Shown here: positions 1 through 45,662 of the stretch, piece after piece
Position numbering within the stretch: position 1 is the first letter of the stretch
How the letters are laid out: the number at the start of each line of letters is the position of its first letter
IMG/VR virus record: IMGVR_UViG_3300029787_000093
Location: 1 to 45,662 of that record
DNA length: 45,662 bases
Strand: one strand, 5' to 3'
DNA from: a virus
Notes under the pieces: generated by a model
The model's input: the letters and a program-made list of their open reading frames with translations, nothing else
Database searches by the model: none
What the model was told of the DNA's origin: nothing
Position numbers and translations under genes: made by a program

Positions 1-171
1 TTCATATTTATCATGGGTTTCTTGATTGTATCGCCCCCTCAATAATCCATCTGCTATTCCGTCCCTGAATGCTCGTCTATGATGATATACATAATCTCCC
101 ATAGTAACCTCTTTGCTGAAATCTATTCCGTTTTCATCATCTTCTAAATTTATATTAATATCTTTATCCAT
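1..171 (-). CDS. Hypothetical protein, partial (first 57 residues)
   Basis: Open frame running off the left edge. It begins at an ATG preceded by GAGG seven bases upstream and starts 8 bases inside the previous gene. The visible N-terminus is acidic (residues 1-20) and then becomes basic and His/Arg-rich. I recognise no family. Its place at the end of the small accessory run suggests another accessory protein. The C-terminus lies outside the window, so length and function are unknown. Confidence 0.6.
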   Translation of the reverse strand, partial: MDKDININLEDDENGIDFSKEVTMGDYVYHHRRAFRDGIADGLLRGRYNQETHDKYE

Positions 172-328
172 AGTTGTTCCTCACTTTCATTTCGTCATAG
201 CATTTCTTACACCATGTTTTATCAAATGCATATACTACTCCAAAGTAATTGCATAGATTACAATTATCTTCTCTTTCTTCTTTTTGTTCTGGAGTATTTC
301 TTATTATGTAATTTAAATTATCTTCCAT
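164..328 (-). CDS. Small zinc-finger-like protein, 54 aa
   Basis: A 54-residue protein with two CxxC pairs (CNLC near residue 23 and CKKC near residue 41), the layout of a treble-clef or zinc-ribbon knuckle. The start is the ATG in a TAATG overlap with the upstream stop, with a purine-rich AAGGGGG upstream. A longer in-frame start at 376 would lie inside the upstream gene and is less likely. A single zinc site and a DNA, RNA or protein-binding role are inference; I know no specific family. Confidence 0.65.
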   Translation of the reverse strand: MEDNLNYIIRNTPEQKEEREDNCNLCNYFGVVYAFDKTWCKKCYDEMKVRNNYG

Positions 329-822
329 TACGCCCCCTTCCGTGTAATCGGATAATGTTTTAATGATTCTTCCCAATCTGCTTTTGTGATAGTGCCAACC
401 TCGTCATTACAATTACCACAACTTGCATAACCAACATCAATCAATTCATCTACTTCCCACTCCCTAGTGAAAGTCTGACTAACCCATGCTTGAAACATTA
501 ATTGGTCAGAGCCACAATCAGCACAGACTCTAATTGGTTTAGTTATTATGTTATGTAAATTAACATCAAACTGATACATTCTATCTTCTAGTTCTGCATG
601 TGAAAATTCGTACATATCTTTGTAACTACCTGTCATGTGTTCAAATCCATCACCTAGTTTACCAAGCACATTTTCACATTTATTATTTGCACACGCCATT
701 CTGCCACCACCAATATAAACTTGGTCTGCATTACAATAATCGCAAAGCCATTCTTCTATTGGTTCGTATTCATCTAGCATATCCATACTAGGAACATATT
801 TATCTAAATCCATATAAGTCAT
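328..822 (-). CDS. Double zinc-ribbon protein, 164 aa
   Basis: A 164-residue acidic protein with two clusters of cysteine pairs: CDYC followed by CANNKC in the N-terminal third, and CADCG followed by CGNC in the C-terminal half. Each could bind one zinc ion. The stop-start junction with the upstream gene is a one-base overlap, so translation is probably coupled. I do not recognise a named family. Two zinc ribbons separated by a linker are common in small phage nucleic-acid-binding or host-interaction proteins, but function is unproven. Confidence 0.7.
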   Translation of the reverse strand: MTYMDLDKYVPSMDMLDEYEPIEEWLCDYCNADQVYIGGGRMACANNKCENVLGKLGDGFEHMTGSYKDMYEFSHAELEDRMYQFDVNLHNIITKPIRVCADCGSDQLMFQAWVSQTFTREWEVDELIDVGYASCGNCNDEVGTITKADWEESLKHYPITRKGA

Positions 823-1037
823 TATTCGTACCCCAAATCTTTCTTTGTTTTCATTACGTCTTCGTATGTTTGATTTAATTCTTCATCATCATATTTGTAC
901 AATGGTTTCTGTTCTGTTGTATGCAACCCCACCAATTCATCAGTAAGTATACTGATATCGTGATGTGAATCTTGCCAACCATCTAACCACCATTCAAGTA
1001 TTGTTTCTATTTTTTCTTTTCGTGTTATTTCTTTCAT
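822..1037 (-). CDS. Hypothetical protein, 71 aa
   Basis: A 71-residue, acidic, probably helical protein. The N-terminus is amphipathic with Trp-rich text (EWWLDGW near residue 15). It overlaps the upstream gene by four bases (ATGA) and abuts the next gene, so it is read as part of the same message. No signal peptide, membrane segment or known domain is visible. Confidence 0.65.
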   Translation of the reverse strand: MKEITRKEKIETILEWWLDGWQDSHHDISILTDELVGLHTTEQKPLYKYDDEELNQTYEDVMKTKKDLGYE

Positions 1038-1513
1038 TTTGCCACCTCTATTATTCTGTGTACTGCAACATGTTGCAAATTGTTTAAATCATTCATGAAT
1101 ATTTCTAAATCCGACCACACCATACCACCATGTTCTGCATGATGAATAAAGTTTTTATTACTCAACTTTTTAATAGTATCTACATCAGTATCAATACTTT
1201 GAATGTATGCATATGGAATAGCATAAATTCTTTTTTCATGAGTATCTTCTCTTTTCATGTATCCACTAAACCATTCTTCATTGAGTGGTTTTTGATTTTC
1301 AACTGGAATGAACTCGTCCTCGTCCCAATCACCAAAGTCTTTTCTATTTTCATTCAAGTCATTTATATTCATTTGCCCAACGTGAGTTTGTGAATACATA
1401 CCACACTCTAAACAATCAAATTGTATATATTGAAATGGTTTATGGTCTTGGTAAAAGTTTGTATTATCACTTTCACAATTAGGGCATGGGTCTGAAAAAC
1501 TATGTCCTGACAT
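1034..1513 (-). CDS. Zinc-ribbon protein, 159 aa
   Basis: First gene after the sigma-70-type promoter at 1569-1597. The ATG is preceded by AGAGGTG. Residues 10-40 hold CPNC and, about 20 residues on, CLEC, a classic zinc ribbon. The remainder is acidic with no recognised domain. The direct promoter and good ribosome site suggest it is expressed early and well. A role in binding nucleic acid or a host protein is inference. Confidence 0.7.
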   Translation of the reverse strand: MSGHSFSDPCPNCESDNTNFYQDHKPFQYIQFDCLECGMYSQTHVGQMNINDLNENRKDFGDWDEDEFIPVENQKPLNEEWFSGYMKREDTHEKRIYAIPYAYIQSIDTDVDTIKKLSNKNFIHHAEHGGMVWSDLEIFMNDLNNLQHVAVHRIIEVAK

Positions 1514-1568
1514 TTTTCACCTCTTTTTTATTGTTCTGTCACATCAGTAAAACACTAATGTAAAAACT

Positions 1569-1597
1569 ATGGTAGTTGAAGTTTAAGGGATTGTCAA
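1569..1597 (-). promoter_or_regulatory. Sigma-70-type promoter
   Basis: On the minus strand TTGACA (1597-1592, a perfect -35 box) is followed after exactly 17 bases by TACCAT (1574-1569, four of six matches to TATAAT). It sits in the 88-base gap between the stop at 1602 and the start at 1513, one of the few real gaps in the accessory region. It would drive the zinc-ribbon genes to its left using host RNA polymerase. Confidence 0.65.
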
Positions 1598-1601
1598 GCC
1601 T

Positions 1602-1784
1602 TTATTTTCTAGAAGGAAAATCTTTATCTTTTAACTCGGATAAAATGAGTTGTGTTTTTACGAAATCAGTTATCTCAATGATTTCTTCTTTTGTTAATGG
1701 AGTATCGTCCCCGTCTTTAAAATGGTCTATCAAAGCCTGAATGTGTTTTCGCCAATCATCAAAAAAATAAAGCTTTCTATTCAT
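1602..1784 (-). CDS. Hypothetical protein, 60 aa
   Basis: A 60-residue protein with an aromatic/basic N-terminus and a helical remainder. The start overlaps the upstream stop in an ATGA junction. No known motif. It is the last gene before the promoter gap at 1514-1601. Confidence 0.6.
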   Translation of the reverse strand: MNRKLYFFDDWRKHIQALIDHFKDGDDTPLTKEEIIEITDFVKTQLILSELKDKDFPSRK

Positions 1785-2035
1785 TCCCTGTCTTCCTTAA
1801 TTGCTTTCCTAATTATCGCAGTCCAAAATTGTCCGTCCTCTGTTTCCATGTAACCTATTCCCTCATTCTCCAGTCCGTTCCTAACTATTGCTTTACATAA
1901 TTTAACGTAGCCATACTCAATCATGCCTTCCATTAATTCTTCATCTATTGATTCCTGATGAAGATGTGAGTCAATTTTTTTAGTTCGTTGGTATCTTCTG
2001 ATACCTTCCATATTTCGTTTATTCGGTATCGGCAT
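1781..2035 (-). CDS. Hypothetical protein, 84 aa
   Basis: An 84-residue protein with a basic N-terminal 25 residues and an acidic middle and end, ending in EDRE. The start overlaps the upstream gene by 17 bases. No conserved domain is recognised. The charge split is compatible with a small nucleic-acid or protein-binding accessory protein, but that is only a guess. Confidence 0.6.
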   Translation of the reverse strand: MPIPNKRNMEGIRRYQRTKKIDSHLHQESIDEELMEGMIEYGYVKLCKAIVRNGLENEGIGYMETEDGQFWTAIIRKAIKEDRE

Positions 2036-2459
2036 TAGAGTTTTCCATTTCTTTCAATTCGTCCAACTCTATCTTTATTAGTTCCTGTACTCTGTTATCT
2101 ATTATTTGCATTAAAGAAGCGTTGAATTTCTTTTTATCCATAGTGGGTGCATTTGTCTTTAACCCAATATGAGCTTTGATTTCAGGGAGTGTAGGATTTC
2201 TCTGTATGCTTTCCCCTTCATCATCTTCTTCCTTCTTTAGTAATGTGCTTCCAACAATCTCTAGTTTCTTCAATCGCTGATGAAACTCTTTAAAGTTCTT
2301 ATCGGTTAATTTATTTATGCCCACAGCTGCAGTTGACATCACCACACCCATAGACATAGCATTCAATTCTCCGTTACTGATTAATAGTTGTTCAGGTCTT
2401 TCAATCCCTGAATCTTCCATCTTCTTAAATACTGAATTTAAATCCCATGTTAACGCCAT
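2019..2459 (-). CDS. Hypothetical helical protein, 146 aa
   Basis: I place the start at the ATG with an excellent AAGGAG seven bases upstream; a longer in-frame start at 2495 lacks one. The 146-residue product is predicted mainly helical, with a Lys/Glu-rich middle and an acidic C-terminal helix. No catalytic or metal motif is seen. It follows a tiny membrane protein in the same run. Confidence 0.65.
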   Translation of the reverse strand: MALTWDLNSVFKKMEDSGIERPEQLLISNGELNAMSMGVVMSTAAVGINKLTDKNFKEFHQRLKKLEIVGSTLLKKEEDDEGESIQRNPTLPEIKAHIGLKTNAPTMDKKKFNASLMQIIDNRVQELIKIELDELKEMENSNADTE

Positions 2460-2463
2460 GTTA

Positions 2464-2616
2464 TTACTCCTTTGTCTTATCTTCCCAATTACCACTTATA
2501 ATGTCAACCATTTTTTGTGTTAATTTTCTAATTGCTTTTGTTTCTAAATAAATTTTCCAGTTTATCCACGCCAGGAATAGTGTGGCTAATCCGATTGCTA
2601 TTGCTAAAAGTTCCAA
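2464..2616 (-). CDS. Small membrane protein, 50 aa, TTG start
   Basis: A 50-residue frame starting with TTG four bases after the upstream stop. Residues 3-18 form one hydrophobic segment, followed by Trp-rich and charged text, the pattern of a single-pass inner-membrane protein with a cytoplasmic tail. The ribosome site is weak, so expression may depend on coupling to the upstream gene. It fills an otherwise empty gap of about 150 bases. Function unknown. Confidence 0.45.
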   Translation of the reverse strand: MELLAIAIGLATLFLAWINWKIYLETKAIRKLTQKMVDIISGNWEDKTKE

Positions 2617-2619
2617 AGT

Positions 2620-3150
2620 TTATTTGCTATCTTCGTCTAATTTAAGTTCTTCGTTGATATGATTTATTAACTCGTCTACGTTCTTGATGTTGACTTTAAA
2701 TTTCGGAGTTTTTTTAGTATCTTCTTCAACTATTCGTTGTTCCATATTCCACAGAAGTTCATTAACTTGTTGCTCCATTTCTAAATCTTTCTGGAGTAAA
2801 GCTGAATAGATTTTTTTCTTTAAACTGAATCCTACTAGTTCAGCTCCAAATTTGGCTAAACTATGACAGACCTCTCTTAAAACTAAAAGTTCATATTCTT
2901 CAAAAAAGAGTTTATATTCTTTGTTCCTGTTATCTAAGTCAGAAGTATATAAAACTGCTTTTCCTATCTTATGTATTAACTCCATAGGAGCTGGCACTCC
3001 ACCACTAGTAATGGGAGAGATTGGTCTGAGGGGTCTAATGTTTTGAGTTTCTGGTGATGTTTCAACCATTAATGTTAATGAGTCATCTAGGAACAAAGCC
3101 TCATTTCTAGTAACTGAAATTACATATGGTCTGTCATCTTTTTCATACAT
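2620..3150 (-). CDS. Conserved-looking phage protein, 176 aa
   Basis: A 176-residue protein with a beta-rich N-terminal half and a long helical C-terminal half with coiled-coil character around residues 110-150. A Pro-rich turn near residue 45 (ITSGGVPAP) joins them. The start overlaps the upstream small gene by 8 bases. The composition resembles phage structural or connector proteins, but I cannot name the family. Confidence 0.65.
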   Translation of the reverse strand: MYEKDDRPYVISVTRNEALFLDDSLTLMVETSPETQNIRPLRPISPITSGGVPAPMELIHKIGKAVLYTSDLDNRNKEYKLFFEEYELLVLREVCHSLAKFGAELVGFSLKKKIYSALLQKDLEMEQQVNELLWNMEQRIVEEDTKKTPKFKVNIKNVDELINHINEELKLDEDSK

Positions 3151-3298
3151 ATCGGCTTATTATCCTATCGCATTTCTCACACCGAAAATATAATTTCCGT
3201 TGAGGTTTTTCATATCTTTCTCCCACCACTTCATTTCCACAAGTTCTTTTAATAAAACGACATTTAAATTGTTTAAGCCATTTTAATAATAACTTCAT
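3143..3298 (-). CDS. Small basic Cys protein, 51 aa
   Basis: A 51-residue basic frame with four cysteines: two in the first 20 residues and a CEKC pair near the C-terminus, compatible with one zinc site. It lies between the coiled-coil 48-residue gene and the 176-residue gene and overlaps the latter's start by 8 bases. The ribosome site is weak, which lowers confidence. TATAAT occurs just before the start but no matching -35 box was found. Confidence 0.45.
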   Translation of the reverse strand: MKLLLKWLKQFKCRFIKRTCGNEVVGERYEKPQRKLYFRCEKCDRIISRYV

Positions 3299-3304
3299 AA
3301 TCTA

Positions 3305-3451
3305 TTATACCATTTTATTTCTTAATTCTGCGATAAGCCGTTCTAGTTCATCAAGTCGTTCAAGAACCCGATTCAATTTAGTATCCCCGTCCTCAGCTAA
3401 ATCTTTCATCTGCTGACTCATTTGGACAATGTACTCCATTATATTGGACAT
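3305..3451 (-). CDS. Small coiled-coil protein, 48 aa
   Basis: A 48-residue frame with AGGA eight bases before its ATG. Residues 15-45 show a heptad pattern of Leu/Ile among charged residues (RLDELERLIAEL), typical of a short parallel coiled coil. Similar mini-proteins accompany membrane proteins in phage lysis or structural runs. Here it follows a 25-residue membrane peptide. Role unknown. Confidence 0.5.
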   Translation of the reverse strand: MSNIMEYIVQMSQQMKDLAEDGDTKLNRVLERLDELERLIAELRNKMV

Positions 3452-3459
3452 TTATTTTC

Positions 3460-3537
3460 CTAACCATATCCACACATGGTTAATAACACACCAGTTATGA
3501 ACCAAAATGCAGTGAATTTTGCGATATCATCTATCAT
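3460..3537 (-). CDS. Membrane mini-protein, 25 aa
   Basis: A 25-residue frame, first after the terminator at 3592-3627. AAGGTG precedes the ATG by about six bases. Residues 7-22 are hydrophobic and aromatic (FTAFWFITGVLL), enough for one membrane pass. It is very short, so confidence rests on the ribosome site and on tight packing with the next gene. Confidence 0.4.
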   Translation of the reverse strand: MIDDIAKFTAFWFITGVLLTMCGYG

Positions 3538-3591
3538 TATAACACCTTCTTTTCTGTTGTTCTGTCTTAAGTATATTAACAGACCCCATAC

Positions 3592-3627
3592 AAAAAAGCA
3601 AATCCCCCTAAAAAATAGGGGGACTTG
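3592..3627 (-). terminator. Intrinsic terminator closing the head operon
   Basis: Perfect seven-base stem CCCCCTA / TAGGGGG (3604-3610 with 3616-3622) around a five-base A-rich loop, extendable outwards with one mismatch. On the minus strand the stem is followed by a T-rich tract (3603-3591). It begins only 8 bases after the stop of the last head-module gene (3630), so it marks the end of the long leftward transcription unit. Confidence 0.8.
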
Positions 3628-3629
3628 AT

Positions 3630-3794
3630 TTAATTAACGTTGTTATAATCTCTATATTGATGAACAATGATTTGTTCTGGAGCTGATGCTGGCTTACTTT
3701 TCTTTATTGCCTCTTTTACTTTCTTAATTATCTTTTTTAAGATATCAGCTACATCACCAAATAGAATTTCTAAAATGTTGATTTCGTTTTTCAA
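3630..3794 (-). CDS. Small basic helical protein, 54 aa, TTG start
   Basis: A 54-residue frame starting with TTG, with AGGAG six bases upstream; no ATG is available. The middle (residues 18-35) is Lys-rich and amphipathic (KKIIKKVKEAIKK). The C-terminus is polar. It is the last gene before the terminator at 3592-3627. Function unknown. Confidence 0.5.
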   Translation of the reverse strand: MKNEINILEILFGDVADILKKIIKKVKEAIKKSKPASAPEQIIVHQYRDYNNVN

Positions 3795-3827
3795 GGGTTC
3801 TCCTGAATAGTTTAATTGAGCCTGTGA

Positions 3828-3962
3828 TTAGTCTTCTTCGTCTTTACAACAATCACCACCACAGCAGATGAAATCCTCTTCAAGTTCTTGACAGGTTTCG
3901 TTATTACACTCTTCTGAGTTTTCACATTCGTCTGGATTTTTACATTTGTCTGGGCTAATCAT
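3828..3962 (-). CDS. Acidic cysteine-rich mini-protein, 44 aa
   Basis: A 44-residue frame beginning in a TAATG overlap with the upstream gene. It contains eight cysteines: four spaced every five or six residues in the first half, then two CC pairs flanking a GGD. It is otherwise very acidic. The pattern could bind two metals or form several disulfides. I know no family match. The context is the end of the head operon. Confidence 0.5.
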   Translation of the reverse strand: MISPDKCKNPDECENSEECNNETCQELEEDFICCGGDCCKDEED

Positions 3963-4246
3963 TATTCTGATTCCTCCGACTCTTCCTCTTCCTCTTCCTC
4001 TTCTTCTACAACTTCCTCAACATCATCTTCCCTTAATCCTAAGTTGTTTTTATCTTTTTCATTTTCAAAGTCCCAACCACCAACTGAACCAAATGTTCCT
4101 TTTTCTTTAATAAATAAATAAGCTGTGTCATCTTTAAAAGCGATTCTAATTCCTTCCCCCCACTTATCAATGATAAGCCATTCCTTTCCATGTTCAAGGG
4201 CAAAGTCATTAATTTTAGATATGTCATCTCCTGTTAGTACGGGCAT
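3962..4246 (-). CDS. Small protein with poly-Glu tail, 94 aa
   Basis: A 94-residue protein with a compact mixed alpha/beta N-terminal 65 residues (a Trp-rich middle: WLIIDKWGEG) and a C-terminal run of about 20 almost pure Glu/Asp/Ser residues. The start has AAGGAG upstream and lies 8 bases after the protease stop. Acidic tails are seen on phage proteins that mimic DNA or dock on basic partners; which applies here is unknown. Confidence 0.65.
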   Translation of the reverse strand: MPVLTGDDISKINDFALEHGKEWLIIDKWGEGIRIAFKDDTAYLFIKEKGTFGSVGGWDFENEKDKNNLGLREDDVEEVVEEEEEEEEESEESE

Positions 4247-4254
4247 AGTTCTCC

Positions 4255-5535
4255 TTAGTTAAATGGGTTATCTTCTATTCCTGCAACTATCCTAGCTGCC
4301 GCAGCTTTTCTTCCTGCTTTGCTAGTGGGAGGGTTCTTCATTCCATTTTGTCCCTTCCCGTTTACAATAGCCCAAGCAACTGCCCAAGCGTTTTTAGGTT
4401 TAGAAGCTTTGATAAGTTTCCTCAACTCACTCTCTTCCTCTTCATCAACTACTTTTTTACTATCTGAATCTAGCATTTTTTCTTTAAGTTCTTTTATCTT
4501 TTCCCTTAATAAACTAACTCTATGCAAGGATGCTGTGTCCTCTCCGTCTTTGTAATATACTAAGTCACTTTTATCTGGAACATTCATGTCCTCGTAACTT
4601 TGATTGTGTCCTGCTTTTTTAATTGCTTCTGCAATTTCATCTACTTTCTCTTCGCCAGGACTTCCTTCCTTGAAGTTTTTATATCCCATCTTTTTTGCCT
4701 GTGCTGTTGCAACGGCATAAGGATTATCTACTTCTGCTTTTAATAATTTCTGAAGCCTTTCCAATGAAGAAACTTTACTTCTTTGAAACTCTGACTTCTT
4801 GCCAGGCTTTGTAAGTGCATCGTCTGAATGTCTGTTCCCTAAGTCCTGACCACCTTCATTTACATACCAATATGGTTTAGGATGGTCTGGGTCATATTCT
4901 GATACAGGAGTGTACCTTCCATCTTCAGGTTCTAGTTCACCAGGAAATCCCATTTCATCTAATAATTGATGATGTTGCTGTTCCCTTGATAATACATTTT
5001 GTAATGTTGCAAATCCCTTCCCTGATTTAAATGGGTCTTCTTGTTTCTTAACAAAGTTTACGAATGTATCTTTTAGACTTATGTCCCCATTCTTTTCCAT
5101 CAATTGAATTTCAAAGCTAGGACCATCACAACCACAATCTTCGGGTTCTGATTTTTCTAAGTGTACTAAGCAACTTCCATCTACGCAGCTCTTGACTGCG
5201 GCGTGTTCAGATTTAATTAACTGGAAGCTTGCTTCTTGATTGACTCCTTTTTCACACACAGTAACTTCAGCTAGTTCCAAGTCATCCACTTGCATGTATT
5301 GACTCATTCCCTTTTGAATCTGTTGTGTCTTAGTTGCACTTCCTGCAATTGAGTAAGACCTTAGCTTACCTTCATCAATCTGTTGTTCAACTCTCTTTGA
5401 TATCTTTGTGTCGGCTCTTAATTCTGTTATGAAATAAAGACCTGTATCGTCTACACCACTTTTAAAAACTTGACCACTCTTACTGATGTACGCAGGTAAA
5501 CCCCACCTGCACATCAGAATGTAGAACCATGGCAT
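4255..5535 (-). CDS. Prohead protease, C-terminal frame (catalytic Ser part)
   Basis: Second half of the capsid maturation protease that cleaves scaffold and capsid precursor inside the prohead. It carries the conserved core after the His motif: GLYFITELR, the catalytic-Ser strand LRSYSIAGSA, and an acidic strand ELAEVTVCE, as in S78/U35-type proteases. Its apparent start at 5535 lies inside the upstream frame and has no ribosome site; homology to the protease fold starts only at LPAY, just past the frame crossover at 5497-5510. The long tail has two NPxAVA-type motifs (NPYAVATAQAKK and NAWAVAWAIVN) often seen appended to phage protease or scaffold proteins. It is probably translated only as a fusion of about 550 residues. 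Confidence 0.75.
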   Translation of the reverse strand: MPWFYILMCRWGLPAYISKSGQVFKSGVDDTGLYFITELRADTKISKRVEQQIDEGKLRSYSIAGSATKTQQIQKGMSQYMQVDDLELAEVTVCEKGVNQEASFQLIKSEHAAVKSCVDGSCLVHLEKSEPEDCGCDGPSFEIQLMEKNGDISLKDTFVNFVKKQEDPFKSGKGFATLQNVLSREQQHHQLLDEMGFPGELEPEDGRYTPVSEYDPDHPKPYWYVNEGGQDLGNRHSDDALTKPGKKSEFQRSKVSSLERLQKLLKAEVDNPYAVATAQAKKMGYKNFKEGSPGEEKVDEIAEAIKKAGHNQSYEDMNVPDKSDLVYYKDGEDTASLHRVSLLREKIKELKEKMLDSDSKKVVDEEEESELRKLIKASKPKNAWAVAWAIVNGKGQNGMKNPPTSKAGRKAAAARIVAGIEDNPFN

Positions 5536-5908
5536 TTCGAGTTCTAAAGTTTTCCATGTAGGCTTTGAAAGCTTTTCTTAAAGCGTCAGTTGTAATTAAA
5601 TGCCCTTCCCTATCAACTACTTCGATAGATGCTGGACCTCCAAGAACCATTGGTTGGTTATCTAGATTGTCTAGACTCATCTTTTTAACGGCTTCAGAGT
5701 AAACTTTCTTATTTGGATATGCTCTAAATAAAGTTAATATCTCTGCTGGTGATGCTATCTCTGCTAAAAACAAACGTTTATACTCTTCCAAAGCTGGCTG
5801 GATGTCTTTTACTGTGACTCTTCCATCCACTGCTTTTTCAAGCATTGTTATGTTTTCGTCTTCCTGAGCTGTAATCAGCCAGTCTGTTTTAGCAGTTGTC
5901 ATTACCAT
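5480..5908 (-). CDS. Prohead protease, N-terminal frame (catalytic His part)
   Basis: Start chosen at the ATG with AGGA seven bases upstream, five bases after the previous stop; longer versions overlap the upstream gene. The 142-residue frame ends NAMVLHSDVQVG and then six out-of-family residues before a stop. The motif with His followed by Asp-Val-Gln-Val-Gly is the catalytic-His strand of prohead proteases, which normally continues with LPxY and the Ser strand. That continuation is in the +1 frame (4255-5535). The two frames therefore form one enzyme interrupted by a frameshift, programmed or accidental. Confidence 0.75.
   Translation of the reverse strand: MVMTTAKTDWLITAQEDENITMLEKAVDGRVTVKDIQPALEEYKRLFLAEIASPAEILTLFRAYPNKKVYSEAVKKMSLDNLDNQPMVLGGPASIEVVDREGHLITTDALRKAFKAYMENFRTRNAMVLHSDVQVGFTCVHQ
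5497..5510 (-). other. Frame crossover in prohead protease (GGGG tract)
   Basis: On the minus strand the zero frame reads CAG GTG GGG TTT. The downstream homology resumes as TTA CCT GCG in the +1 frame. A single extra G in the GGGG tract (5501-5504), or a +1 ribosomal shift at GGG TTT, would join VQVG to LPAYI. Which of the two applies cannot be decided from one sequence. Confidence 0.65.
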
Positions 5909-5912
5909 TTTA

Positions 5913-6953
5913 TTATCCTGTCGAGATAGCAGTTCCCATAACAATACCTTCGTAGGTTGTTGAGCTACCACTACCAATTACTGATACTTTTTTTCTAAAG
6001 TCAATTGGGTGACTTGATTCAAATGATTCACCTGCCGCCAATTTTAAACAATTAGTTGTAGCTTCTGCCTCTGCATCAAATGCAACGAACAGATTCTGTG
6101 AACCGTGTGTATTTTTAATTCTTATATGTCTGATTGATGAAATGGGTGCCATGTGTCTTGACTTAGATAAGTCGGTTGTGCCTTCCCATTCATATCCATT
6201 TCCACCTGCAAGGTTTCCATCAATGTAATCTACTTTAGTTGAGTTGTCTCTAAAGTCATATGATAATGCATCCCACAACATATTAATATTGTGTTGAGTG
6301 TTTGAACAGAATTTAACTCTGTATGTCCGACTACTATTTCCGTCTGAGTCATAAGCTGGTATTGCGTATGCAACATCTAATCTTTGATAGCTAGTTGTTA
6401 AGCTAACTGCTTCTGATGTTACTAATACAGTTCCACTTGAATCTGTAATCTGCATCACGGCATCCCCTGAAGCTGAAGCACCTCTAACGTGACCTGATGC
6501 CACTAAATACATTGAACCAGTTCCATTACCACTAATGTTTACTATGCTTCCTGTTGCTTCTGTTGTTACATAAAATCCTTCTTTGGCTGCAGAGTTAGCT
6601 GGGTTTGCTGTAAGTTCTGCTGAACCTAAAAGGGGTGCTCCTGTTGTTCTTGATATAGCTGACCCATCTGCTGTAAATTCTGTTATAGTTGCGTTCTCTA
6701 TTGATGGGTTTAAAATTCTATTTATACCTGGGCTACCTGATGTAGCTAGTTCCCAGTTTGATGTTGTGACTCCTCCCACGTCCAAGTTATAATATGGACC
6801 TGCGTATATTTTCACGGCATCTGCCGCTGACGTTCCCACCGAGCCACTAAGTGCAACGTACCTATCAAAAGGCTGTACAGCAGTTCTAGTGCTAGGGTCG
6901 GACTGCCAAGTCCTCCAGTTCCTAGAGCTTGCATAATCGTTTGTAAATGCCAT
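5913..6953 (-). CDS. Head fibre / decoration-like protein with carbohydrate-binding-type domain
   Basis: A 346-residue beta-rich protein. Residues about 80-260 resemble a jelly-roll carbohydrate-binding module: NPSIEN near the start, then MYLVASGHVRG and the motif VMQITDSSGTVL, then SYQRLDVAY, a pattern known from CBM4/9-type modules in phage capsid and tail decorations. The C-terminal 80 residues look like a separate small beta domain. It sits between the small coiled-coil/membrane gene and the protease, within the capsid genes. A capsid-surface decoration or weak glycan adhesin is inference. Confidence 0.55.
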   Translation of the reverse strand: MAFTNDYASSRNWRTWQSDPSTRTAVQPFDRYVALSGSVGTSAADAVKIYAGPYYNLDVGGVTTSNWELATSGSPGINRILNPSIENATITEFTADGSAISRTTGAPLLGSAELTANPANSAAKEGFYVTTEATGSIVNISGNGTGSMYLVASGHVRGASASGDAVMQITDSSGTVLVTSEAVSLTTSYQRLDVAYAIPAYDSDGNSSRTYRVKFCSNTQHNINMLWDALSYDFRDNSTKVDYIDGNLAGGNGYEWEGTTDLSKSRHMAPISSIRHIRIKNTHGSQNLFVAFDAEAEATTNCLKLAAGESFESSHPIDFRKKVSVIGSGSSTTYEGIVMGTAISTG

Positions 6954-6966
6954 GTGTTATATTCTC

Positions 6967-7230
6967 CTATTTATCTGTCCACATTAATATTCCTACGAAG
7001 CTGCCCAATACTGCAACCGTGTGAACAATTAATATTCCTGCCGTCATTAAGGCAGCTTTAGCTCCGTAGATTTTTGTTCGCCAGCTTTTTATTTCTTCTA
7101 CTTCCTCATCTAACTTTTGGAGCCCCACAGTTAGGGACTCATTTAGATTCGTTTGACTTTCTATGTACCTATCTAGGCGTTCCATATATACAGCAAGCTG
7201 TACTTCTGTTTCAGTCTTAGTAGCTGGCAT
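6967..7230 (-). CDS. Coiled-coil plus membrane-anchor protein (XhlA/holin-like)
   Basis: An 87-residue protein. Residues 5-55 form an amphipathic coiled coil (heptads around VQLAVYMERLDRYI and LQKLDEEVEEI) and residues 59-83 a single hydrophobic membrane segment, with a short Lys end. This is the architecture of XhlA-type haemolysin/holin accessory proteins. Located among capsid genes, it may instead be a virion-associated membrane protein. A lysis role is possible but not shown. Confidence 0.55.
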   Translation of the reverse strand: MPATKTETEVQLAVYMERLDRYIESQTNLNESLTVGLQKLDEEVEEIKSWRTKIYGAKAALMTAGILIVHTVAVLGSFVGILMWTDK

Positions 7231-7235
7231 GAAAC

Positions 7236-7559
7236 TTATCTTCCGAGTACGAGTACTCTTACTGCGATACCACTAGCGTCTGCTGTGTTACCTAATTCGT
7301 CTAAAGCTGCTCCGTCTGCCCCTGCTTCGTAGATTTCAAATTTTGAGTTACTGTAGTCAAATTGAGTTACATAACCATCTGATTTCTGTGAAATAAGCAC
7401 AATGAAGATTTCCTCTAAACCAAATTGTGTAGCTGTTATAGCTTCACCGTTTGAAGGATAAGAATCATCAAATGTAATATCTTTAATTGTGTATCTGATA
7501 TCACCCATTACTCCCTGAACATCTCTTGAAGTTCCTGGATTTGTAATCGTTAATGCCAT
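7236..7559 (-). CDS. Head decoration-like protein, 107 aa
   Basis: A small all-beta protein encoded immediately downstream of the major capsid gene. It has the signature I associate with a common family of phage head proteins next to the capsid gene: an N-terminal MALTITN, then FDDSYPSNGEAIT, then GYVTQFDYSNSKFEIY, ending RVLVLGR. Such proteins are thought to decorate or cement the capsid. Start: ATG with AAGGAG about ten bases upstream. The family resemblance is from memory. Confidence 0.65.
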   Translation of the reverse strand: MALTITNPGTSRDVQGVMGDIRYTIKDITFDDSYPSNGEAITATQFGLEEIFIVLISQKSDGYVTQFDYSNSKFEIYEAGADGAALDELGNTADASGIAVRVLVLGR

Positions 7560-7585
7560 GAGTTAATTTCTCCTTTATTATTACC

Positions 7586-7615
7586 GTGGGGTGACTAGCG
7601 ATTTAGCCACCCCAC
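7586..7615 (-). terminator. Stable hairpin after the capsid gene (partial terminator or mRNA stabiliser)
   Basis: Perfect eight-base stem GTGGGGTG / CACCCCAC (7586-7593 and 7608-7615), with three more pairs (CTA/TAG) after one mismatch. It lies 20 bases past the capsid stop and just before the ribosome site of the next gene. There is no U-tract on the minus strand, so it is more likely an attenuator or a 3' protective hairpin for the capsid message than a full terminator. Confidence 0.55.
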
Positions 7616-7634
7616 ATAAAAACTGATTAGTTTA

Positions 7635-8993
7635 TTATGAACTTAAGTCAGTTATTTTTGCTTGAGTAATGAAATTGTGACACCTCAACTCTGCCATAGT
7701 GTATAGTAATCCTCTTACTACTAGAGCGTTAGCTGCAAAGTAGTCTCTGTTTTCTATATACTGTGTAGGTTGTGCTACAGCAATTTCTAGGTAATCTGTG
7801 TCCAACACAAGAATGTGTGAACCGTTAACACTATCATCTGAACCGACAGATTTTACAACGTCAGCATCTGGTAGAATTGGAATACCTTGGTAAGTTGCGA
7901 GTACTAGACCAGTTCTAGTTCCTGGGAAAGTTCTTTCAGAACCCACACCAACTTGGAACTCTTCCTGTCCTAAGTATCTCTGTTGTGATTGTAGTAATCT
8001 CTCAAGTTTGAAGTATTGGTCGTGACCCAAAACGATTAGTTTTGGTTCTCCACCGTTAGTTCTTATTGATTGAATACAGTCATCAATTAGATTTAGAGAT
8101 AAGTCTCTAATTGTACCACTGTTATGCTTTACAGTTCCAGCAGCAAAGTTTGCATCTCTGTTACCAAATGTGATGTCGTATACACCTACTCCACCGTTTC
8201 CAGCGAAGTTAGAGTTACTGTGAATGTGACCACCCACAGAAGCGTTATCATCGTTTACGATATCTTCAATTGATGTTAGACCTGCTCTCTTTGTTACTAC
8301 TAGACCGTCACCATCAGCCGTATTTGCATCAAATGCAGCATGTGTAACAACACCTGTAGAAGTGTTTACAGCAGTTACTGCTTTACCAGCAGTGTTAATG
8401 TAGTCAGTTCCAGATACGTCATAAAGGGAAACTTCGTCCCCAATCTTTATGCTACCTGCAACTGAGGCTGGCACAGTTGATGTACCTGAACCACCAGCAG
8501 ATGCGATGAATCCAGAACCAGCTAATAGCTCTTCGTTAATTTCCTTAACGTGGTCAAGCTGTGCATTTTCGTTTTCCAACGCCAACACATCACCAACTCC
8601 ACCTTCTAGTTGTGCAGTGAATACTGATTTCACTGACGCACCGAAAGTAGTTGATACGATTCTAGGTAAACTAGAAACGTTTTCAATTTGTGATACGTCT
8701 ACTGTTGGGATAGCACCAGTTTCAGTTACAGGTCTTGACCTGCCACTTCCTCTGTCGCTTCTTATTCTCCAACCAGCAGTGTTACCCCAAACGTTTCTTG
8801 GGATAGCGTTGAAAAATCGAGTTTGGTTATTCAATGCGTGCCATACTTTCCTACCATAAGTAGTATTGAAAATACCTGTCGCAGTGTCAACCGTGAAATA
8901 AGTTTGTTTCTGTAAGTATTCTGGACCGAACACAGACGAGTACAAACCTCTTTGTGACTGAGAGATAAACTCAGTTAAAGATGGATTTGACAT
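7635..8993 (-). CDS. Major capsid protein (HK97-type, probable)
   Basis: A 452-residue protein in the canonical position after the scaffold gene. The N-terminal arm is polar/aromatic, then comes a core with EINEELLAG, a motif commonly placed at the start of the long spine helix. The C-terminal part (LIVLGHDQYFKLERLL, then GIPILPDADV, then VVRGLLYTMAELRCHNF) is typical of HK97-fold capsid proteins in environmental phages. Residues about 175-245 look like an inserted small beta module (IKIGDEVSLYD) related to ones in the tail proteins here. The ribosome site GAGGAG is strong. The fold assignment is inference from position and motifs. Confidence 0.8.
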   Translation of the reverse strand: MSNPSLTEFISQSQRGLYSSVFGPEYLQKQTYFTVDTATGIFNTTYGRKVWHALNNQTRFFNAIPRNVWGNTAGWRIRSDRGSGRSRPVTETGAIPTVDVSQIENVSSLPRIVSTTFGASVKSVFTAQLEGGVGDVLALENENAQLDHVKEINEELLAGSGFIASAGGSGTSTVPASVAGSIKIGDEVSLYDVSGTDYINTAGKAVTAVNTSTGVVTHAAFDANTADGDGLVVTKRAGLTSIEDIVNDDNASVGGHIHSNSNFAGNGGVGVYDITFGNRDANFAAGTVKHNSGTIRDLSLNLIDDCIQSIRTNGGEPKLIVLGHDQYFKLERLLQSQQRYLGQEEFQVGVGSERTFPGTRTGLVLATYQGIPILPDADVVKSVGSDDSVNGSHILVLDTDYLEIAVAQPTQYIENRDYFAANALVVRGLLYTMAELRCHNFITQAKITDLSS

Positions 8994-9037
8994 AACTTAA
9001 TTTCTCCTCTTTCTTTCGTTTATTATTAATTACTTGT

Positions 9038-9880
9038 TTATCCAAGAAGTTCTCTTGGTACACCGTCAGTGTCTCCACTTTCGATTTTGTGTTGGATGTC
9101 TCTTAATTGTTTGTAAGAGAGACCAGATAGTTGGTCTACAGTATCACCTGAATTTTGGCTCTTCACTATTGGTGTTGAACCGTCTGTTCCTAGAGCACTA
9201 GGAGTGTCTGGTGTGAATACTTGTGGTCTTTGCAAACCATTTTCTTCCCTGAATCCCATTTTTCTTAGTCTTGCTTCAGTTTCAGTTTGGACAGCTCCTT
9301 CGAGTTGCTTCTTCAATGATTCAATTTCTTTTTTCATGTTTTCCATTTCGTCATCGTCTTCAGCTTTATCCATTTTTTCTGAATCTTCATCGTCATCGTC
9401 AGCTTTTTCCATGTCGTCATCGTCACCAGATTCCATTTTGTCTGTGTCGTCATCGCCATGTTCGGCTTTCATTTTCATTTTTTCAGTATCATCATCGTCT
9501 TCTTCTTTTTTCAAAGAGTCTTCTGATGCCTGAATGTAATTCTGTTGTTCTTCTATGTCAGAAGTAGGAGAGACAGGCTTGTCTGTATCCTGTGGTCCTG
9601 GTGCAGTAGCCTTTGCAGGTCTGCCTTTTGAACCATCGGTGTCAAGTCCTAACTTGTTGTCAGGGTCTTCCTTCTGGAGGTTAGATAGAACCATAGAAGT
9701 AATAGATTTTGCTAACTCATCGTGAGCTGCTTTTTCCATTGCTTTTTCGTTTTCTTCTTCCTCAGCTTCTTCTGCCTTAGAAAGTCTTTCGTCCATCTTC
9801 TGGAGTACTTCGGCAACAGCACCCATTGCGAGGGTGTTACCCTCTAGTTGCTTTTTTATGTCTTCAATTTCGTTTGACAT
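9038..9880 (-). CDS. Capsid scaffolding-like protein
   Basis: A 280-residue, very acidic, mostly helical protein directly upstream of the capsid gene. Residues 1-70 form a coiled coil. The middle (about 120-185) is a low-complexity series of DDDD and EKM blocks, followed by another coiled coil (MKKEIESLKKQLEG) and a flexible end. Position, charge and coiled coils fit a scaffold that fills the prohead and is removed by the protease. It has a 130-base structured leader behind a candidate late promoter. Confidence 0.7.
   Translation of the reverse strand: MSNEIEDIKKQLEGNTLAMGAVAEVLQKMDERLSKAEEAEEEENEKAMEKAAHDELAKSITSMVLSNLQKEDPDNKLGLDTDGSKGRPAKATAPGPQDTDKPVSPTSDIEEQQNYIQASEDSLKKEEDDDDTEKMKMKAEHGDDDTDKMESGDDDDMEKADDDDEDSEKMDKAEDDDEMENMKKEIESLKKQLEGAVQTETEARLRKMGFREENGLQRPQVFTPDTPSALGTDGSTPIVKSQNSGDTVDQLSGLSYKQLRDIQHKIESGDTDGVPRELLG
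9345..9510. repeat. Low-complexity Asp-codon repeat in scaffold gene
   Basis: Imperfect tandem array of GAT/GAC codons (tcatcgtc units on the plus strand) interspersed with GAAAAAATG-like blocks. It encodes repeated DDDD-x-EKM units of roughly 10-14 residues. Such a tract is prone to length change by slippage. It is not an independent element. Confidence 0.5.
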
Positions 9881-9918
9881 TTTTTACCATTCCTTACTTA
9901 GGTTTTTTGAATTTCTTC

Positions 9919-9953
9919 GACCAATCCAATCCACGCTGATTGCGTGGTTGGTC
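9919..9953 (-). promoter_or_regulatory. Hairpin in the leader of the scaffold/capsid message
   Basis: GCGTGG and TTGG pair with CCACGC and CCAA around a five-base loop, with one bulged base; outer GACC/GGTC pairs are also available. A second small hairpin, CACAA with GGTA loop and TTGTG, lies about 15 bases upstream (9969-9982). Together with the AT-rich inverted repeats near 9990-10010 they make a structured 5' leader of about 130 bases before the scaffold ATG. Confidence 0.5.
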
Positions 9954-10020
9954 TTAGCCATCCGACCCCACAATACCTTGTGATTTAGAAAATTATAAAT
10001 AATTTATATTTATCTAATTT

Positions 10021-10049
10021 ATTATACGAATTAAACCTAAAATTTTTAC
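10021..10049 (-). promoter_or_regulatory. Candidate phage late promoter A
   Basis: On the minus strand GTAAAA (10049-10044), a 17-base spacer, then TATAAT (10026-10021) inside the string TTCGTATAATAAA. The same -35-like hexamer, spacer length and 13-base -10 region recur at 10786-10814. It lies in the gap between the 72-residue gene and the scaffold gene and would drive scaffold and capsid expression. The non-TTGACA -35 box could fit the phage sigma factor; this is inference. Confidence 0.55.
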
Positions 10050-10077
10050 AGAAAGCGTATTTAGTTATTCGCTTTCT
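10050..10077 (-). terminator. Hairpin straddling the stop of the 72-aa gene (weak terminator or attenuator)
   Basis: Perfect eight-base stem AGAAAGCG / CGCTTTCT with a 12-base loop containing the stop codon of the upstream gene. Downstream on the minus strand is only a short T run (TTTT, about 7 bases on), so termination would be incomplete. It immediately precedes promoter A, so it may insulate the capsid message. Confidence 0.4.
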
Positions 10078-10283
10078 ATTTTAGATTGGACACCATTTGC
10101 TTCAAAGGAAAGCATATCATTACGAAAATCATAGAGTGGTACCTGAATTAGCTTCTTCAATTTCTCCAATTGATTGCCTTCAGGCATAGAGGCTTCTACT
10201 AAATCTAATACTTTACCTACCATTCTAGAGTGAGTTGCAATAATATATTCCTGTTCTGGTGTTACTTTACTTATGTCTACCAT
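10065..10283 (-). CDS. Small head-region protein, 72 aa
   Basis: A 72-residue helical protein with AAGGAG upstream of its ATG. Two helices (residues 10-32 and 38-60) are separated by an EGNQ turn. It sits between the HK97 gp10-like gene and the scaffold, so an assembly role is plausible. I recognise no family. Confidence 0.65.
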   Translation of the reverse strand: MVDISKVTPEQEYIIATHSRMVGKVLDLVEASMPEGNQLEKLKKLIQVPLYDFRNDMLSFEANGVQSKIESE

Positions 10284-10292
10284 AACTACTCC

Positions 10293-10766
10293 TTAAAATC
10301 CGAAAGTCTTTGGGAAATGGTCAGTAAAAATTTTGTTGAACTCTTCTTCAAATGTTTTACTTAAGAACCCTGTCCCACCACCAGCACTTACTTGTCTGTA
10401 TGTATACCAACCTGAACCTAAATCAAGTGGTCGCATATCTTGGTAAGTCTTAGTGTGTGCTCTTACGGATATTGTTTTTCCTGATGGGAGTTTTCTTTGG
10501 TGTTGAGGGATTGGTGATTCATAAGGTCCTTGAAACTTTCTTGATTCCTTTTGACCTCCGTCTATCTTATCAGCATAATCAACATCATATGAAATAGAAA
10601 AGCCTCCACCTGAAAGGGGAGTGTATCTACCAGACGCTTTTAGATTACCTGTCTTTCCGACAGGGCATCGCTCTTGAGATTTTCTGAATATTTCTTTACC
10701 CATAGCATCAACAAATCTTTTTATTTGACTGTCGAGACCTGTGGGTAAAAATCCTGCTTGAACCAT
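10293..10766 (-). CDS. HK97 gp10-like neck / tail-completion protein
   Basis: A 157-residue protein with the hallmark of the HK97 gp10-like family: an N-terminal helix followed by CPVGKTGNLKASG near residue 34, a beta hairpin, and then VDYADKIDGG, where many members read a valine-tyrosine-alanine strand. These proteins help close the head-to-tail joint. The start codon and part of the AGGAG ribosome site fall in a hairpin (10762-10783) and promoter B ends about 20 bases upstream. Confidence 0.7.
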   Translation of the reverse strand: MVQAGFLPTGLDSQIKRFVDAMGKEIFRKSQERCPVGKTGNLKASGRYTPLSGGGFSISYDVDYADKIDGGQKESRKFQGPYESPIPQHQRKLPSGKTISVRAHTKTYQDMRPLDLGSGWYTYRQVSAGGGTGFLSKTFEEEFNKIFTDHFPKTFGF

Positions 10767-10783
10767 AGTTAAACTCCTATGGT
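10762..10783 (-). promoter_or_regulatory. Hairpin covering the start of the gp10-like gene
   Basis: Perfect seven-base inverted repeat ACCATAG / CTATGGT (10762-10768 and 10777-10783) with an eight-base loop. The stem contains the ATG (10766-10764) and the first bases of AGGAG. A message starting from promoter B (start near 10779) would lack the 5' arm and leave the site open; read-through messages could fold and hide it. Confidence 0.5.
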
Positions 10784-10785
10784 TT

Positions 10786-10814
10786 ATTATACGAAGCTAG
10801 GTTTATTTTTTTAC
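10786..10814 (-). promoter_or_regulatory. Candidate phage late promoter B
   Basis: Minus strand GTAAAA (10814-10809), 17-base spacer, TATAAT (10791-10786) in TTCGTATAATAAA, matching promoter A exactly in both hexamers, spacing and the 13 bases around the -10 box. The -35 hexamer overlaps the stop of the 46-residue gene. It would drive the gp10-like and 72-residue genes. Confidence 0.55.
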
Positions 10815-10951
10815 TTATCTTCGTGGTCTTCTACTTTAGCCACTTCTTCCCTAGCTTTTATTTCCTGTTGTACATCATACTTAGTCTTGATGTTTGGGTT
10901 AACACCAGGCATTCTTATTTTTTTATATTTTTTATTCCCTGTGGGTTTCAT
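10811..10951 (-). CDS. Small basic/acidic protein, 46 aa
   Basis: A 46-residue frame in an ATGA overlap with the upstream membrane protein. The N-terminus is strongly basic (KKYKKIR) and the C-terminal half is an acidic amphipathic helix. No membrane segment. It ends the run of tiny genes that follow the 430-residue membrane protein. Confidence 0.5.
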   Translation of the reverse strand: MKPTGNKKYKKIRMPGVNPNIKTKYDVQQEIKAREEVAKVEDHEDK

Positions 10952-11115
10952 TGTAATGGAATGTCTTCCTTAGTAATTTGTCTAGCTATTAATTTGTCTG
11001 CCACTTTATCTTCTATCTTATCCTTATTAATTAAGGCTAAAGTTACTCCCACACCTACAGCTAGTGAACTTACTACAGGTAGACTTTTCATTGCCATTCG
11101 TAATGCTTTAGTCAT
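10948..11115 (-). CDS. Small membrane protein, 55 aa
   Basis: A 55-residue frame starting on the ATG directly after the previous stop (TAGATG). Residues 12-28 are hydrophobic (VSSLAVGVGVTLALI), preceded by basic residues and followed by a charged helix, consistent with one membrane pass and the C-terminus outside. Part of a cluster of five tiny membrane or helical proteins. Function unknown. Confidence 0.5.
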   Translation of the reverse strand: MTKALRMAMKSLPVVSSLAVGVGVTLALINKDKIEDKVADKLIARQITKEDIPLQ

Positions 11116-11214
11116 CTATGCTCCTGCTAAAATTGCTGCAAACATCATACCTACTATGCAGGCAAAGTATGCAACTAGTTTTATATTTATTTTAATTTTT
11201 TCCCAGTTATTCAC
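11116..11214 (-). CDS. Membrane mini-protein, 32 aa, GTG start
   Basis: A 32-residue frame beginning with GTG, overlapping the preceding gene by 8 bases and abutting the next one. A basic N-terminus is followed by one hydrophobic segment rich in small residues (FAAILAGA). The ribosome site is weak. Support comes from precise packing between neighbours and the shared membrane character of the cluster. Confidence 0.4.
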   Translation of the reverse strand: MNNWEKIKINIKLVAYFACIVGMMFAAILAGA

Positions 11215-11359
11215 TTTCTAGTACCTTCATACCAAGTGCGATTATTCCACCTGTACAACCTGTGGCTATTTCTGTATAGCCTTGCCACACACCCACTGCA
11301 CTTAATACTCCTAGTACTATTATAGCAAGAAAAATTTGAGGTCTTAATTTACCCATCAT
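11207..11359 (-). CDS. Two-segment membrane mini-protein, 50 aa
   Basis: A 50-residue frame starting in a TAATG overlap (a second ATG follows at once). Residues 8-25 (FLAIIVLGVLSAVGV) and residues 30-42 (ATGCTGGIIALGM) are hydrophobic; the ends are charged. Size and two short segments recall small class II/III holins, but no endolysin lies beside it. It could equally be a virion or ejection component. Confidence 0.5.
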   Translation of the reverse strand: MMGKLRPQIFLAIIVLGVLSAVGVWQGYTEIATGCTGGIIALGMKVLESE

Positions 11360-11568
11360 TATTGCCTATTTCCTTCATTACGAGTTTGTTCTAATTGTTT
11401 TTCAAGCTGTTGAACTTCTTGCTGCAAGTTTTCAATATCTTTTTGCATAGCCGTTATATCAACTTGCAACATGGTAAACCAACTTACAGCAGAAACTAAT
11501 ATGGCTCCTACTGTAAGAACTAAAGTGGCTGTAACTTTATATTTATTTTTACCAACCTGAATATCCAC
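11359..11568 (-). CDS. Membrane-anchored coiled-coil protein, 69 aa
   Basis: Residues 12-32 form one membrane segment (LVLTVGAILVSAV), and residues 36-62 a Gln/Glu-rich coiled coil (DIENLQQEVQQLEKQLEQ). The ATG starts one base inside the stop of the 430-residue membrane protein, so the two are coupled. The architecture resembles i-spanin or virion membrane-anchor proteins. There is no second spanin candidate with a lipobox. Confidence 0.6.
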   Translation of the reverse strand: MDIQVGKNKYKVTATLVLTVGAILVSAVSWFTMLQVDITAMQKDIENLQQEVQQLEKQLEQTRNEGNRQ

Positions 11569-12860
11569 TATGGGCTAACGCCTCCTGGTGGAACAGGTGT
11601 TGATAATAATACTTCGTAGTTATTATTTACTTCCCATATACTAGCTAATGTACTAGATTGCACTGTAAATTCTTTTGTTGCTAAGTTACTATCGTGTCCA
11701 ATCTGTGAAAACTGAATAGTTAACTCACCAATATCAGCTTGTCTAATTACACATGTACCACCAGATGATACGATGTTGCTCAAAACTAACTTGTTAATCT
11801 TAGCGTTAGTATTTGTTAAACTACCTGTGTCTAACCAAATTCGGTCATATGTACCACCTTCAGTCTTCAACAAGTCTGCCATGAAGTTACCACCACTAAC
11901 TCTTAGGTTTCTTAATGTACTTGTAAGAGTCTGTGAAATACTTAATCCATCAGCAATGTTTTCTTTAATCACAACTTTGTGAGCAGTTACATCTGATAGT
12001 GTTAATGTTTTACATGTATTTCTTTCAAACAATAGCTCACCTATTTCTAGTCTAGCTGTTGTTCCTGATTTACCTTCAATTAAGATAGCTTCAGATTTAC
12101 CTGATGGTATTGTTGAACCTGTATATGCTTCACCAATTGATACATTAGAGATATTTATTTCTTCTACTGGTGTAGTTCCGAGGACAATCCTTAACGTGTT
12201 ATCGTCTGGGAAATCTTTCCTCCACGCCATTTCCTTCTCTAATGTTTCGCTAGGAAATTCTGATGGTGCTGCATAAATACCTGGTGAACCATTAGCAAAA
12301 CTTCTTTCTACCACGATTTCATTTACTGCAACTGCTGTTGTAGCTGTACCACCAACTGCCAATAAACCTACTGCCATTTGAGGATTTAATCCAAAGGCTC
12401 TAAGCATACTGTATGGAGATTTCATTATTGTAAAGAACTTTCTCCACTTAGTTGATTCACTATTTAAGTATTCTACTTTTGCAAATAACCAATCCCTAAA
12501 TGCTTTTACATCTTGATAGATATAAAGAGGTGATTTTAGTATTGCCATAGGAGTAGCTTTTGCTAGTCTAATCATTTGTTTTAGACTTCTAATATGCACA
12601 GCCATTCCTAATAAGATTGATGTGACCGATATTCCAATTGAATACCAATACCATGTCTGTAGAAATTCTAAATAAGATAATACCATCGTGTAGGTAATCA
12701 CATAATTAAAATACCCTATCTCTATTGGTGCTATTTCCCACCATAGATTGACTGGATTAATTGCCGTAATGCTTAACGCTATTCCACCACTCACTATTGT
12801 TACAAATGTGAATAGTGCGAGCAGAGCGTTCCCTGCTTTCTTTAACATTGATTTCATCAA
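11568..12860 (-). CDS. Membrane protein with beta-rich extracellular half, 430 aa
   Basis: The N-terminal 190 residues hold about four membrane segments (near 11-33, 50-68, 70-90 and 158-180) with basic loops between them. Residues 200-430 are polar, Ser/Thr/Gly-rich and repetitive, with alternating hydrophobic strands of about 20-25 residues (ISNVSIGEAY, LTLSDVTAHKVVI), which suggests a beta-solenoid or adhesin-like fold. I recognise no family. Located between the phosphoesterase and the neck/capsid genes and coupled to small membrane proteins, it could act at the host membrane during DNA entry, exclusion or lysis; all of these are guesses. Confidence 0.6.
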   Translation of the reverse strand: MMKSMLKKAGNALLALFTFVTIVSGGIALSITAINPVNLWWEIAPIEIGYFNYVITYTMVLSYLEFLQTWYWYSIGISVTSILLGMAVHIRSLKQMIRLAKATPMAILKSPLYIYQDVKAFRDWLFAKVEYLNSESTKWRKFFTIMKSPYSMLRAFGLNPQMAVGLLAVGGTATTAVAVNEIVVERSFANGSPGIYAAPSEFPSETLEKEMAWRKDFPDDNTLRIVLGTTPVEEINISNVSIGEAYTGSTIPSGKSEAILIEGKSGTTARLEIGELLFERNTCKTLTLSDVTAHKVVIKENIADGLSISQTLTSTLRNLRVSGGNFMADLLKTEGGTYDRIWLDTGSLTNTNAKINKLVLSNIVSSGGTCVIRQADIGELTIQFSQIGHDSNLATKEFTVQSSTLASIWEVNNNYEVLLSTPVPPGGVSP

Positions 12861-12871
12861 GTTACTCCTGT

Positions 12872-12958
12872 TTAACTAGTAAGTTCCCCGACAATTATCA
12901 TTAACGATAGTAAAAAGGCTATAAATATACTTAATTTTATTAATATTTCTGTACGCAT
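12872..12958 (-). CDS. Membrane mini-protein, 28 aa
   Basis: A 28-residue frame in the gap between the phosphoesterase and the 430-residue membrane protein. GGAGG lies 13 bases before the ATG. A basic start is followed by one hydrophobic stretch (SIFIAFLLSLMIIVG). TATAAT occurs about 40 bases upstream (13003-12998) but without a convincing -35 box. Confidence 0.4.
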   Translation of the reverse strand: MRTEILIKLSIFIAFLLSLMIIVGELTS

Positions 12959-13003
12959 ATAGTCACTTAGTCCTCCGTTTAACTAACTGCCTATACTATT
13001 ATA

Positions 13004-14347
13004 CTAATTAGGAGCCCAAACTTCTGGCAAAACATCATTAAATGTTTGTGAACTGTCATCAAACCTATTTAGGTATATGATGTCCTTACCAATCTCTCCA
13101 TATTTAGGATGATAATATAGTGCTAGTTGTCTTGGTTTATTGATGGCTTGCACTCTTTGCATGGCAAATTCATCTCCACCTTTCATGCATCCACAGATAT
13201 GTATCGCACCTGTGCCAATATCTATTTCATCTATTCTATGAAAGTGCCCTATCAAAACTGAATCAAAGTATTCAGGTAAACCAATTTTTTCATCTCTTAA
13301 TTTACCTATTTCATCTTGAAGACCTTTTCTAAACTGTAGGATGTTACGCATGTTTAGAATACCTTTACTAATCGCCGTGCCACTTCCTGCACCATTTACA
13401 AAGTCTCCATGAGATAGAAGTAGATTTCTATTTTTAACTTCTACTGAAGTCATGAAAGATTTAGGAATATGAAACTCTATGTTCTTTTGATTTCTACAGA
13501 ATACCGATACCCATTGATACAACATATAATCCCAATCCATATATTTATTCTTCATAGGTGGTTTCCTAGTCATTCGACCATGATTACCAACAACACATGG
13601 AACTCTTACTTTATCGAAGTGTGGGGCTAAAAACATTAATGCTTGTGCAATAAGATTAGCTCCTCTAATCATTTGTCCCATGTTGTGGTCATTATTAGTT
13701 AAAGCTAATTCCATATGGATGTCTCCACTAATCATATCGCCTAACATAGGAATTACTAATTCATCTATCTCTACAGAGTTTCTTCGTAGTTCGGCAAGAG
13801 TTAATACTTGAGTAGCCCATCCGTGTAGTCTTTTATTAAATATATCAATGTTGTAAGAGTTTAAACCCACCATCTCGTCTGCTTCAACATTATCTCCAAT
13901 GTGTGTATCTGATAGAGGTGCGACCATAGATTGTGCACTTGCAGCCCTGACTTTTGTTTTAGGCTTTCGTATCTTATATTTTTGAACTGACTTGTAAGAA
14001 GGAGTAAATTTTTTAACAGCGTCTATAAGTAGTTCTTTTTTAGCTTCTTGTTTTAACGCTGACTCAGCTAATTTTTTCCAGTACTTTGCTTCACCTTTAT
14101 ATTTTTCAATATTCTTAATTAGTTTAGCGTGAGCGTCAGGAGAAAACTCTGTTGGCATTTCTTGGGTTTCTTCTTTAGAGAGCCCCTCTCTTAAAGAGAC
14201 TTCTCTGTCGTACCACTTTTGATAAGTTGTTCGGTGTGCTGCGAAATTGTGTTCTTCTGCCATCCACACGGCTATTGATTCCCAACTCCACCCTGCGAGT
14301 CGCCTCTTGATTATTTCGCTTTTTGCCTTTTCTGGGATATGAGTCAT
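13004..14347 (-). CDS. HTH-fused calcineurin-like metallophosphoesterase, 447 aa
   Basis: The five blocks of the calcineurin-like fold are complete: DTH at 147-149, GD at 203-204 with a second Asp at 209, GNH at 254-256, His 313 in LLLSHGDF, and GHFH at 367-370. All metal ligands are present, so it should be an active two-metal phosphodiesterase. Residues 5-50 form a helix-turn-helix-like domain (RRLAGWSWESIAVWMAEE), followed by a Lys-rich linker to residue 135. This layout recalls phage phosphoesterases thought to process DNA ends, distantly related to Mre11/SbcD; substrate is unknown. AGGAG lies five bases before the ATG. It sits among head genes, not replication genes. Confidence 0.8.
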   Translation of the reverse strand: MTHIPEKAKSEIIKRRLAGWSWESIAVWMAEEHNFAAHRTTYQKWYDREVSLREGLSKEETQEMPTEFSPDAHAKLIKNIEKYKGEAKYWKKLAESALKQEAKKELLIDAVKKFTPSYKSVQKYKIRKPKTKVRAASAQSMVAPLSDTHIGDNVEADEMVGLNSYNIDIFNKRLHGWATQVLTLAELRRNSVEIDELVIPMLGDMISGDIHMELALTNNDHNMGQMIRGANLIAQALMFLAPHFDKVRVPCVVGNHGRMTRKPPMKNKYMDWDYMLYQWVSVFCRNQKNIEFHIPKSFMTSVEVKNRNLLLSHGDFVNGAGSGTAISKGILNMRNILQFRKGLQDEIGKLRDEKIGLPEYFDSVLIGHFHRIDEIDIGTGAIHICGCMKGGDEFAMQRVQAINKPRQLALYYHPKYGEIGKDIIYLNRFDDSSQTFNDVLPEVWAPN

Positions 14348-14453
14348 AGTCTCTCCTTATATCTAATACTATTATTTTACCACACGTAAAACAGTGTAAA
14401 TCTTTATCTTCGTTTAGTTGCATTGATGCACTACATTTAGGGCAAGTAATCAA
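14175..14453 (-). CDS. Zinc-ribbon protein overlapping the phosphoesterase start, 92 aa
   Basis: Starts on TTG in a TTGA overlap with the PAP2 gene's stop. Residues 1-33 hold CPKC and, 14 residues later, CFTCG, a textbook zinc ribbon. The remaining 60 residues are basic, low in hydrophobics, and encoded in an alternative frame inside the phosphoesterase gene, so the tail may be poorly conserved. The ribbon itself lies in otherwise non-coding sequence, which supports it being real. Confidence 0.5.
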   Translation of the reverse strand: MITCPKCSASMQLNEDKDLHCFTCGKIIVLDIRRDYDSYPRKGKKRNNQEATRRVELGINSRVDGRRTQFRSTPNNLSKVVRQRSLFKRGAL

Positions 14454-16063
14454 ATATCTAACTTATCCATATCTAGTTTATCGAATAATTCTTCAGCTAA
14501 CATTATGCCAGCTTTAGAGTCACTGTGAAAATGAACACCTGCTGTTACTCTATTTGTAGTTATTTCATCAGCTAAATCAAAGAATCTTTCTTCATACTCT
14601 GGATACTTTTTAGTTAACACCATTGCAATAATATGTGATTGAAATGCATGACCTGATGGATAAGACGGAGTTTTACTAGTTTTTAAATCTTCAGGCACCA
14701 TGTTTACTCCGTGATAGTCTGTTAAATCTTTTGGTCTAGGTCTATTAAATTTCATCTTTTGTCTTAAGATTATTGTCCTAGTCTCTCTGATGATTGGTTT
14801 TAAATCTTCTTTAGTCAAATTTATTTTATCTTCTTCCTTTTTATCTATATCAAGAACTTTAGCTAAATCAATGAAAGACTTATCTAAATCATTATCTTGT
14901 TCTTGAATTGCTTTTTCTTGATAATCATCTGGGCGTTCTTGAAAGTTTTCATGAGCTGTTAATATTTTTTCTAACTCTGCCTTTACTTCTTCACTTTCAT
15001 TAGGAAAAGGTTTTGGTAATTCAATTTCATCTACCTCATCTAAAGTTAAATCAAATAGTTCTAAATCTCTTTCCATAGCCTTTTTAGAACCAGGTCTTAG
15101 TTCAGCCGTGTCAGTCCACTTTAAATCAGATACATCTTCTGCTTTTGCAAGTTTCTGTGTGTAGTTGTAAGCTGCATTGTTACCTGTATAAGTTCCACGA
15201 TGTTCGTCAGCATCTCTAGTTAAAATTTTTATATCTTCTTCATCTTGAATTTCATCTACATAATCTTCATCTGCTTTTTGAATTTCATATTTTCCTGTTT
15301 TGATTTTATTTTTAATTTGTTTTATTTGATTAGCTATGGATTCTTTTGCATCATCCATACTAAATGATGCATCTTCTTTATCATGTTCTGTATCATGAGC
15401 TTCGTCAGAATGTTTTTCTATATACGCACCATCATCTGATTTCAAAATGTCTGATATAAAACTATCTATATCTTTTGGTTCTGTGTCTTTTTCTATTTCA
15501 GGATTGTCATCAATCTCGTCTTTTTCAGCACCTCGTTTATATTCACCTTGTTGCCCCTTCCAGTCCCAACCACTATACTGTTTAGCTACATCGACTGTAC
15601 CTGAACCAACAGCTGCTGAGTCTAGATTGTTTTCAGGACCTTGTTTCTTAGCATCTTCTTTATATCCACGCACTCTTCTTTCAAAGTCGTTTTGTTCTGT
15701 CACTACATATTCATCGGTCTCACCATCGGTTTCTACATATTTTTCTTTTTCTTTCATGTGGTCAACCACCTTCGGACCTAAATTACCTCTTACAGTTTTA
15801 TTACCATACGCACTAGCATCTTCATTTACAGTTGAAGTCATAAGTTGACCTGCATTTTTCTTAACGCTGTTTATAAGAGAGACTAAGGATTTAGTCATAT
15901 CTTTGGGTTCTGCCATCTGTGGGCTGTATTCATCTAGAAAAGCTTCTAGTTTATCTATGCCATCTCTCTTCCTTCGTTTTCTTTTAGGTTTTTGAGTGCT
16001 TCGATAAGTACTAGAAGTAAAAGCTGTATCTGGTTTTCTTAATGGTCTGTCATTTACAGGCAT
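14450..16063 (-). CDS. Long acidic protein with C-terminal PAP2 phosphatase domain, 537 aa
   Basis: Residues 1-420 are charged and low in hydrophobics, with a basic N-terminus (KPKRKRRKR) and long acidic stretches, as in internal head or scaffold-like proteins. Residues 430-525 are a PAP2/acid-phosphatase domain with all three catalytic blocks: K-x6-RP (436-444), PSGH (469-472) and R-x5-H-x3-D (505-515; Asn replaces the usual Ser before Arg). PAP2 enzymes remove phosphate from lipid phosphates, nucleotides or other esters. There is no membrane segment, so this is a soluble form. It follows the portal and the DUF6321-like gene and may travel in the virion; that is inference. Confidence 0.75.
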   Translation of the reverse strand: MPVNDRPLRKPDTAFTSSTYRSTQKPKRKRRKRDGIDKLEAFLDEYSPQMAEPKDMTKSLVSLINSVKKNAGQLMTSTVNEDASAYGNKTVRGNLGPKVVDHMKEKEKYVETDGETDEYVVTEQNDFERRVRGYKEDAKKQGPENNLDSAAVGSGTVDVAKQYSGWDWKGQQGEYKRGAEKDEIDDNPEIEKDTEPKDIDSFISDILKSDDGAYIEKHSDEAHDTEHDKEDASFSMDDAKESIANQIKQIKNKIKTGKYEIQKADEDYVDEIQDEEDIKILTRDADEHRGTYTGNNAAYNYTQKLAKAEDVSDLKWTDTAELRPGSKKAMERDLELFDLTLDEVDEIELPKPFPNESEEVKAELEKILTAHENFQERPDDYQEKAIQEQDNDLDKSFIDLAKVLDIDKKEEDKINLTKEDLKPIIRETRTIILRQKMKFNRPRPKDLTDYHGVNMVPEDLKTSKTPSYPSGHAFQSHIIAMVLTKKYPEYEERFFDLADEITTNRVTAGVHFHSDSKAGIMLAEELFDKLDMDKLDI

Positions 16064-16070
16064 TAGTTTC

Positions 16071-16697
16071 CTACTTTTTCTTCGTTGAATTTATAACTTT
16101 GGTAAAGTCAAAGTCATCTGAACTATATTTATATGTAAAATTATATTTTTGATTTTCATTCTTAGCTTTTAAAGGCTTTTTCTTTGCATACTTAGGATTA
16201 TATCTACCATAAGTTCGTGTATAAAAACCTGGTGAGCCTTGTGCTGTCGTGGTTGCCACTGTTCCTGCACCTCCACCAGCTCCTGGTCCACCACCATATT
16301 CTTTCATCATAGAAACAAACTTCTTCACCTTCTTAGATTTTTTAGATGTTTGATATCTGTCTAACATTCTTCTGCCTTTAGCTGCAAGTTTCTGAGCTTG
16401 TTGTCTTGTGCTAGGTGCTGACTCACCCCAAGCTCTAGCTGCTAAAGCTAATCTAGTAGGGTTACCTTTTTTATCTTTCATCGGACCTCTAGGATTAGTG
16501 TAAAACCTTGTTAGGAAACTACCCTTTCGCCTTTTCTTTTCAGGTGTATCAGCTTTACCTTTTACACCAGGCTTTAAGTTAGCTCCCTCTTTCTTTTTAA
16601 AATATTTTCTTCCAGCCGCAGTTAGACCACCTTTAGGGTTTTTAACTTTCTTGCCTTTATATTTTTGCTTTAAGATATTTAGATAATTAGCTGTCAT
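16071..16697 (-). CDS. Basic DUF6321-like protein, 208 aa
   Basis: Start chosen at the ATG with GAGG nine bases upstream; it overlaps the portal's end by 11 bases. The core (residues about 20-110) has the signature I remember for DUF6321: GLTAAGRKYFKKKEGANLKP, then RRKGSFLTRFY, then TRLALAARAWGE, then AQKLAAKGRRMLDRY. The rest is Lys/Gly-rich. The protein is strongly basic, so a DNA-binding or capsid-interior role is possible. Such domains occur in phages and large eukaryotic viruses; function is not known to me. Confidence 0.65.
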   Translation of the reverse strand: MTANYLNILKQKYKGKKVKNPKGGLTAAGRKYFKKKEGANLKPGVKGKADTPEKKRRKGSFLTRFYTNPRGPMKDKKGNPTRLALAARAWGESAPSTRQQAQKLAAKGRRMLDRYQTSKKSKKVKKFVSMMKEYGGGPGAGGGAGTVATTTAQGSPGFYTRTYGRYNPKYAKKKPLKAKNENQKYNFTYKYSSDDFDFTKVINSTKKK

Positions 16698-18702
16698 CGT
16701 CATCGTCCTCATCTTTATCAACCATGTTTGGATTCATGATGCTAGTATTTTGAGGTCGTTGCTTTTCTTTATCATCTTTTGCTTTTGGTGTAGTAAATGT
16801 AGCTTTATCTATTTCATTAATACCTAATGAACCTAATTTAGCTACGTAGTCCACACCATCCTGAGAGAACCACATTTGACTTCCATCAGGTGTTACTTCT
16901 TTTATAATAGGAGATTCAAATCCTCTAGATATTAAATCACCCATCCATGAGTTACCTTTCTTGATACCCATGTCTCTTTGTTCAGCCGCTTTGGTTCTAG
17001 CTTCTGCATACTCTTCCATGTCTCTTTCTTCATCAGTACCACCTGCTTTATCAGTATGGTCAGGTGTAATACCACCCATTCTACCTTTGAACTTTCTTTG
17101 AGACTTTGGAATTGACTTTTCTAATTCATCTATGGTGCCTTCTTCCTCGCCACCTTCTTCGGGAGGTGCTTCTTCACCACCTTCAGGACCAGGTGCTCCA
17201 CCTTCTGCCATCATAGCTTGCTGTTGTTCTTGCATCTCTTGTTGTTGTAGAGCTTGTTGTAGCCCCATCTCAGCTTGTTGCAATCCAATAGCTTGTTGTT
17301 CTCCAGCCATTTGTGCTTGAGGTACAGCTTCACCGTCTACCATGAACTCTGCTTCTAACATGTCCACACCTTTTTCTTTTAATTTAACATCGAAGCCCAT
17401 ATTTAAATATTGTGTTGCAATAGATATTCTTTGTTGTGCCATTGCAAGTTTAGTGTTTTCTGCTTTTTCTTCAGGGTTAGGAAGTTTTAATGTCCAATCT
17501 GTAATACCAAAAGCTTTAAGTAAAAGTGGGATTACCTTTTCATGAAATAATCTTTGGTCGCCCTCTACCACTCTGCTCATCACAGTTAGCTGTGAAGTCT
17601 GTTGTGATAGTCCACCAAATGCGTCAGGGGCTCCTTGCCACGCAGGGGAAACTCCCCACATAGCTGCAACCCTTTCTCTAATCTCTTGTCTTACAGGTAG
17701 GTAATCCATTTCTTGTAGTGTGTGGAATAGTCTTACCATATCCACCCTACCTCTATTGTTTCTAGCTGAAACAGCAACCATAGGTATATAGTTAGGGTCT
17801 ACTCTAGTTTGAGCTGCTATGTGGTCTCTTTCACGTCTTAAGCTTTCAGGGTCATCTGTTGTAACCATAAGCATGGACGAAGGCATCTTTCTTTCAAAGA
17901 AGTATCGGTATAAGTTTTTATCCATACCAATTAAAGTTAAGGCTTTTTCAAATATAGTTAATATTGGAGACCAACCATAAGTTTCTGATGGTGCATACTT
18001 AGTTAAATGTATCACTTCATTATCAGCTAAGTACATGTGTTGGTTTCTGTGATAATACTTGTACATTGCAGGGATTCTTTCATATCCTGCTTTAGATTTA
18101 CCTGGTTCTTCAGTTACATCAGTTCTATCTAACGGACATATCCAATGTGCATTTTTAGGTAAACCTGCTGCATCTAAATCAAATTCTACTAATGCAGGGT
18201 TTAATCTTCTAATTTCAATTACTTTAGATTTAATTTCACCGTTCCCCACATCTTTATATTCTTTAGCTAGATACATAAATGCATCATCGATAGAGTTTAA
18301 GTCAAAGTGAAACTGTCTAAAGATTTCTTCAAGACTTTGGTCAAACACGTTAGCATCTGCCATAAATCTAGCTAGTCTTTCTTTTTGTTCGGGGTCAGGA
18401 TTGTCTGTAGTTGCATGCCATTCTATCCCACGTCTAAATACTTCACCTGTAATGTGATTTAATGGAGCTCGTATTTCTTCTACTGAGTATGCTATTGTTT
18501 GAATATCTTGCACCATCTGCTGACGATATGCCATTTGATGTCTGACCCACGTATTTACAACGTGGTCTAATCCCATAGTAGGTGCTGTTCCTGTATCTCC
18601 TGTTGCCTTCTGCATCATTTGCAACATGTTGATTTGACTATTTAAGTCAGTCATTTGCTGTGCAATTTTTGGAACTTCAGGTAAGTAGTCTCCGAGCTTC
18701 AT
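16687..18702 (-). CDS. Portal protein
   Basis: A 671-residue protein two genes (RNR aside) after the terminase and before the head genes. The core has the portal layout: an N-terminal clip/wing region, then DNEVIHLTKYAPSE, a Gly-Trp-Ser-Pro motif (YGWSPI), the stem helix region with YRYFFERKMPSSMLMV, and VAAMWGVSPAWQG, which matches the C-terminal wing of many dodecameric portals. The last 200 residues are an appendage: a Gln-rich stretch (about 465-500), a Glu/Pro/Gly-rich linker and a poly-Asp end. The portal forms the vertex for DNA entry and tail attachment. The long acidic tail is more than usual for the family. Confidence 0.85.
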   Translation of the reverse strand: MKLGDYLPEVPKIAQQMTDLNSQINMLQMMQKATGDTGTAPTMGLDHVVNTWVRHQMAYRQQMVQDIQTIAYSVEEIRAPLNHITGEVFRRGIEWHATTDNPDPEQKERLARFMADANVFDQSLEEIFRQFHFDLNSIDDAFMYLAKEYKDVGNGEIKSKVIEIRRLNPALVEFDLDAAGLPKNAHWICPLDRTDVTEEPGKSKAGYERIPAMYKYYHRNQHMYLADNEVIHLTKYAPSETYGWSPILTIFEKALTLIGMDKNLYRYFFERKMPSSMLMVTTDDPESLRRERDHIAAQTRVDPNYIPMVAVSARNNRGRVDMVRLFHTLQEMDYLPVRQEIRERVAAMWGVSPAWQGAPDAFGGLSQQTSQLTVMSRVVEGDQRLFHEKVIPLLLKAFGITDWTLKLPNPEEKAENTKLAMAQQRISIATQYLNMGFDVKLKEKGVDMLEAEFMVDGEAVPQAQMAGEQQAIGLQQAEMGLQQALQQQEMQEQQQAMMAEGGAPGPEGGEEAPPEEGGEEEGTIDELEKSIPKSQRKFKGRMGGITPDHTDKAGGTDEERDMEEYAEARTKAAEQRDMGIKKGNSWMGDLISRGFESPIIKEVTPDGSQMWFSQDGVDYVAKLGSLGINEIDKATFTTPKAKDDKEKQRPQNTSIMNPNMVDKDEDDDDDS

Positions 18703-18705
18703 ATA

Positions 18706-19143
18706 TTATTCCTTAGTTAAGTTATCAAAGTCAGTTATAGTAGATGTAATCTTAAGATTATATTCCATCGCCTTTAACTTTATAATTGCGTCCTCACTCA
18801 TTCCTTTGTAAGGTTCTTCTTTTTTATTAGTCTCTTCTTTTATTTTACTAATTTCATCTTTAAGTTTAGCAATTTCAGCATCTTTTTCTTCTAACTCATA
18901 TGAGTTGTCACTTCCAAAATCTACGTTCTCTAAGACTCCAAGTCTTGCTGCTTCTTTAATTAAAGCAGTAAAAGCACTTTCAGTTAAGATGGATATGGCT
19001 TCATTATCATCTGGAATGTCATCTTCCATACTTACATCTTTAAGTGCTTCATGCCACGTATCTAAAATACGCCACGTTTTACTTGTTTCATCTCTTACAG
19101 CTATATACTGAACTTCTCTGTCTCTAAGCAAACTGTTATACAT
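18706..19143 (-). CDS. Hypothetical protein with central coiled coil, 145 aa
   Basis: A 145-residue acidic protein with AAGGAG before its ATG, ending just before the portal. Residues 80-110 form a coiled coil (EIAKLKDEISKIKEE). The N-terminal 75 residues are mixed alpha/beta. Position suggests a portal-associated or packaging accessory protein. No known family. Confidence 0.65.
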   Translation of the reverse strand: MYNSLLRDREVQYIAVRDETSKTWRILDTWHEALKDVSMEDDIPDDNEAISILTESAFTALIKEAARLGVLENVDFGSDNSYELEEKDAEIAKLKDEISKIKEETNKKEEPYKGMSEDAIIKLKAMEYNLKITSTITDFDNLTKE

Positions 19144-19159
19144 CTATGCTCCTTTTATA

Positions 19160-19249
19160 TTATTTTCTTTTGTAGACACTCCCACCTAGTATCACTTTGA
19201 TGGTTCCAAATATAAATCTAATTAATTTGATTAGTATCTTACTTATCAT
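19160..19249 (-). CDS. Basic amphipathic mini-protein, 29 aa
   Basis: A 29-residue frame starting directly after the stop of the upstream gene (TAAATG). It is hydrophobic with regularly spaced Lys/Arg (ISKILIKLIRFIFG), like a membrane-active peptide or a tail-anchored segment. It fills an otherwise empty 106-base gap. There is no independent ribosome site, so it depends on coupling. Confidence 0.35.
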   Translation of the reverse strand: MISKILIKLIRFIFGTIKVILGGSVYKRK

Positions 19250-19528
19250 TTATCTAAGTTTATCATCTAAGAACTTTAACAGTTTACTTAGACGACCTAC
19301 CTTTCTTGCTACCTTTTTTGAATATTCAGCACGACTACCCACACCACCAGCTTTACGTTTCTTGCGATTAGTAGCAGCTTTTTGTGATGCTGTTAACCCT
19401 TGACGTACTTTTTTAGGTAGATATCTACCACGTTTACTCTTAGGTTTCTTTTTATCTTTAGTAGTAACGTAATCCCAATCTTGGTCAGTCCAGCTACTAA
19501 GAGACCTTTGTCCTTTAGTTTTAGCCAT
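19250..19528 (-). CDS. DUF5872-like basic protein, second half, 92 aa
   Basis: A 92-residue, strongly basic protein. It has SLSSWTDQDWDYVT near the start, then GRYLPKKVRQGLTASQKAAT and NRKKRKAGG. These match the C-terminal half of the domain I know as DUF5872, which occurs in giant viruses and phages. The matching N-terminal half (GQWSARKAQLLAQRYKKAGG) is encoded by the preceding gene, with a one-base overlap between them. A DNA or capsid-interior association is plausible from charge. Confidence 0.6.
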   Translation of the reverse strand: MAKTKGQRSLSSWTDQDWDYVTTKDKKKPKSKRGRYLPKKVRQGLTASQKAATNRKKRKAGGVGSRAEYSKKVARKVGRLSKLLKFLDDKLR

Positions 19529-19755
19529 TATTTTCTATAACCTCCACCAGCTTTCTTATATCTCTGTGCAAGTAGTTGAGCTTTACGTGCAGACCATTGT
19601 CCTGGTGCACCACCCTTACTTCCAGCTTTGATAGCAGCAAACTGTCGTTTCCTCATGGCAGGCTTAGTATAATTACCAGCTTTATTCACGGTAGATTTTT
19701 TTCTTTTTCCTTTTATTATATCAGTAAAGATACCGATAGCTTTGTTAAGCAACAT
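19528..19755 (-). CDS. DUF5872-like basic protein, first half, 75 aa
   Basis: Start taken at the ATG with GGAG eight bases upstream; a longer start at 19791 would overlap the reductase further. Residues 1-15 are hydrophobic, the middle is Lys-rich, and residues 50-72 carry PGQWSARKAQLLAQRYKKAG, the most recognisable motif of DUF5872-like domains. The rest of that domain is in the next gene. Confidence 0.6.
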   Translation of the reverse strand: MLLNKAIGIFTDIIKGKRKKSTVNKAGNYTKPAMRKRQFAAIKAGSKGGAPGQWSARKAQLLAQRYKKAGGGYRK

Positions 19756-21625
19756 GACACATACTCCATCCACATGTTTTACATGTTTCACAACCTGATT
19801 CCATTACAACTATTGCATTGTCACAGCAATCGTATTCAGTGCTAATCCCTGTTTCACTTTTTTCTGTCACGTCAATGTCTAATGTCATTTGGTCTTTTGT
19901 ATTTTCTTTTTCATCAGTCCCTTTAACCAAGACTTCTTTTTCCCGACTTCCAGCTCTATAGACTGTAATACCCTTACAACCCAATCTCCAAGCAGATAAG
20001 TAAGCCGACTCAACATCAGCGATGGATGCTTCATTAGGAAAGTTAATTGTCTTTGAGATACCTGAGTCACAATCTTCCTGAAATACTGCTTGCATCCCAA
20101 CGTGGTCTTCAGCAGAGATTTCTGGAGCTGTGACATATATTTCTTTAGCCCATGGTGGTACATCTTCTCTTGATTCTAAGGAACCTCCCTGAGATAGATG
20201 TTCCATCAAATCTTCCGAATAGAAATCATTTGCCTTTGCATCTGCCTCAAAATATTTATTTACGTAGTAGAGAGTCTTACCTTCTAAAATGTTTGCTTTT
20301 TTCCAAGCTAACGCAAATGTTGGCTCAACACCACTTGATGTGTCGGCTAACATAGATATAGTTCCTGTTGGAGCTACTGTTAATCTACAAGCGTTTCTAT
20401 ATTTTTCATCTTCTCCGTAGTCACTTTTTTCCCATGCAGGAAATGTTCCACGTTCTTTAGCTAATTTCATTGATTGTTCATCAGCCTTTTCTCTAATAAA
20501 AGACATGATTTGTTTTCCTAATTCTCTACCCTCTATACTATTATACTTAATTCGTAGCTGAATTAGCAGGTCTGCAAACCCCATAACACCTAAACCTATC
20601 TTTCTAGTAGCTTTAGTCATTTTTTCTATTTCTGGAGTAGCGTACTTGTTTGCATCAATTACGTTATCTAAGAAATGTACAGATGTTTTTACAACTTTTT
20701 CTAGCTCTGCCCAATCTACATCATTGTGAGAATTGTGGAAGAACTTGGCTAGATTGATTGAGCCTAAGTTACAGGATTCATTTCCTAATAAAGGTTGTTC
20801 ACCACATGGATTAGTTGCAATCATTTCGCCATATTCTTCTATAACATGATTGTCTTTGTTAACATTGTCTAAGAATATCATCCCTGGTTCACCGTTTCTC
20901 CAAGCACCATAAATGATTTTATCAAATACTTCTCTAGCATCTAATTCACCCACAACTTCTTTTGTGTTTGGATTAATTAAAGGATACTTTACTCTAGCTT
21001 CTACTGCTTTCATAAAGTCGGCATCTACTCCAACAGAAATGTTGAAGTTGTGGATGTCTCCCTCTACCTTCTTACAATCAATAAATTCTAATATATCTGG
21101 GTGGTAGACTGACATTACTGCCATATTCGCACCATCTCTCTTACCACCTTGTGTAATCATAGATGATACTCTAGATAGTGTCTGTAATACTTGAATCGGA
21201 CCACAAGCAATACCATGAGTTGTTTTGATTCGGTCACCCCTTGGTCTTAGTTTAGATAAAGAGAAACCTGTTCCCCCACCAAACTTTTGTACCATAGCTA
21301 TATCATGGGCTGTTTTCATAATATCTTCCATACTATCTTCTAAAGGTAATACAAAACATGCAGACAAGGTGCCTTGTTCTGTGCCAGCATTCATAAGTGT
21401 AGGAGAGTTCGGGATAAATTTTAGTCCTTTCATCATTCCTATAAAGTCCAATGCTGTCAAAGATGCATCAGCATCCATTCTTCCATATTCTGTATCAATT
21501 TTTGATATGGCTATACCAACTCTTTCAAACATGTCATCTGCTGTTTCAATGACTTCGTTGTTTTCATTTTTTAAATAGTATCGGCTTTGTGCCACTGTTT
21601 CTGCTTGTGTTGTTAATGTTGTCAT
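19745..21625 (-). CDS. nrdJ: Adenosylcobalamin-dependent (class II) ribonucleotide reductase
   Basis: A 626-residue enzyme that converts ribonucleotides to deoxyribonucleotides without oxygen or a separate radical subunit. It has the first redox Cys at residue 90 (LSACFVLP), the N-x-C-x-E active-site motif at 272-276 (NPCGEQ), a Gly-rich loop (KFGGGTGFS), and the NrdJ-type C-terminal Cys cluster (CETCKTCGW near the end). There is no ATP cone at the N-terminus, so allosteric shut-off by dATP is probably absent. The start is the ATG with AGGAG ten bases upstream. It lies between TerL and the portal rather than with the replication genes. B12 must come from the host. Confidence 0.92.
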   Translation of the reverse strand: MTTLTTQAETVAQSRYYLKNENNEVIETADDMFERVGIAISKIDTEYGRMDADASLTALDFIGMMKGLKFIPNSPTLMNAGTEQGTLSACFVLPLEDSMEDIMKTAHDIAMVQKFGGGTGFSLSKLRPRGDRIKTTHGIACGPIQVLQTLSRVSSMITQGGKRDGANMAVMSVYHPDILEFIDCKKVEGDIHNFNISVGVDADFMKAVEARVKYPLINPNTKEVVGELDAREVFDKIIYGAWRNGEPGMIFLDNVNKDNHVIEEYGEMIATNPCGEQPLLGNESCNLGSINLAKFFHNSHNDVDWAELEKVVKTSVHFLDNVIDANKYATPEIEKMTKATRKIGLGVMGFADLLIQLRIKYNSIEGRELGKQIMSFIREKADEQSMKLAKERGTFPAWEKSDYGEDEKYRNACRLTVAPTGTISMLADTSSGVEPTFALAWKKANILEGKTLYYVNKYFEADAKANDFYSEDLMEHLSQGGSLESREDVPPWAKEIYVTAPEISAEDHVGMQAVFQEDCDSGISKTINFPNEASIADVESAYLSAWRLGCKGITVYRAGSREKEVLVKGTDEKENTKDQMTLDIDVTEKSETGISTEYDCCDNAIVVMESGCETCKTCGWSMCHVA

Positions 21626-21638
21626 TTTATAATTTCTC

Positions 21639-23288
21639 CTATCCTCTGTGACCACAGTAAATGCAAAGTTTTCTTTCTGGAACCCAAAAATTGGGGGTGC
21701 AAACCATCTCCGTACAATTAGGATTCGGAGCTTTTTCGCTTGTTACTTCTTTCTGATTAACAGGTTTGAAGTCTAAACTCATCTTCTTCTTTAACTCTTC
21801 TGCACTATTTTCTTCTTGTCCTGAAGGGTCTACTGCGTCTAACCAATCAGATGCACTACCTAAAGATTCATATCTATACAAAGTTGTTTCATATGCAGCT
21901 TGAAGTGCCATTGCTATTGAAAAGAAAGCATCACCGTGACCCATAGGGGTTTCAGGAGCTTTTAATTCATTACTTACAGAAACAATTTGTTCTTTTTGCC
22001 TAGAGTCTTGAACCAACGTTAAATTACTTTTACTAACGTATTCTTCAAAGATTTGAGCCATGGTTCGTTTACTCTTCAAAGTGAAGTGCATCGCATGCCA
22101 TACAGGGTCTAATCCCCTATCCTCAAGTTCACCTCTAGTATTATCTATGTAACCTTTTTCTAAGTCAAAGTTTTTTGCAATATCATTTAGATATTCTATT
22201 TGGTCAGAGTAACTCCAACCATCTAACCAAGACTGGTGCACTTGTTCTAACTTCTCTCCTACTCTTCTGAAGATAACTAAATGTGATGGGTGTCTTTTTT
22301 TACCCACGTCAAACCCTGCAAAAAGCTGTTCGTGTTCATCTTTCTTTTTGTAGATGTTTGATGCAGGATGATTCCTAAGAGTTGCATCCTCGCAATTAGT
22401 TATTTCCTCTTCATTAAAATAGGCTTCAGTCGCAAAATGTGGCTGCAATAAAAACTCTGAAGCGAATGATTTTGGTCTTGCCTCTTGTTGTTGCAATAAC
22501 CATTCTTCATTGTATAGCTCAGGCATTAAGACTCTTCTGTTTGGTACAGGGTCTAGAGCTGGTAATACTCGTGATTTGAATCTATCATCTTTTTGTAACT
22601 TGGTAAGTAAATCACCAGGCATCATAGGTGTTCCCAAGACAACAACTGGGACACCTTTCAACGGAATGAATAAACTTTCCGTCATGAAGTGGTCTTCTAC
22701 TTTTGTTATTTGACTTGTGTTTAGTGGATTTTCAGGGTCTCTTAATACGTCATCAGCAATCAATGCTCCGTTAACGTGCATACCTCTTTTGAAAGAAAAC
22801 AATCCACCATGCATAATTTCCATAGGTCTTTTATTAATATAATATCTAAATGAATAATCTGCCTTTGGAGAACGATTATCCATCATTGAAGTTAGAATTG
22901 GATTTCTTGAAACTGTTTTATTTATTTCGGATAAATGATATCTTGCCATACCATCACTATAAGATAGATACAAAACAGAACAATCCCTCGGAGCTTTTAA
23001 AAGTCGCCATACACTAAATGCATGACCCATAATTGTAGATTTAAAATGGAAACGTGGTAATACTGCTACATAGTTTTGTCCCGTTTCTAAACACTCTTCA
23101 ATATCTTCAGCTAGTACACCCACATGCCAAGCACCAAAATATTCAGGGTTGTCAAAACTCTGTGACCATATGTCTCTAAGAAATTCATAGAAACTACCCA
23201 CATGATAATTCTTTTGCTCAATGAGTCCTGATGCTAATCTTGATATTGCATCGCTATATGTTGTTATTTCATTTTGTTTATTTGTCAT
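21639..23288 (-). CDS. terL: Terminase large subunit with C-terminal zinc finger
   Basis: DNA packaging motor, about 549 residues. The ATPase half has a variant Walker A (PRFHFKST, near 78-85) and Walker B (ALIADD, near 175-180). The nuclease half has Asp in FAGFDVGKK, an acidic cluster in IDNTRGELED and the final Asp in HGDAFFSIAMAL, the usual metal ligands of the RNase H-like fold. The end carries two cysteine pairs (CTEMVC and CIYCGH), a zinc-ribbon-like addition unusual for TerL. A GTG start at 23303 is also possible. It partners with TerS and the portal. Confidence 0.88.
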   Translation of the reverse strand: MTNKQNEITTYSDAISRLASGLIEQKNYHVGSFYEFLRDIWSQSFDNPEYFGAWHVGVLAEDIEECLETGQNYVAVLPRFHFKSTIMGHAFSVWRLLKAPRDCSVLYLSYSDGMARYHLSEINKTVSRNPILTSMMDNRSPKADYSFRYYINKRPMEIMHGGLFSFKRGMHVNGALIADDVLRDPENPLNTSQITKVEDHFMTESLFIPLKGVPVVVLGTPMMPGDLLTKLQKDDRFKSRVLPALDPVPNRRVLMPELYNEEWLLQQQEARPKSFASEFLLQPHFATEAYFNEEEITNCEDATLRNHPASNIYKKKDEHEQLFAGFDVGKKRHPSHLVIFRRVGEKLEQVHQSWLDGWSYSDQIEYLNDIAKNFDLEKGYIDNTRGELEDRGLDPVWHAMHFTLKSKRTMAQIFEEYVSKSNLTLVQDSRQKEQIVSVSNELKAPETPMGHGDAFFSIAMALQAAYETTLYRYESLGSASDWLDAVDPSGQEENSAEELKKKMSLDFKPVNQKEVTSEKAPNPNCTEMVCTPNFWVPERKLCIYCGHRG

Positions 23289-23784
23289 CTGATGTACTAT
23301 CACTCACCAATGTTTGTAATCTCAAAGCTATCTTATTTATTATTTCTTGTTCAGATATCTCTTCTACTAAAATATTTAAAACTTCTTGTACAAAGGATAA
23401 ATTAATCATCCCTTGCATTACTCTACGCTCACCTTCTATTCCCATTTCTAGGGCTTTAGCTGCTTCACCTGCTCGTATAAATTCTAAACCTTTTAGTTCA
23501 TTGACTGCCTTCCTACGAAGGATGTTATAGTCATCTAAATGTTCTACTTGCATTCTGCGAAGTTTTTGTGCTTCGCTTTCTATTATCTCTTCTTTTGCTT
23601 TTGTTTCTGCCTCCACCACCATGTCTTTCCAGTTAAATCTTTTTGCCCACTCGTATATTGCAGGCGTTGATATTTTCATATCGTATCTTGCAGATAATAT
23701 TTCCGAAATCTCTCGTCCAGACTTTCCACCTAAATATAATTCACGAGCATGATTCCTAACTTCATTAGGTATTTTCTTGGGCAT
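23278..23784 (-). CDS. terS: Terminase small subunit
   Basis: A 168-residue helical protein directly before TerL. Residues 15-50 form a helix-turn-helix (GREISEILSARYDMKIS followed by AIYEWAKRFNW), as in DNA-recognition domains of small terminases. The middle is an Arg/Glu-rich coiled coil for oligomerisation. It would recognise the packaging site and load TerL. Confidence 0.75.
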   Translation of the reverse strand: MPKKIPNEVRNHARELYLGGKSGREISEILSARYDMKISTPAIYEWAKRFNWKDMVVEAETKAKEEIIESEAQKLRRMQVEHLDDYNILRRKAVNELKGLEFIRAGEAAKALEMGIEGERRVMQGMINLSFVQEVLNILVEEISEQEIINKIALRLQTLVSDSTSDDK

Positions 23785-23785
23785 G

Positions 23786-24301
23786 TTACCGTCCTACATC
23801 ATAGGCTACGTTACTAAATCCTTGGTCAGCACTTTGTGATTCAATGCTACCCCCAAAAGGTGTTCCATTTGATTGAAGAAATCTACTCATGTCCACTCGT
23901 CCTGTCTGATTACTAGTACCATTAAAGCATTGAGGTACTTTTTCTTTAACACCTTTAGACACGACAGTTTTAAATCTCATAGCAATTTCAGGTTTTCTAG
24001 TTCCACATATACCAACCCAACCTTCATCTTTAGGACCTAGTGGTTTATAGTGTGGGTTGTCAAGCATTGTCCCGATTGTTCTACTAGCTCCTTTTGGTGT
24101 TTCATTATATATACATTTGTAAAAGTCACACCAAACAACTTTAGCGTACTTCTTTTTAAACTCTTCAGCAGTCATTTTTTTCTTCTTACCCCTTTCGGTA
24201 GGAAGACTGTCTACTGTTCCTTTAGCAACATATTTAGCCTTTGTATTGTAACGAAATGTAGGCTTATCATTTGCTTTCTTATACCCTTTAGGCACTCCCA
24301 T
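23786..24301 (-). CDS. Cys-containing protein upstream of terminase, 171 aa
   Basis: Start at the ATG preceded by AAGGAG about ten bases upstream; a longer frame would overlap the resolvase by about 107 bases. The first 50 residues are very basic (ERGKKKKM). Residues 55-135 contain CDFYKC, GICG and PQCF, four cysteines that could form one zinc site. The C-terminus is polar and disordered-looking. It may be a DNA-binding helper of packaging or recombination; family unknown. Confidence 0.6.
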   Translation of the reverse strand: MGVPKGYKKANDKPTFRYNTKAKYVAKGTVDSLPTERGKKKKMTAEEFKKKYAKVVWCDFYKCIYNETPKGASRTIGTMLDNPHYKPLGPKDEGWVGICGTRKPEIAMRFKTVVSKGVKEKVPQCFNGTSNQTGRVDMSRFLQSNGTPFGGSIESQSADQGFSNVAYDVGR

Positions 24302-24752
24302 TTTCTGTACTCTCCTTTTGTGCATGCAGTGCAATACAAGCTGCATCTGCGTAATCTTGTTCAGTAAAAACATCCCCCCATTTATCAACAGCATATTGCA
24401 TAATATCTTGTTTAGAGGAGTTCCCTTTACCTATTATATCTTTTTTCCATGTCTTGTTATCTACTAAATAACAAGAAATCTTCTGCTTGTGGCAAGCTAA
24501 CTGTATCGCAGTGACAACCGAAGCAATTTGAATAGTTGCTTTCGCATTTTGAATGTAAATTGCCTTTTCAATAGCAGATTTCCTTACTTTTATTTTACTT
24601 ATTTCAGTTTGAAATTTATCAAAGATTTCAGTAATTCTTTCAGTAAAATTAACATTTGTCACATTAATTTTAAATCTATTGACAAGTCTACCCCCGTCAT
24701 CAATTAATACAGCATGTACGCCTTTGGATGAACAGTCGATTCCCATATACAT
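24288..24752 (-). CDS. RuvC-like Holliday junction resolvase
   Basis: A 154-residue RNase H-fold nuclease. Catalytic acids are in GIDCSSKG (Asp 6), the Glu of AIEKAIYIQN (about 62), and the Asp residues of EQDYADAACIAL near 137-140. The pattern and length match RuvC-like enzymes of phages that cut branched DNA before packaging. It lies just upstream of the terminase genes and downstream of the recombination genes, and overlaps the previous gene by one base. Confidence 0.8.
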   Translation of the reverse strand: MYMGIDCSSKGVHAVLIDDGGRLVNRFKINVTNVNFTERITEIFDKFQTEISKIKVRKSAIEKAIYIQNAKATIQIASVVTAIQLACHKQKISCYLVDNKTWKKDIIGKGNSSKQDIMQYAVDKWGDVFTEQDYADAACIALHAQKESTENGSA

Positions 24753-25228
24753 TATTTTGTAATCCTTAAAGATATAATTCTGCTAACCGTATGAAAAGCT
24801 GTTGTATATGAAGCCAATAAACCTTCCAGTCTTAAAACTTCTGCTTGAGCTTCCCTTAGTTGATGTGCGTGGTCTTTAAGATTAGGGTTTGCAGATAAAA
24901 CTGCACCTTTAACTTGTTCTTTCACCATACGTTTTGCATCAGTATTTTGTTTTACAAATTTATACATGGTGACCGACATAGCTTCATCAAACTGGTCTGC
25001 TAATAATTTTGCTTGAGCCTGCACATCTGACAAGGCATACTCTAAATACGATTTGTAATTACCATACATAGTTAGATATTCTTGTAATCCTTCATTAGTT
25101 TGTCGCCAGGCTTCGGCAAATTGTAAATGTGGTTTTTCATCCAAGTCCCACTTTAATGAAGGAACATTCATTTTCTTTTCTATTTTTGGATTTTTTGGTT
25201 CATCGTCCAACCAAGTTTGTTGTGTCAT
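24752..25228 (-). CDS. Helical protein, possible UvsY-like recombination mediator
   Basis: A 158-residue protein that is almost entirely helical after a 40-residue polar N-terminus. It has the spacing I associate with phage recombination mediators: an aromatic/acidic helix (YKSYLEYALSDVQAQAK), an acidic helix with FDEAMSV, Lys-rich text, then NPNLKDHAHQLREAQAE and an amphipathic C-terminal helix. T4 UvsY loads the RecA-like UvsX onto SSB-coated DNA. The neighbouring RecA-like and SSB-like genes fit this. There is no decisive motif, so the assignment is weak. Confidence 0.5.
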   Translation of the reverse strand: MTQQTWLDDEPKNPKIEKKMNVPSLKWDLDEKPHLQFAEAWRQTNEGLQEYLTMYGNYKSYLEYALSDVQAQAKLLADQFDEAMSVTMYKFVKQNTDAKRMVKEQVKGAVLSANPNLKDHAHQLREAQAEVLRLEGLLASYTTAFHTVSRIISLRITK

Positions 25229-25959
25229 ATTGAGTGTCTCCCAAATACCTCACGTGCAACTACCTCTGCACAAATTGCTACTTTATTTAAATCTAAATCA
25301 CCAGCAGTTCTAACTCTAGATTCCATATCAATCCAAAATGGTTTTGTCGGAGATAGAGTTTGTTTTAATGTGTCTACTACATTATCAATGTTATCAGGAC
25401 CTATCCCACCAGCAAAGCCACAAGTAACATCCTTGTAAGGCATTGGAAAAGTGTTAGGTAAAATACCTGCACCTGATGAGGTGTCAAACAGATATTGGAT
25501 ATTTGGAAAATCACCATTGTTTAAGTAATTGTAAATCCATCCGTCATTCACCCCATCAAATTGAAATATAACTTTTTTATTTGATACAGACTCTAAAAAC
25601 TTTTCTACTGTAAATAATGTCATTTCTGTATCAGTTACACTTTTCATAACAAGCTGATAATAATTTAGACCATGAAAGTTTAATTGTATTCTTTTAAATT
25701 CATCTAAATTTATTTTAGACTTATTTTCTAAGGCATCATCTAAATCACCCCCACATAAATGTGCAGATAAATTCATAGGAGTTTTTCCTTTTTCTTCTAA
25801 TAAATGACTCAACCATTTTGATGTAGGAAATCTTGACCCACCAGATAGTGGAAATAATATACCCCATTCCAAAAATGGATATTCTTTTGATAATTCAACC
25901 ATACCTCTAACATTAGTTTGGTCATCAGCTCCTGTTACTGTCATATGTTCTATTTTCAT
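25225..25959 (-). CDS. TrpF-like TIM-barrel protein, 244 aa
   Basis: Resembles phosphoribosylanthranilate isomerase (TrpF), which works in tryptophan synthesis. Matching blocks: an N-terminal strand with VTGADDQTNV, the Asp strand YLFDTSSGAG (general acid and Gly-rich loop), the phosphate-binding strand GFAGGIGPDNID, and FWIDMESRVRT near the C-terminus. The catalytic Cys of the usual KICG motif is replaced (MTVTGAD), so normal isomerase activity is doubtful. The ATG has AAGGTGAG upstream and an ATGA overlap with the Cas4-like gene. Its place inside a recombination operon, with no other trp genes, suggests a different substrate. Confidence 0.65.
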   Translation of the reverse strand: MKIEHMTVTGADDQTNVRGMVELSKEYPFLEWGILFPLSGGSRFPTSKWLSHLLEEKGKTPMNLSAHLCGGDLDDALENKSKINLDEFKRIQLNFHGLNYYQLVMKSVTDTEMTLFTVEKFLESVSNKKVIFQFDGVNDGWIYNYLNNGDFPNIQYLFDTSSGAGILPNTFPMPYKDVTCGFAGGIGPDNIDNVVDTLKQTLSPTKPFWIDMESRVRTAGDLDLNKVAICAEVVAREVFGRHSI

Positions 25960-26636
25960 AATCTCACCTTTCTGCAATCACAATAAAATTCACCCCCACA
26001 TTCTGTTGGAGGTGCTTTAAGTGACATTATAGCATAACACCTATCTAAAATTTGATTGAATTTAGCATCATCTTTTTCTACTCTAAAACATTTAAGCTCT
26101 TGATTATCTTTATTTTCATACAAAACATATCCTGTAGTAATTCCTAATTTGTTAAGATGTAAATATACTTGTGCTTGAATACCATGAGTTTCTTGAGGAC
26201 CATCTAAATCTTCAAACAAAGAACCTTTAATAGATTTAAGTTCTAATAAAACAGTGTTTAATTTAGGGTGTCTTAAAATAAAATCAATTCTACCTGATAT
26301 CAAGGGATTTTCAAATTTACAAGGAACTTCTTGTTTGATTAGAATATTCATCCGTTCAAAATATTTTTTCATTCTATATTCTAAATAACTACCATTATCA
26401 AAAATTCTTTGAATCCGAGCACTTAACGGAAGTTCTGGAAGTAAGCCGTTGTATGCTAAGTATAAATATCTATCGCAAGGATTACCAATAACAGACGCAT
26501 GAAACTTACCTTTCATACCATTACGTTTTTTAGATGCAAGCATAGCGTCTAACTTATTAATTAGCCATTTGTCTTGTCTTTGTTTTTTTATTGGTTTTCG
26601 TTTTCCAACGGCTCCAATTTGTCTAATGCCTGCCAT
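25956..26636 (-). CDS. Cas4/RecB-like PD-(D/E)XK nuclease with Fe-S cysteines
   Basis: A 226-residue protein with a complete PD-(D/E)XK core: Asp 118 in GRIDFI, Glu-x-Lys at 132-134 (ELKS) and the QAQVYLHL motif at 154-161 (RecB-family motif QxxxY). Four cysteines (54, 213, 219, 221) are placed as in Cas4/AddB-type enzymes, where one N-terminal and three C-terminal Cys hold a 4Fe-4S cluster, though the C-terminal spacing differs. It probably resects DNA ends to feed the RecA-like protein. There is no CRISPR array or other cas gene nearby. It overlaps the Vsr-like gene by 49 bases. Confidence 0.72.
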   Translation of the reverse strand: MAGIRQIGAVGKRKPIKKQRQDKWLINKLDAMLASKKRNGMKGKFHASVIGNPCDRYLYLAYNGLLPELPLSARIQRIFDNGSYLEYRMKKYFERMNILIKQEVPCKFENPLISGRIDFILRHPKLNTVLLELKSIKGSLFEDLDGPQETHGIQAQVYLHLNKLGITTGYVLYENKDNQELKCFRVEKDDAKFNQILDRCYAIMSLKAPPTECGGEFYCDCRKVRL

Positions 26637-26905
26637 AATTCCCTACATATTTTTTGGTGTGTTTTTTCTTTAATATGTATTATATGTTCCACACCTAACT
26701 CATATAATTCATTATCTCTTTTACGGTCACGTTTTCTTAGATGTCCATAGACACCATCAGCTTCAACGACTGTTTTTATTTCGTCTATATAAAAGTCCAC
26801 GGTATATTTACCGAACTCTACTTGATTAGCATATCTAAGACCTGTTACATCTAAACATTGTTCAAGTAATTTTTCTTGTTTTGTATAATCCCTAGGTAAC
26901 GTCAT
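26588..26905 (-). CDS. Vsr/DUF559-like endonuclease, 105 aa
   Basis: A compact restriction-endonuclease fold: YTVDFYI with the first Asp, then TVVEADGVYGH with Glu-x-Asp and a His shortly after, the pattern of very-short-patch-repair and DUF559 nucleases. N-terminal residues (TKQEKLLEQCL) form the usual lead helix. It lies between the RecA-like and Cas4-like genes with overlaps on both sides, so it is part of the DNA-processing operon. Specificity (nick at mismatch or branch) is unknown. Confidence 0.65.
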   Translation of the reverse strand: MTLPRDYTKQEKLLEQCLDVTGLRYANQVEFGKYTVDFYIDEIKTVVEADGVYGHLRKRDRKRDNELYELGVEHIIHIKEKTHQKICRELWQALDKLEPLENENQ

Positions 26906-27830
26906 TTTTTAATATTTCTAATAATTCAGGTTTAGACACAATAAGTTGTTTCAAACCGTTCATACCTTGTGCTTTATCTTCTCCGAAGGTATACCATGCA
27001 CCAGCTTTTTTAATAATCCCTTGAGTAATCCCATCACGCATGTAACTTTCAATGACATCTATACCACCATCTACTCTAAATGGAACAATAGCAGAAGACC
27101 AATTACTACCACCTACTTTAGTTTTTCGTAATCTTACTTCCATATCAAAACCAACTTTTTGGTCTTTATCTGTTAACCACCCACTTCTTTTTACTTCCAG
27201 TAGAAAATGTGAAAAGAAACCTTGAGCTAGACCACCAGGCATATTAGCTAAAGCTACGGGACCAATACTAGACCTTACTTGATTAATTGCTACAAATGCA
27301 CTTCCTTGCCTCAAAGAGTTCATTACTTTAGGTAATGCAGAATTTACAAATCGTGCCTGCCAAGCCATTGGATTAAAACTAAAGTCTTCTTCAAGATTTT
27401 GAGCAGGTACTAGTCCTGCAATACTGTCTAGTACTATCACATCAACTCCTGCTTGCATCATTTCTACAATAGTTTCAAATGCTTGTTCCCCACTTTCAGG
27501 TTGAGACAATAACATTTCACCTGTATCTAATCCACATTTACCCATCCAATTAGCATCCCAAGATAGTTCTGTATCTATCCAAGCAGCTACACCACCTTCA
27601 CGTTGCACGTTTGCACATATTTGTGATGCAAGATAAGACTTACCCACATTAGTAGGACCATATATTAAAGTCATTCGTTTCTTAGGTATTCCACCACCTG
27701 TTAATTTATCTAAGTTAGGTATACCAAATTCAATACGATTGTATTCAAAACCTGCATCATCACCTTTTACAATGTTTAACTTCTTGTTTCCTAATAATTG
27801 TTCAATTACTTTTTTTCTATCCTTTTCCAA
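26892..27830 (-). CDS. RecA-like recombinase
   Basis: A 312-residue P-loop recombinase starting on TTG, with AAGGAG five bases upstream; the longer frame has no ribosome site. Walker A is GPTNVGKS (58-65) and Walker B VIVLDSIAG. Conserved DNA-binding loop regions follow (INQVRSSIG and MPGGLAQGFFSH). Length is near that of bacterial RecA but the C-terminal domain is short, as in phage UvsX/RecA types. It forms filaments on ssDNA for strand exchange, with the SSB-like, nuclease and resolvase genes in the same operon. Confidence 0.85.
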   Translation of the reverse strand: MEKDRKKVIEQLLGNKKLNIVKGDDAGFEYNRIEFGIPNLDKLTGGGIPKKRMTLIYGPTNVGKSYLASQICANVQREGGVAAWIDTELSWDANWMGKCGLDTGEMLLSQPESGEQAFETIVEMMQAGVDVIVLDSIAGLVPAQNLEEDFSFNPMAWQARFVNSALPKVMNSLRQGSAFVAINQVRSSIGPVALANMPGGLAQGFFSHFLLEVKRSGWLTDKDQKVGFDMEVRLRKTKVGGSNWSSAIVPFRVDGGIDVIESYMRDGITQGIIKKAGAWYTFGEDKAQGMNGLKQLIVSKPELLEILKNDVT

Positions 27831-28107
27831 GAGTTCTCCTTTTTTGCATTGCTTCTGCCCACGCCATGCAAACAGCCGCACATTGTATTATTTCTTCGTA
27901 AACATGTCCTTCATCATCATCATACATTGCTCTTGCAACTTCACCCACTTCTTCTATTAATATAACTAACCATCTTTCATCAGCATGTCCTGATTGGTCA
28001 CCCCATAATTCATCCTGTCTAAGTCTTTCATACAATACATCTTCTAAAGCTTGTGCTCTATGAAGCTCAGATAAAAAATTTTTTGCTACTTCTTCTGGAG
28101 TGTTCAT
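27817..28107 (-). CDS. MazG-like nucleotide pyrophosphohydrolase
   Basis: A 96-residue all-helical enzyme. The metal-binding signature is LIEEVGEVARAM with a downstream acidic cluster YEEIIQCAAV; the leading ERLRQDELWGDQ is typical of the phage MazG-like/HisE-type group. It would hydrolyse (d)NTPs or ppGpp-like nucleotides to tune pools during phage replication. The end overlaps the RecA-like start by 14 bases. Confidence 0.78.
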   Translation of the reverse strand: MNTPEEVAKNFLSELHRAQALEDVLYERLRQDELWGDQSGHADERWLVILIEEVGEVARAMYDDDEGHVYEEIIQCAAVCMAWAEAMQKRRTLGKG

Positions 28108-28331
28108 TTGGTATCACTCGATTCTTTCATAATACCTTCTATTTCAGTATCTACTTTTTCAAGTAAACCTTTATAAACTTTGTCTAATGCAATTCCTGCA
28201 TCTTTTAATTGGTCTTCAATAGGAAGGTCAGTATCTATATCATGTACTTCCATATCCATTCGACCATATTGATTTGTATCTAGGGCTCCTATTCTAAATG
28301 TGAAACCTACTTTAACGCCTATTTTTGCCAC
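28104..28331 (-). CDS. Hypothetical protein, 75 aa, GTG start
   Basis: A 75-residue protein starting with GTG behind AAGGGA. Residues 5-35 look like beta strands (VGFTFRIGALD) and the rest a helix. It lies between the zinc-ribbon and MazG-like genes. Similar small proteins occur in phage replication modules, but I do not recognise a family. Confidence 0.6.
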   Translation of the reverse strand: MAKIGVKVGFTFRIGALDTNQYGRMDMEVHDIDTDLPIEDQLKDAGIALDKVYKGLLEKVDTEIEGIMKESSDTK

Positions 28332-28467
28332 GGACTATTCCCTTTCGCTTATCTTTTAATTCTTTATGATGACACGCATAACATACTTTAGTCGGTGTCT
28401 TTTCAAATTTTTTCTTATTTAATTTTTTATCACATCCACCACAAGTTGTCCAATTACGGTGTGCCAT
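28312..28467 (-). CDS. Small zinc-ribbon protein, 51 aa
   Basis: A 51-residue basic frame with CGGC near residue 9 and CYACHH near residue 29, a zinc knuckle as in HNH-adjacent or ribosomal-type zinc ribbons. It starts 14 bases inside the DUF3310 gene and ends 20 bases inside the next gene, so it fills the gap exactly. The length is too small for an HNH nuclease. Confidence 0.55.
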   Translation of the reverse strand: MAHRNWTTCGGCDKKLNKKKFEKTPTKVCYACHHKELKDKRKGIVRGKNRR

Positions 28468-28693
28468 TTTCTGCCTCTTCTTTTGCTATTAACATTTCTA
28501 TGTATCTTTTTGCCTTGTATAAATCTTGTAAACCGTCTTTATATTTCCACCTAGTTATATACTTTATTACATTCCCTTCTGCAAATCCCATATCGTTATC
28601 GTGTATGTAATCAAAAGGTTCAATTGTAAAATCATAATGCACAGGCTTTTTACTGTACGATTCTATAAAACTATATTTTTTATTTTCACTCAA
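28454..28693 (-). CDS. DUF3310 protein, TTG start
   Basis: A 79-residue protein of the DUF3310 group found in many phages. The signature is VHYDFTIEPFDYI, then GFAEGNVIKYITRWKYK and a C-terminal helix (YKAKRYIEMLI). These are sometimes linked to nucleotide metabolism. The start is TTG with a strong AGGAG seven bases upstream, in a TTGA overlap with the previous gene. Confidence 0.75.
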   Translation of the reverse strand: MSENKKYSFIESYSKKPVHYDFTIEPFDYIHDNDMGFAEGNVIKYITRWKYKDGLQDLYKAKRYIEMLIAKEEAENGTP

Positions 28694-29193
28694 GTGTAAT
28701 CTCCTACATGATATCTAATACATTCTTTTGGCACATCTTTTATAGGTATTGCATAACCTTTAGATTGATATAAATTATCTGTACCTATCTTCTTTTCATT
28801 ATATCTTGTTTTATTGTCTAGAAACCATTTTTGAATAAGTCCTGTGTCTAAGACATATAACTGCCCCATTTCAATAAAATAATAAAAAATGAAATCAGCT
28901 TCTGTTTTTAAGAAACATCCCAAAGTATTTTTAGAAACATTACTAATAGTTTCAAAGAAAAAGTTCCCTGACGTATATGTATCTGTTTTTACTTCTACTG
29001 TTAGTTCTTTGTCGTCAGGTTTTACACTCCATAATAAATCTATATCTTTAACTTGATAAGGCTTATCATCTTGCACGTCCCACACACCTGTTGTTTTAGG
29101 TAATGTATATAACCACTCTATAATGTGAAACACACCACGTTCACCTAATGCTTTTTGGTCTTTCCAGCTATGGTCTAATTTTCCTGTTACCAT
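28690..29193 (-). CDS. PD-(D/E)XK endonuclease, 167 aa
   Basis: Start at the ATG ten bases after GAGG; another at 29202 is possible. Core: VKDIDLLW with the first Asp, then TVEVKTD with Glu-x-Lys 18 residues later, the nuclease catalytic triad. Additional Trp/Phe-rich strands suggest a protein similar to phage resolvases or helper nucleases. It directly follows the DNA polymerase, with a small overlap. Confidence 0.65.
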   Translation of the reverse strand: MVTGKLDHSWKDQKALGERGVFHIIEWLYTLPKTTGVWDVQDDKPYQVKDIDLLWSVKPDDKELTVEVKTDTYTSGNFFFETISNVSKNTLGCFLKTEADFIFYYFIEMGQLYVLDTGLIQKWFLDNKTRYNEKKIGTDNLYQSKGYAIPIKDVPKECIRYHVGDYT

Positions 29194-31178
29194 TCTACCC
29201 ATTCCTCGCTTTCTTGTTCTGTTGTTATTAATTCGCTTGCATCTTTTTTAGTTGCCCAAGAAGGTTCACACACTTCCATATCAACATCTAAAGGGATACC
29301 TAGAGTATTTACTTTAAGTAATTCCCTTATTTTTGGCAACACCTCTTGAACTTCATTTTTATCTATCTCACATATCACTTCATCGTGCACCTGTAATAAT
29401 AGATTGCTTTTCTTATCTTTTAGATATTTATGTATCTCTATCATACGTTCACTCATAATATCTGCACTGGTACCTTGGACTAAATAGTTAACTCCTTTGT
29501 AGCCAAAATTTTTATCAATCCTATATATTCTGCCATACCTATTCTTTACCCACCCCTTTGTTTCTACTTTTTTCACTACATTGTCAAAAAATTGTCTAGA
29601 ACCTTGAATACCTTCAAAATATCTTTTCTTATAATCTCCTGCTTCGTCTGGAGTAACATTTAATTGTGTAGCAAGCTTTGCATTACCTATTCCATATATA
29701 GTTCCAAATGTAATTGCCTTTGCTGTTTGTCTATAATATTTATATTCTTTGTGATTTTCATCAACTTTAAAAGCCAATTTAGCAGCCTCACCATGAAAAT
29801 CCACATCACTTTGGTGCAACATCTTTTTTACTGCTTCGTTGTGCATGGCAATATAACTTAGGAAAACTCTAACTTCCATTTGAGAGTAATCAAAACTTAC
29901 TAGATATGTGTTTTCTCTAGGTATAATTAGTCTACGTAGTGAGATTTGATTATTAGACTTTTCATCAAAAGACTCGTCTCCAATAAAAGCCCATGTCTTT
30001 ATGACATCGTTACTCAACTCTACACTCTTGCCACCCTTAGCTGATATGACTGCATCTACTCTATTTTTTACAGTAGCCAAATCTTCGTCTGTTAATTCTA
30101 CATCTGTCACCTTAAAGTGGTTTCGGGGTACATTTTGCAGGTTTGGGTTTCTAGAAGATAATCTACCTGTTACTGTTCCCCAATTACAAAAGTCGGTGTG
30201 TAAGTCCATGCCGTTTTCATTATCAAAGGGTTCTAAGTAAGTAGACCTAAGTTTTTCTAGTGTTCGCCACTGTCTAACTAACCCTGCAATAGGATGATTA
30301 ATTTGTGCTAGAGCTGCTTCATTCCATGAGTCTTGCCCCTTAGCAGTTTTTTGTGGGGAGCTAATACCTAGACTTTTAAATACTGGACCCATTTGTTGTG
30401 TGCTTGCAATATTATATTCACCCTCAAACACATCTTTCGTAATATCATTTATGTTTTCTTCTATGTCTTGTTTTCTATTTGCTATAAGTTCTGTAGCTTT
30501 CTTAACATAACTCGTATCAACCTTCACACCTTTGTTCTCCATTTCAAATAAAACTCGTGTAAGTTCTATTTGTAACTTCCATATGCTTTCTTGTTCTGTT
30601 TCTTTTATCTTGTCTAAGCAATCAAGGTATACTTTCCTGGTATAAAATACATCTTTTTCACAATAAGGTCCCAGTACATCAATCGGTGCTTTACTAAAAT
30701 CTTTTGTCCATCCACCACTACGTAATATCTTCTTGGTGTCCAAATCATATTGTGCATGCTCGATGCCATATCTTCTTTTGATTGTTTCGGTTAGTGCTAA
30801 CATATTAATATTGCTATGTTCAGTCAATCGCACCATTGGTAGAACATCTATAATATCTTTATTAGAAATGTCTAAACCTTCTTTCTGTAAGAATCGGATG
30901 TCGAATTTAGCATTATAAGCTACTAGTGTTTCGGCTCTCGCTGAAAACATATCTATTAGCATTTTTATTTGTCCATCAGAAAGATTTACTAATCCAAAAG
31001 GCATATGCCTATATGGAAAATAAAAAGTGTCTGATGAATTTAATAATCCGACTCCGATTCCACAGAGTTGATTGTAGCCGTGTCCATCTAACCCATTTGT
31101 TTCAACGTCTACAAAGAAGAACGTGTCCTCATGCAAACGTTGTAATGTGTCATCAAATGTATCAGGTTGTACAATCAT
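29187..31178 (-). CDS. polA: DNA polymerase I (family A) with 3'-5' exonuclease
   Basis: A 663-residue replicative polymerase. Exonuclease: Asp 24/Glu 26 (FVDVETNG), NAKFD, and YCEKD. Polymerase: motif A FDYSQ (429-433), motif B R483-K487-F491-Y495 (RQTAKAITFGTIYG) and motif C VHDE (597-600). All catalytic residues are present. No 5'-3' nuclease domain. The residue equivalent to E. coli Phe762 is Phe (491), linked in earlier work on marine phages to faithful replication by virulent types. It lies after the SSB-like gene in a helicase-primase-SSB-polymerase order. Confidence 0.95.
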   Translation of the reverse strand: MIVQPDTFDDTLQRLHEDTFFFVDVETNGLDGHGYNQLCGIGVGLLNSSDTFYFPYRHMPFGLVNLSDGQIKMLIDMFSARAETLVAYNAKFDIRFLQKEGLDISNKDIIDVLPMVRLTEHSNINMLALTETIKRRYGIEHAQYDLDTKKILRSGGWTKDFSKAPIDVLGPYCEKDVFYTRKVYLDCLDKIKETEQESIWKLQIELTRVLFEMENKGVKVDTSYVKKATELIANRKQDIEENINDITKDVFEGEYNIASTQQMGPVFKSLGISSPQKTAKGQDSWNEAALAQINHPIAGLVRQWRTLEKLRSTYLEPFDNENGMDLHTDFCNWGTVTGRLSSRNPNLQNVPRNHFKVTDVELTDEDLATVKNRVDAVISAKGGKSVELSNDVIKTWAFIGDESFDEKSNNQISLRRLIIPRENTYLVSFDYSQMEVRVFLSYIAMHNEAVKKMLHQSDVDFHGEAAKLAFKVDENHKEYKYYRQTAKAITFGTIYGIGNAKLATQLNVTPDEAGDYKKRYFEGIQGSRQFFDNVVKKVETKGWVKNRYGRIYRIDKNFGYKGVNYLVQGTSADIMSERMIEIHKYLKDKKSNLLLQVHDEVICEIDKNEVQEVLPKIRELLKVNTLGIPLDVDMEVCEPSWATKKDASELITTEQESEEWVEW

Positions 31179-31186
31179 AAGAACCT

Positions 31187-31888
31187 TTACTCAAACAAGT
31201 TATCGGCAGATTGTTCTGCTTCGGTTCCTGCCTTTACACCCCAAGTGTCAATACAGTATTGAGTTATTGAAGGTAGGTTAGCAATTTCTGCTTGTTTATC
31301 AGCAGGTATTTCTAACTCCCTTGCAAGCGATGTAATGTGGTAGCTTGTATCTAAACCTGCCCCCATCCTTTTAATTCGGATAGGTGATTTGTTTAGACTA
31401 CCTTCATCTTCATAGATTTCTTCTAACTGTCCGAAGACAATATCCCCTCGTCCAAAACCTAATTTGATGACCTTGAAGTCATTTACTACTTCTTTGAACA
31501 TCTCTTTACCACTTTTGCCTTGCACAGGCTCCCAAGATTCCACTCTTCTTTCATTGTGGAATACCTCATCAACGTATGCCCAAAAAGCAAATTGTTGTTT
31601 TGGTGAAACACCTTCTGGAATGCCGTCAATGGTCAGTCCTTCAGGTAGTGCGAAGTCGTCTTTTTCTGCATCAAATACAGAATCAAGAACAGTTTTAAAA
31701 GTGTTACCGTCTCTATATTGGTAAACTTTAATGTAAGTCATTGCAGTATCATCAGTGTGACCTGTTGCTACTGATTTAATCAAGGCTTGGTCGCCATCTT
31801 TGAACCAAAGCTCTGATTGATTATTGTTGACAGTGGCTGGAGCGTTAACTTGCTTTCGCCTCTGTGAAATCATGGATATACCACCCAT
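31187..31888 (-). CDS. Probable single-stranded DNA-binding protein
   Basis: A 233-residue protein with AGGAGG before its ATG. The N-terminal 150 residues look beta-rich with aromatics, including WFKDGDQALIKS, FAFWAYVDEVFH and LGFGRGDIVFGQLEEIYED. The C-terminus is acidic and ends in an aromatic (ADNLFE), as in SSBs that recruit partners by their tail. Its place between primase and polymerase supports the role. No canonical OB-fold signature can be proven by eye. Confidence 0.65.
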   Translation of the reverse strand: MGGISMISQRRKQVNAPATVNNNQSELWFKDGDQALIKSVATGHTDDTAMTYIKVYQYRDGNTFKTVLDSVFDAEKDDFALPEGLTIDGIPEGVSPKQQFAFWAYVDEVFHNERRVESWEPVQGKSGKEMFKEVVNDFKVIKLGFGRGDIVFGQLEEIYEDEGSLNKSPIRIKRMGAGLDTSYHITSLARELEIPADKQAEIANLPSITQYCIDTWGVKAGTEAEQSADNLFE

Positions 31889-31907
31889 TTTTTCCTCCTT
31901 GAGCCTT

Positions 31908-32780
31908 TTAAAAAAAGCTTCTATTTGCTATTACTTCTTTGAGTAATGCTTGGTTGTTTATTTCTTGTACATCTTTGTACATGTTTGGCAACTCTATAAC
32001 TGATGTAAGCACACTACTTGAAAGCATTGTTGTTGCTTTTTCAGCAGCTCGTTGCCCTGCTACATCATTGTCAAAACATAACACAATCTCTTCGATTTTT
32101 AAAGACCTTAGTAGATTGCATTGTTCTTTTGACATCGTTGCTCCTAATATTGCTACACTAGGTAGTCCGTGTTGCCACAACCACATAGTATCTAAAGCAC
32201 CTTCAGTCACACATAAGACGTGTTTTTCAACGTTAACTAGCTTATGTGCTCCGAACAACACTTTAGATTTCTGAAACTTGTAGGAATACATATACTTAGG
32301 TATAGCTTTTTGCCTACGAGCAACCCACCCCACTAATTTGTTTTGCGTGTTATGAATAGGAATAATTAAGTCACCCCAATTATTAGTACCACACCCCCAA
32401 AACTTCAATATGCTTTCAGTAAACCCTCTATCATAAATCCATTTTGGAAATTTATTAGGTATAAAGTCAGGTATAAAAACATCTTCTATTTCTTCATCTA
32501 CTTTAGTAATGTCGATATCATCAAAGATATCTAAACTCAAACTTGGTTTTGGTGTCAAAACTTCTGTTAGTTGTATATCATTATAATTTAAATGTTTCTT
32601 AAGAAATGTTTTTAATGACCCCTGCCCACAACCTGCAAAACAAATCCACACACCTTTATCAATGTTGATTGCACAGGACGCTACGTTATCCTCATGAAAA
32701 GGACACTTGATTGAAAATTCATCTATGCCTAAAGGCACATCAATTCCAACTTTTTCTAACGCCTCTATCCAATCAATCAT
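31908..32780 (-). CDS. DnaG-like primase (CHC2 zinc finger plus Toprim)
   Basis: A 290-residue primase. Zinc finger: C26-x2-H29-x17-C47-x3-C51 (DnaG has x2 between the last two Cys). Toprim: Glu 192 in VTEGALDTMW, then Asp 236-x-Asp 238 in CFDNDVAG. No helicase-binding domain is fused, so the helicase is a separate protein. It starts one base inside the stop of the small upstream gene. Confidence 0.88.
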   Translation of the reverse strand: MIDWIEALEKVGIDVPLGIDEFSIKCPFHEDNVASCAINIDKGVWICFAGCGQGSLKTFLKKHLNYNDIQLTEVLTPKPSLSLDIFDDIDITKVDEEIEDVFIPDFIPNKFPKWIYDRGFTESILKFWGCGTNNWGDLIIPIHNTQNKLVGWVARRQKAIPKYMYSYKFQKSKVLFGAHKLVNVEKHVLCVTEGALDTMWLWQHGLPSVAILGATMSKEQCNLLRSLKIEEIVLCFDNDVAGQRAAEKATTMLSSSVLTSVIELPNMYKDVQEINNQALLKEVIANRSFF

Positions 32781-32965
32781 TATTTACTTTCTTTAATTTT
32801 ATTAATTACGTCCCAGTATTCTCTCATCAAAGCACTCTGTTCTTTTTTTGAAATCTTTCCATCCTCAACAGCTTTAACTGCTACATCAACCAATTGTATA
32901 ACTTCAGGTAGAACATCCTTGTACTTTTTGAAAAGACCCCAGTACTTGAAAATCATTGTAATCAA
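32780..32965 (-). CDS. Small helical protein between helicase and primase, 61 aa, TTG start
   Basis: A 61-residue protein. TTG with AGGAG eight bases upstream is the likely start, in a TTGA overlap with the helicase; an ATG nine bases later is worse placed. Two helices are joined by a DGKISKKEQ turn, similar in look to an EF-hand or a helicase-primase adaptor. Its position suggests a replisome accessory role. Confidence 0.6.
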   Translation of the reverse strand: MITMIFKYWGLFKKYKDVLPEVIQLVDVAVKAVEDGKISKKEQSALMREYWDVINKIKESK

Positions 32966-34215
32966 AACTCTATCTCCTCACTTATAGACTCGTTTATTTC
33001 TTCAATATGCCCCTTATCAACATCCCATCGTAATAACGATGTATCAGAAGGTAATATACCATCCCGATACTTCTGATATTGTACCATGCGTTGTTCATCA
33101 GATTCTTCTACTTTAGCCATTGCTATGGCTACATCAGAAGCTCTAATTAGGGCATCCCCAAAAGCTACTTGGTCGACTCTAGGTGGCGTGAATATATCAG
33201 CCGCCTCTCTCGTAGCTTGCGTTGAGACAAATATTGGTTTATTGGTAGCTAGGCAGATATTTTTCATGCCATAAAACAAACTGTGGTTTTGCTCCCACAT
33301 CGCTTTTCTACCATCACCACTTGATACTAAGTAGATACCATCTACTACAACAAAGTCAGGATTATGTTTTCTTATCAATGCTTGTATACTACCTATAGAT
33401 ATTGTTGACTCACCTTCAATGTGGTCACATACTAATAAGTTTTTTTCGTCTAGTCCTTCTAAGAACTCTTTATATTTTTCTTTATCTATAGGGTCACCAT
33501 TTCTTAAAGCCTTATGTGAAAAATCATACCCTTTTGCATGTGCCATGATTACATCCATACGTAGATTAATTGCAGATGTAGGCATTTCACTTGATATAAA
33601 TAAAGTTCGGTATCCTTTCATAATTGCAATAGCTGCAGTTTGTATACACATCCAAGTTTTACCTACAGTTGGTCTAGCAAAGAAAGATATTAAATCAGCA
33701 GGTTGCCACCCTACGCCTGTTCGGTTGATGTTTGCAAAAGGTGTTGGTATACCCATAAGACCATCACCTAATTTTCGCATTTTTATTTTCTTTTCATATT
33801 CATCTAATCTATCTAATTTACTAGAATCGTAATATGTAACATCTTCATCATAGACTACGTTAATATCTTCAAGACCATCCATAATTTTAGCCAATGCCAT
33901 CTTAGGGTCAGTCTTTAAATTTTCTTTATTTCTTTGGAATGATTCAACTACTTTTCTAAATATGACTTGTTTTCTAAATTCTTGTGTAAGATATCCAAAA
34001 TCAGTAGATGGAACATTAATGTCTAAATCTGGGAAATTTTCTGCCAAGACTTTTTTACTTGGGAAATCTTGAAAATCGTCATAAAAATTTGTTATGAAAC
34101 TAAATGCTTTCCCATGTACTGCAAAATCTTTTGATTTGAATGGGAAGTCATCTAATGTCGATTTCTCTTTTATATTTAATATAATTCCTGATTCTACGTA
34201 TTCGTAATTTTCCAT
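32962..34215 (-). CDS. DnaB-like replicative helicase
   Basis: A 417-residue hexameric helicase. The N-terminal 150 residues are charged and helical, then the RecA-like ATPase: Walker A ARPTVGKT (180-187), FISSEMP just after, Walker B FVVVDGIYLV (Asp 292), and the sensor FVSTQATREA. The loop MGIPTPFANINRTGVGW precedes the P-loop as in DnaB/gp4 helicases. It unwinds DNA ahead of the polymerase, with the primase two genes on. Confidence 0.88.
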   Translation of the reverse strand: MENYEYVESGIILNIKEKSTLDDFPFKSKDFAVHGKAFSFITNFYDDFQDFPSKKVLAENFPDLDINVPSTDFGYLTQEFRKQVIFRKVVESFQRNKENLKTDPKMALAKIMDGLEDINVVYDEDVTYYDSSKLDRLDEYEKKIKMRKLGDGLMGIPTPFANINRTGVGWQPADLISFFARPTVGKTWMCIQTAAIAIMKGYRTLFISSEMPTSAINLRMDVIMAHAKGYDFSHKALRNGDPIDKEKYKEFLEGLDEKNLLVCDHIEGESTISIGSIQALIRKHNPDFVVVDGIYLVSSGDGRKAMWEQNHSLFYGMKNICLATNKPIFVSTQATREAADIFTPPRVDQVAFGDALIRASDVAIAMAKVEESDEQRMVQYQKYRDGILPSDTSLLRWDVDKGHIEEINESISEEIEF

Positions 34216-34394
34216 TAGTCCTCTGTTCTGTATACTGACCTATTGCTATCATCTAAAACATAACACCTTCGATTCTTTTCTTCTGCCATAAGGTCAGCTA
34301 TTTTTTTAGCTTCTTCTAAACCCTCAACAGATTCTTTTACACCGATTGGTTTATCTGTTAAAGAGTTAATTGCTATTATTCTATATTTTTTCAT
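34215..34394 (-). CDS. Hypothetical small protein, 59 aa
   Basis: I take the ATG 8 bases after the upstream stop; an upstream in-frame start at 34451 would overlap by about 49 bases. It reads as a beta-alpha-beta unit (KYRIIAIN, helix LEEAKKIADLMAE, then RCYVLDD). The fold resembles small phage DUFs, with no assigned role. It ends on the helicase start. Confidence 0.55.
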   Translation of the reverse strand: MKKYRIIAINSLTDKPIGVKESVEGLEEAKKIADLMAEEKNRRCYVLDDSNRSVYRTED

Positions 34395-34402
34395 CTTCGG
34401 TG

Positions 34403-34879
34403 TCAATTCAGTATTTCTGATGAAGCCACCTTTTCTTGTCCTTCTAACCATTTTTCAAATCTCTCTTCTAGTGTTTTTAATTCTTGTGTTTGTCGTGCAT
34501 TTGGAAACCATGTAGCCTTTAATACATTATATCGCATCCAAGCTTGTTTCACTTTTGCTGTACCCTTACTAATTACATGCCAATATAATTTTGGGTCATG
34601 TTGAGTTTGATATCTTTCAAAGGAATTAATAAAATTTAAAACTGAGAAATATGTAGTGTTCTGACCAATGGCATTATACATACCACAAAGAATTAAATAT
34701 ATATCTTTGGATTCTAATAATTTTTTCAATCCTTTAACTTCATCCCCAACAAATGGAAAGGGGCTTTTATTTTTACCTGTATTTACATTATAAGGTTCAG
34801 AATTTAATTGTTCATATAACTCCATAAATTTAAGATGTAAATCCCTGGCATTATAATCTTCAAACTTTTTGTTTTCCAT
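34403..34879 (-). CDS. Hypothetical protein between sigma factor and helicase, 158 aa
   Basis: Mostly helical with many aromatics (YWHVISKGTAKVKQAWM and WFPNARQTQEL) and a final coiled coil (LKTLEERFEKWL). It lies next to the helicase, where many phages encode a helicase loader, but I see no AAA+ or loader signature. It overlaps the sigma gene by 20 bases. Confidence 0.6.
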   Translation of the reverse strand: MENKKFEDYNARDLHLKFMELYEQLNSEPYNVNTGKNKSPFPFVGDEVKGLKKLLESKDIYLILCGMYNAIGQNTTYFSVLNFINSFERYQTQHDPKLYWHVISKGTAKVKQAWMRYNVLKATWFPNARQTQELKTLEERFEKWLEGQEKVASSEILN

Positions 34880-35405
34880 CAATATACGCTTTCAATTTTT
34901 CTTTTAAGTTCTGTCTTACTCTATAAGATGACTCACCTAAGTCATTTGTTATTTCTTCCATCGTAAGTCCATCCACACGACTAGCAATAAATGCTTTTTC
35001 TTTTTCTGTGAATGTATCATTATTATCAGATAATATGTCATCTAGCAAGAGTAAATTAGAAAAATCTTCGGCGTTTGGGTCTTGTAAAGCTTTCTGTAGT
35101 TCATTCGGATTCTGTTCATCATCAGTAACCGAAATAAATGTTTTATCAAAGCTGAGTACTTCTGGGAGTTTATTAGCTTTATTAATTAATGTTATCAAAG
35201 TATTTATCATTCCTCGATGAACATAAGTGTGAAAACTAGCTGTGCTTTTGCTACTATCGTATTTTTCAGCACACCTCATTAATACCATTCTTAATTCTTG
35301 TATTAAGTCATCTTTATCCATGCCATTAACATAATATTTATTAACAAGCCCTTGAATTTTAGGTTCCCATTTTGTTATTAAACTATCATCTATATGTATT
35401 GTCAT
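34860..35405 (-). CDS. Phage sigma-70-family RNA polymerase sigma factor
   Basis: A 181-residue protein with region 2 near residues 20-75 (MDKDDLIQELRMVLMRC then SFHTYVHRGMINTLI) and region 4 near 125-178 (FTEKEKAFIASRVDGLTMEE then SYRVRQNLKEKLKAYI), the minimal layout of an extracytoplasmic-type sigma. It should direct host RNA polymerase to phage promoters. The start is the ATG in an ATGA overlap with the HTH/zinc protein. Candidate targets are the GTAAAA-17-TATAAT elements. Confidence 0.82.
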   Translation of the reverse strand: MTIHIDDSLITKWEPKIQGLVNKYYVNGMDKDDLIQELRMVLMRCAEKYDSSKSTASFHTYVHRGMINTLITLINKANKLPEVLSFDKTFISVTDDEQNPNELQKALQDPNAEDFSNLLLLDDILSDNNDTFTEKEKAFIASRVDGLTMEEITNDLGESSYRVRQNLKEKLKAYIDGKQKV

Positions 35406-35785
35406 GTAGCCCAACTAAGTGTTTTATCTTTTCTACCTTTTTGCACACATTCAGCAGAACAGTATATGTCGCTAAATCCTTTGCGATAGCCTTGCATAAC
35501 TGCACTTCTATCTCTTTTAAATTTTATCCTACAAAAAGCACATGTAAGTTCTATTTTGTAATACTCATAGCTACATCTGCCCTTATGTACTTTACGAGTA
35601 GATTCTTTTTTGCATACCTCACAAAGTCTGATTTTCTTGGGTCTGGGTGGATTGGGGAAATCTTCTTTTTTTAATAATCTATGTATATATTGTCTACTAC
35701 AACCTACTTTTTCAGCTATCTCTGCGTTAGACATTAGAGGATTGTTTTTTCTAAGTTTTATTATTTTAGGTTTAAGTTTGTTCAT
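35402..35785 (-). CDS. HTH plus zinc-finger regulator, 127 aa
   Basis: Residues 18-40 form a helix-turn-helix (NAEIAEKVGCSRQYIHRLL), followed by zinc fingers with CEVC and CAFC and an end YCSAEC. The mix suggests a DNA-binding regulator or a homing/HNH-like relic without the nuclease residues. It directly precedes the sigma factor and probably acts with it. Confidence 0.7.
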   Translation of the reverse strand: MNKLKPKIIKLRKNNPLMSNAEIAEKVGCSRQYIHRLLKKEDFPNPPRPKKIRLCEVCKKESTRKVHKGRCSYEYYKIELTCAFCRIKFKRDRSAVMQGYRKGFSDIYCSAECVQKGRKDKTLSWAT

Positions 35786-35979
35786 TAAAACGAATCAACG
35801 GATGCGTTTGCTCTTTCAAAACTTTCAACTTTCTTTTTTATTAAACGGTTCAAATTTGCCTTTAATAAACTTTCAAAAGTGTTCGTTTCTGACACAGTTC
35901 CTATACCTGTTAAGTGTATTCCTGCAGCTTCCATGCGTGCCCATTGTGCATCTGTAAATGATAATGTAATATCAGGCAT
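35785..35979 (-). CDS. Hypothetical protein, 64 aa
   Basis: A 64-residue protein with AAGGAG upstream. The pattern (LSFTDAQWARMEAAGIHLTG, then a helix LLKANLNRLIKKKVE) matches small tail-fibre-linked or replisome-linked phage proteins, but I cannot name a family. It overlaps the end of the hub/fibre gene by 8 bases, linking the tail and regulatory modules. Confidence 0.6.
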   Translation of the reverse strand: MPDITLSFTDAQWARMEAAGIHLTGIGTVSETNTFESLLKANLNRLIKKKVESFERANASVDSF

Positions 35980-38900
35980 CTAAATTCTCCTTTAGTTCAG
36001 TTATTTCGTTTTTCAATTTTTTAAGTTCAGCAATTAGTGCTACAGAAAGTAAATCATATCGCACTGCTTCAATCTCTCCCTCAACATTAAGTGTTGTAAA
36101 TTCAGGTAAAATTTCTGCTACCTCTTCGGCAATTAATCCTACATCTGACTTATCATTTGCCTTCCACACAAAATCTTTTGGTTGTAAGTCATATATTCTT
36201 TCTGTAGGAACTAATGTTGTATCTTTTATATCTTTTTTATATCTTTTAGAGGATGATTTACTTCTAACTAAATTAAATCCTACACTGGTATCAACAATTA
36301 AATCTGTCCCTGTATTTGCTGATAAAGTATCTAAAATCATACCTCCACTATAAAGTCTCATTCTATTAGAGTTACCACTACTACCATCATCTGTGTTAAA
36401 TTGAATTACTCGACTAGCACCTGACCCAGTAGCTTGTATAAAATTATTACCTGAGCTTAATCCAGCACCCCCAAACACAATACCATTAGTAATGTAAAAA
36501 TAACCATTGTCATCAATAGTTGCTTCAAAAGTTCCGTTTGATGCAAAACCAATAGAACCATCACTATTGTGGTATATACCTGTATTAGTATCTCCATCAA
36601 AAGCAAGAACGGGAGCATTTAAAGAACCACTTCCATATCCTAGTCCTACGTATGGTGCTTCAGTTGTAACTGACCTTCCAATATGATTGATTCCTGATGC
36701 CCACTCATAATAAGCTTCTCCGTTTGTATTTAAAGTAGCAAAACCATAAGCTATTATTAATTTACTTGCTTTATCTTTAACTTGACTTTCGTAAGTGCTG
36801 TCTTGAACCCAATTTAATCTAACGCTTCCAGATGAATTACCTAAATCAACAAAACAAACATGGAATGCATCAGGAAAACCATCAGGTCCACCACCATCGG
36901 TAGAATTTCTTCCTTCTGAATCACGGTCATCAGTAGTATTAAATAATTGAGCACCTGATGAACCTGCTTGTTGATTATTTTCATTGTCTAAAATATATCC
37001 ATCTATACTATTACCAGGAAGAATTATATATTCCTCACCTTTATATTTTAAAAGACCTTCTTCCCAATGAAGAGAACTATTTAAATTTTCAATTGAACTA
37101 CCTGTACCACCACCTGTAGCTGGTCTTAATGTACCTGCTCTGAAATTAACATCTATAGTAGGTGGTTCGTGTTCAACAATCTCATCTTCTGCCGTAGAGT
37201 AAGCTGATACTTCTGTATTTTGAGCAATCTTTGCAAAAGCTGTTTGTCCCATATTACCTTCGTCTGCTTTAACTAAATTAATTGTGCTAGTTTGCTGTCC
37301 CTGACCCTCGGTATAATCAATACTTGATACCATAAAAGATGTTTGATTATCACTAAATGTATTACTGCTTGTAGTATCGATACCTACTAACTTGTTTTTA
37401 ATTTGAACTAAATGCCCTGTTCGTAAAGGAACAAATATTCTAAATTTATCATCGGCTGAAAAAGTACCACTATTTAAAGTTACTGTAAATGTAGTTGAGC
37501 TAGTTGCTGAAACATATCCATAAGCCGCCATACTATTACCTGAAAGTTTCCACGCTACCATACCTACACGTAATCCATATGCTTCAGGGTCTATAGCTGC
37601 GTTGTTTGCTGTATTATAAGTGGTCACTACTGTTCCACTACTAGCAACTGCGTTTGCCGTACCATCTATATATTGATAAGGATAATTATTTATTCTTACC
37701 GTGCCTCCACGAGTTTCATCTTCATAGGACAAAGCTTCAGATGCGGCAACTCGTATTCCATCAGCGTTTTTATCCATCGGAGATGCTGTGAATACTTTAG
37801 GTTTGTTAAAGCCCATCACATCAGCATTATTTATGGTTAGGGACGAAGAATTAAACTCTGCGTAAGAACCATAATCTGTGCTGTTATATATTATTTCTGC
37901 TAATCTAAAATGTCCTGTCGTTGGAAAATTAGAGTTAAGGTCAGATACTAACATATAATCTGTTCCTGACGACCAACTATTTAATTTAGTTTGAAATTGT
38001 GCTCTACCAACAATTGGTATTATGTGAGATAGCATACTAATTACTTCAGCATCTGCACTATGAGATGCTCTTGAGGTTCCGTTATATCCTCTTTCAACAA
38101 CTAAATCAGCATCACCACTATCATGCGTGGCTGTTTTTACAAGCATTTCTTCGCTACCTATTTTTATAATCATCCCTGCTTGAATATGGACACCATTTAT
38201 AGTGCTATCTGTTTTTAATACAACATCTGTTGTAGAGGCACTATCATCAATAGCTGTTTTTAATAATCCACATTTTAGTGTTCCTGAAGTCCAAGAAACA
38301 GCAGCTAAGTTTGATTTCACTATAAATTGAGTGGTTGAAATTACTCGTTCAACTCTAAAAATATTATGGTCAAATATTGCACCACCACCACCTTCTTGTT
38401 CTTTAAGTCCTGAACTATCGTGTGACATATTTACATTAATTGCTTTTAAGTTAGATGTAGTTGTATTACTAACGGCTGCTGCTGAACCGACATGTGCTCT
38501 GTCAACAGTCGCAGTATCAAAATTTAAATTACCTTTAGCTATACCAGTTACTTCTAAAACTTCTGAACTTGTATCAAGTCTTACATGTGTTCCTGAAGAT
38601 GTAGCTCCAGTAGTTAATCTATGATTTTTATTAACTATTAAATCTGTATTACTAGTAGACATGTTACCTACGGCTGTCGCTACTAATGTTTCTCTTCCAA
38701 AAGCTCTACCATTTACATTAGTACCTTGAAATTGTTGAGCGTTTTCAGTTATTTCTCCTGTTGCTCCCAAATGAATATTAGATAATATAAATCTATCGCC
38801 TGCTTGTAAAAAATGATTCGTGGCAGTATTTACTATCACTTCATCTTTACTAGCCAAGTTGGTTGTTGCAATACTACTTATTCTTACTTTCCCACAAGGC

Positions 38901-40210
38901 GTAGAGTTGTTATCATCATTTTCAGGAACTCCAATATATTTCATCCAACTGTTTTCAAAACCGTAGCTTGTGTTAGTAGTTTTTGCTATATCATCATTAA
39001 AGTTGTGTCGGTAGGCTCCAGTAGCACTTGAACCGATAGTATTTGCCCACATTCTGACTAACCACCCACCACCTACTTCATCTTTTGTGCTGGTTGTAGG
39101 ATGGATATTACCTTCTTTACCATCTGTGTATACGTAGTTTCCGTTTACTGTATAATCTCCAGCAAGTGGTCTTTCAGTCCAAGTAAATACTCCTGCACCC
39201 ACCCCACTTTGCGTACCAATTGCAGTAGGATTTAATCTAGCTATTCTAAGGGGTGCAAATTTTTTACTCTGCCCTTGTGCACTTCCGTCTTTACCACCTT
39301 TATCTACAAATTTAATTTGAGCTTCTGAAGCCATGTCAGTTCTTACTCTATCAAAATCAAAGTCAGATAACATTCTTCTAGTCTGCCCACCCTCAGTATC
39401 ACTTGAACTTAAAGGGAATACTATCTTCATACCATAAGTATCCATGTTAGCTTCTGTATTTGGACGAGTTGCTCTCTTAAAATAGTTCAACATAGGTGTT
39501 TGTGTAGCACTCGTAGCTGTTGAAGTAAATTGTGGAGCCAAGTAAAAATCGTGTCCAAAATCTGTTTGGGATACTGAAGCAGATGGATTATTAGTATGTG
39601 GTTCAGTAGTGGCAATTTGTTTTATTGCTGCAAGTACAGTTTTACCTGCTTCTTTCGGATGAAAATCTCCAGTTCCTGCCGCAAATTCTATTGTTGATGT
39701 TTCAAATTGGTCTGTATCACTCGTTGCAAGGTTTCCTGTTTTACTAGCAAAATCAATCATTTTAGCAATTAGTCTACTACGTCTGTTGTAAGCAGAATCG
39801 GTAGTATCCATTCTAATTAATGAATCAGTTCTATAGTCTTTTAATTCATAAAGATTATCATAGCAACGAACCACTAAGATATTACCCATACCCATCACAT
39901 ACTTTTCTTGCACATCTTCTGCAAAACCTGAAAACATTATTTGTTTAGAATAAGCATCAACAATTCTAACTTTCATAAAAGCTGTAATTGTTCCTGTTAA
40001 ATTACCCTTAGTAGCTGAGGCAGTTCCTGAACGAGGATTGGTTGCTTTATTGATTAAAGTTGCACTAACTTTCATTGGATTGTAAATATTTTCTTGAATA
40101 CTTATTTCCGTTAATGCGTTGTTACCAGCAGGAGTTTGTGCTTCTACATAATTAGAACCGTTAAAATATTGGAAAGATGCTCTACCTGCATTACTACCTA
40201 CTATAGACAT
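35972..40210 (-). CDS. Tail hub/fibre protein with S74 autoprocessing chaperone
   Basis: A 1412-residue protein. The N-terminal 180 residues resemble a baseplate-hub domain (VSATLINKA, MKVRIVDAYSKQIMFSGFAE, then VVRCYDNLYEL). The long middle is beta-rich with several copies of a small module (MIIKIGSEEMLV, VRLDTSSEVLEVTG), like fibre shafts. The end is an intramolecular chaperone: S-x-R-Y-K-K-D-I (about 1320) as the Ser/Lys cleavage motif, then VGLIAEEVAEILPE and a coiled coil. The chaperone trimerises the fibre and cuts itself off. Hub and fibre in one chain is unusual. Confidence 0.78.
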   Translation of the reverse strand: MSIVGSNAGRASFQYFNGSNYVEAQTPAGNNALTEISIQENIYNPMKVSATLINKATNPRSGTASATKGNLTGTITAFMKVRIVDAYSKQIMFSGFAEDVQEKYVMGMGNILVVRCYDNLYELKDYRTDSLIRMDTTDSAYNRRSRLIAKMIDFASKTGNLATSDTDQFETSTIEFAAGTGDFHPKEAGKTVLAAIKQIATTEPHTNNPSASVSQTDFGHDFYLAPQFTSTATSATQTPMLNYFKRATRPNTEANMDTYGMKIVFPLSSSDTEGGQTRRMLSDFDFDRVRTDMASEAQIKFVDKGGKDGSAQGQSKKFAPLRIARLNPTAIGTQSGVGAGVFTWTERPLAGDYTVNGNYVYTDGKEGNIHPTTSTKDEVGGGWLVRMWANTIGSSATGAYRHNFNDDIAKTTNTSYGFENSWMKYIGVPENDDNNSTPCGKVRISSIATTNLASKDEVIVNTATNHFLQAGDRFILSNIHLGATGEITENAQQFQGTNVNGRAFGRETLVATAVGNMSTSNTDLIVNKNHRLTTGATSSGTHVRLDTSSEVLEVTGIAKGNLNFDTATVDRAHVGSAAAVSNTTTSNLKAINVNMSHDSSGLKEQEGGGGAIFDHNIFRVERVISTTQFIVKSNLAAVSWTSGTLKCGLLKTAIDDSASTTDVVLKTDSTINGVHIQAGMIIKIGSEEMLVKTATHDSGDADLVVERGYNGTSRASHSADAEVISMLSHIIPIVGRAQFQTKLNSWSSGTDYMLVSDLNSNFPTTGHFRLAEIIYNSTDYGSYAEFNSSSLTINNADVMGFNKPKVFTASPMDKNADGIRVAASEALSYEDETRGGTVRINNYPYQYIDGTANAVASSGTVVTTYNTANNAAIDPEAYGLRVGMVAWKLSGNSMAAYGYVSATSSTTFTVTLNSGTFSADDKFRIFVPLRTGHLVQIKNKLVGIDTTSSNTFSDNQTSFMVSSIDYTEGQGQQTSTINLVKADEGNMGQTAFAKIAQNTEVSAYSTAEDEIVEHEPPTIDVNFRAGTLRPATGGGTGSSIENLNSSLHWEEGLLKYKGEEYIILPGNSIDGYILDNENNQQAGSSGAQLFNTTDDRDSEGRNSTDGGGPDGFPDAFHVCFVDLGNSSGSVRLNWVQDSTYESQVKDKASKLIIAYGFATLNTNGEAYYEWASGINHIGRSVTTEAPYVGLGYGSGSLNAPVLAFDGDTNTGIYHNSDGSIGFASNGTFEATIDDNGYFYITNGIVFGGAGLSSGNNFIQATGSGASRVIQFNTDDGSSGNSNRMRLYSGGMILDTLSANTGTDLIVDTSVGFNLVRSKSSSKRYKKDIKDTTLVPTERIYDLQPKDFVWKANDKSDVGLIAEEVAEILPEFTTLNVEGEIEAVRYDLLSVALIAELKKLKNEITELKENLDA

Positions 40211-40218
40211 GTATCCTC

Positions 40219-40791
40219 CTAGTTTCCTGGTTTATCAACAAAGTCTTGTCTTGCTGCCGCTATAAACTGCATACTAAAATCATATCTGTCTTCTTTAGCA
40301 GCATTGACTCCAAATCGTGCACTTTGCACAGCTACTCTATATATACCACCACCCGTATGACTAGCTGCACTATCAATCACATTAGATGAATAACCATTAT
40401 CACCATTGGCTGGGAATGTAGTATCTCCAACTTCTACTTCTACTAACAAGTCATCTGATGCTGCAAAATCATATACGGCATTTTCAAGTTGATTTTTAAA
40501 GGGTATTGTGTAAGTTTCTCCACCAATTGTTAAAGTGGTTGGACTAGGTTGAACAGTGTCCACTACTCCTGATATAGTAACGGATGGTCTAAAAATATTT
40601 AAATCTAATAATTCAGGAGATGCACCTGGGATTGGTATTTGAATAGGGGTCTTACCAATATTAACAGCAAACGTATCACACTTTAAAGCAAACTTTATAG
40701 TTGCTTCTTTACTGTTAGTGTTATCATGTTCACCATTTCTAAGTAATACTGATAATGTCTCAGTTGAATTTGCTGCTCTTACGTATGCCAT
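40219..40791 (-). CDS. Distal-tail-like protein, 190 aa
   Basis: All-beta 190-residue protein between the tape measure and the hub/fibre, the position of a distal tail or baseplate protein. Strands include IKFALKCDTFAVNIG and PSVTISGVV, and the end is FSMQFIAAARQDF. There is no catalytic motif. It overlaps the tape measure gene by one base. Confidence 0.6.
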   Translation of the reverse strand: MAYVRAANSTETLSVLLRNGEHDNTNSKEATIKFALKCDTFAVNIGKTPIQIPIPGASPELLDLNIFRPSVTISGVVDTVQPSPTTLTIGGETYTIPFKNQLENAVYDFAASDDLLVEVEVGDTTFPANGDNGYSSNVIDSAASHTGGGIYRVAVQSARFGVNAAKEDRYDFSMQFIAAARQDFVDKPGN

Positions 40792-42020
40792 TATGGGGTT
40801 GACTCCTGCATATCATACATATTTAATGTTTGTTCCATGTTGTTTCGTTCTTGAATTACTTTAGCTTGAGCATCTATCCCTGGTTCTATAACAATTTTAG
40901 TTTGAAGATTATTTACAACTGCGTCTGTTACTACACTAGTTAGTAATGCTGTTGGTAATCCACCTAATGCTCCTGCTGTTTTAACTGCAGCTCCAGCACC
41001 TTCTAATAAACCTGATTTAAGACCACCTTCTTGAAAAGCCTGTATAGTATCTCTAACTCCAAATCCTGCTGTAACTATTGCTCCAAGACCTGGTATAAAT
41101 TTAGCTCCTGTGGCTGCTTTACCAAGTAATCCTTTTCCTAATCCACCAAGACCAGGAATTTTAGATAAACCCAACGCAATTTTAGTTATAAGTCCTGAAA
41201 AAGGTTTCATTATAAATTTAATAACTGACCCTAATGTGCTCACAACTCTTGCACCAAAGTTTTTAAGTGTTTGAGGAATTAATTTAGATATTGTTTGACC
41301 TAAAAACTTTACTACCTCTACAACAGTCTTTACAGCACCTTGAACTAAACCTTTTGTTCCTTTGATAATCATGGCAGGTATACCCTTTATAAAATTTGGG
41401 AATCCTTGCGTAACATATTTTAGAATATTACTAAGAAGTGGTGACAGATATTTCTGTACAAGTTTTTGCCCTAATTCAGTTTTAAAGAAAACTTTTGCTA
41501 AACTCCATATTCCTGTAATTTTAAGTAATCCATAAGTTGTTAACAACATTACAAGACCTTTTCCAACATTCCCTAGCAGTTTATCAAAAGTTTCTCCCCC
41601 ACTAAGACCAAAAAAACCAGCAACTGATTTAAACATATCTCCAATAAAACTAAAAATACCTACTACACCATCTACAATATTTTGTGAATATCTTTGAACA
41701 AGAGGAATAGCTTTAGCTAATAGTTTTATTAGTGGTAAAAAGAAAGGCACCAGAGGCATTAATAATACGTCTGCTAGTGCACCTAGAATTTGGAATAATG
41801 TACCAAAGAGACCAGTAAATATCTGTGACTGTTTAAGAATTGCACCAATACCTAGATTAATACCTAAACTAGTTCTCATGCCTTTAAGACCGTTTTTTCT
41901 AATTTCGTTACCTACTTTAAACAGTCTTTCCATGAAACCTGGTTCACCTGAACCTTGGTCGCCACCATTATTTCCACCAGTGGAATCAATCATTAATTTT
42001 GCAATTAAATTATCTGCCAT
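40791..42020 (-). CDS. Tape measure protein (short), 409 aa
   Basis: Contains long hydrophobic helices near residues 50-130, repeated amphipathic segments, and Gly-rich stretches (PGLGGLGKGLLGKA), typical of tape measure proteins. It follows the tail chaperone genes. At about 1.5 angstrom per residue it predicts a tail near 60 nm. Its order before the distal-tail gene supports the call. Confidence 0.7.
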   Translation of the reverse strand: MADNLIAKLMIDSTGGNNGGDQGSGEPGFMERLFKVGNEIRKNGLKGMRTSLGINLGIGAILKQSQIFTGLFGTLFQILGALADVLLMPLVPFFLPLIKLLAKAIPLVQRYSQNIVDGVVGIFSFIGDMFKSVAGFFGLSGGETFDKLLGNVGKGLVMLLTTYGLLKITGIWSLAKVFFKTELGQKLVQKYLSPLLSNILKYVTQGFPNFIKGIPAMIIKGTKGLVQGAVKTVVEVVKFLGQTISKLIPQTLKNFGARVVSTLGSVIKFIMKPFSGLITKIALGLSKIPGLGGLGKGLLGKAATGAKFIPGLGAIVTAGFGVRDTIQAFQEGGLKSGLLEGAGAAVKTAGALGGLPTALLTSVVTDAVVNNLQTKIVIEPGIDAQAKVIQERNNMEQTLNMYDMQESTP

Positions 42021-42026
42021 ATTTAT

Positions 42027-42245
42027 TTAATAAGCCTTAGCGGCTTGTCTCTCCATATCTTCATTTTCTTTTTGTTTCAATGCCGCATTTATACCTACTA
42101 AAATAGATATCTCATCATCGGTAGCCTCTTGTATGACTCCGTAAGGTATACCATCTTTTAGTAGCGACAGCACAACCATCCAATATCTATAGGTCACCAT
42201 TTCATGAGGATTCAGGTCGGATGACCCCCTCAGAACCCTCATCAC
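42027..42245 (-). CDS. Tail assembly chaperone, frameshift extension (gpT-like)
   Basis: A 72-residue frame that lies -1 relative to the upstream chaperone and overlaps its end. It has no clear ribosome site (GTG or ATG inside the overlap). The text (helix MVTYRYWMVVLSLLKDG) fits the C-terminal part of a gpGT fusion. It is probably translated mainly after slippage at 42248-42254. Confidence 0.65.
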   Translation of the reverse strand: MMRVLRGSSDLNPHEMVTYRYWMVVLSLLKDGIPYGVIQEATDDEISILVGINAALKQKENEDMERQAAKAY

Positions 42246-42613
42246 TCTTTTTTTACTTGGTCAACCTTATCGTCTTCACCAAATGCTGATGGAACTAATC
42301 TTTCTAAAGCCCCACCTAATCTAGTGTCTATGCTTAGTAAAAATGTTTCTGTGGTAGCTCCCCAAGGTGCGTTCACTATCATTTCTCTTAAACAACTTCT
42401 AACATATTCATCTGCTTGGAAATTTGTATTACCTTTAGAATCAAATTTCATACATTTTGAAATTAACTGATTCCTTTTGCTCCAAGACATTTCTTTAACA
42501 GTAACTTCAAAAGAAGCTCCTGTCTCTTCAACTGTTATAGTTTTCTTTTCTGGACCTCTTTTAATCTGATAATCCTCAAGATTAAAGCCATCCGTCTTCA
42601 GCTCATCTGACAT
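42242..42613 (-). CDS. Tail assembly chaperone (gpG-like)
   Basis: A 123-residue protein between the major tail protein and tape measure. It has KTITVEETGASFEVTVKEMS and SWSKRNQLISKCMKF as in tail chaperone families that coat the tape measure. Its last sense codons are GTA AAA AAA GAG before TGA, a classic -1 slip site. AGGAGG precedes the ATG. Confidence 0.75.
   Translation of the reverse strand: MSDELKTDGFNLEDYQIKRGPEKKTITVEETGASFEVTVKEMSWSKRNQLISKCMKFDSKGNTNFQADEYVRSCLREMIVNAPWGATTETFLLSIDTRLGGALERLVPSAFGEDDKVDQVKKE
42248..42254 (-). other. Programmed -1 frameshift site in tail chaperone gene
   Basis: On the minus strand a heptamer A AAA AAA in frame GTA AAA AAA GAG. Both codons can re-pair after a -1 slip. 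Reading then continues as AGA GTG ATG AGG, straight into the 42027-42245 frame. This gives a gpG and a longer gpGT-like protein of about 195 residues, as in lambda and many other tailed phages. Confidence 0.8.
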
Positions 42614-42631
42614 TAAATGTCCTCCTATTTA

Positions 42632-44380
42632 TTATGGGTATACAGGAAGTGTGTCGAATACCTCGATTTTCATATTCCTAAATACCATATTTACGTCTGC
42701 TTGTATTGGATTGTTTCCATCTATCGAATGATTCGCAGATGTAATAAACGCTCCTTGTTCATTTAGACCTTTAGTCGCAGACCCATCATCAGGGACTGTT
42801 ACTACTATTTTATCATTAGTTCCTCTCTCGAAAGTTAGAACAATATCTATACCTGCTTTATTTGCAGCAGATGGTGTTCCATAATCACCTTCTAAGATTA
42901 ACTCTTTGAATAATGCATTTGCGTTTTCTGCTGTAGAGGTGCCTGCTGCTGAGTCTTCAGAAGCTATAGTACAAGAAAACGAATACTCTCTAGCTTGTTC
43001 TCTTAATTCATTTGGACCTCTGTGTCTGCCATGTATCGGTTTTACATAATATCTTGGCTCTACACCATTTGAAATACCTAAACTAAAACTTCTTACTCTA
43101 GCAAAAGTAATTCCATGCATTTTTAATTCACCTTGTGAAAAATAATAGGGTTCAGTAGTTGCAAAACTTTTATTTACAGAACCACTACCTACAGTTAAAG
43201 GATTACCAATTGCACCTGAACCTATTGTTTGCATCATATGAAAAAATGGAAGTTCACTAGCTGCTGGACCACCAGGATATTGTTGTGTCAAATCATTAGT
43301 CACACCTTCATAATCCCCTTGGTTATGCACCATTCCCATAAAAGGAACTGTGTCCCAACTGTATGATACTAATCCACCTTCTTCTCCAGTTAGTGTTGCA
43401 CTGTCTATCATTCCACCATAGTAACTTCTTGTAAATTCATTGCTTTCATCGGTATCTACCATTTTTATATTCCATGATAGAGTATCTAGGTTAGTTGTTT
43501 CACTAATTAAGTGTTTGTAATAAGACAAGCTCGTCACTTTTTTCAATGTTACTGATGAATGAGCAAAGTTTAACGGATAATCTAATCTAATTTCATCACT
43601 TGATTTAGACACAACTCTTCTTATTTCTTGAGTTGTTGCATTTGTCATTACTTGACTTGAGCCAATATATCCAAAAACTAAAATATCATCAGCCGATATA
43701 TTTGTACCTGATGAAGTTGTGCAGAAGATATCTCCCTTAGATGCTGTTGCTGTTGGATTACCTGATATAGCCGCTATTGCATCAGAATTATCTGATTGAA
43801 AAGCAGCTGTCTGTACATTTCCAATAGGGAATCTTAGTGGTGTCCCGTCTAAAAGAACGAATCCACCAACAGACCCACTATAAGATTGTTGTCCACTATA
43901 TGCGATACCAAAGTTTCTTTTTGCACTCTCACCTAGTAGTCTTCTACCTTCAATTGACATCTCTGGGTCAGGTACATCAACTGTTTCATAAACTCCTGGC
44001 ACCCAATGTATTAATTGGTCATTTGCTGCCGCTGTCACGCTATCTACTTCTTTTACTTCTTGGCTCGCAACAACTGGGAAAGCTAATGGCACATCTAAAA
44101 ATAATACGTTAGCTGAAGAATCTAATTTTTCTACTCTTCTTATTTGAGAGTTGTTTGCTTCATTACCTATACGTATAAAATCTCCTACTTGAACTGTTCC
44201 TGTTGCAGTAGGCACAGCAGCCACACTTATTTGTCTGTCTCCTGGACTAGCTGCAGATGACATAGTTGTAGAGTATCCACTACTTGTTTCTGTTGTGTTA
44301 GACGCAAGTTCAGGACGACCACCTTGTCCGTGCTCAGTTCCGTATGTAAATTGTGCTTGGTCTGACCGATAAACTGCCAT
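42632..44380 (-). CDS. Major tail protein, 582 aa
   Basis: A large beta-rich protein in the tail-tube position just before the chaperones. Two internal copies of a small module are visible (VGDFIRIGNEANNSQIRRVE near 85-105 and TQEIRRVVSKSSDEIRLDYP near 245-265). The middle holds tube-like strands (LDTLSWNIKMVD, SATLTGEEGGLVSY) and the C-terminal strands (SFSCTIASED, IQADVNMVFRNM) match tail-tube-type proteins. AGGAG is placed before the ATG. It is longer than typical tube proteins (about 150-350), so it may include an outer domain. Confidence 0.7.
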   Translation of the reverse strand: MAVYRSDQAQFTYGTEHGQGGRPELASNTTETSSGYSTTMSSAASPGDRQISVAAVPTATGTVQVGDFIRIGNEANNSQIRRVEKLDSSANVLFLDVPLAFPVVASQEVKEVDSVTAAANDQLIHWVPGVYETVDVPDPEMSIEGRRLLGESAKRNFGIAYSGQQSYSGSVGGFVLLDGTPLRFPIGNVQTAAFQSDNSDAIAAISGNPTATASKGDIFCTTSSGTNISADDILVFGYIGSSQVMTNATTQEIRRVVSKSSDEIRLDYPLNFAHSSVTLKKVTSLSYYKHLISETTNLDTLSWNIKMVDTDESNEFTRSYYGGMIDSATLTGEEGGLVSYSWDTVPFMGMVHNQGDYEGVTNDLTQQYPGGPAASELPFFHMMQTIGSGAIGNPLTVGSGSVNKSFATTEPYYFSQGELKMHGITFARVRSFSLGISNGVEPRYYVKPIHGRHRGPNELREQAREYSFSCTIASEDSAAGTSTAENANALFKELILEGDYGTPSAANKAGIDIVLTFERGTNDKIVVTVPDDGSATKGLNEQGAFITSANHSIDGNNPIQADVNMVFRNMKIEVFDTLPVYP

Positions 44381-44398
44381 ATTAATCTCCTTCTATTT

Positions 44399-44427
44399 AT
44401 TATACTAATCTGCTAGGTAATTTCTAA
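44399..44427 (-). promoter_or_regulatory. Candidate late promoter upstream of major tail gene
   Basis: TATAAT (44404-44399) in TTAGTATAATAAA, 17 bases after TTAGAA (44427-44422). The -10 block matches promoters A and B at 12 of 13 bases; the -35 hexamer is related but not identical to GTAAAA. It overlaps the end of the tail-completion gene. Weak evidence alone. Confidence 0.35.
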
Positions 44428-44853
44428 CAAAACAGCATTATTTACTAATTCAATATCTACTGAGCCCACCCACACATTTGCTTGTTCAGAGTTGTCTTCA
44501 GTAAACTGATTAAATGTAATTCTTTGAAAATTAGTTAAACTGTGTACTCTAGCGTGACACACTCGTCTAATTTCTCTCATTAAGTTATATAATCTTTGCC
44601 GACTATTTTTTGTATATACTTCCAATACCACTCTATAAACTCTGTTTCCATATTTATAGTTAGCTATGGGAGTTTCTTGTATCTCAGGTGAACCTGCCCT
44701 ACCTATAATATAGTCAGCTCTATTTAAATTAAATCGCACAGGGTCGTTTGCACCCGTGACTTCAATGTAATTTGGTTCAGTTACGTTGCTAGAGTTCCAT
44801 TGTGAGTTTAACTCATCTAAAATTTCACTAGCTGGCATCGGTTCATTTGGCAT
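44413..44853 (-). CDS. Tail completion/terminator-like protein, 146 aa
   Basis: A 146-residue protein with an N-terminal helix, then strands (YIIGRAGSPEIQE, RVVLEVYTKNS), a helix (RLYNLMREIRRVC) and final strands (ANVWVGSVDIELV). This alpha/beta pattern resembles tail terminator (gpU-like) proteins that cap the tail tube. It lies between the connector and major tail genes. It starts one base inside the stop of the connector gene. Confidence 0.6.
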   Translation of the reverse strand: MPNEPMPASEILDELNSQWNSSNVTEPNYIEVTGANDPVRFNLNRADYIIGRAGSPEIQETPIANYKYGNRVYRVVLEVYTKNSRQRLYNLMREIRRVCHARVHSLTNFQRITFNQFTEDNSEQANVWVGSVDIELVNNAVLLEIT

Positions 44854-45662
44854 TAAAACACCTCAAAAGCTCTTAAGCTATCTAATACATCCATACTTTC
44901 TTGAGTAAACTGATTTACTTTTTCACTAATTGAAACTCTATCTAATCCACTTACTGTTACATCTCCAAAATCAGCATTTCGTAAAATATCAGCGGCTACT
45001 AATTTTTTACAAACTTCTGTAATTAAAGCACCTTCTCTTGTGTCGGTGTGTATATCTTTTCCGTACAGATAATCTACTTTGATTGGTTGTGTAAATTCTC
45101 CCCCACCAAATCTAAATAAGGGTGCATTATAAGATGTAAATCTAGCTGGTAATAAAAAATATCTTGAAAAATGTAACATACCTGTATCTTTTATTAAAAA
45201 GAAATCACTTTTTCTACCTTGGGTTTTAGCTTCATAATTTCCACCATCCCAAATTTTAAAGTTTACAATCTTATAAGGGTCGGCTTTATCAAGCTTAAAA
45301 CCATTAATATTAAACTCATGATATTCGTTATATGCAATATTAGGTCTCCACGACTTTCTTGTTATGTGGTCTATCTTACTTTCTGCTTCATTTATTAAAG
45401 TTTCTACAGTTTTTAAAGATGGTGTTGTGCTACTTGTAAAGTTATCACTACCTAACACACCCTCTAGTTGTAAAAGACTGTATACATCAGGAGGGGCACA
45501 ATAAGTATTAATCCCTCTCTTTTTAATGCTTTTTATTGAAGGTGCTGTGGTGACAGAAGTTGGACTACTTATACGTATCCAAAAAGCACTTTCACTATCA
45601 ATAGTTGTAGTCGCCCAATTGGCAAGTCTGCCTACAGGTATTTGTTCTGCTCCGTCCCCTGA
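44853..45662 (-). CDS. Head-tail connector/adaptor protein, partial at right edge
   Basis: The frame is open through the edge; there is no in-frame stop from 44853 to 45662 (270 codons). A GTG at 45458 is not a real start because the homologous-looking text YCAPPDVYSLLQLEG lies just upstream of it. From there FTSSTTPSLKTVETLINEAE and SKIDHITRKSWRP match the adaptor family (gp6-like) with its helix bundle. The upstream part holds an additional beta-like domain (GRLANWATTTIDS, AFWIRISSPTS). The N-terminus is missing. Confidence 0.7.
   Translation of the reverse strand, partial: SGDGAEQIPVGRLANWATTTIDSESAFWIRISSPTSVTTAPSIKSIKKRGINTYCAPPDVYSLLQLEGVLGSDNFTSSTTPSLKTVETLINEAESKIDHITRKSWRPNIAYNEYHEFNINGFKLDKADPYKIVNFKIWDGGNYEAKTQGRKSDFFLIKDTGMLHFSRYFLLPARFTSYNAPLFRFGGGEFTQPIKVDYLYGKDIHTDTREGALITEVCKKLVAADILRNADFGDVTVSGLDRVSISEKVNQFTQESMDVLDSLRAFEVF

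Follow-up and report, generated by a model that had tools for sequence, protein, structure and literature searches.

A prohead protease gene interrupted in one metagenomic viral contig very probably reflects a one-off net 5-base deletion and not recoding

Programmed frameshifts are recognized by the conservation of a two-frame arrangement together with a slippery site, and our literature search for a prohead protease with a programmed frameshift found nothing. The nearest named relatives of the protease studied here are the head maturation proteases of HVTV-1, HCTV-1, and HCTV-5 (Druskaviridae), with 28 to 32% identity over the protease core and the shared motifs HSD..VG and SYSI.G, the proteases of these haloarchaeal tailed viruses being longer than the one described here. 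The window, i.e., the whole 45,662-nucleotide stretch of viral DNA that was analyzed (IMGVR_UViG_3300029787_000093), also encodes a major capsid protein related to its counterpart in the same three viruses. While the protease gene of these haloviruses immediately precedes the capsid gene, that of the window lies downstream of it, with intervening genes between (Table 1). The major capsid gene places the window's protease in the head module, and the gene order from 4255 to 8993 is capsid, small genes, a 346-aa protein, and protease. Elsewhere, the gene at 14450 to 16063 encodes a 537-aa protein whose C-terminal domain is of the PAP2 (phosphatidic acid phosphatase-like) type and is placed between a portal-like gene (16687 to 18702) and the capsid gene; DnaB-like, DnaG-like, and RecA-like proteins, a family A polymerase, and a ribonucleotide reductase are encoded as well.

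Table 1. Features of the protease locus and its neighborhood in the window
Feature	Position	Strand	Details
5' part of the prohead protease gene	5501..5908	-	LHSDVQVG (presumed catalytic-His motif); 97-100% identity to nearest relatives
Frame-break site	5501..5505	-	5 bases shorter than in all close relatives, plus one adjacent substitution; W-A codons absent
3' part of the same protease gene, other frame	4255..5502	-	Ser motif RSYSIAGSA and C-terminal region; Peptidase_S78, E 7e-8
Gene directly upstream of the protease	5913..6953	-	Same order in relatives
Major capsid protein gene	7635..8993	-	phrog_24667, E 3e-19

The likeness to the Peptidase_S78/Peptidase_S78_2 prohead proteases lies in the profile match and in the module shared with the major capsid gene. 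An intact relative (P0001) scored 33.1 bits against PF04586 (Peptidase_S78), above the curated cutoff of 21, and 22.4 bits against PF14550 (Peptidase_S78_2, XkdF type), just below the cutoff of 24; the intact relative also matched the head maturation protease family phrog_23555 (E 1e-12), and a PDB sequence search gave chance-level matches only. Judged by its sequence, the protein is a normal prohead serine protease of the Peptidase_S78/XkdF type, which the Peptidase_S78 relatives found here carry in one frame, whereas that of the window is broken. One branch of relatives (L032 to L036) has a very long protease frame (e.g., 2986 to 5754 in L035 and 2935 to 5199 in L032; 755 to 923 aa in these two, with no stop before the contig ends), whose charged, low-complexity tail contains short repeated segments, among them EPKGKEILEMQK and GSFTNWVQK. 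This long tail is possibly a fused scaffold.

In the window, both protease frames are on the minus strand. The first runs from an ATG at 5908 to a stop at 5480 (the mechanical open reading frame starts at a TTG at 5977) and ends in LHSDVQVG followed by FTCVHQ and the stop. The second (5535 to 4255, with its stop at 4255) overlaps the first and holds GLPAYISK and RSYSIAGSA, a GGGG tract being found at 5504 to 5501. In a profile search, each half matched head maturation protease profiles on its own, and the two halves align with consecutive parts of one single protein, so that the sequence-only reading was right in describing a protease split over two frames, in its coordinates as in its motifs. 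The His and Ser of LHSDVQVG and RSYSIAGSA are presumed to be catalytic from the family match and from the alignment with the annotated halovirus proteases; in the window copy they do not lie in one polypeptide, their motifs being in different frames because of a 5-base gap described below. Two separate proteins made from the two frames would be compatible with both being open over more than 130 codons. Nevertheless, we consider such a split protease very improbable, since the second frame begins inside the first and lacks, as had been noted from the sequence, anything like a ribosome site ahead of its apparent start, and since separate genes occur in no relative.

The search of viral contigs yielded 44 loci with the N-terminal half as the query and 7 with the C-terminal half, all 7 being on contigs already within the 44; one locus (L012) stops short of the junction, leaving 43 comparable loci. 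In every one of these 43, whose 186 bases around the junction fall into 30 distinct sequences, the protease crosses the junction in one frame and reads HSDVQVG-(W/H)AL-P-(A/V/C)-Y. The Ser motif SYSIAGSA follows in the same frame in 42 (the remaining contig, L007, ends before it), and the His and Ser motifs are thus in one polypeptide in every relative that reaches both. A two-frame arrangement with a shift site was found in none of the 43. Moreover, when all viral contigs were screened with a degenerate pattern for the junction of the window, 20 matched, all of them unrelated sequences and none encoding the protease, and a scan of genome contigs found no relatives.

These comparisons bear directly on the programmed +1 shift put forward by the sequence-only reading, which had also proposed to look among homologues for either a continuous frame or a conserved shift site. 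A programmed shift by +1 (or -2) at GGGG/GGGTTT would fuse both frames into one protease; the overlap of the frames is where it should be for this, and VQVGLPAY would result from a +1 shift. However, all relatives, including one that is ~99% identical, have a single frame and none has two, which contradicts the proposal; the shifted product would still be without the W-A or H-A dipeptide of all 43 relatives, and the emergence of a lineage-specific recoding site within ~1% DNA divergence is implausible. We therefore regard programmed frameshifting as exceedingly improbable. The same very low probability is given to a very recent lineage-specific frameshift allele that would be tolerated thanks to low-level ribosome slippage at GGGGTTT giving some functional protease.

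The nature of the break is seen by comparison with the most informative relative (G001), a 54.5-kb contig with ~99% identity over 2.55 kb around the break, in which the protease is one continuous 560-aa frame. In this alignment, the window has an isolated 5-base gap at 5505/5506, the only gap between 4403 and 9349, adjoined by a substitution at 5501 (C>G in the window). The nearest relatives have GTGGGATGGGCTTTACC where the window has GTGGGGTTTACC, and the W-A dipeptide is therefore lost in the window. An indel had been suspected in the GGGG tract, as a natural or a sequencing event; an indel is indeed present, but one extra G in GGGG is ruled out, as the relatives differ from the window by net 5 bases and one substitution. 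The missing bases sit at a direct repeat, TGGGATGGG, visible in the nearest relatives. The net deletion puts the 3' part of the gene out of frame. TGGGATGGG contains TGGG twice, and we propose that slippage from one copy to the other could have removed the 5 bases, with the C>G change arising after this loss or together with it. Outside the break, 16 codons differ from G001 over the stretch of the protease gene that was compared (one of them with two changes), and 15 of these are synonymous in the original frame. Thus, the 3' part of the gene has not decayed, and the break, if real, must be very recent.

Altogether, we are nearly certain that the locus holds a prohead protease gene of the ordinary, single-frame kind, with a net 5-base deletion in this contig alone, recoding being unsupported. 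As for the origin of the deletion, we favor an error in the reads or in the assembly of the metagenomic contig over a real allele; such an error is the probable explanation, although a 5-base gap with a substitution is unlike the usual single-base homopolymer error and counts against it. If the contig is correct, its protease would have been inactivated by a recent loss of function in an actual viral population or allele, which would be either defective or complemented. The compatibility of the 5-base loss with slippage between the two TGGG copies and the absence of further signs of frame errors along the contig speak for this allele, which we hold as a tentative explanation; however, head maturation is expected to depend on the protease gene, the flanking gene is undecayed, and the allele was seen once in the viral contigs searched.

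Translation of the G001 frames against the window revealed a single true break in the matched genes, that of the protease. What looks like a second one, near 40165 to 40306, stems from a stretch of Ns in the relative; there, the window carries two normal neighboring genes, with a stop and a start of their own. A third flag was raised by a plus-strand frame at 2296 to 2620, which is not a gene and lies opposite the minus-strand genes 2019 to 2495 and 2620 to 3150 and their intergenic space. As the matched genes show no other break, the idea that the contig has too many frame errors in general is rejected. At the 3' end of the protease gene (4255 to 4410), DNA identity to the ~99% relative collapses in the last ~50 codons, with 95 differences in the 4250 to 4499 bin, while two other relatives (L046 and L047) match the protease through its C terminus with 94 to 95% protein identity. 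This pattern suggests that the 3' end of the gene may have recombined.

The split protease gene indicates no new biology. Beside the locus itself, our comparison calls for caution when an apparent frameshift is seen in an essential viral gene on a single metagenomic contig, and near-identical relatives should be compared before recoding is proposed.
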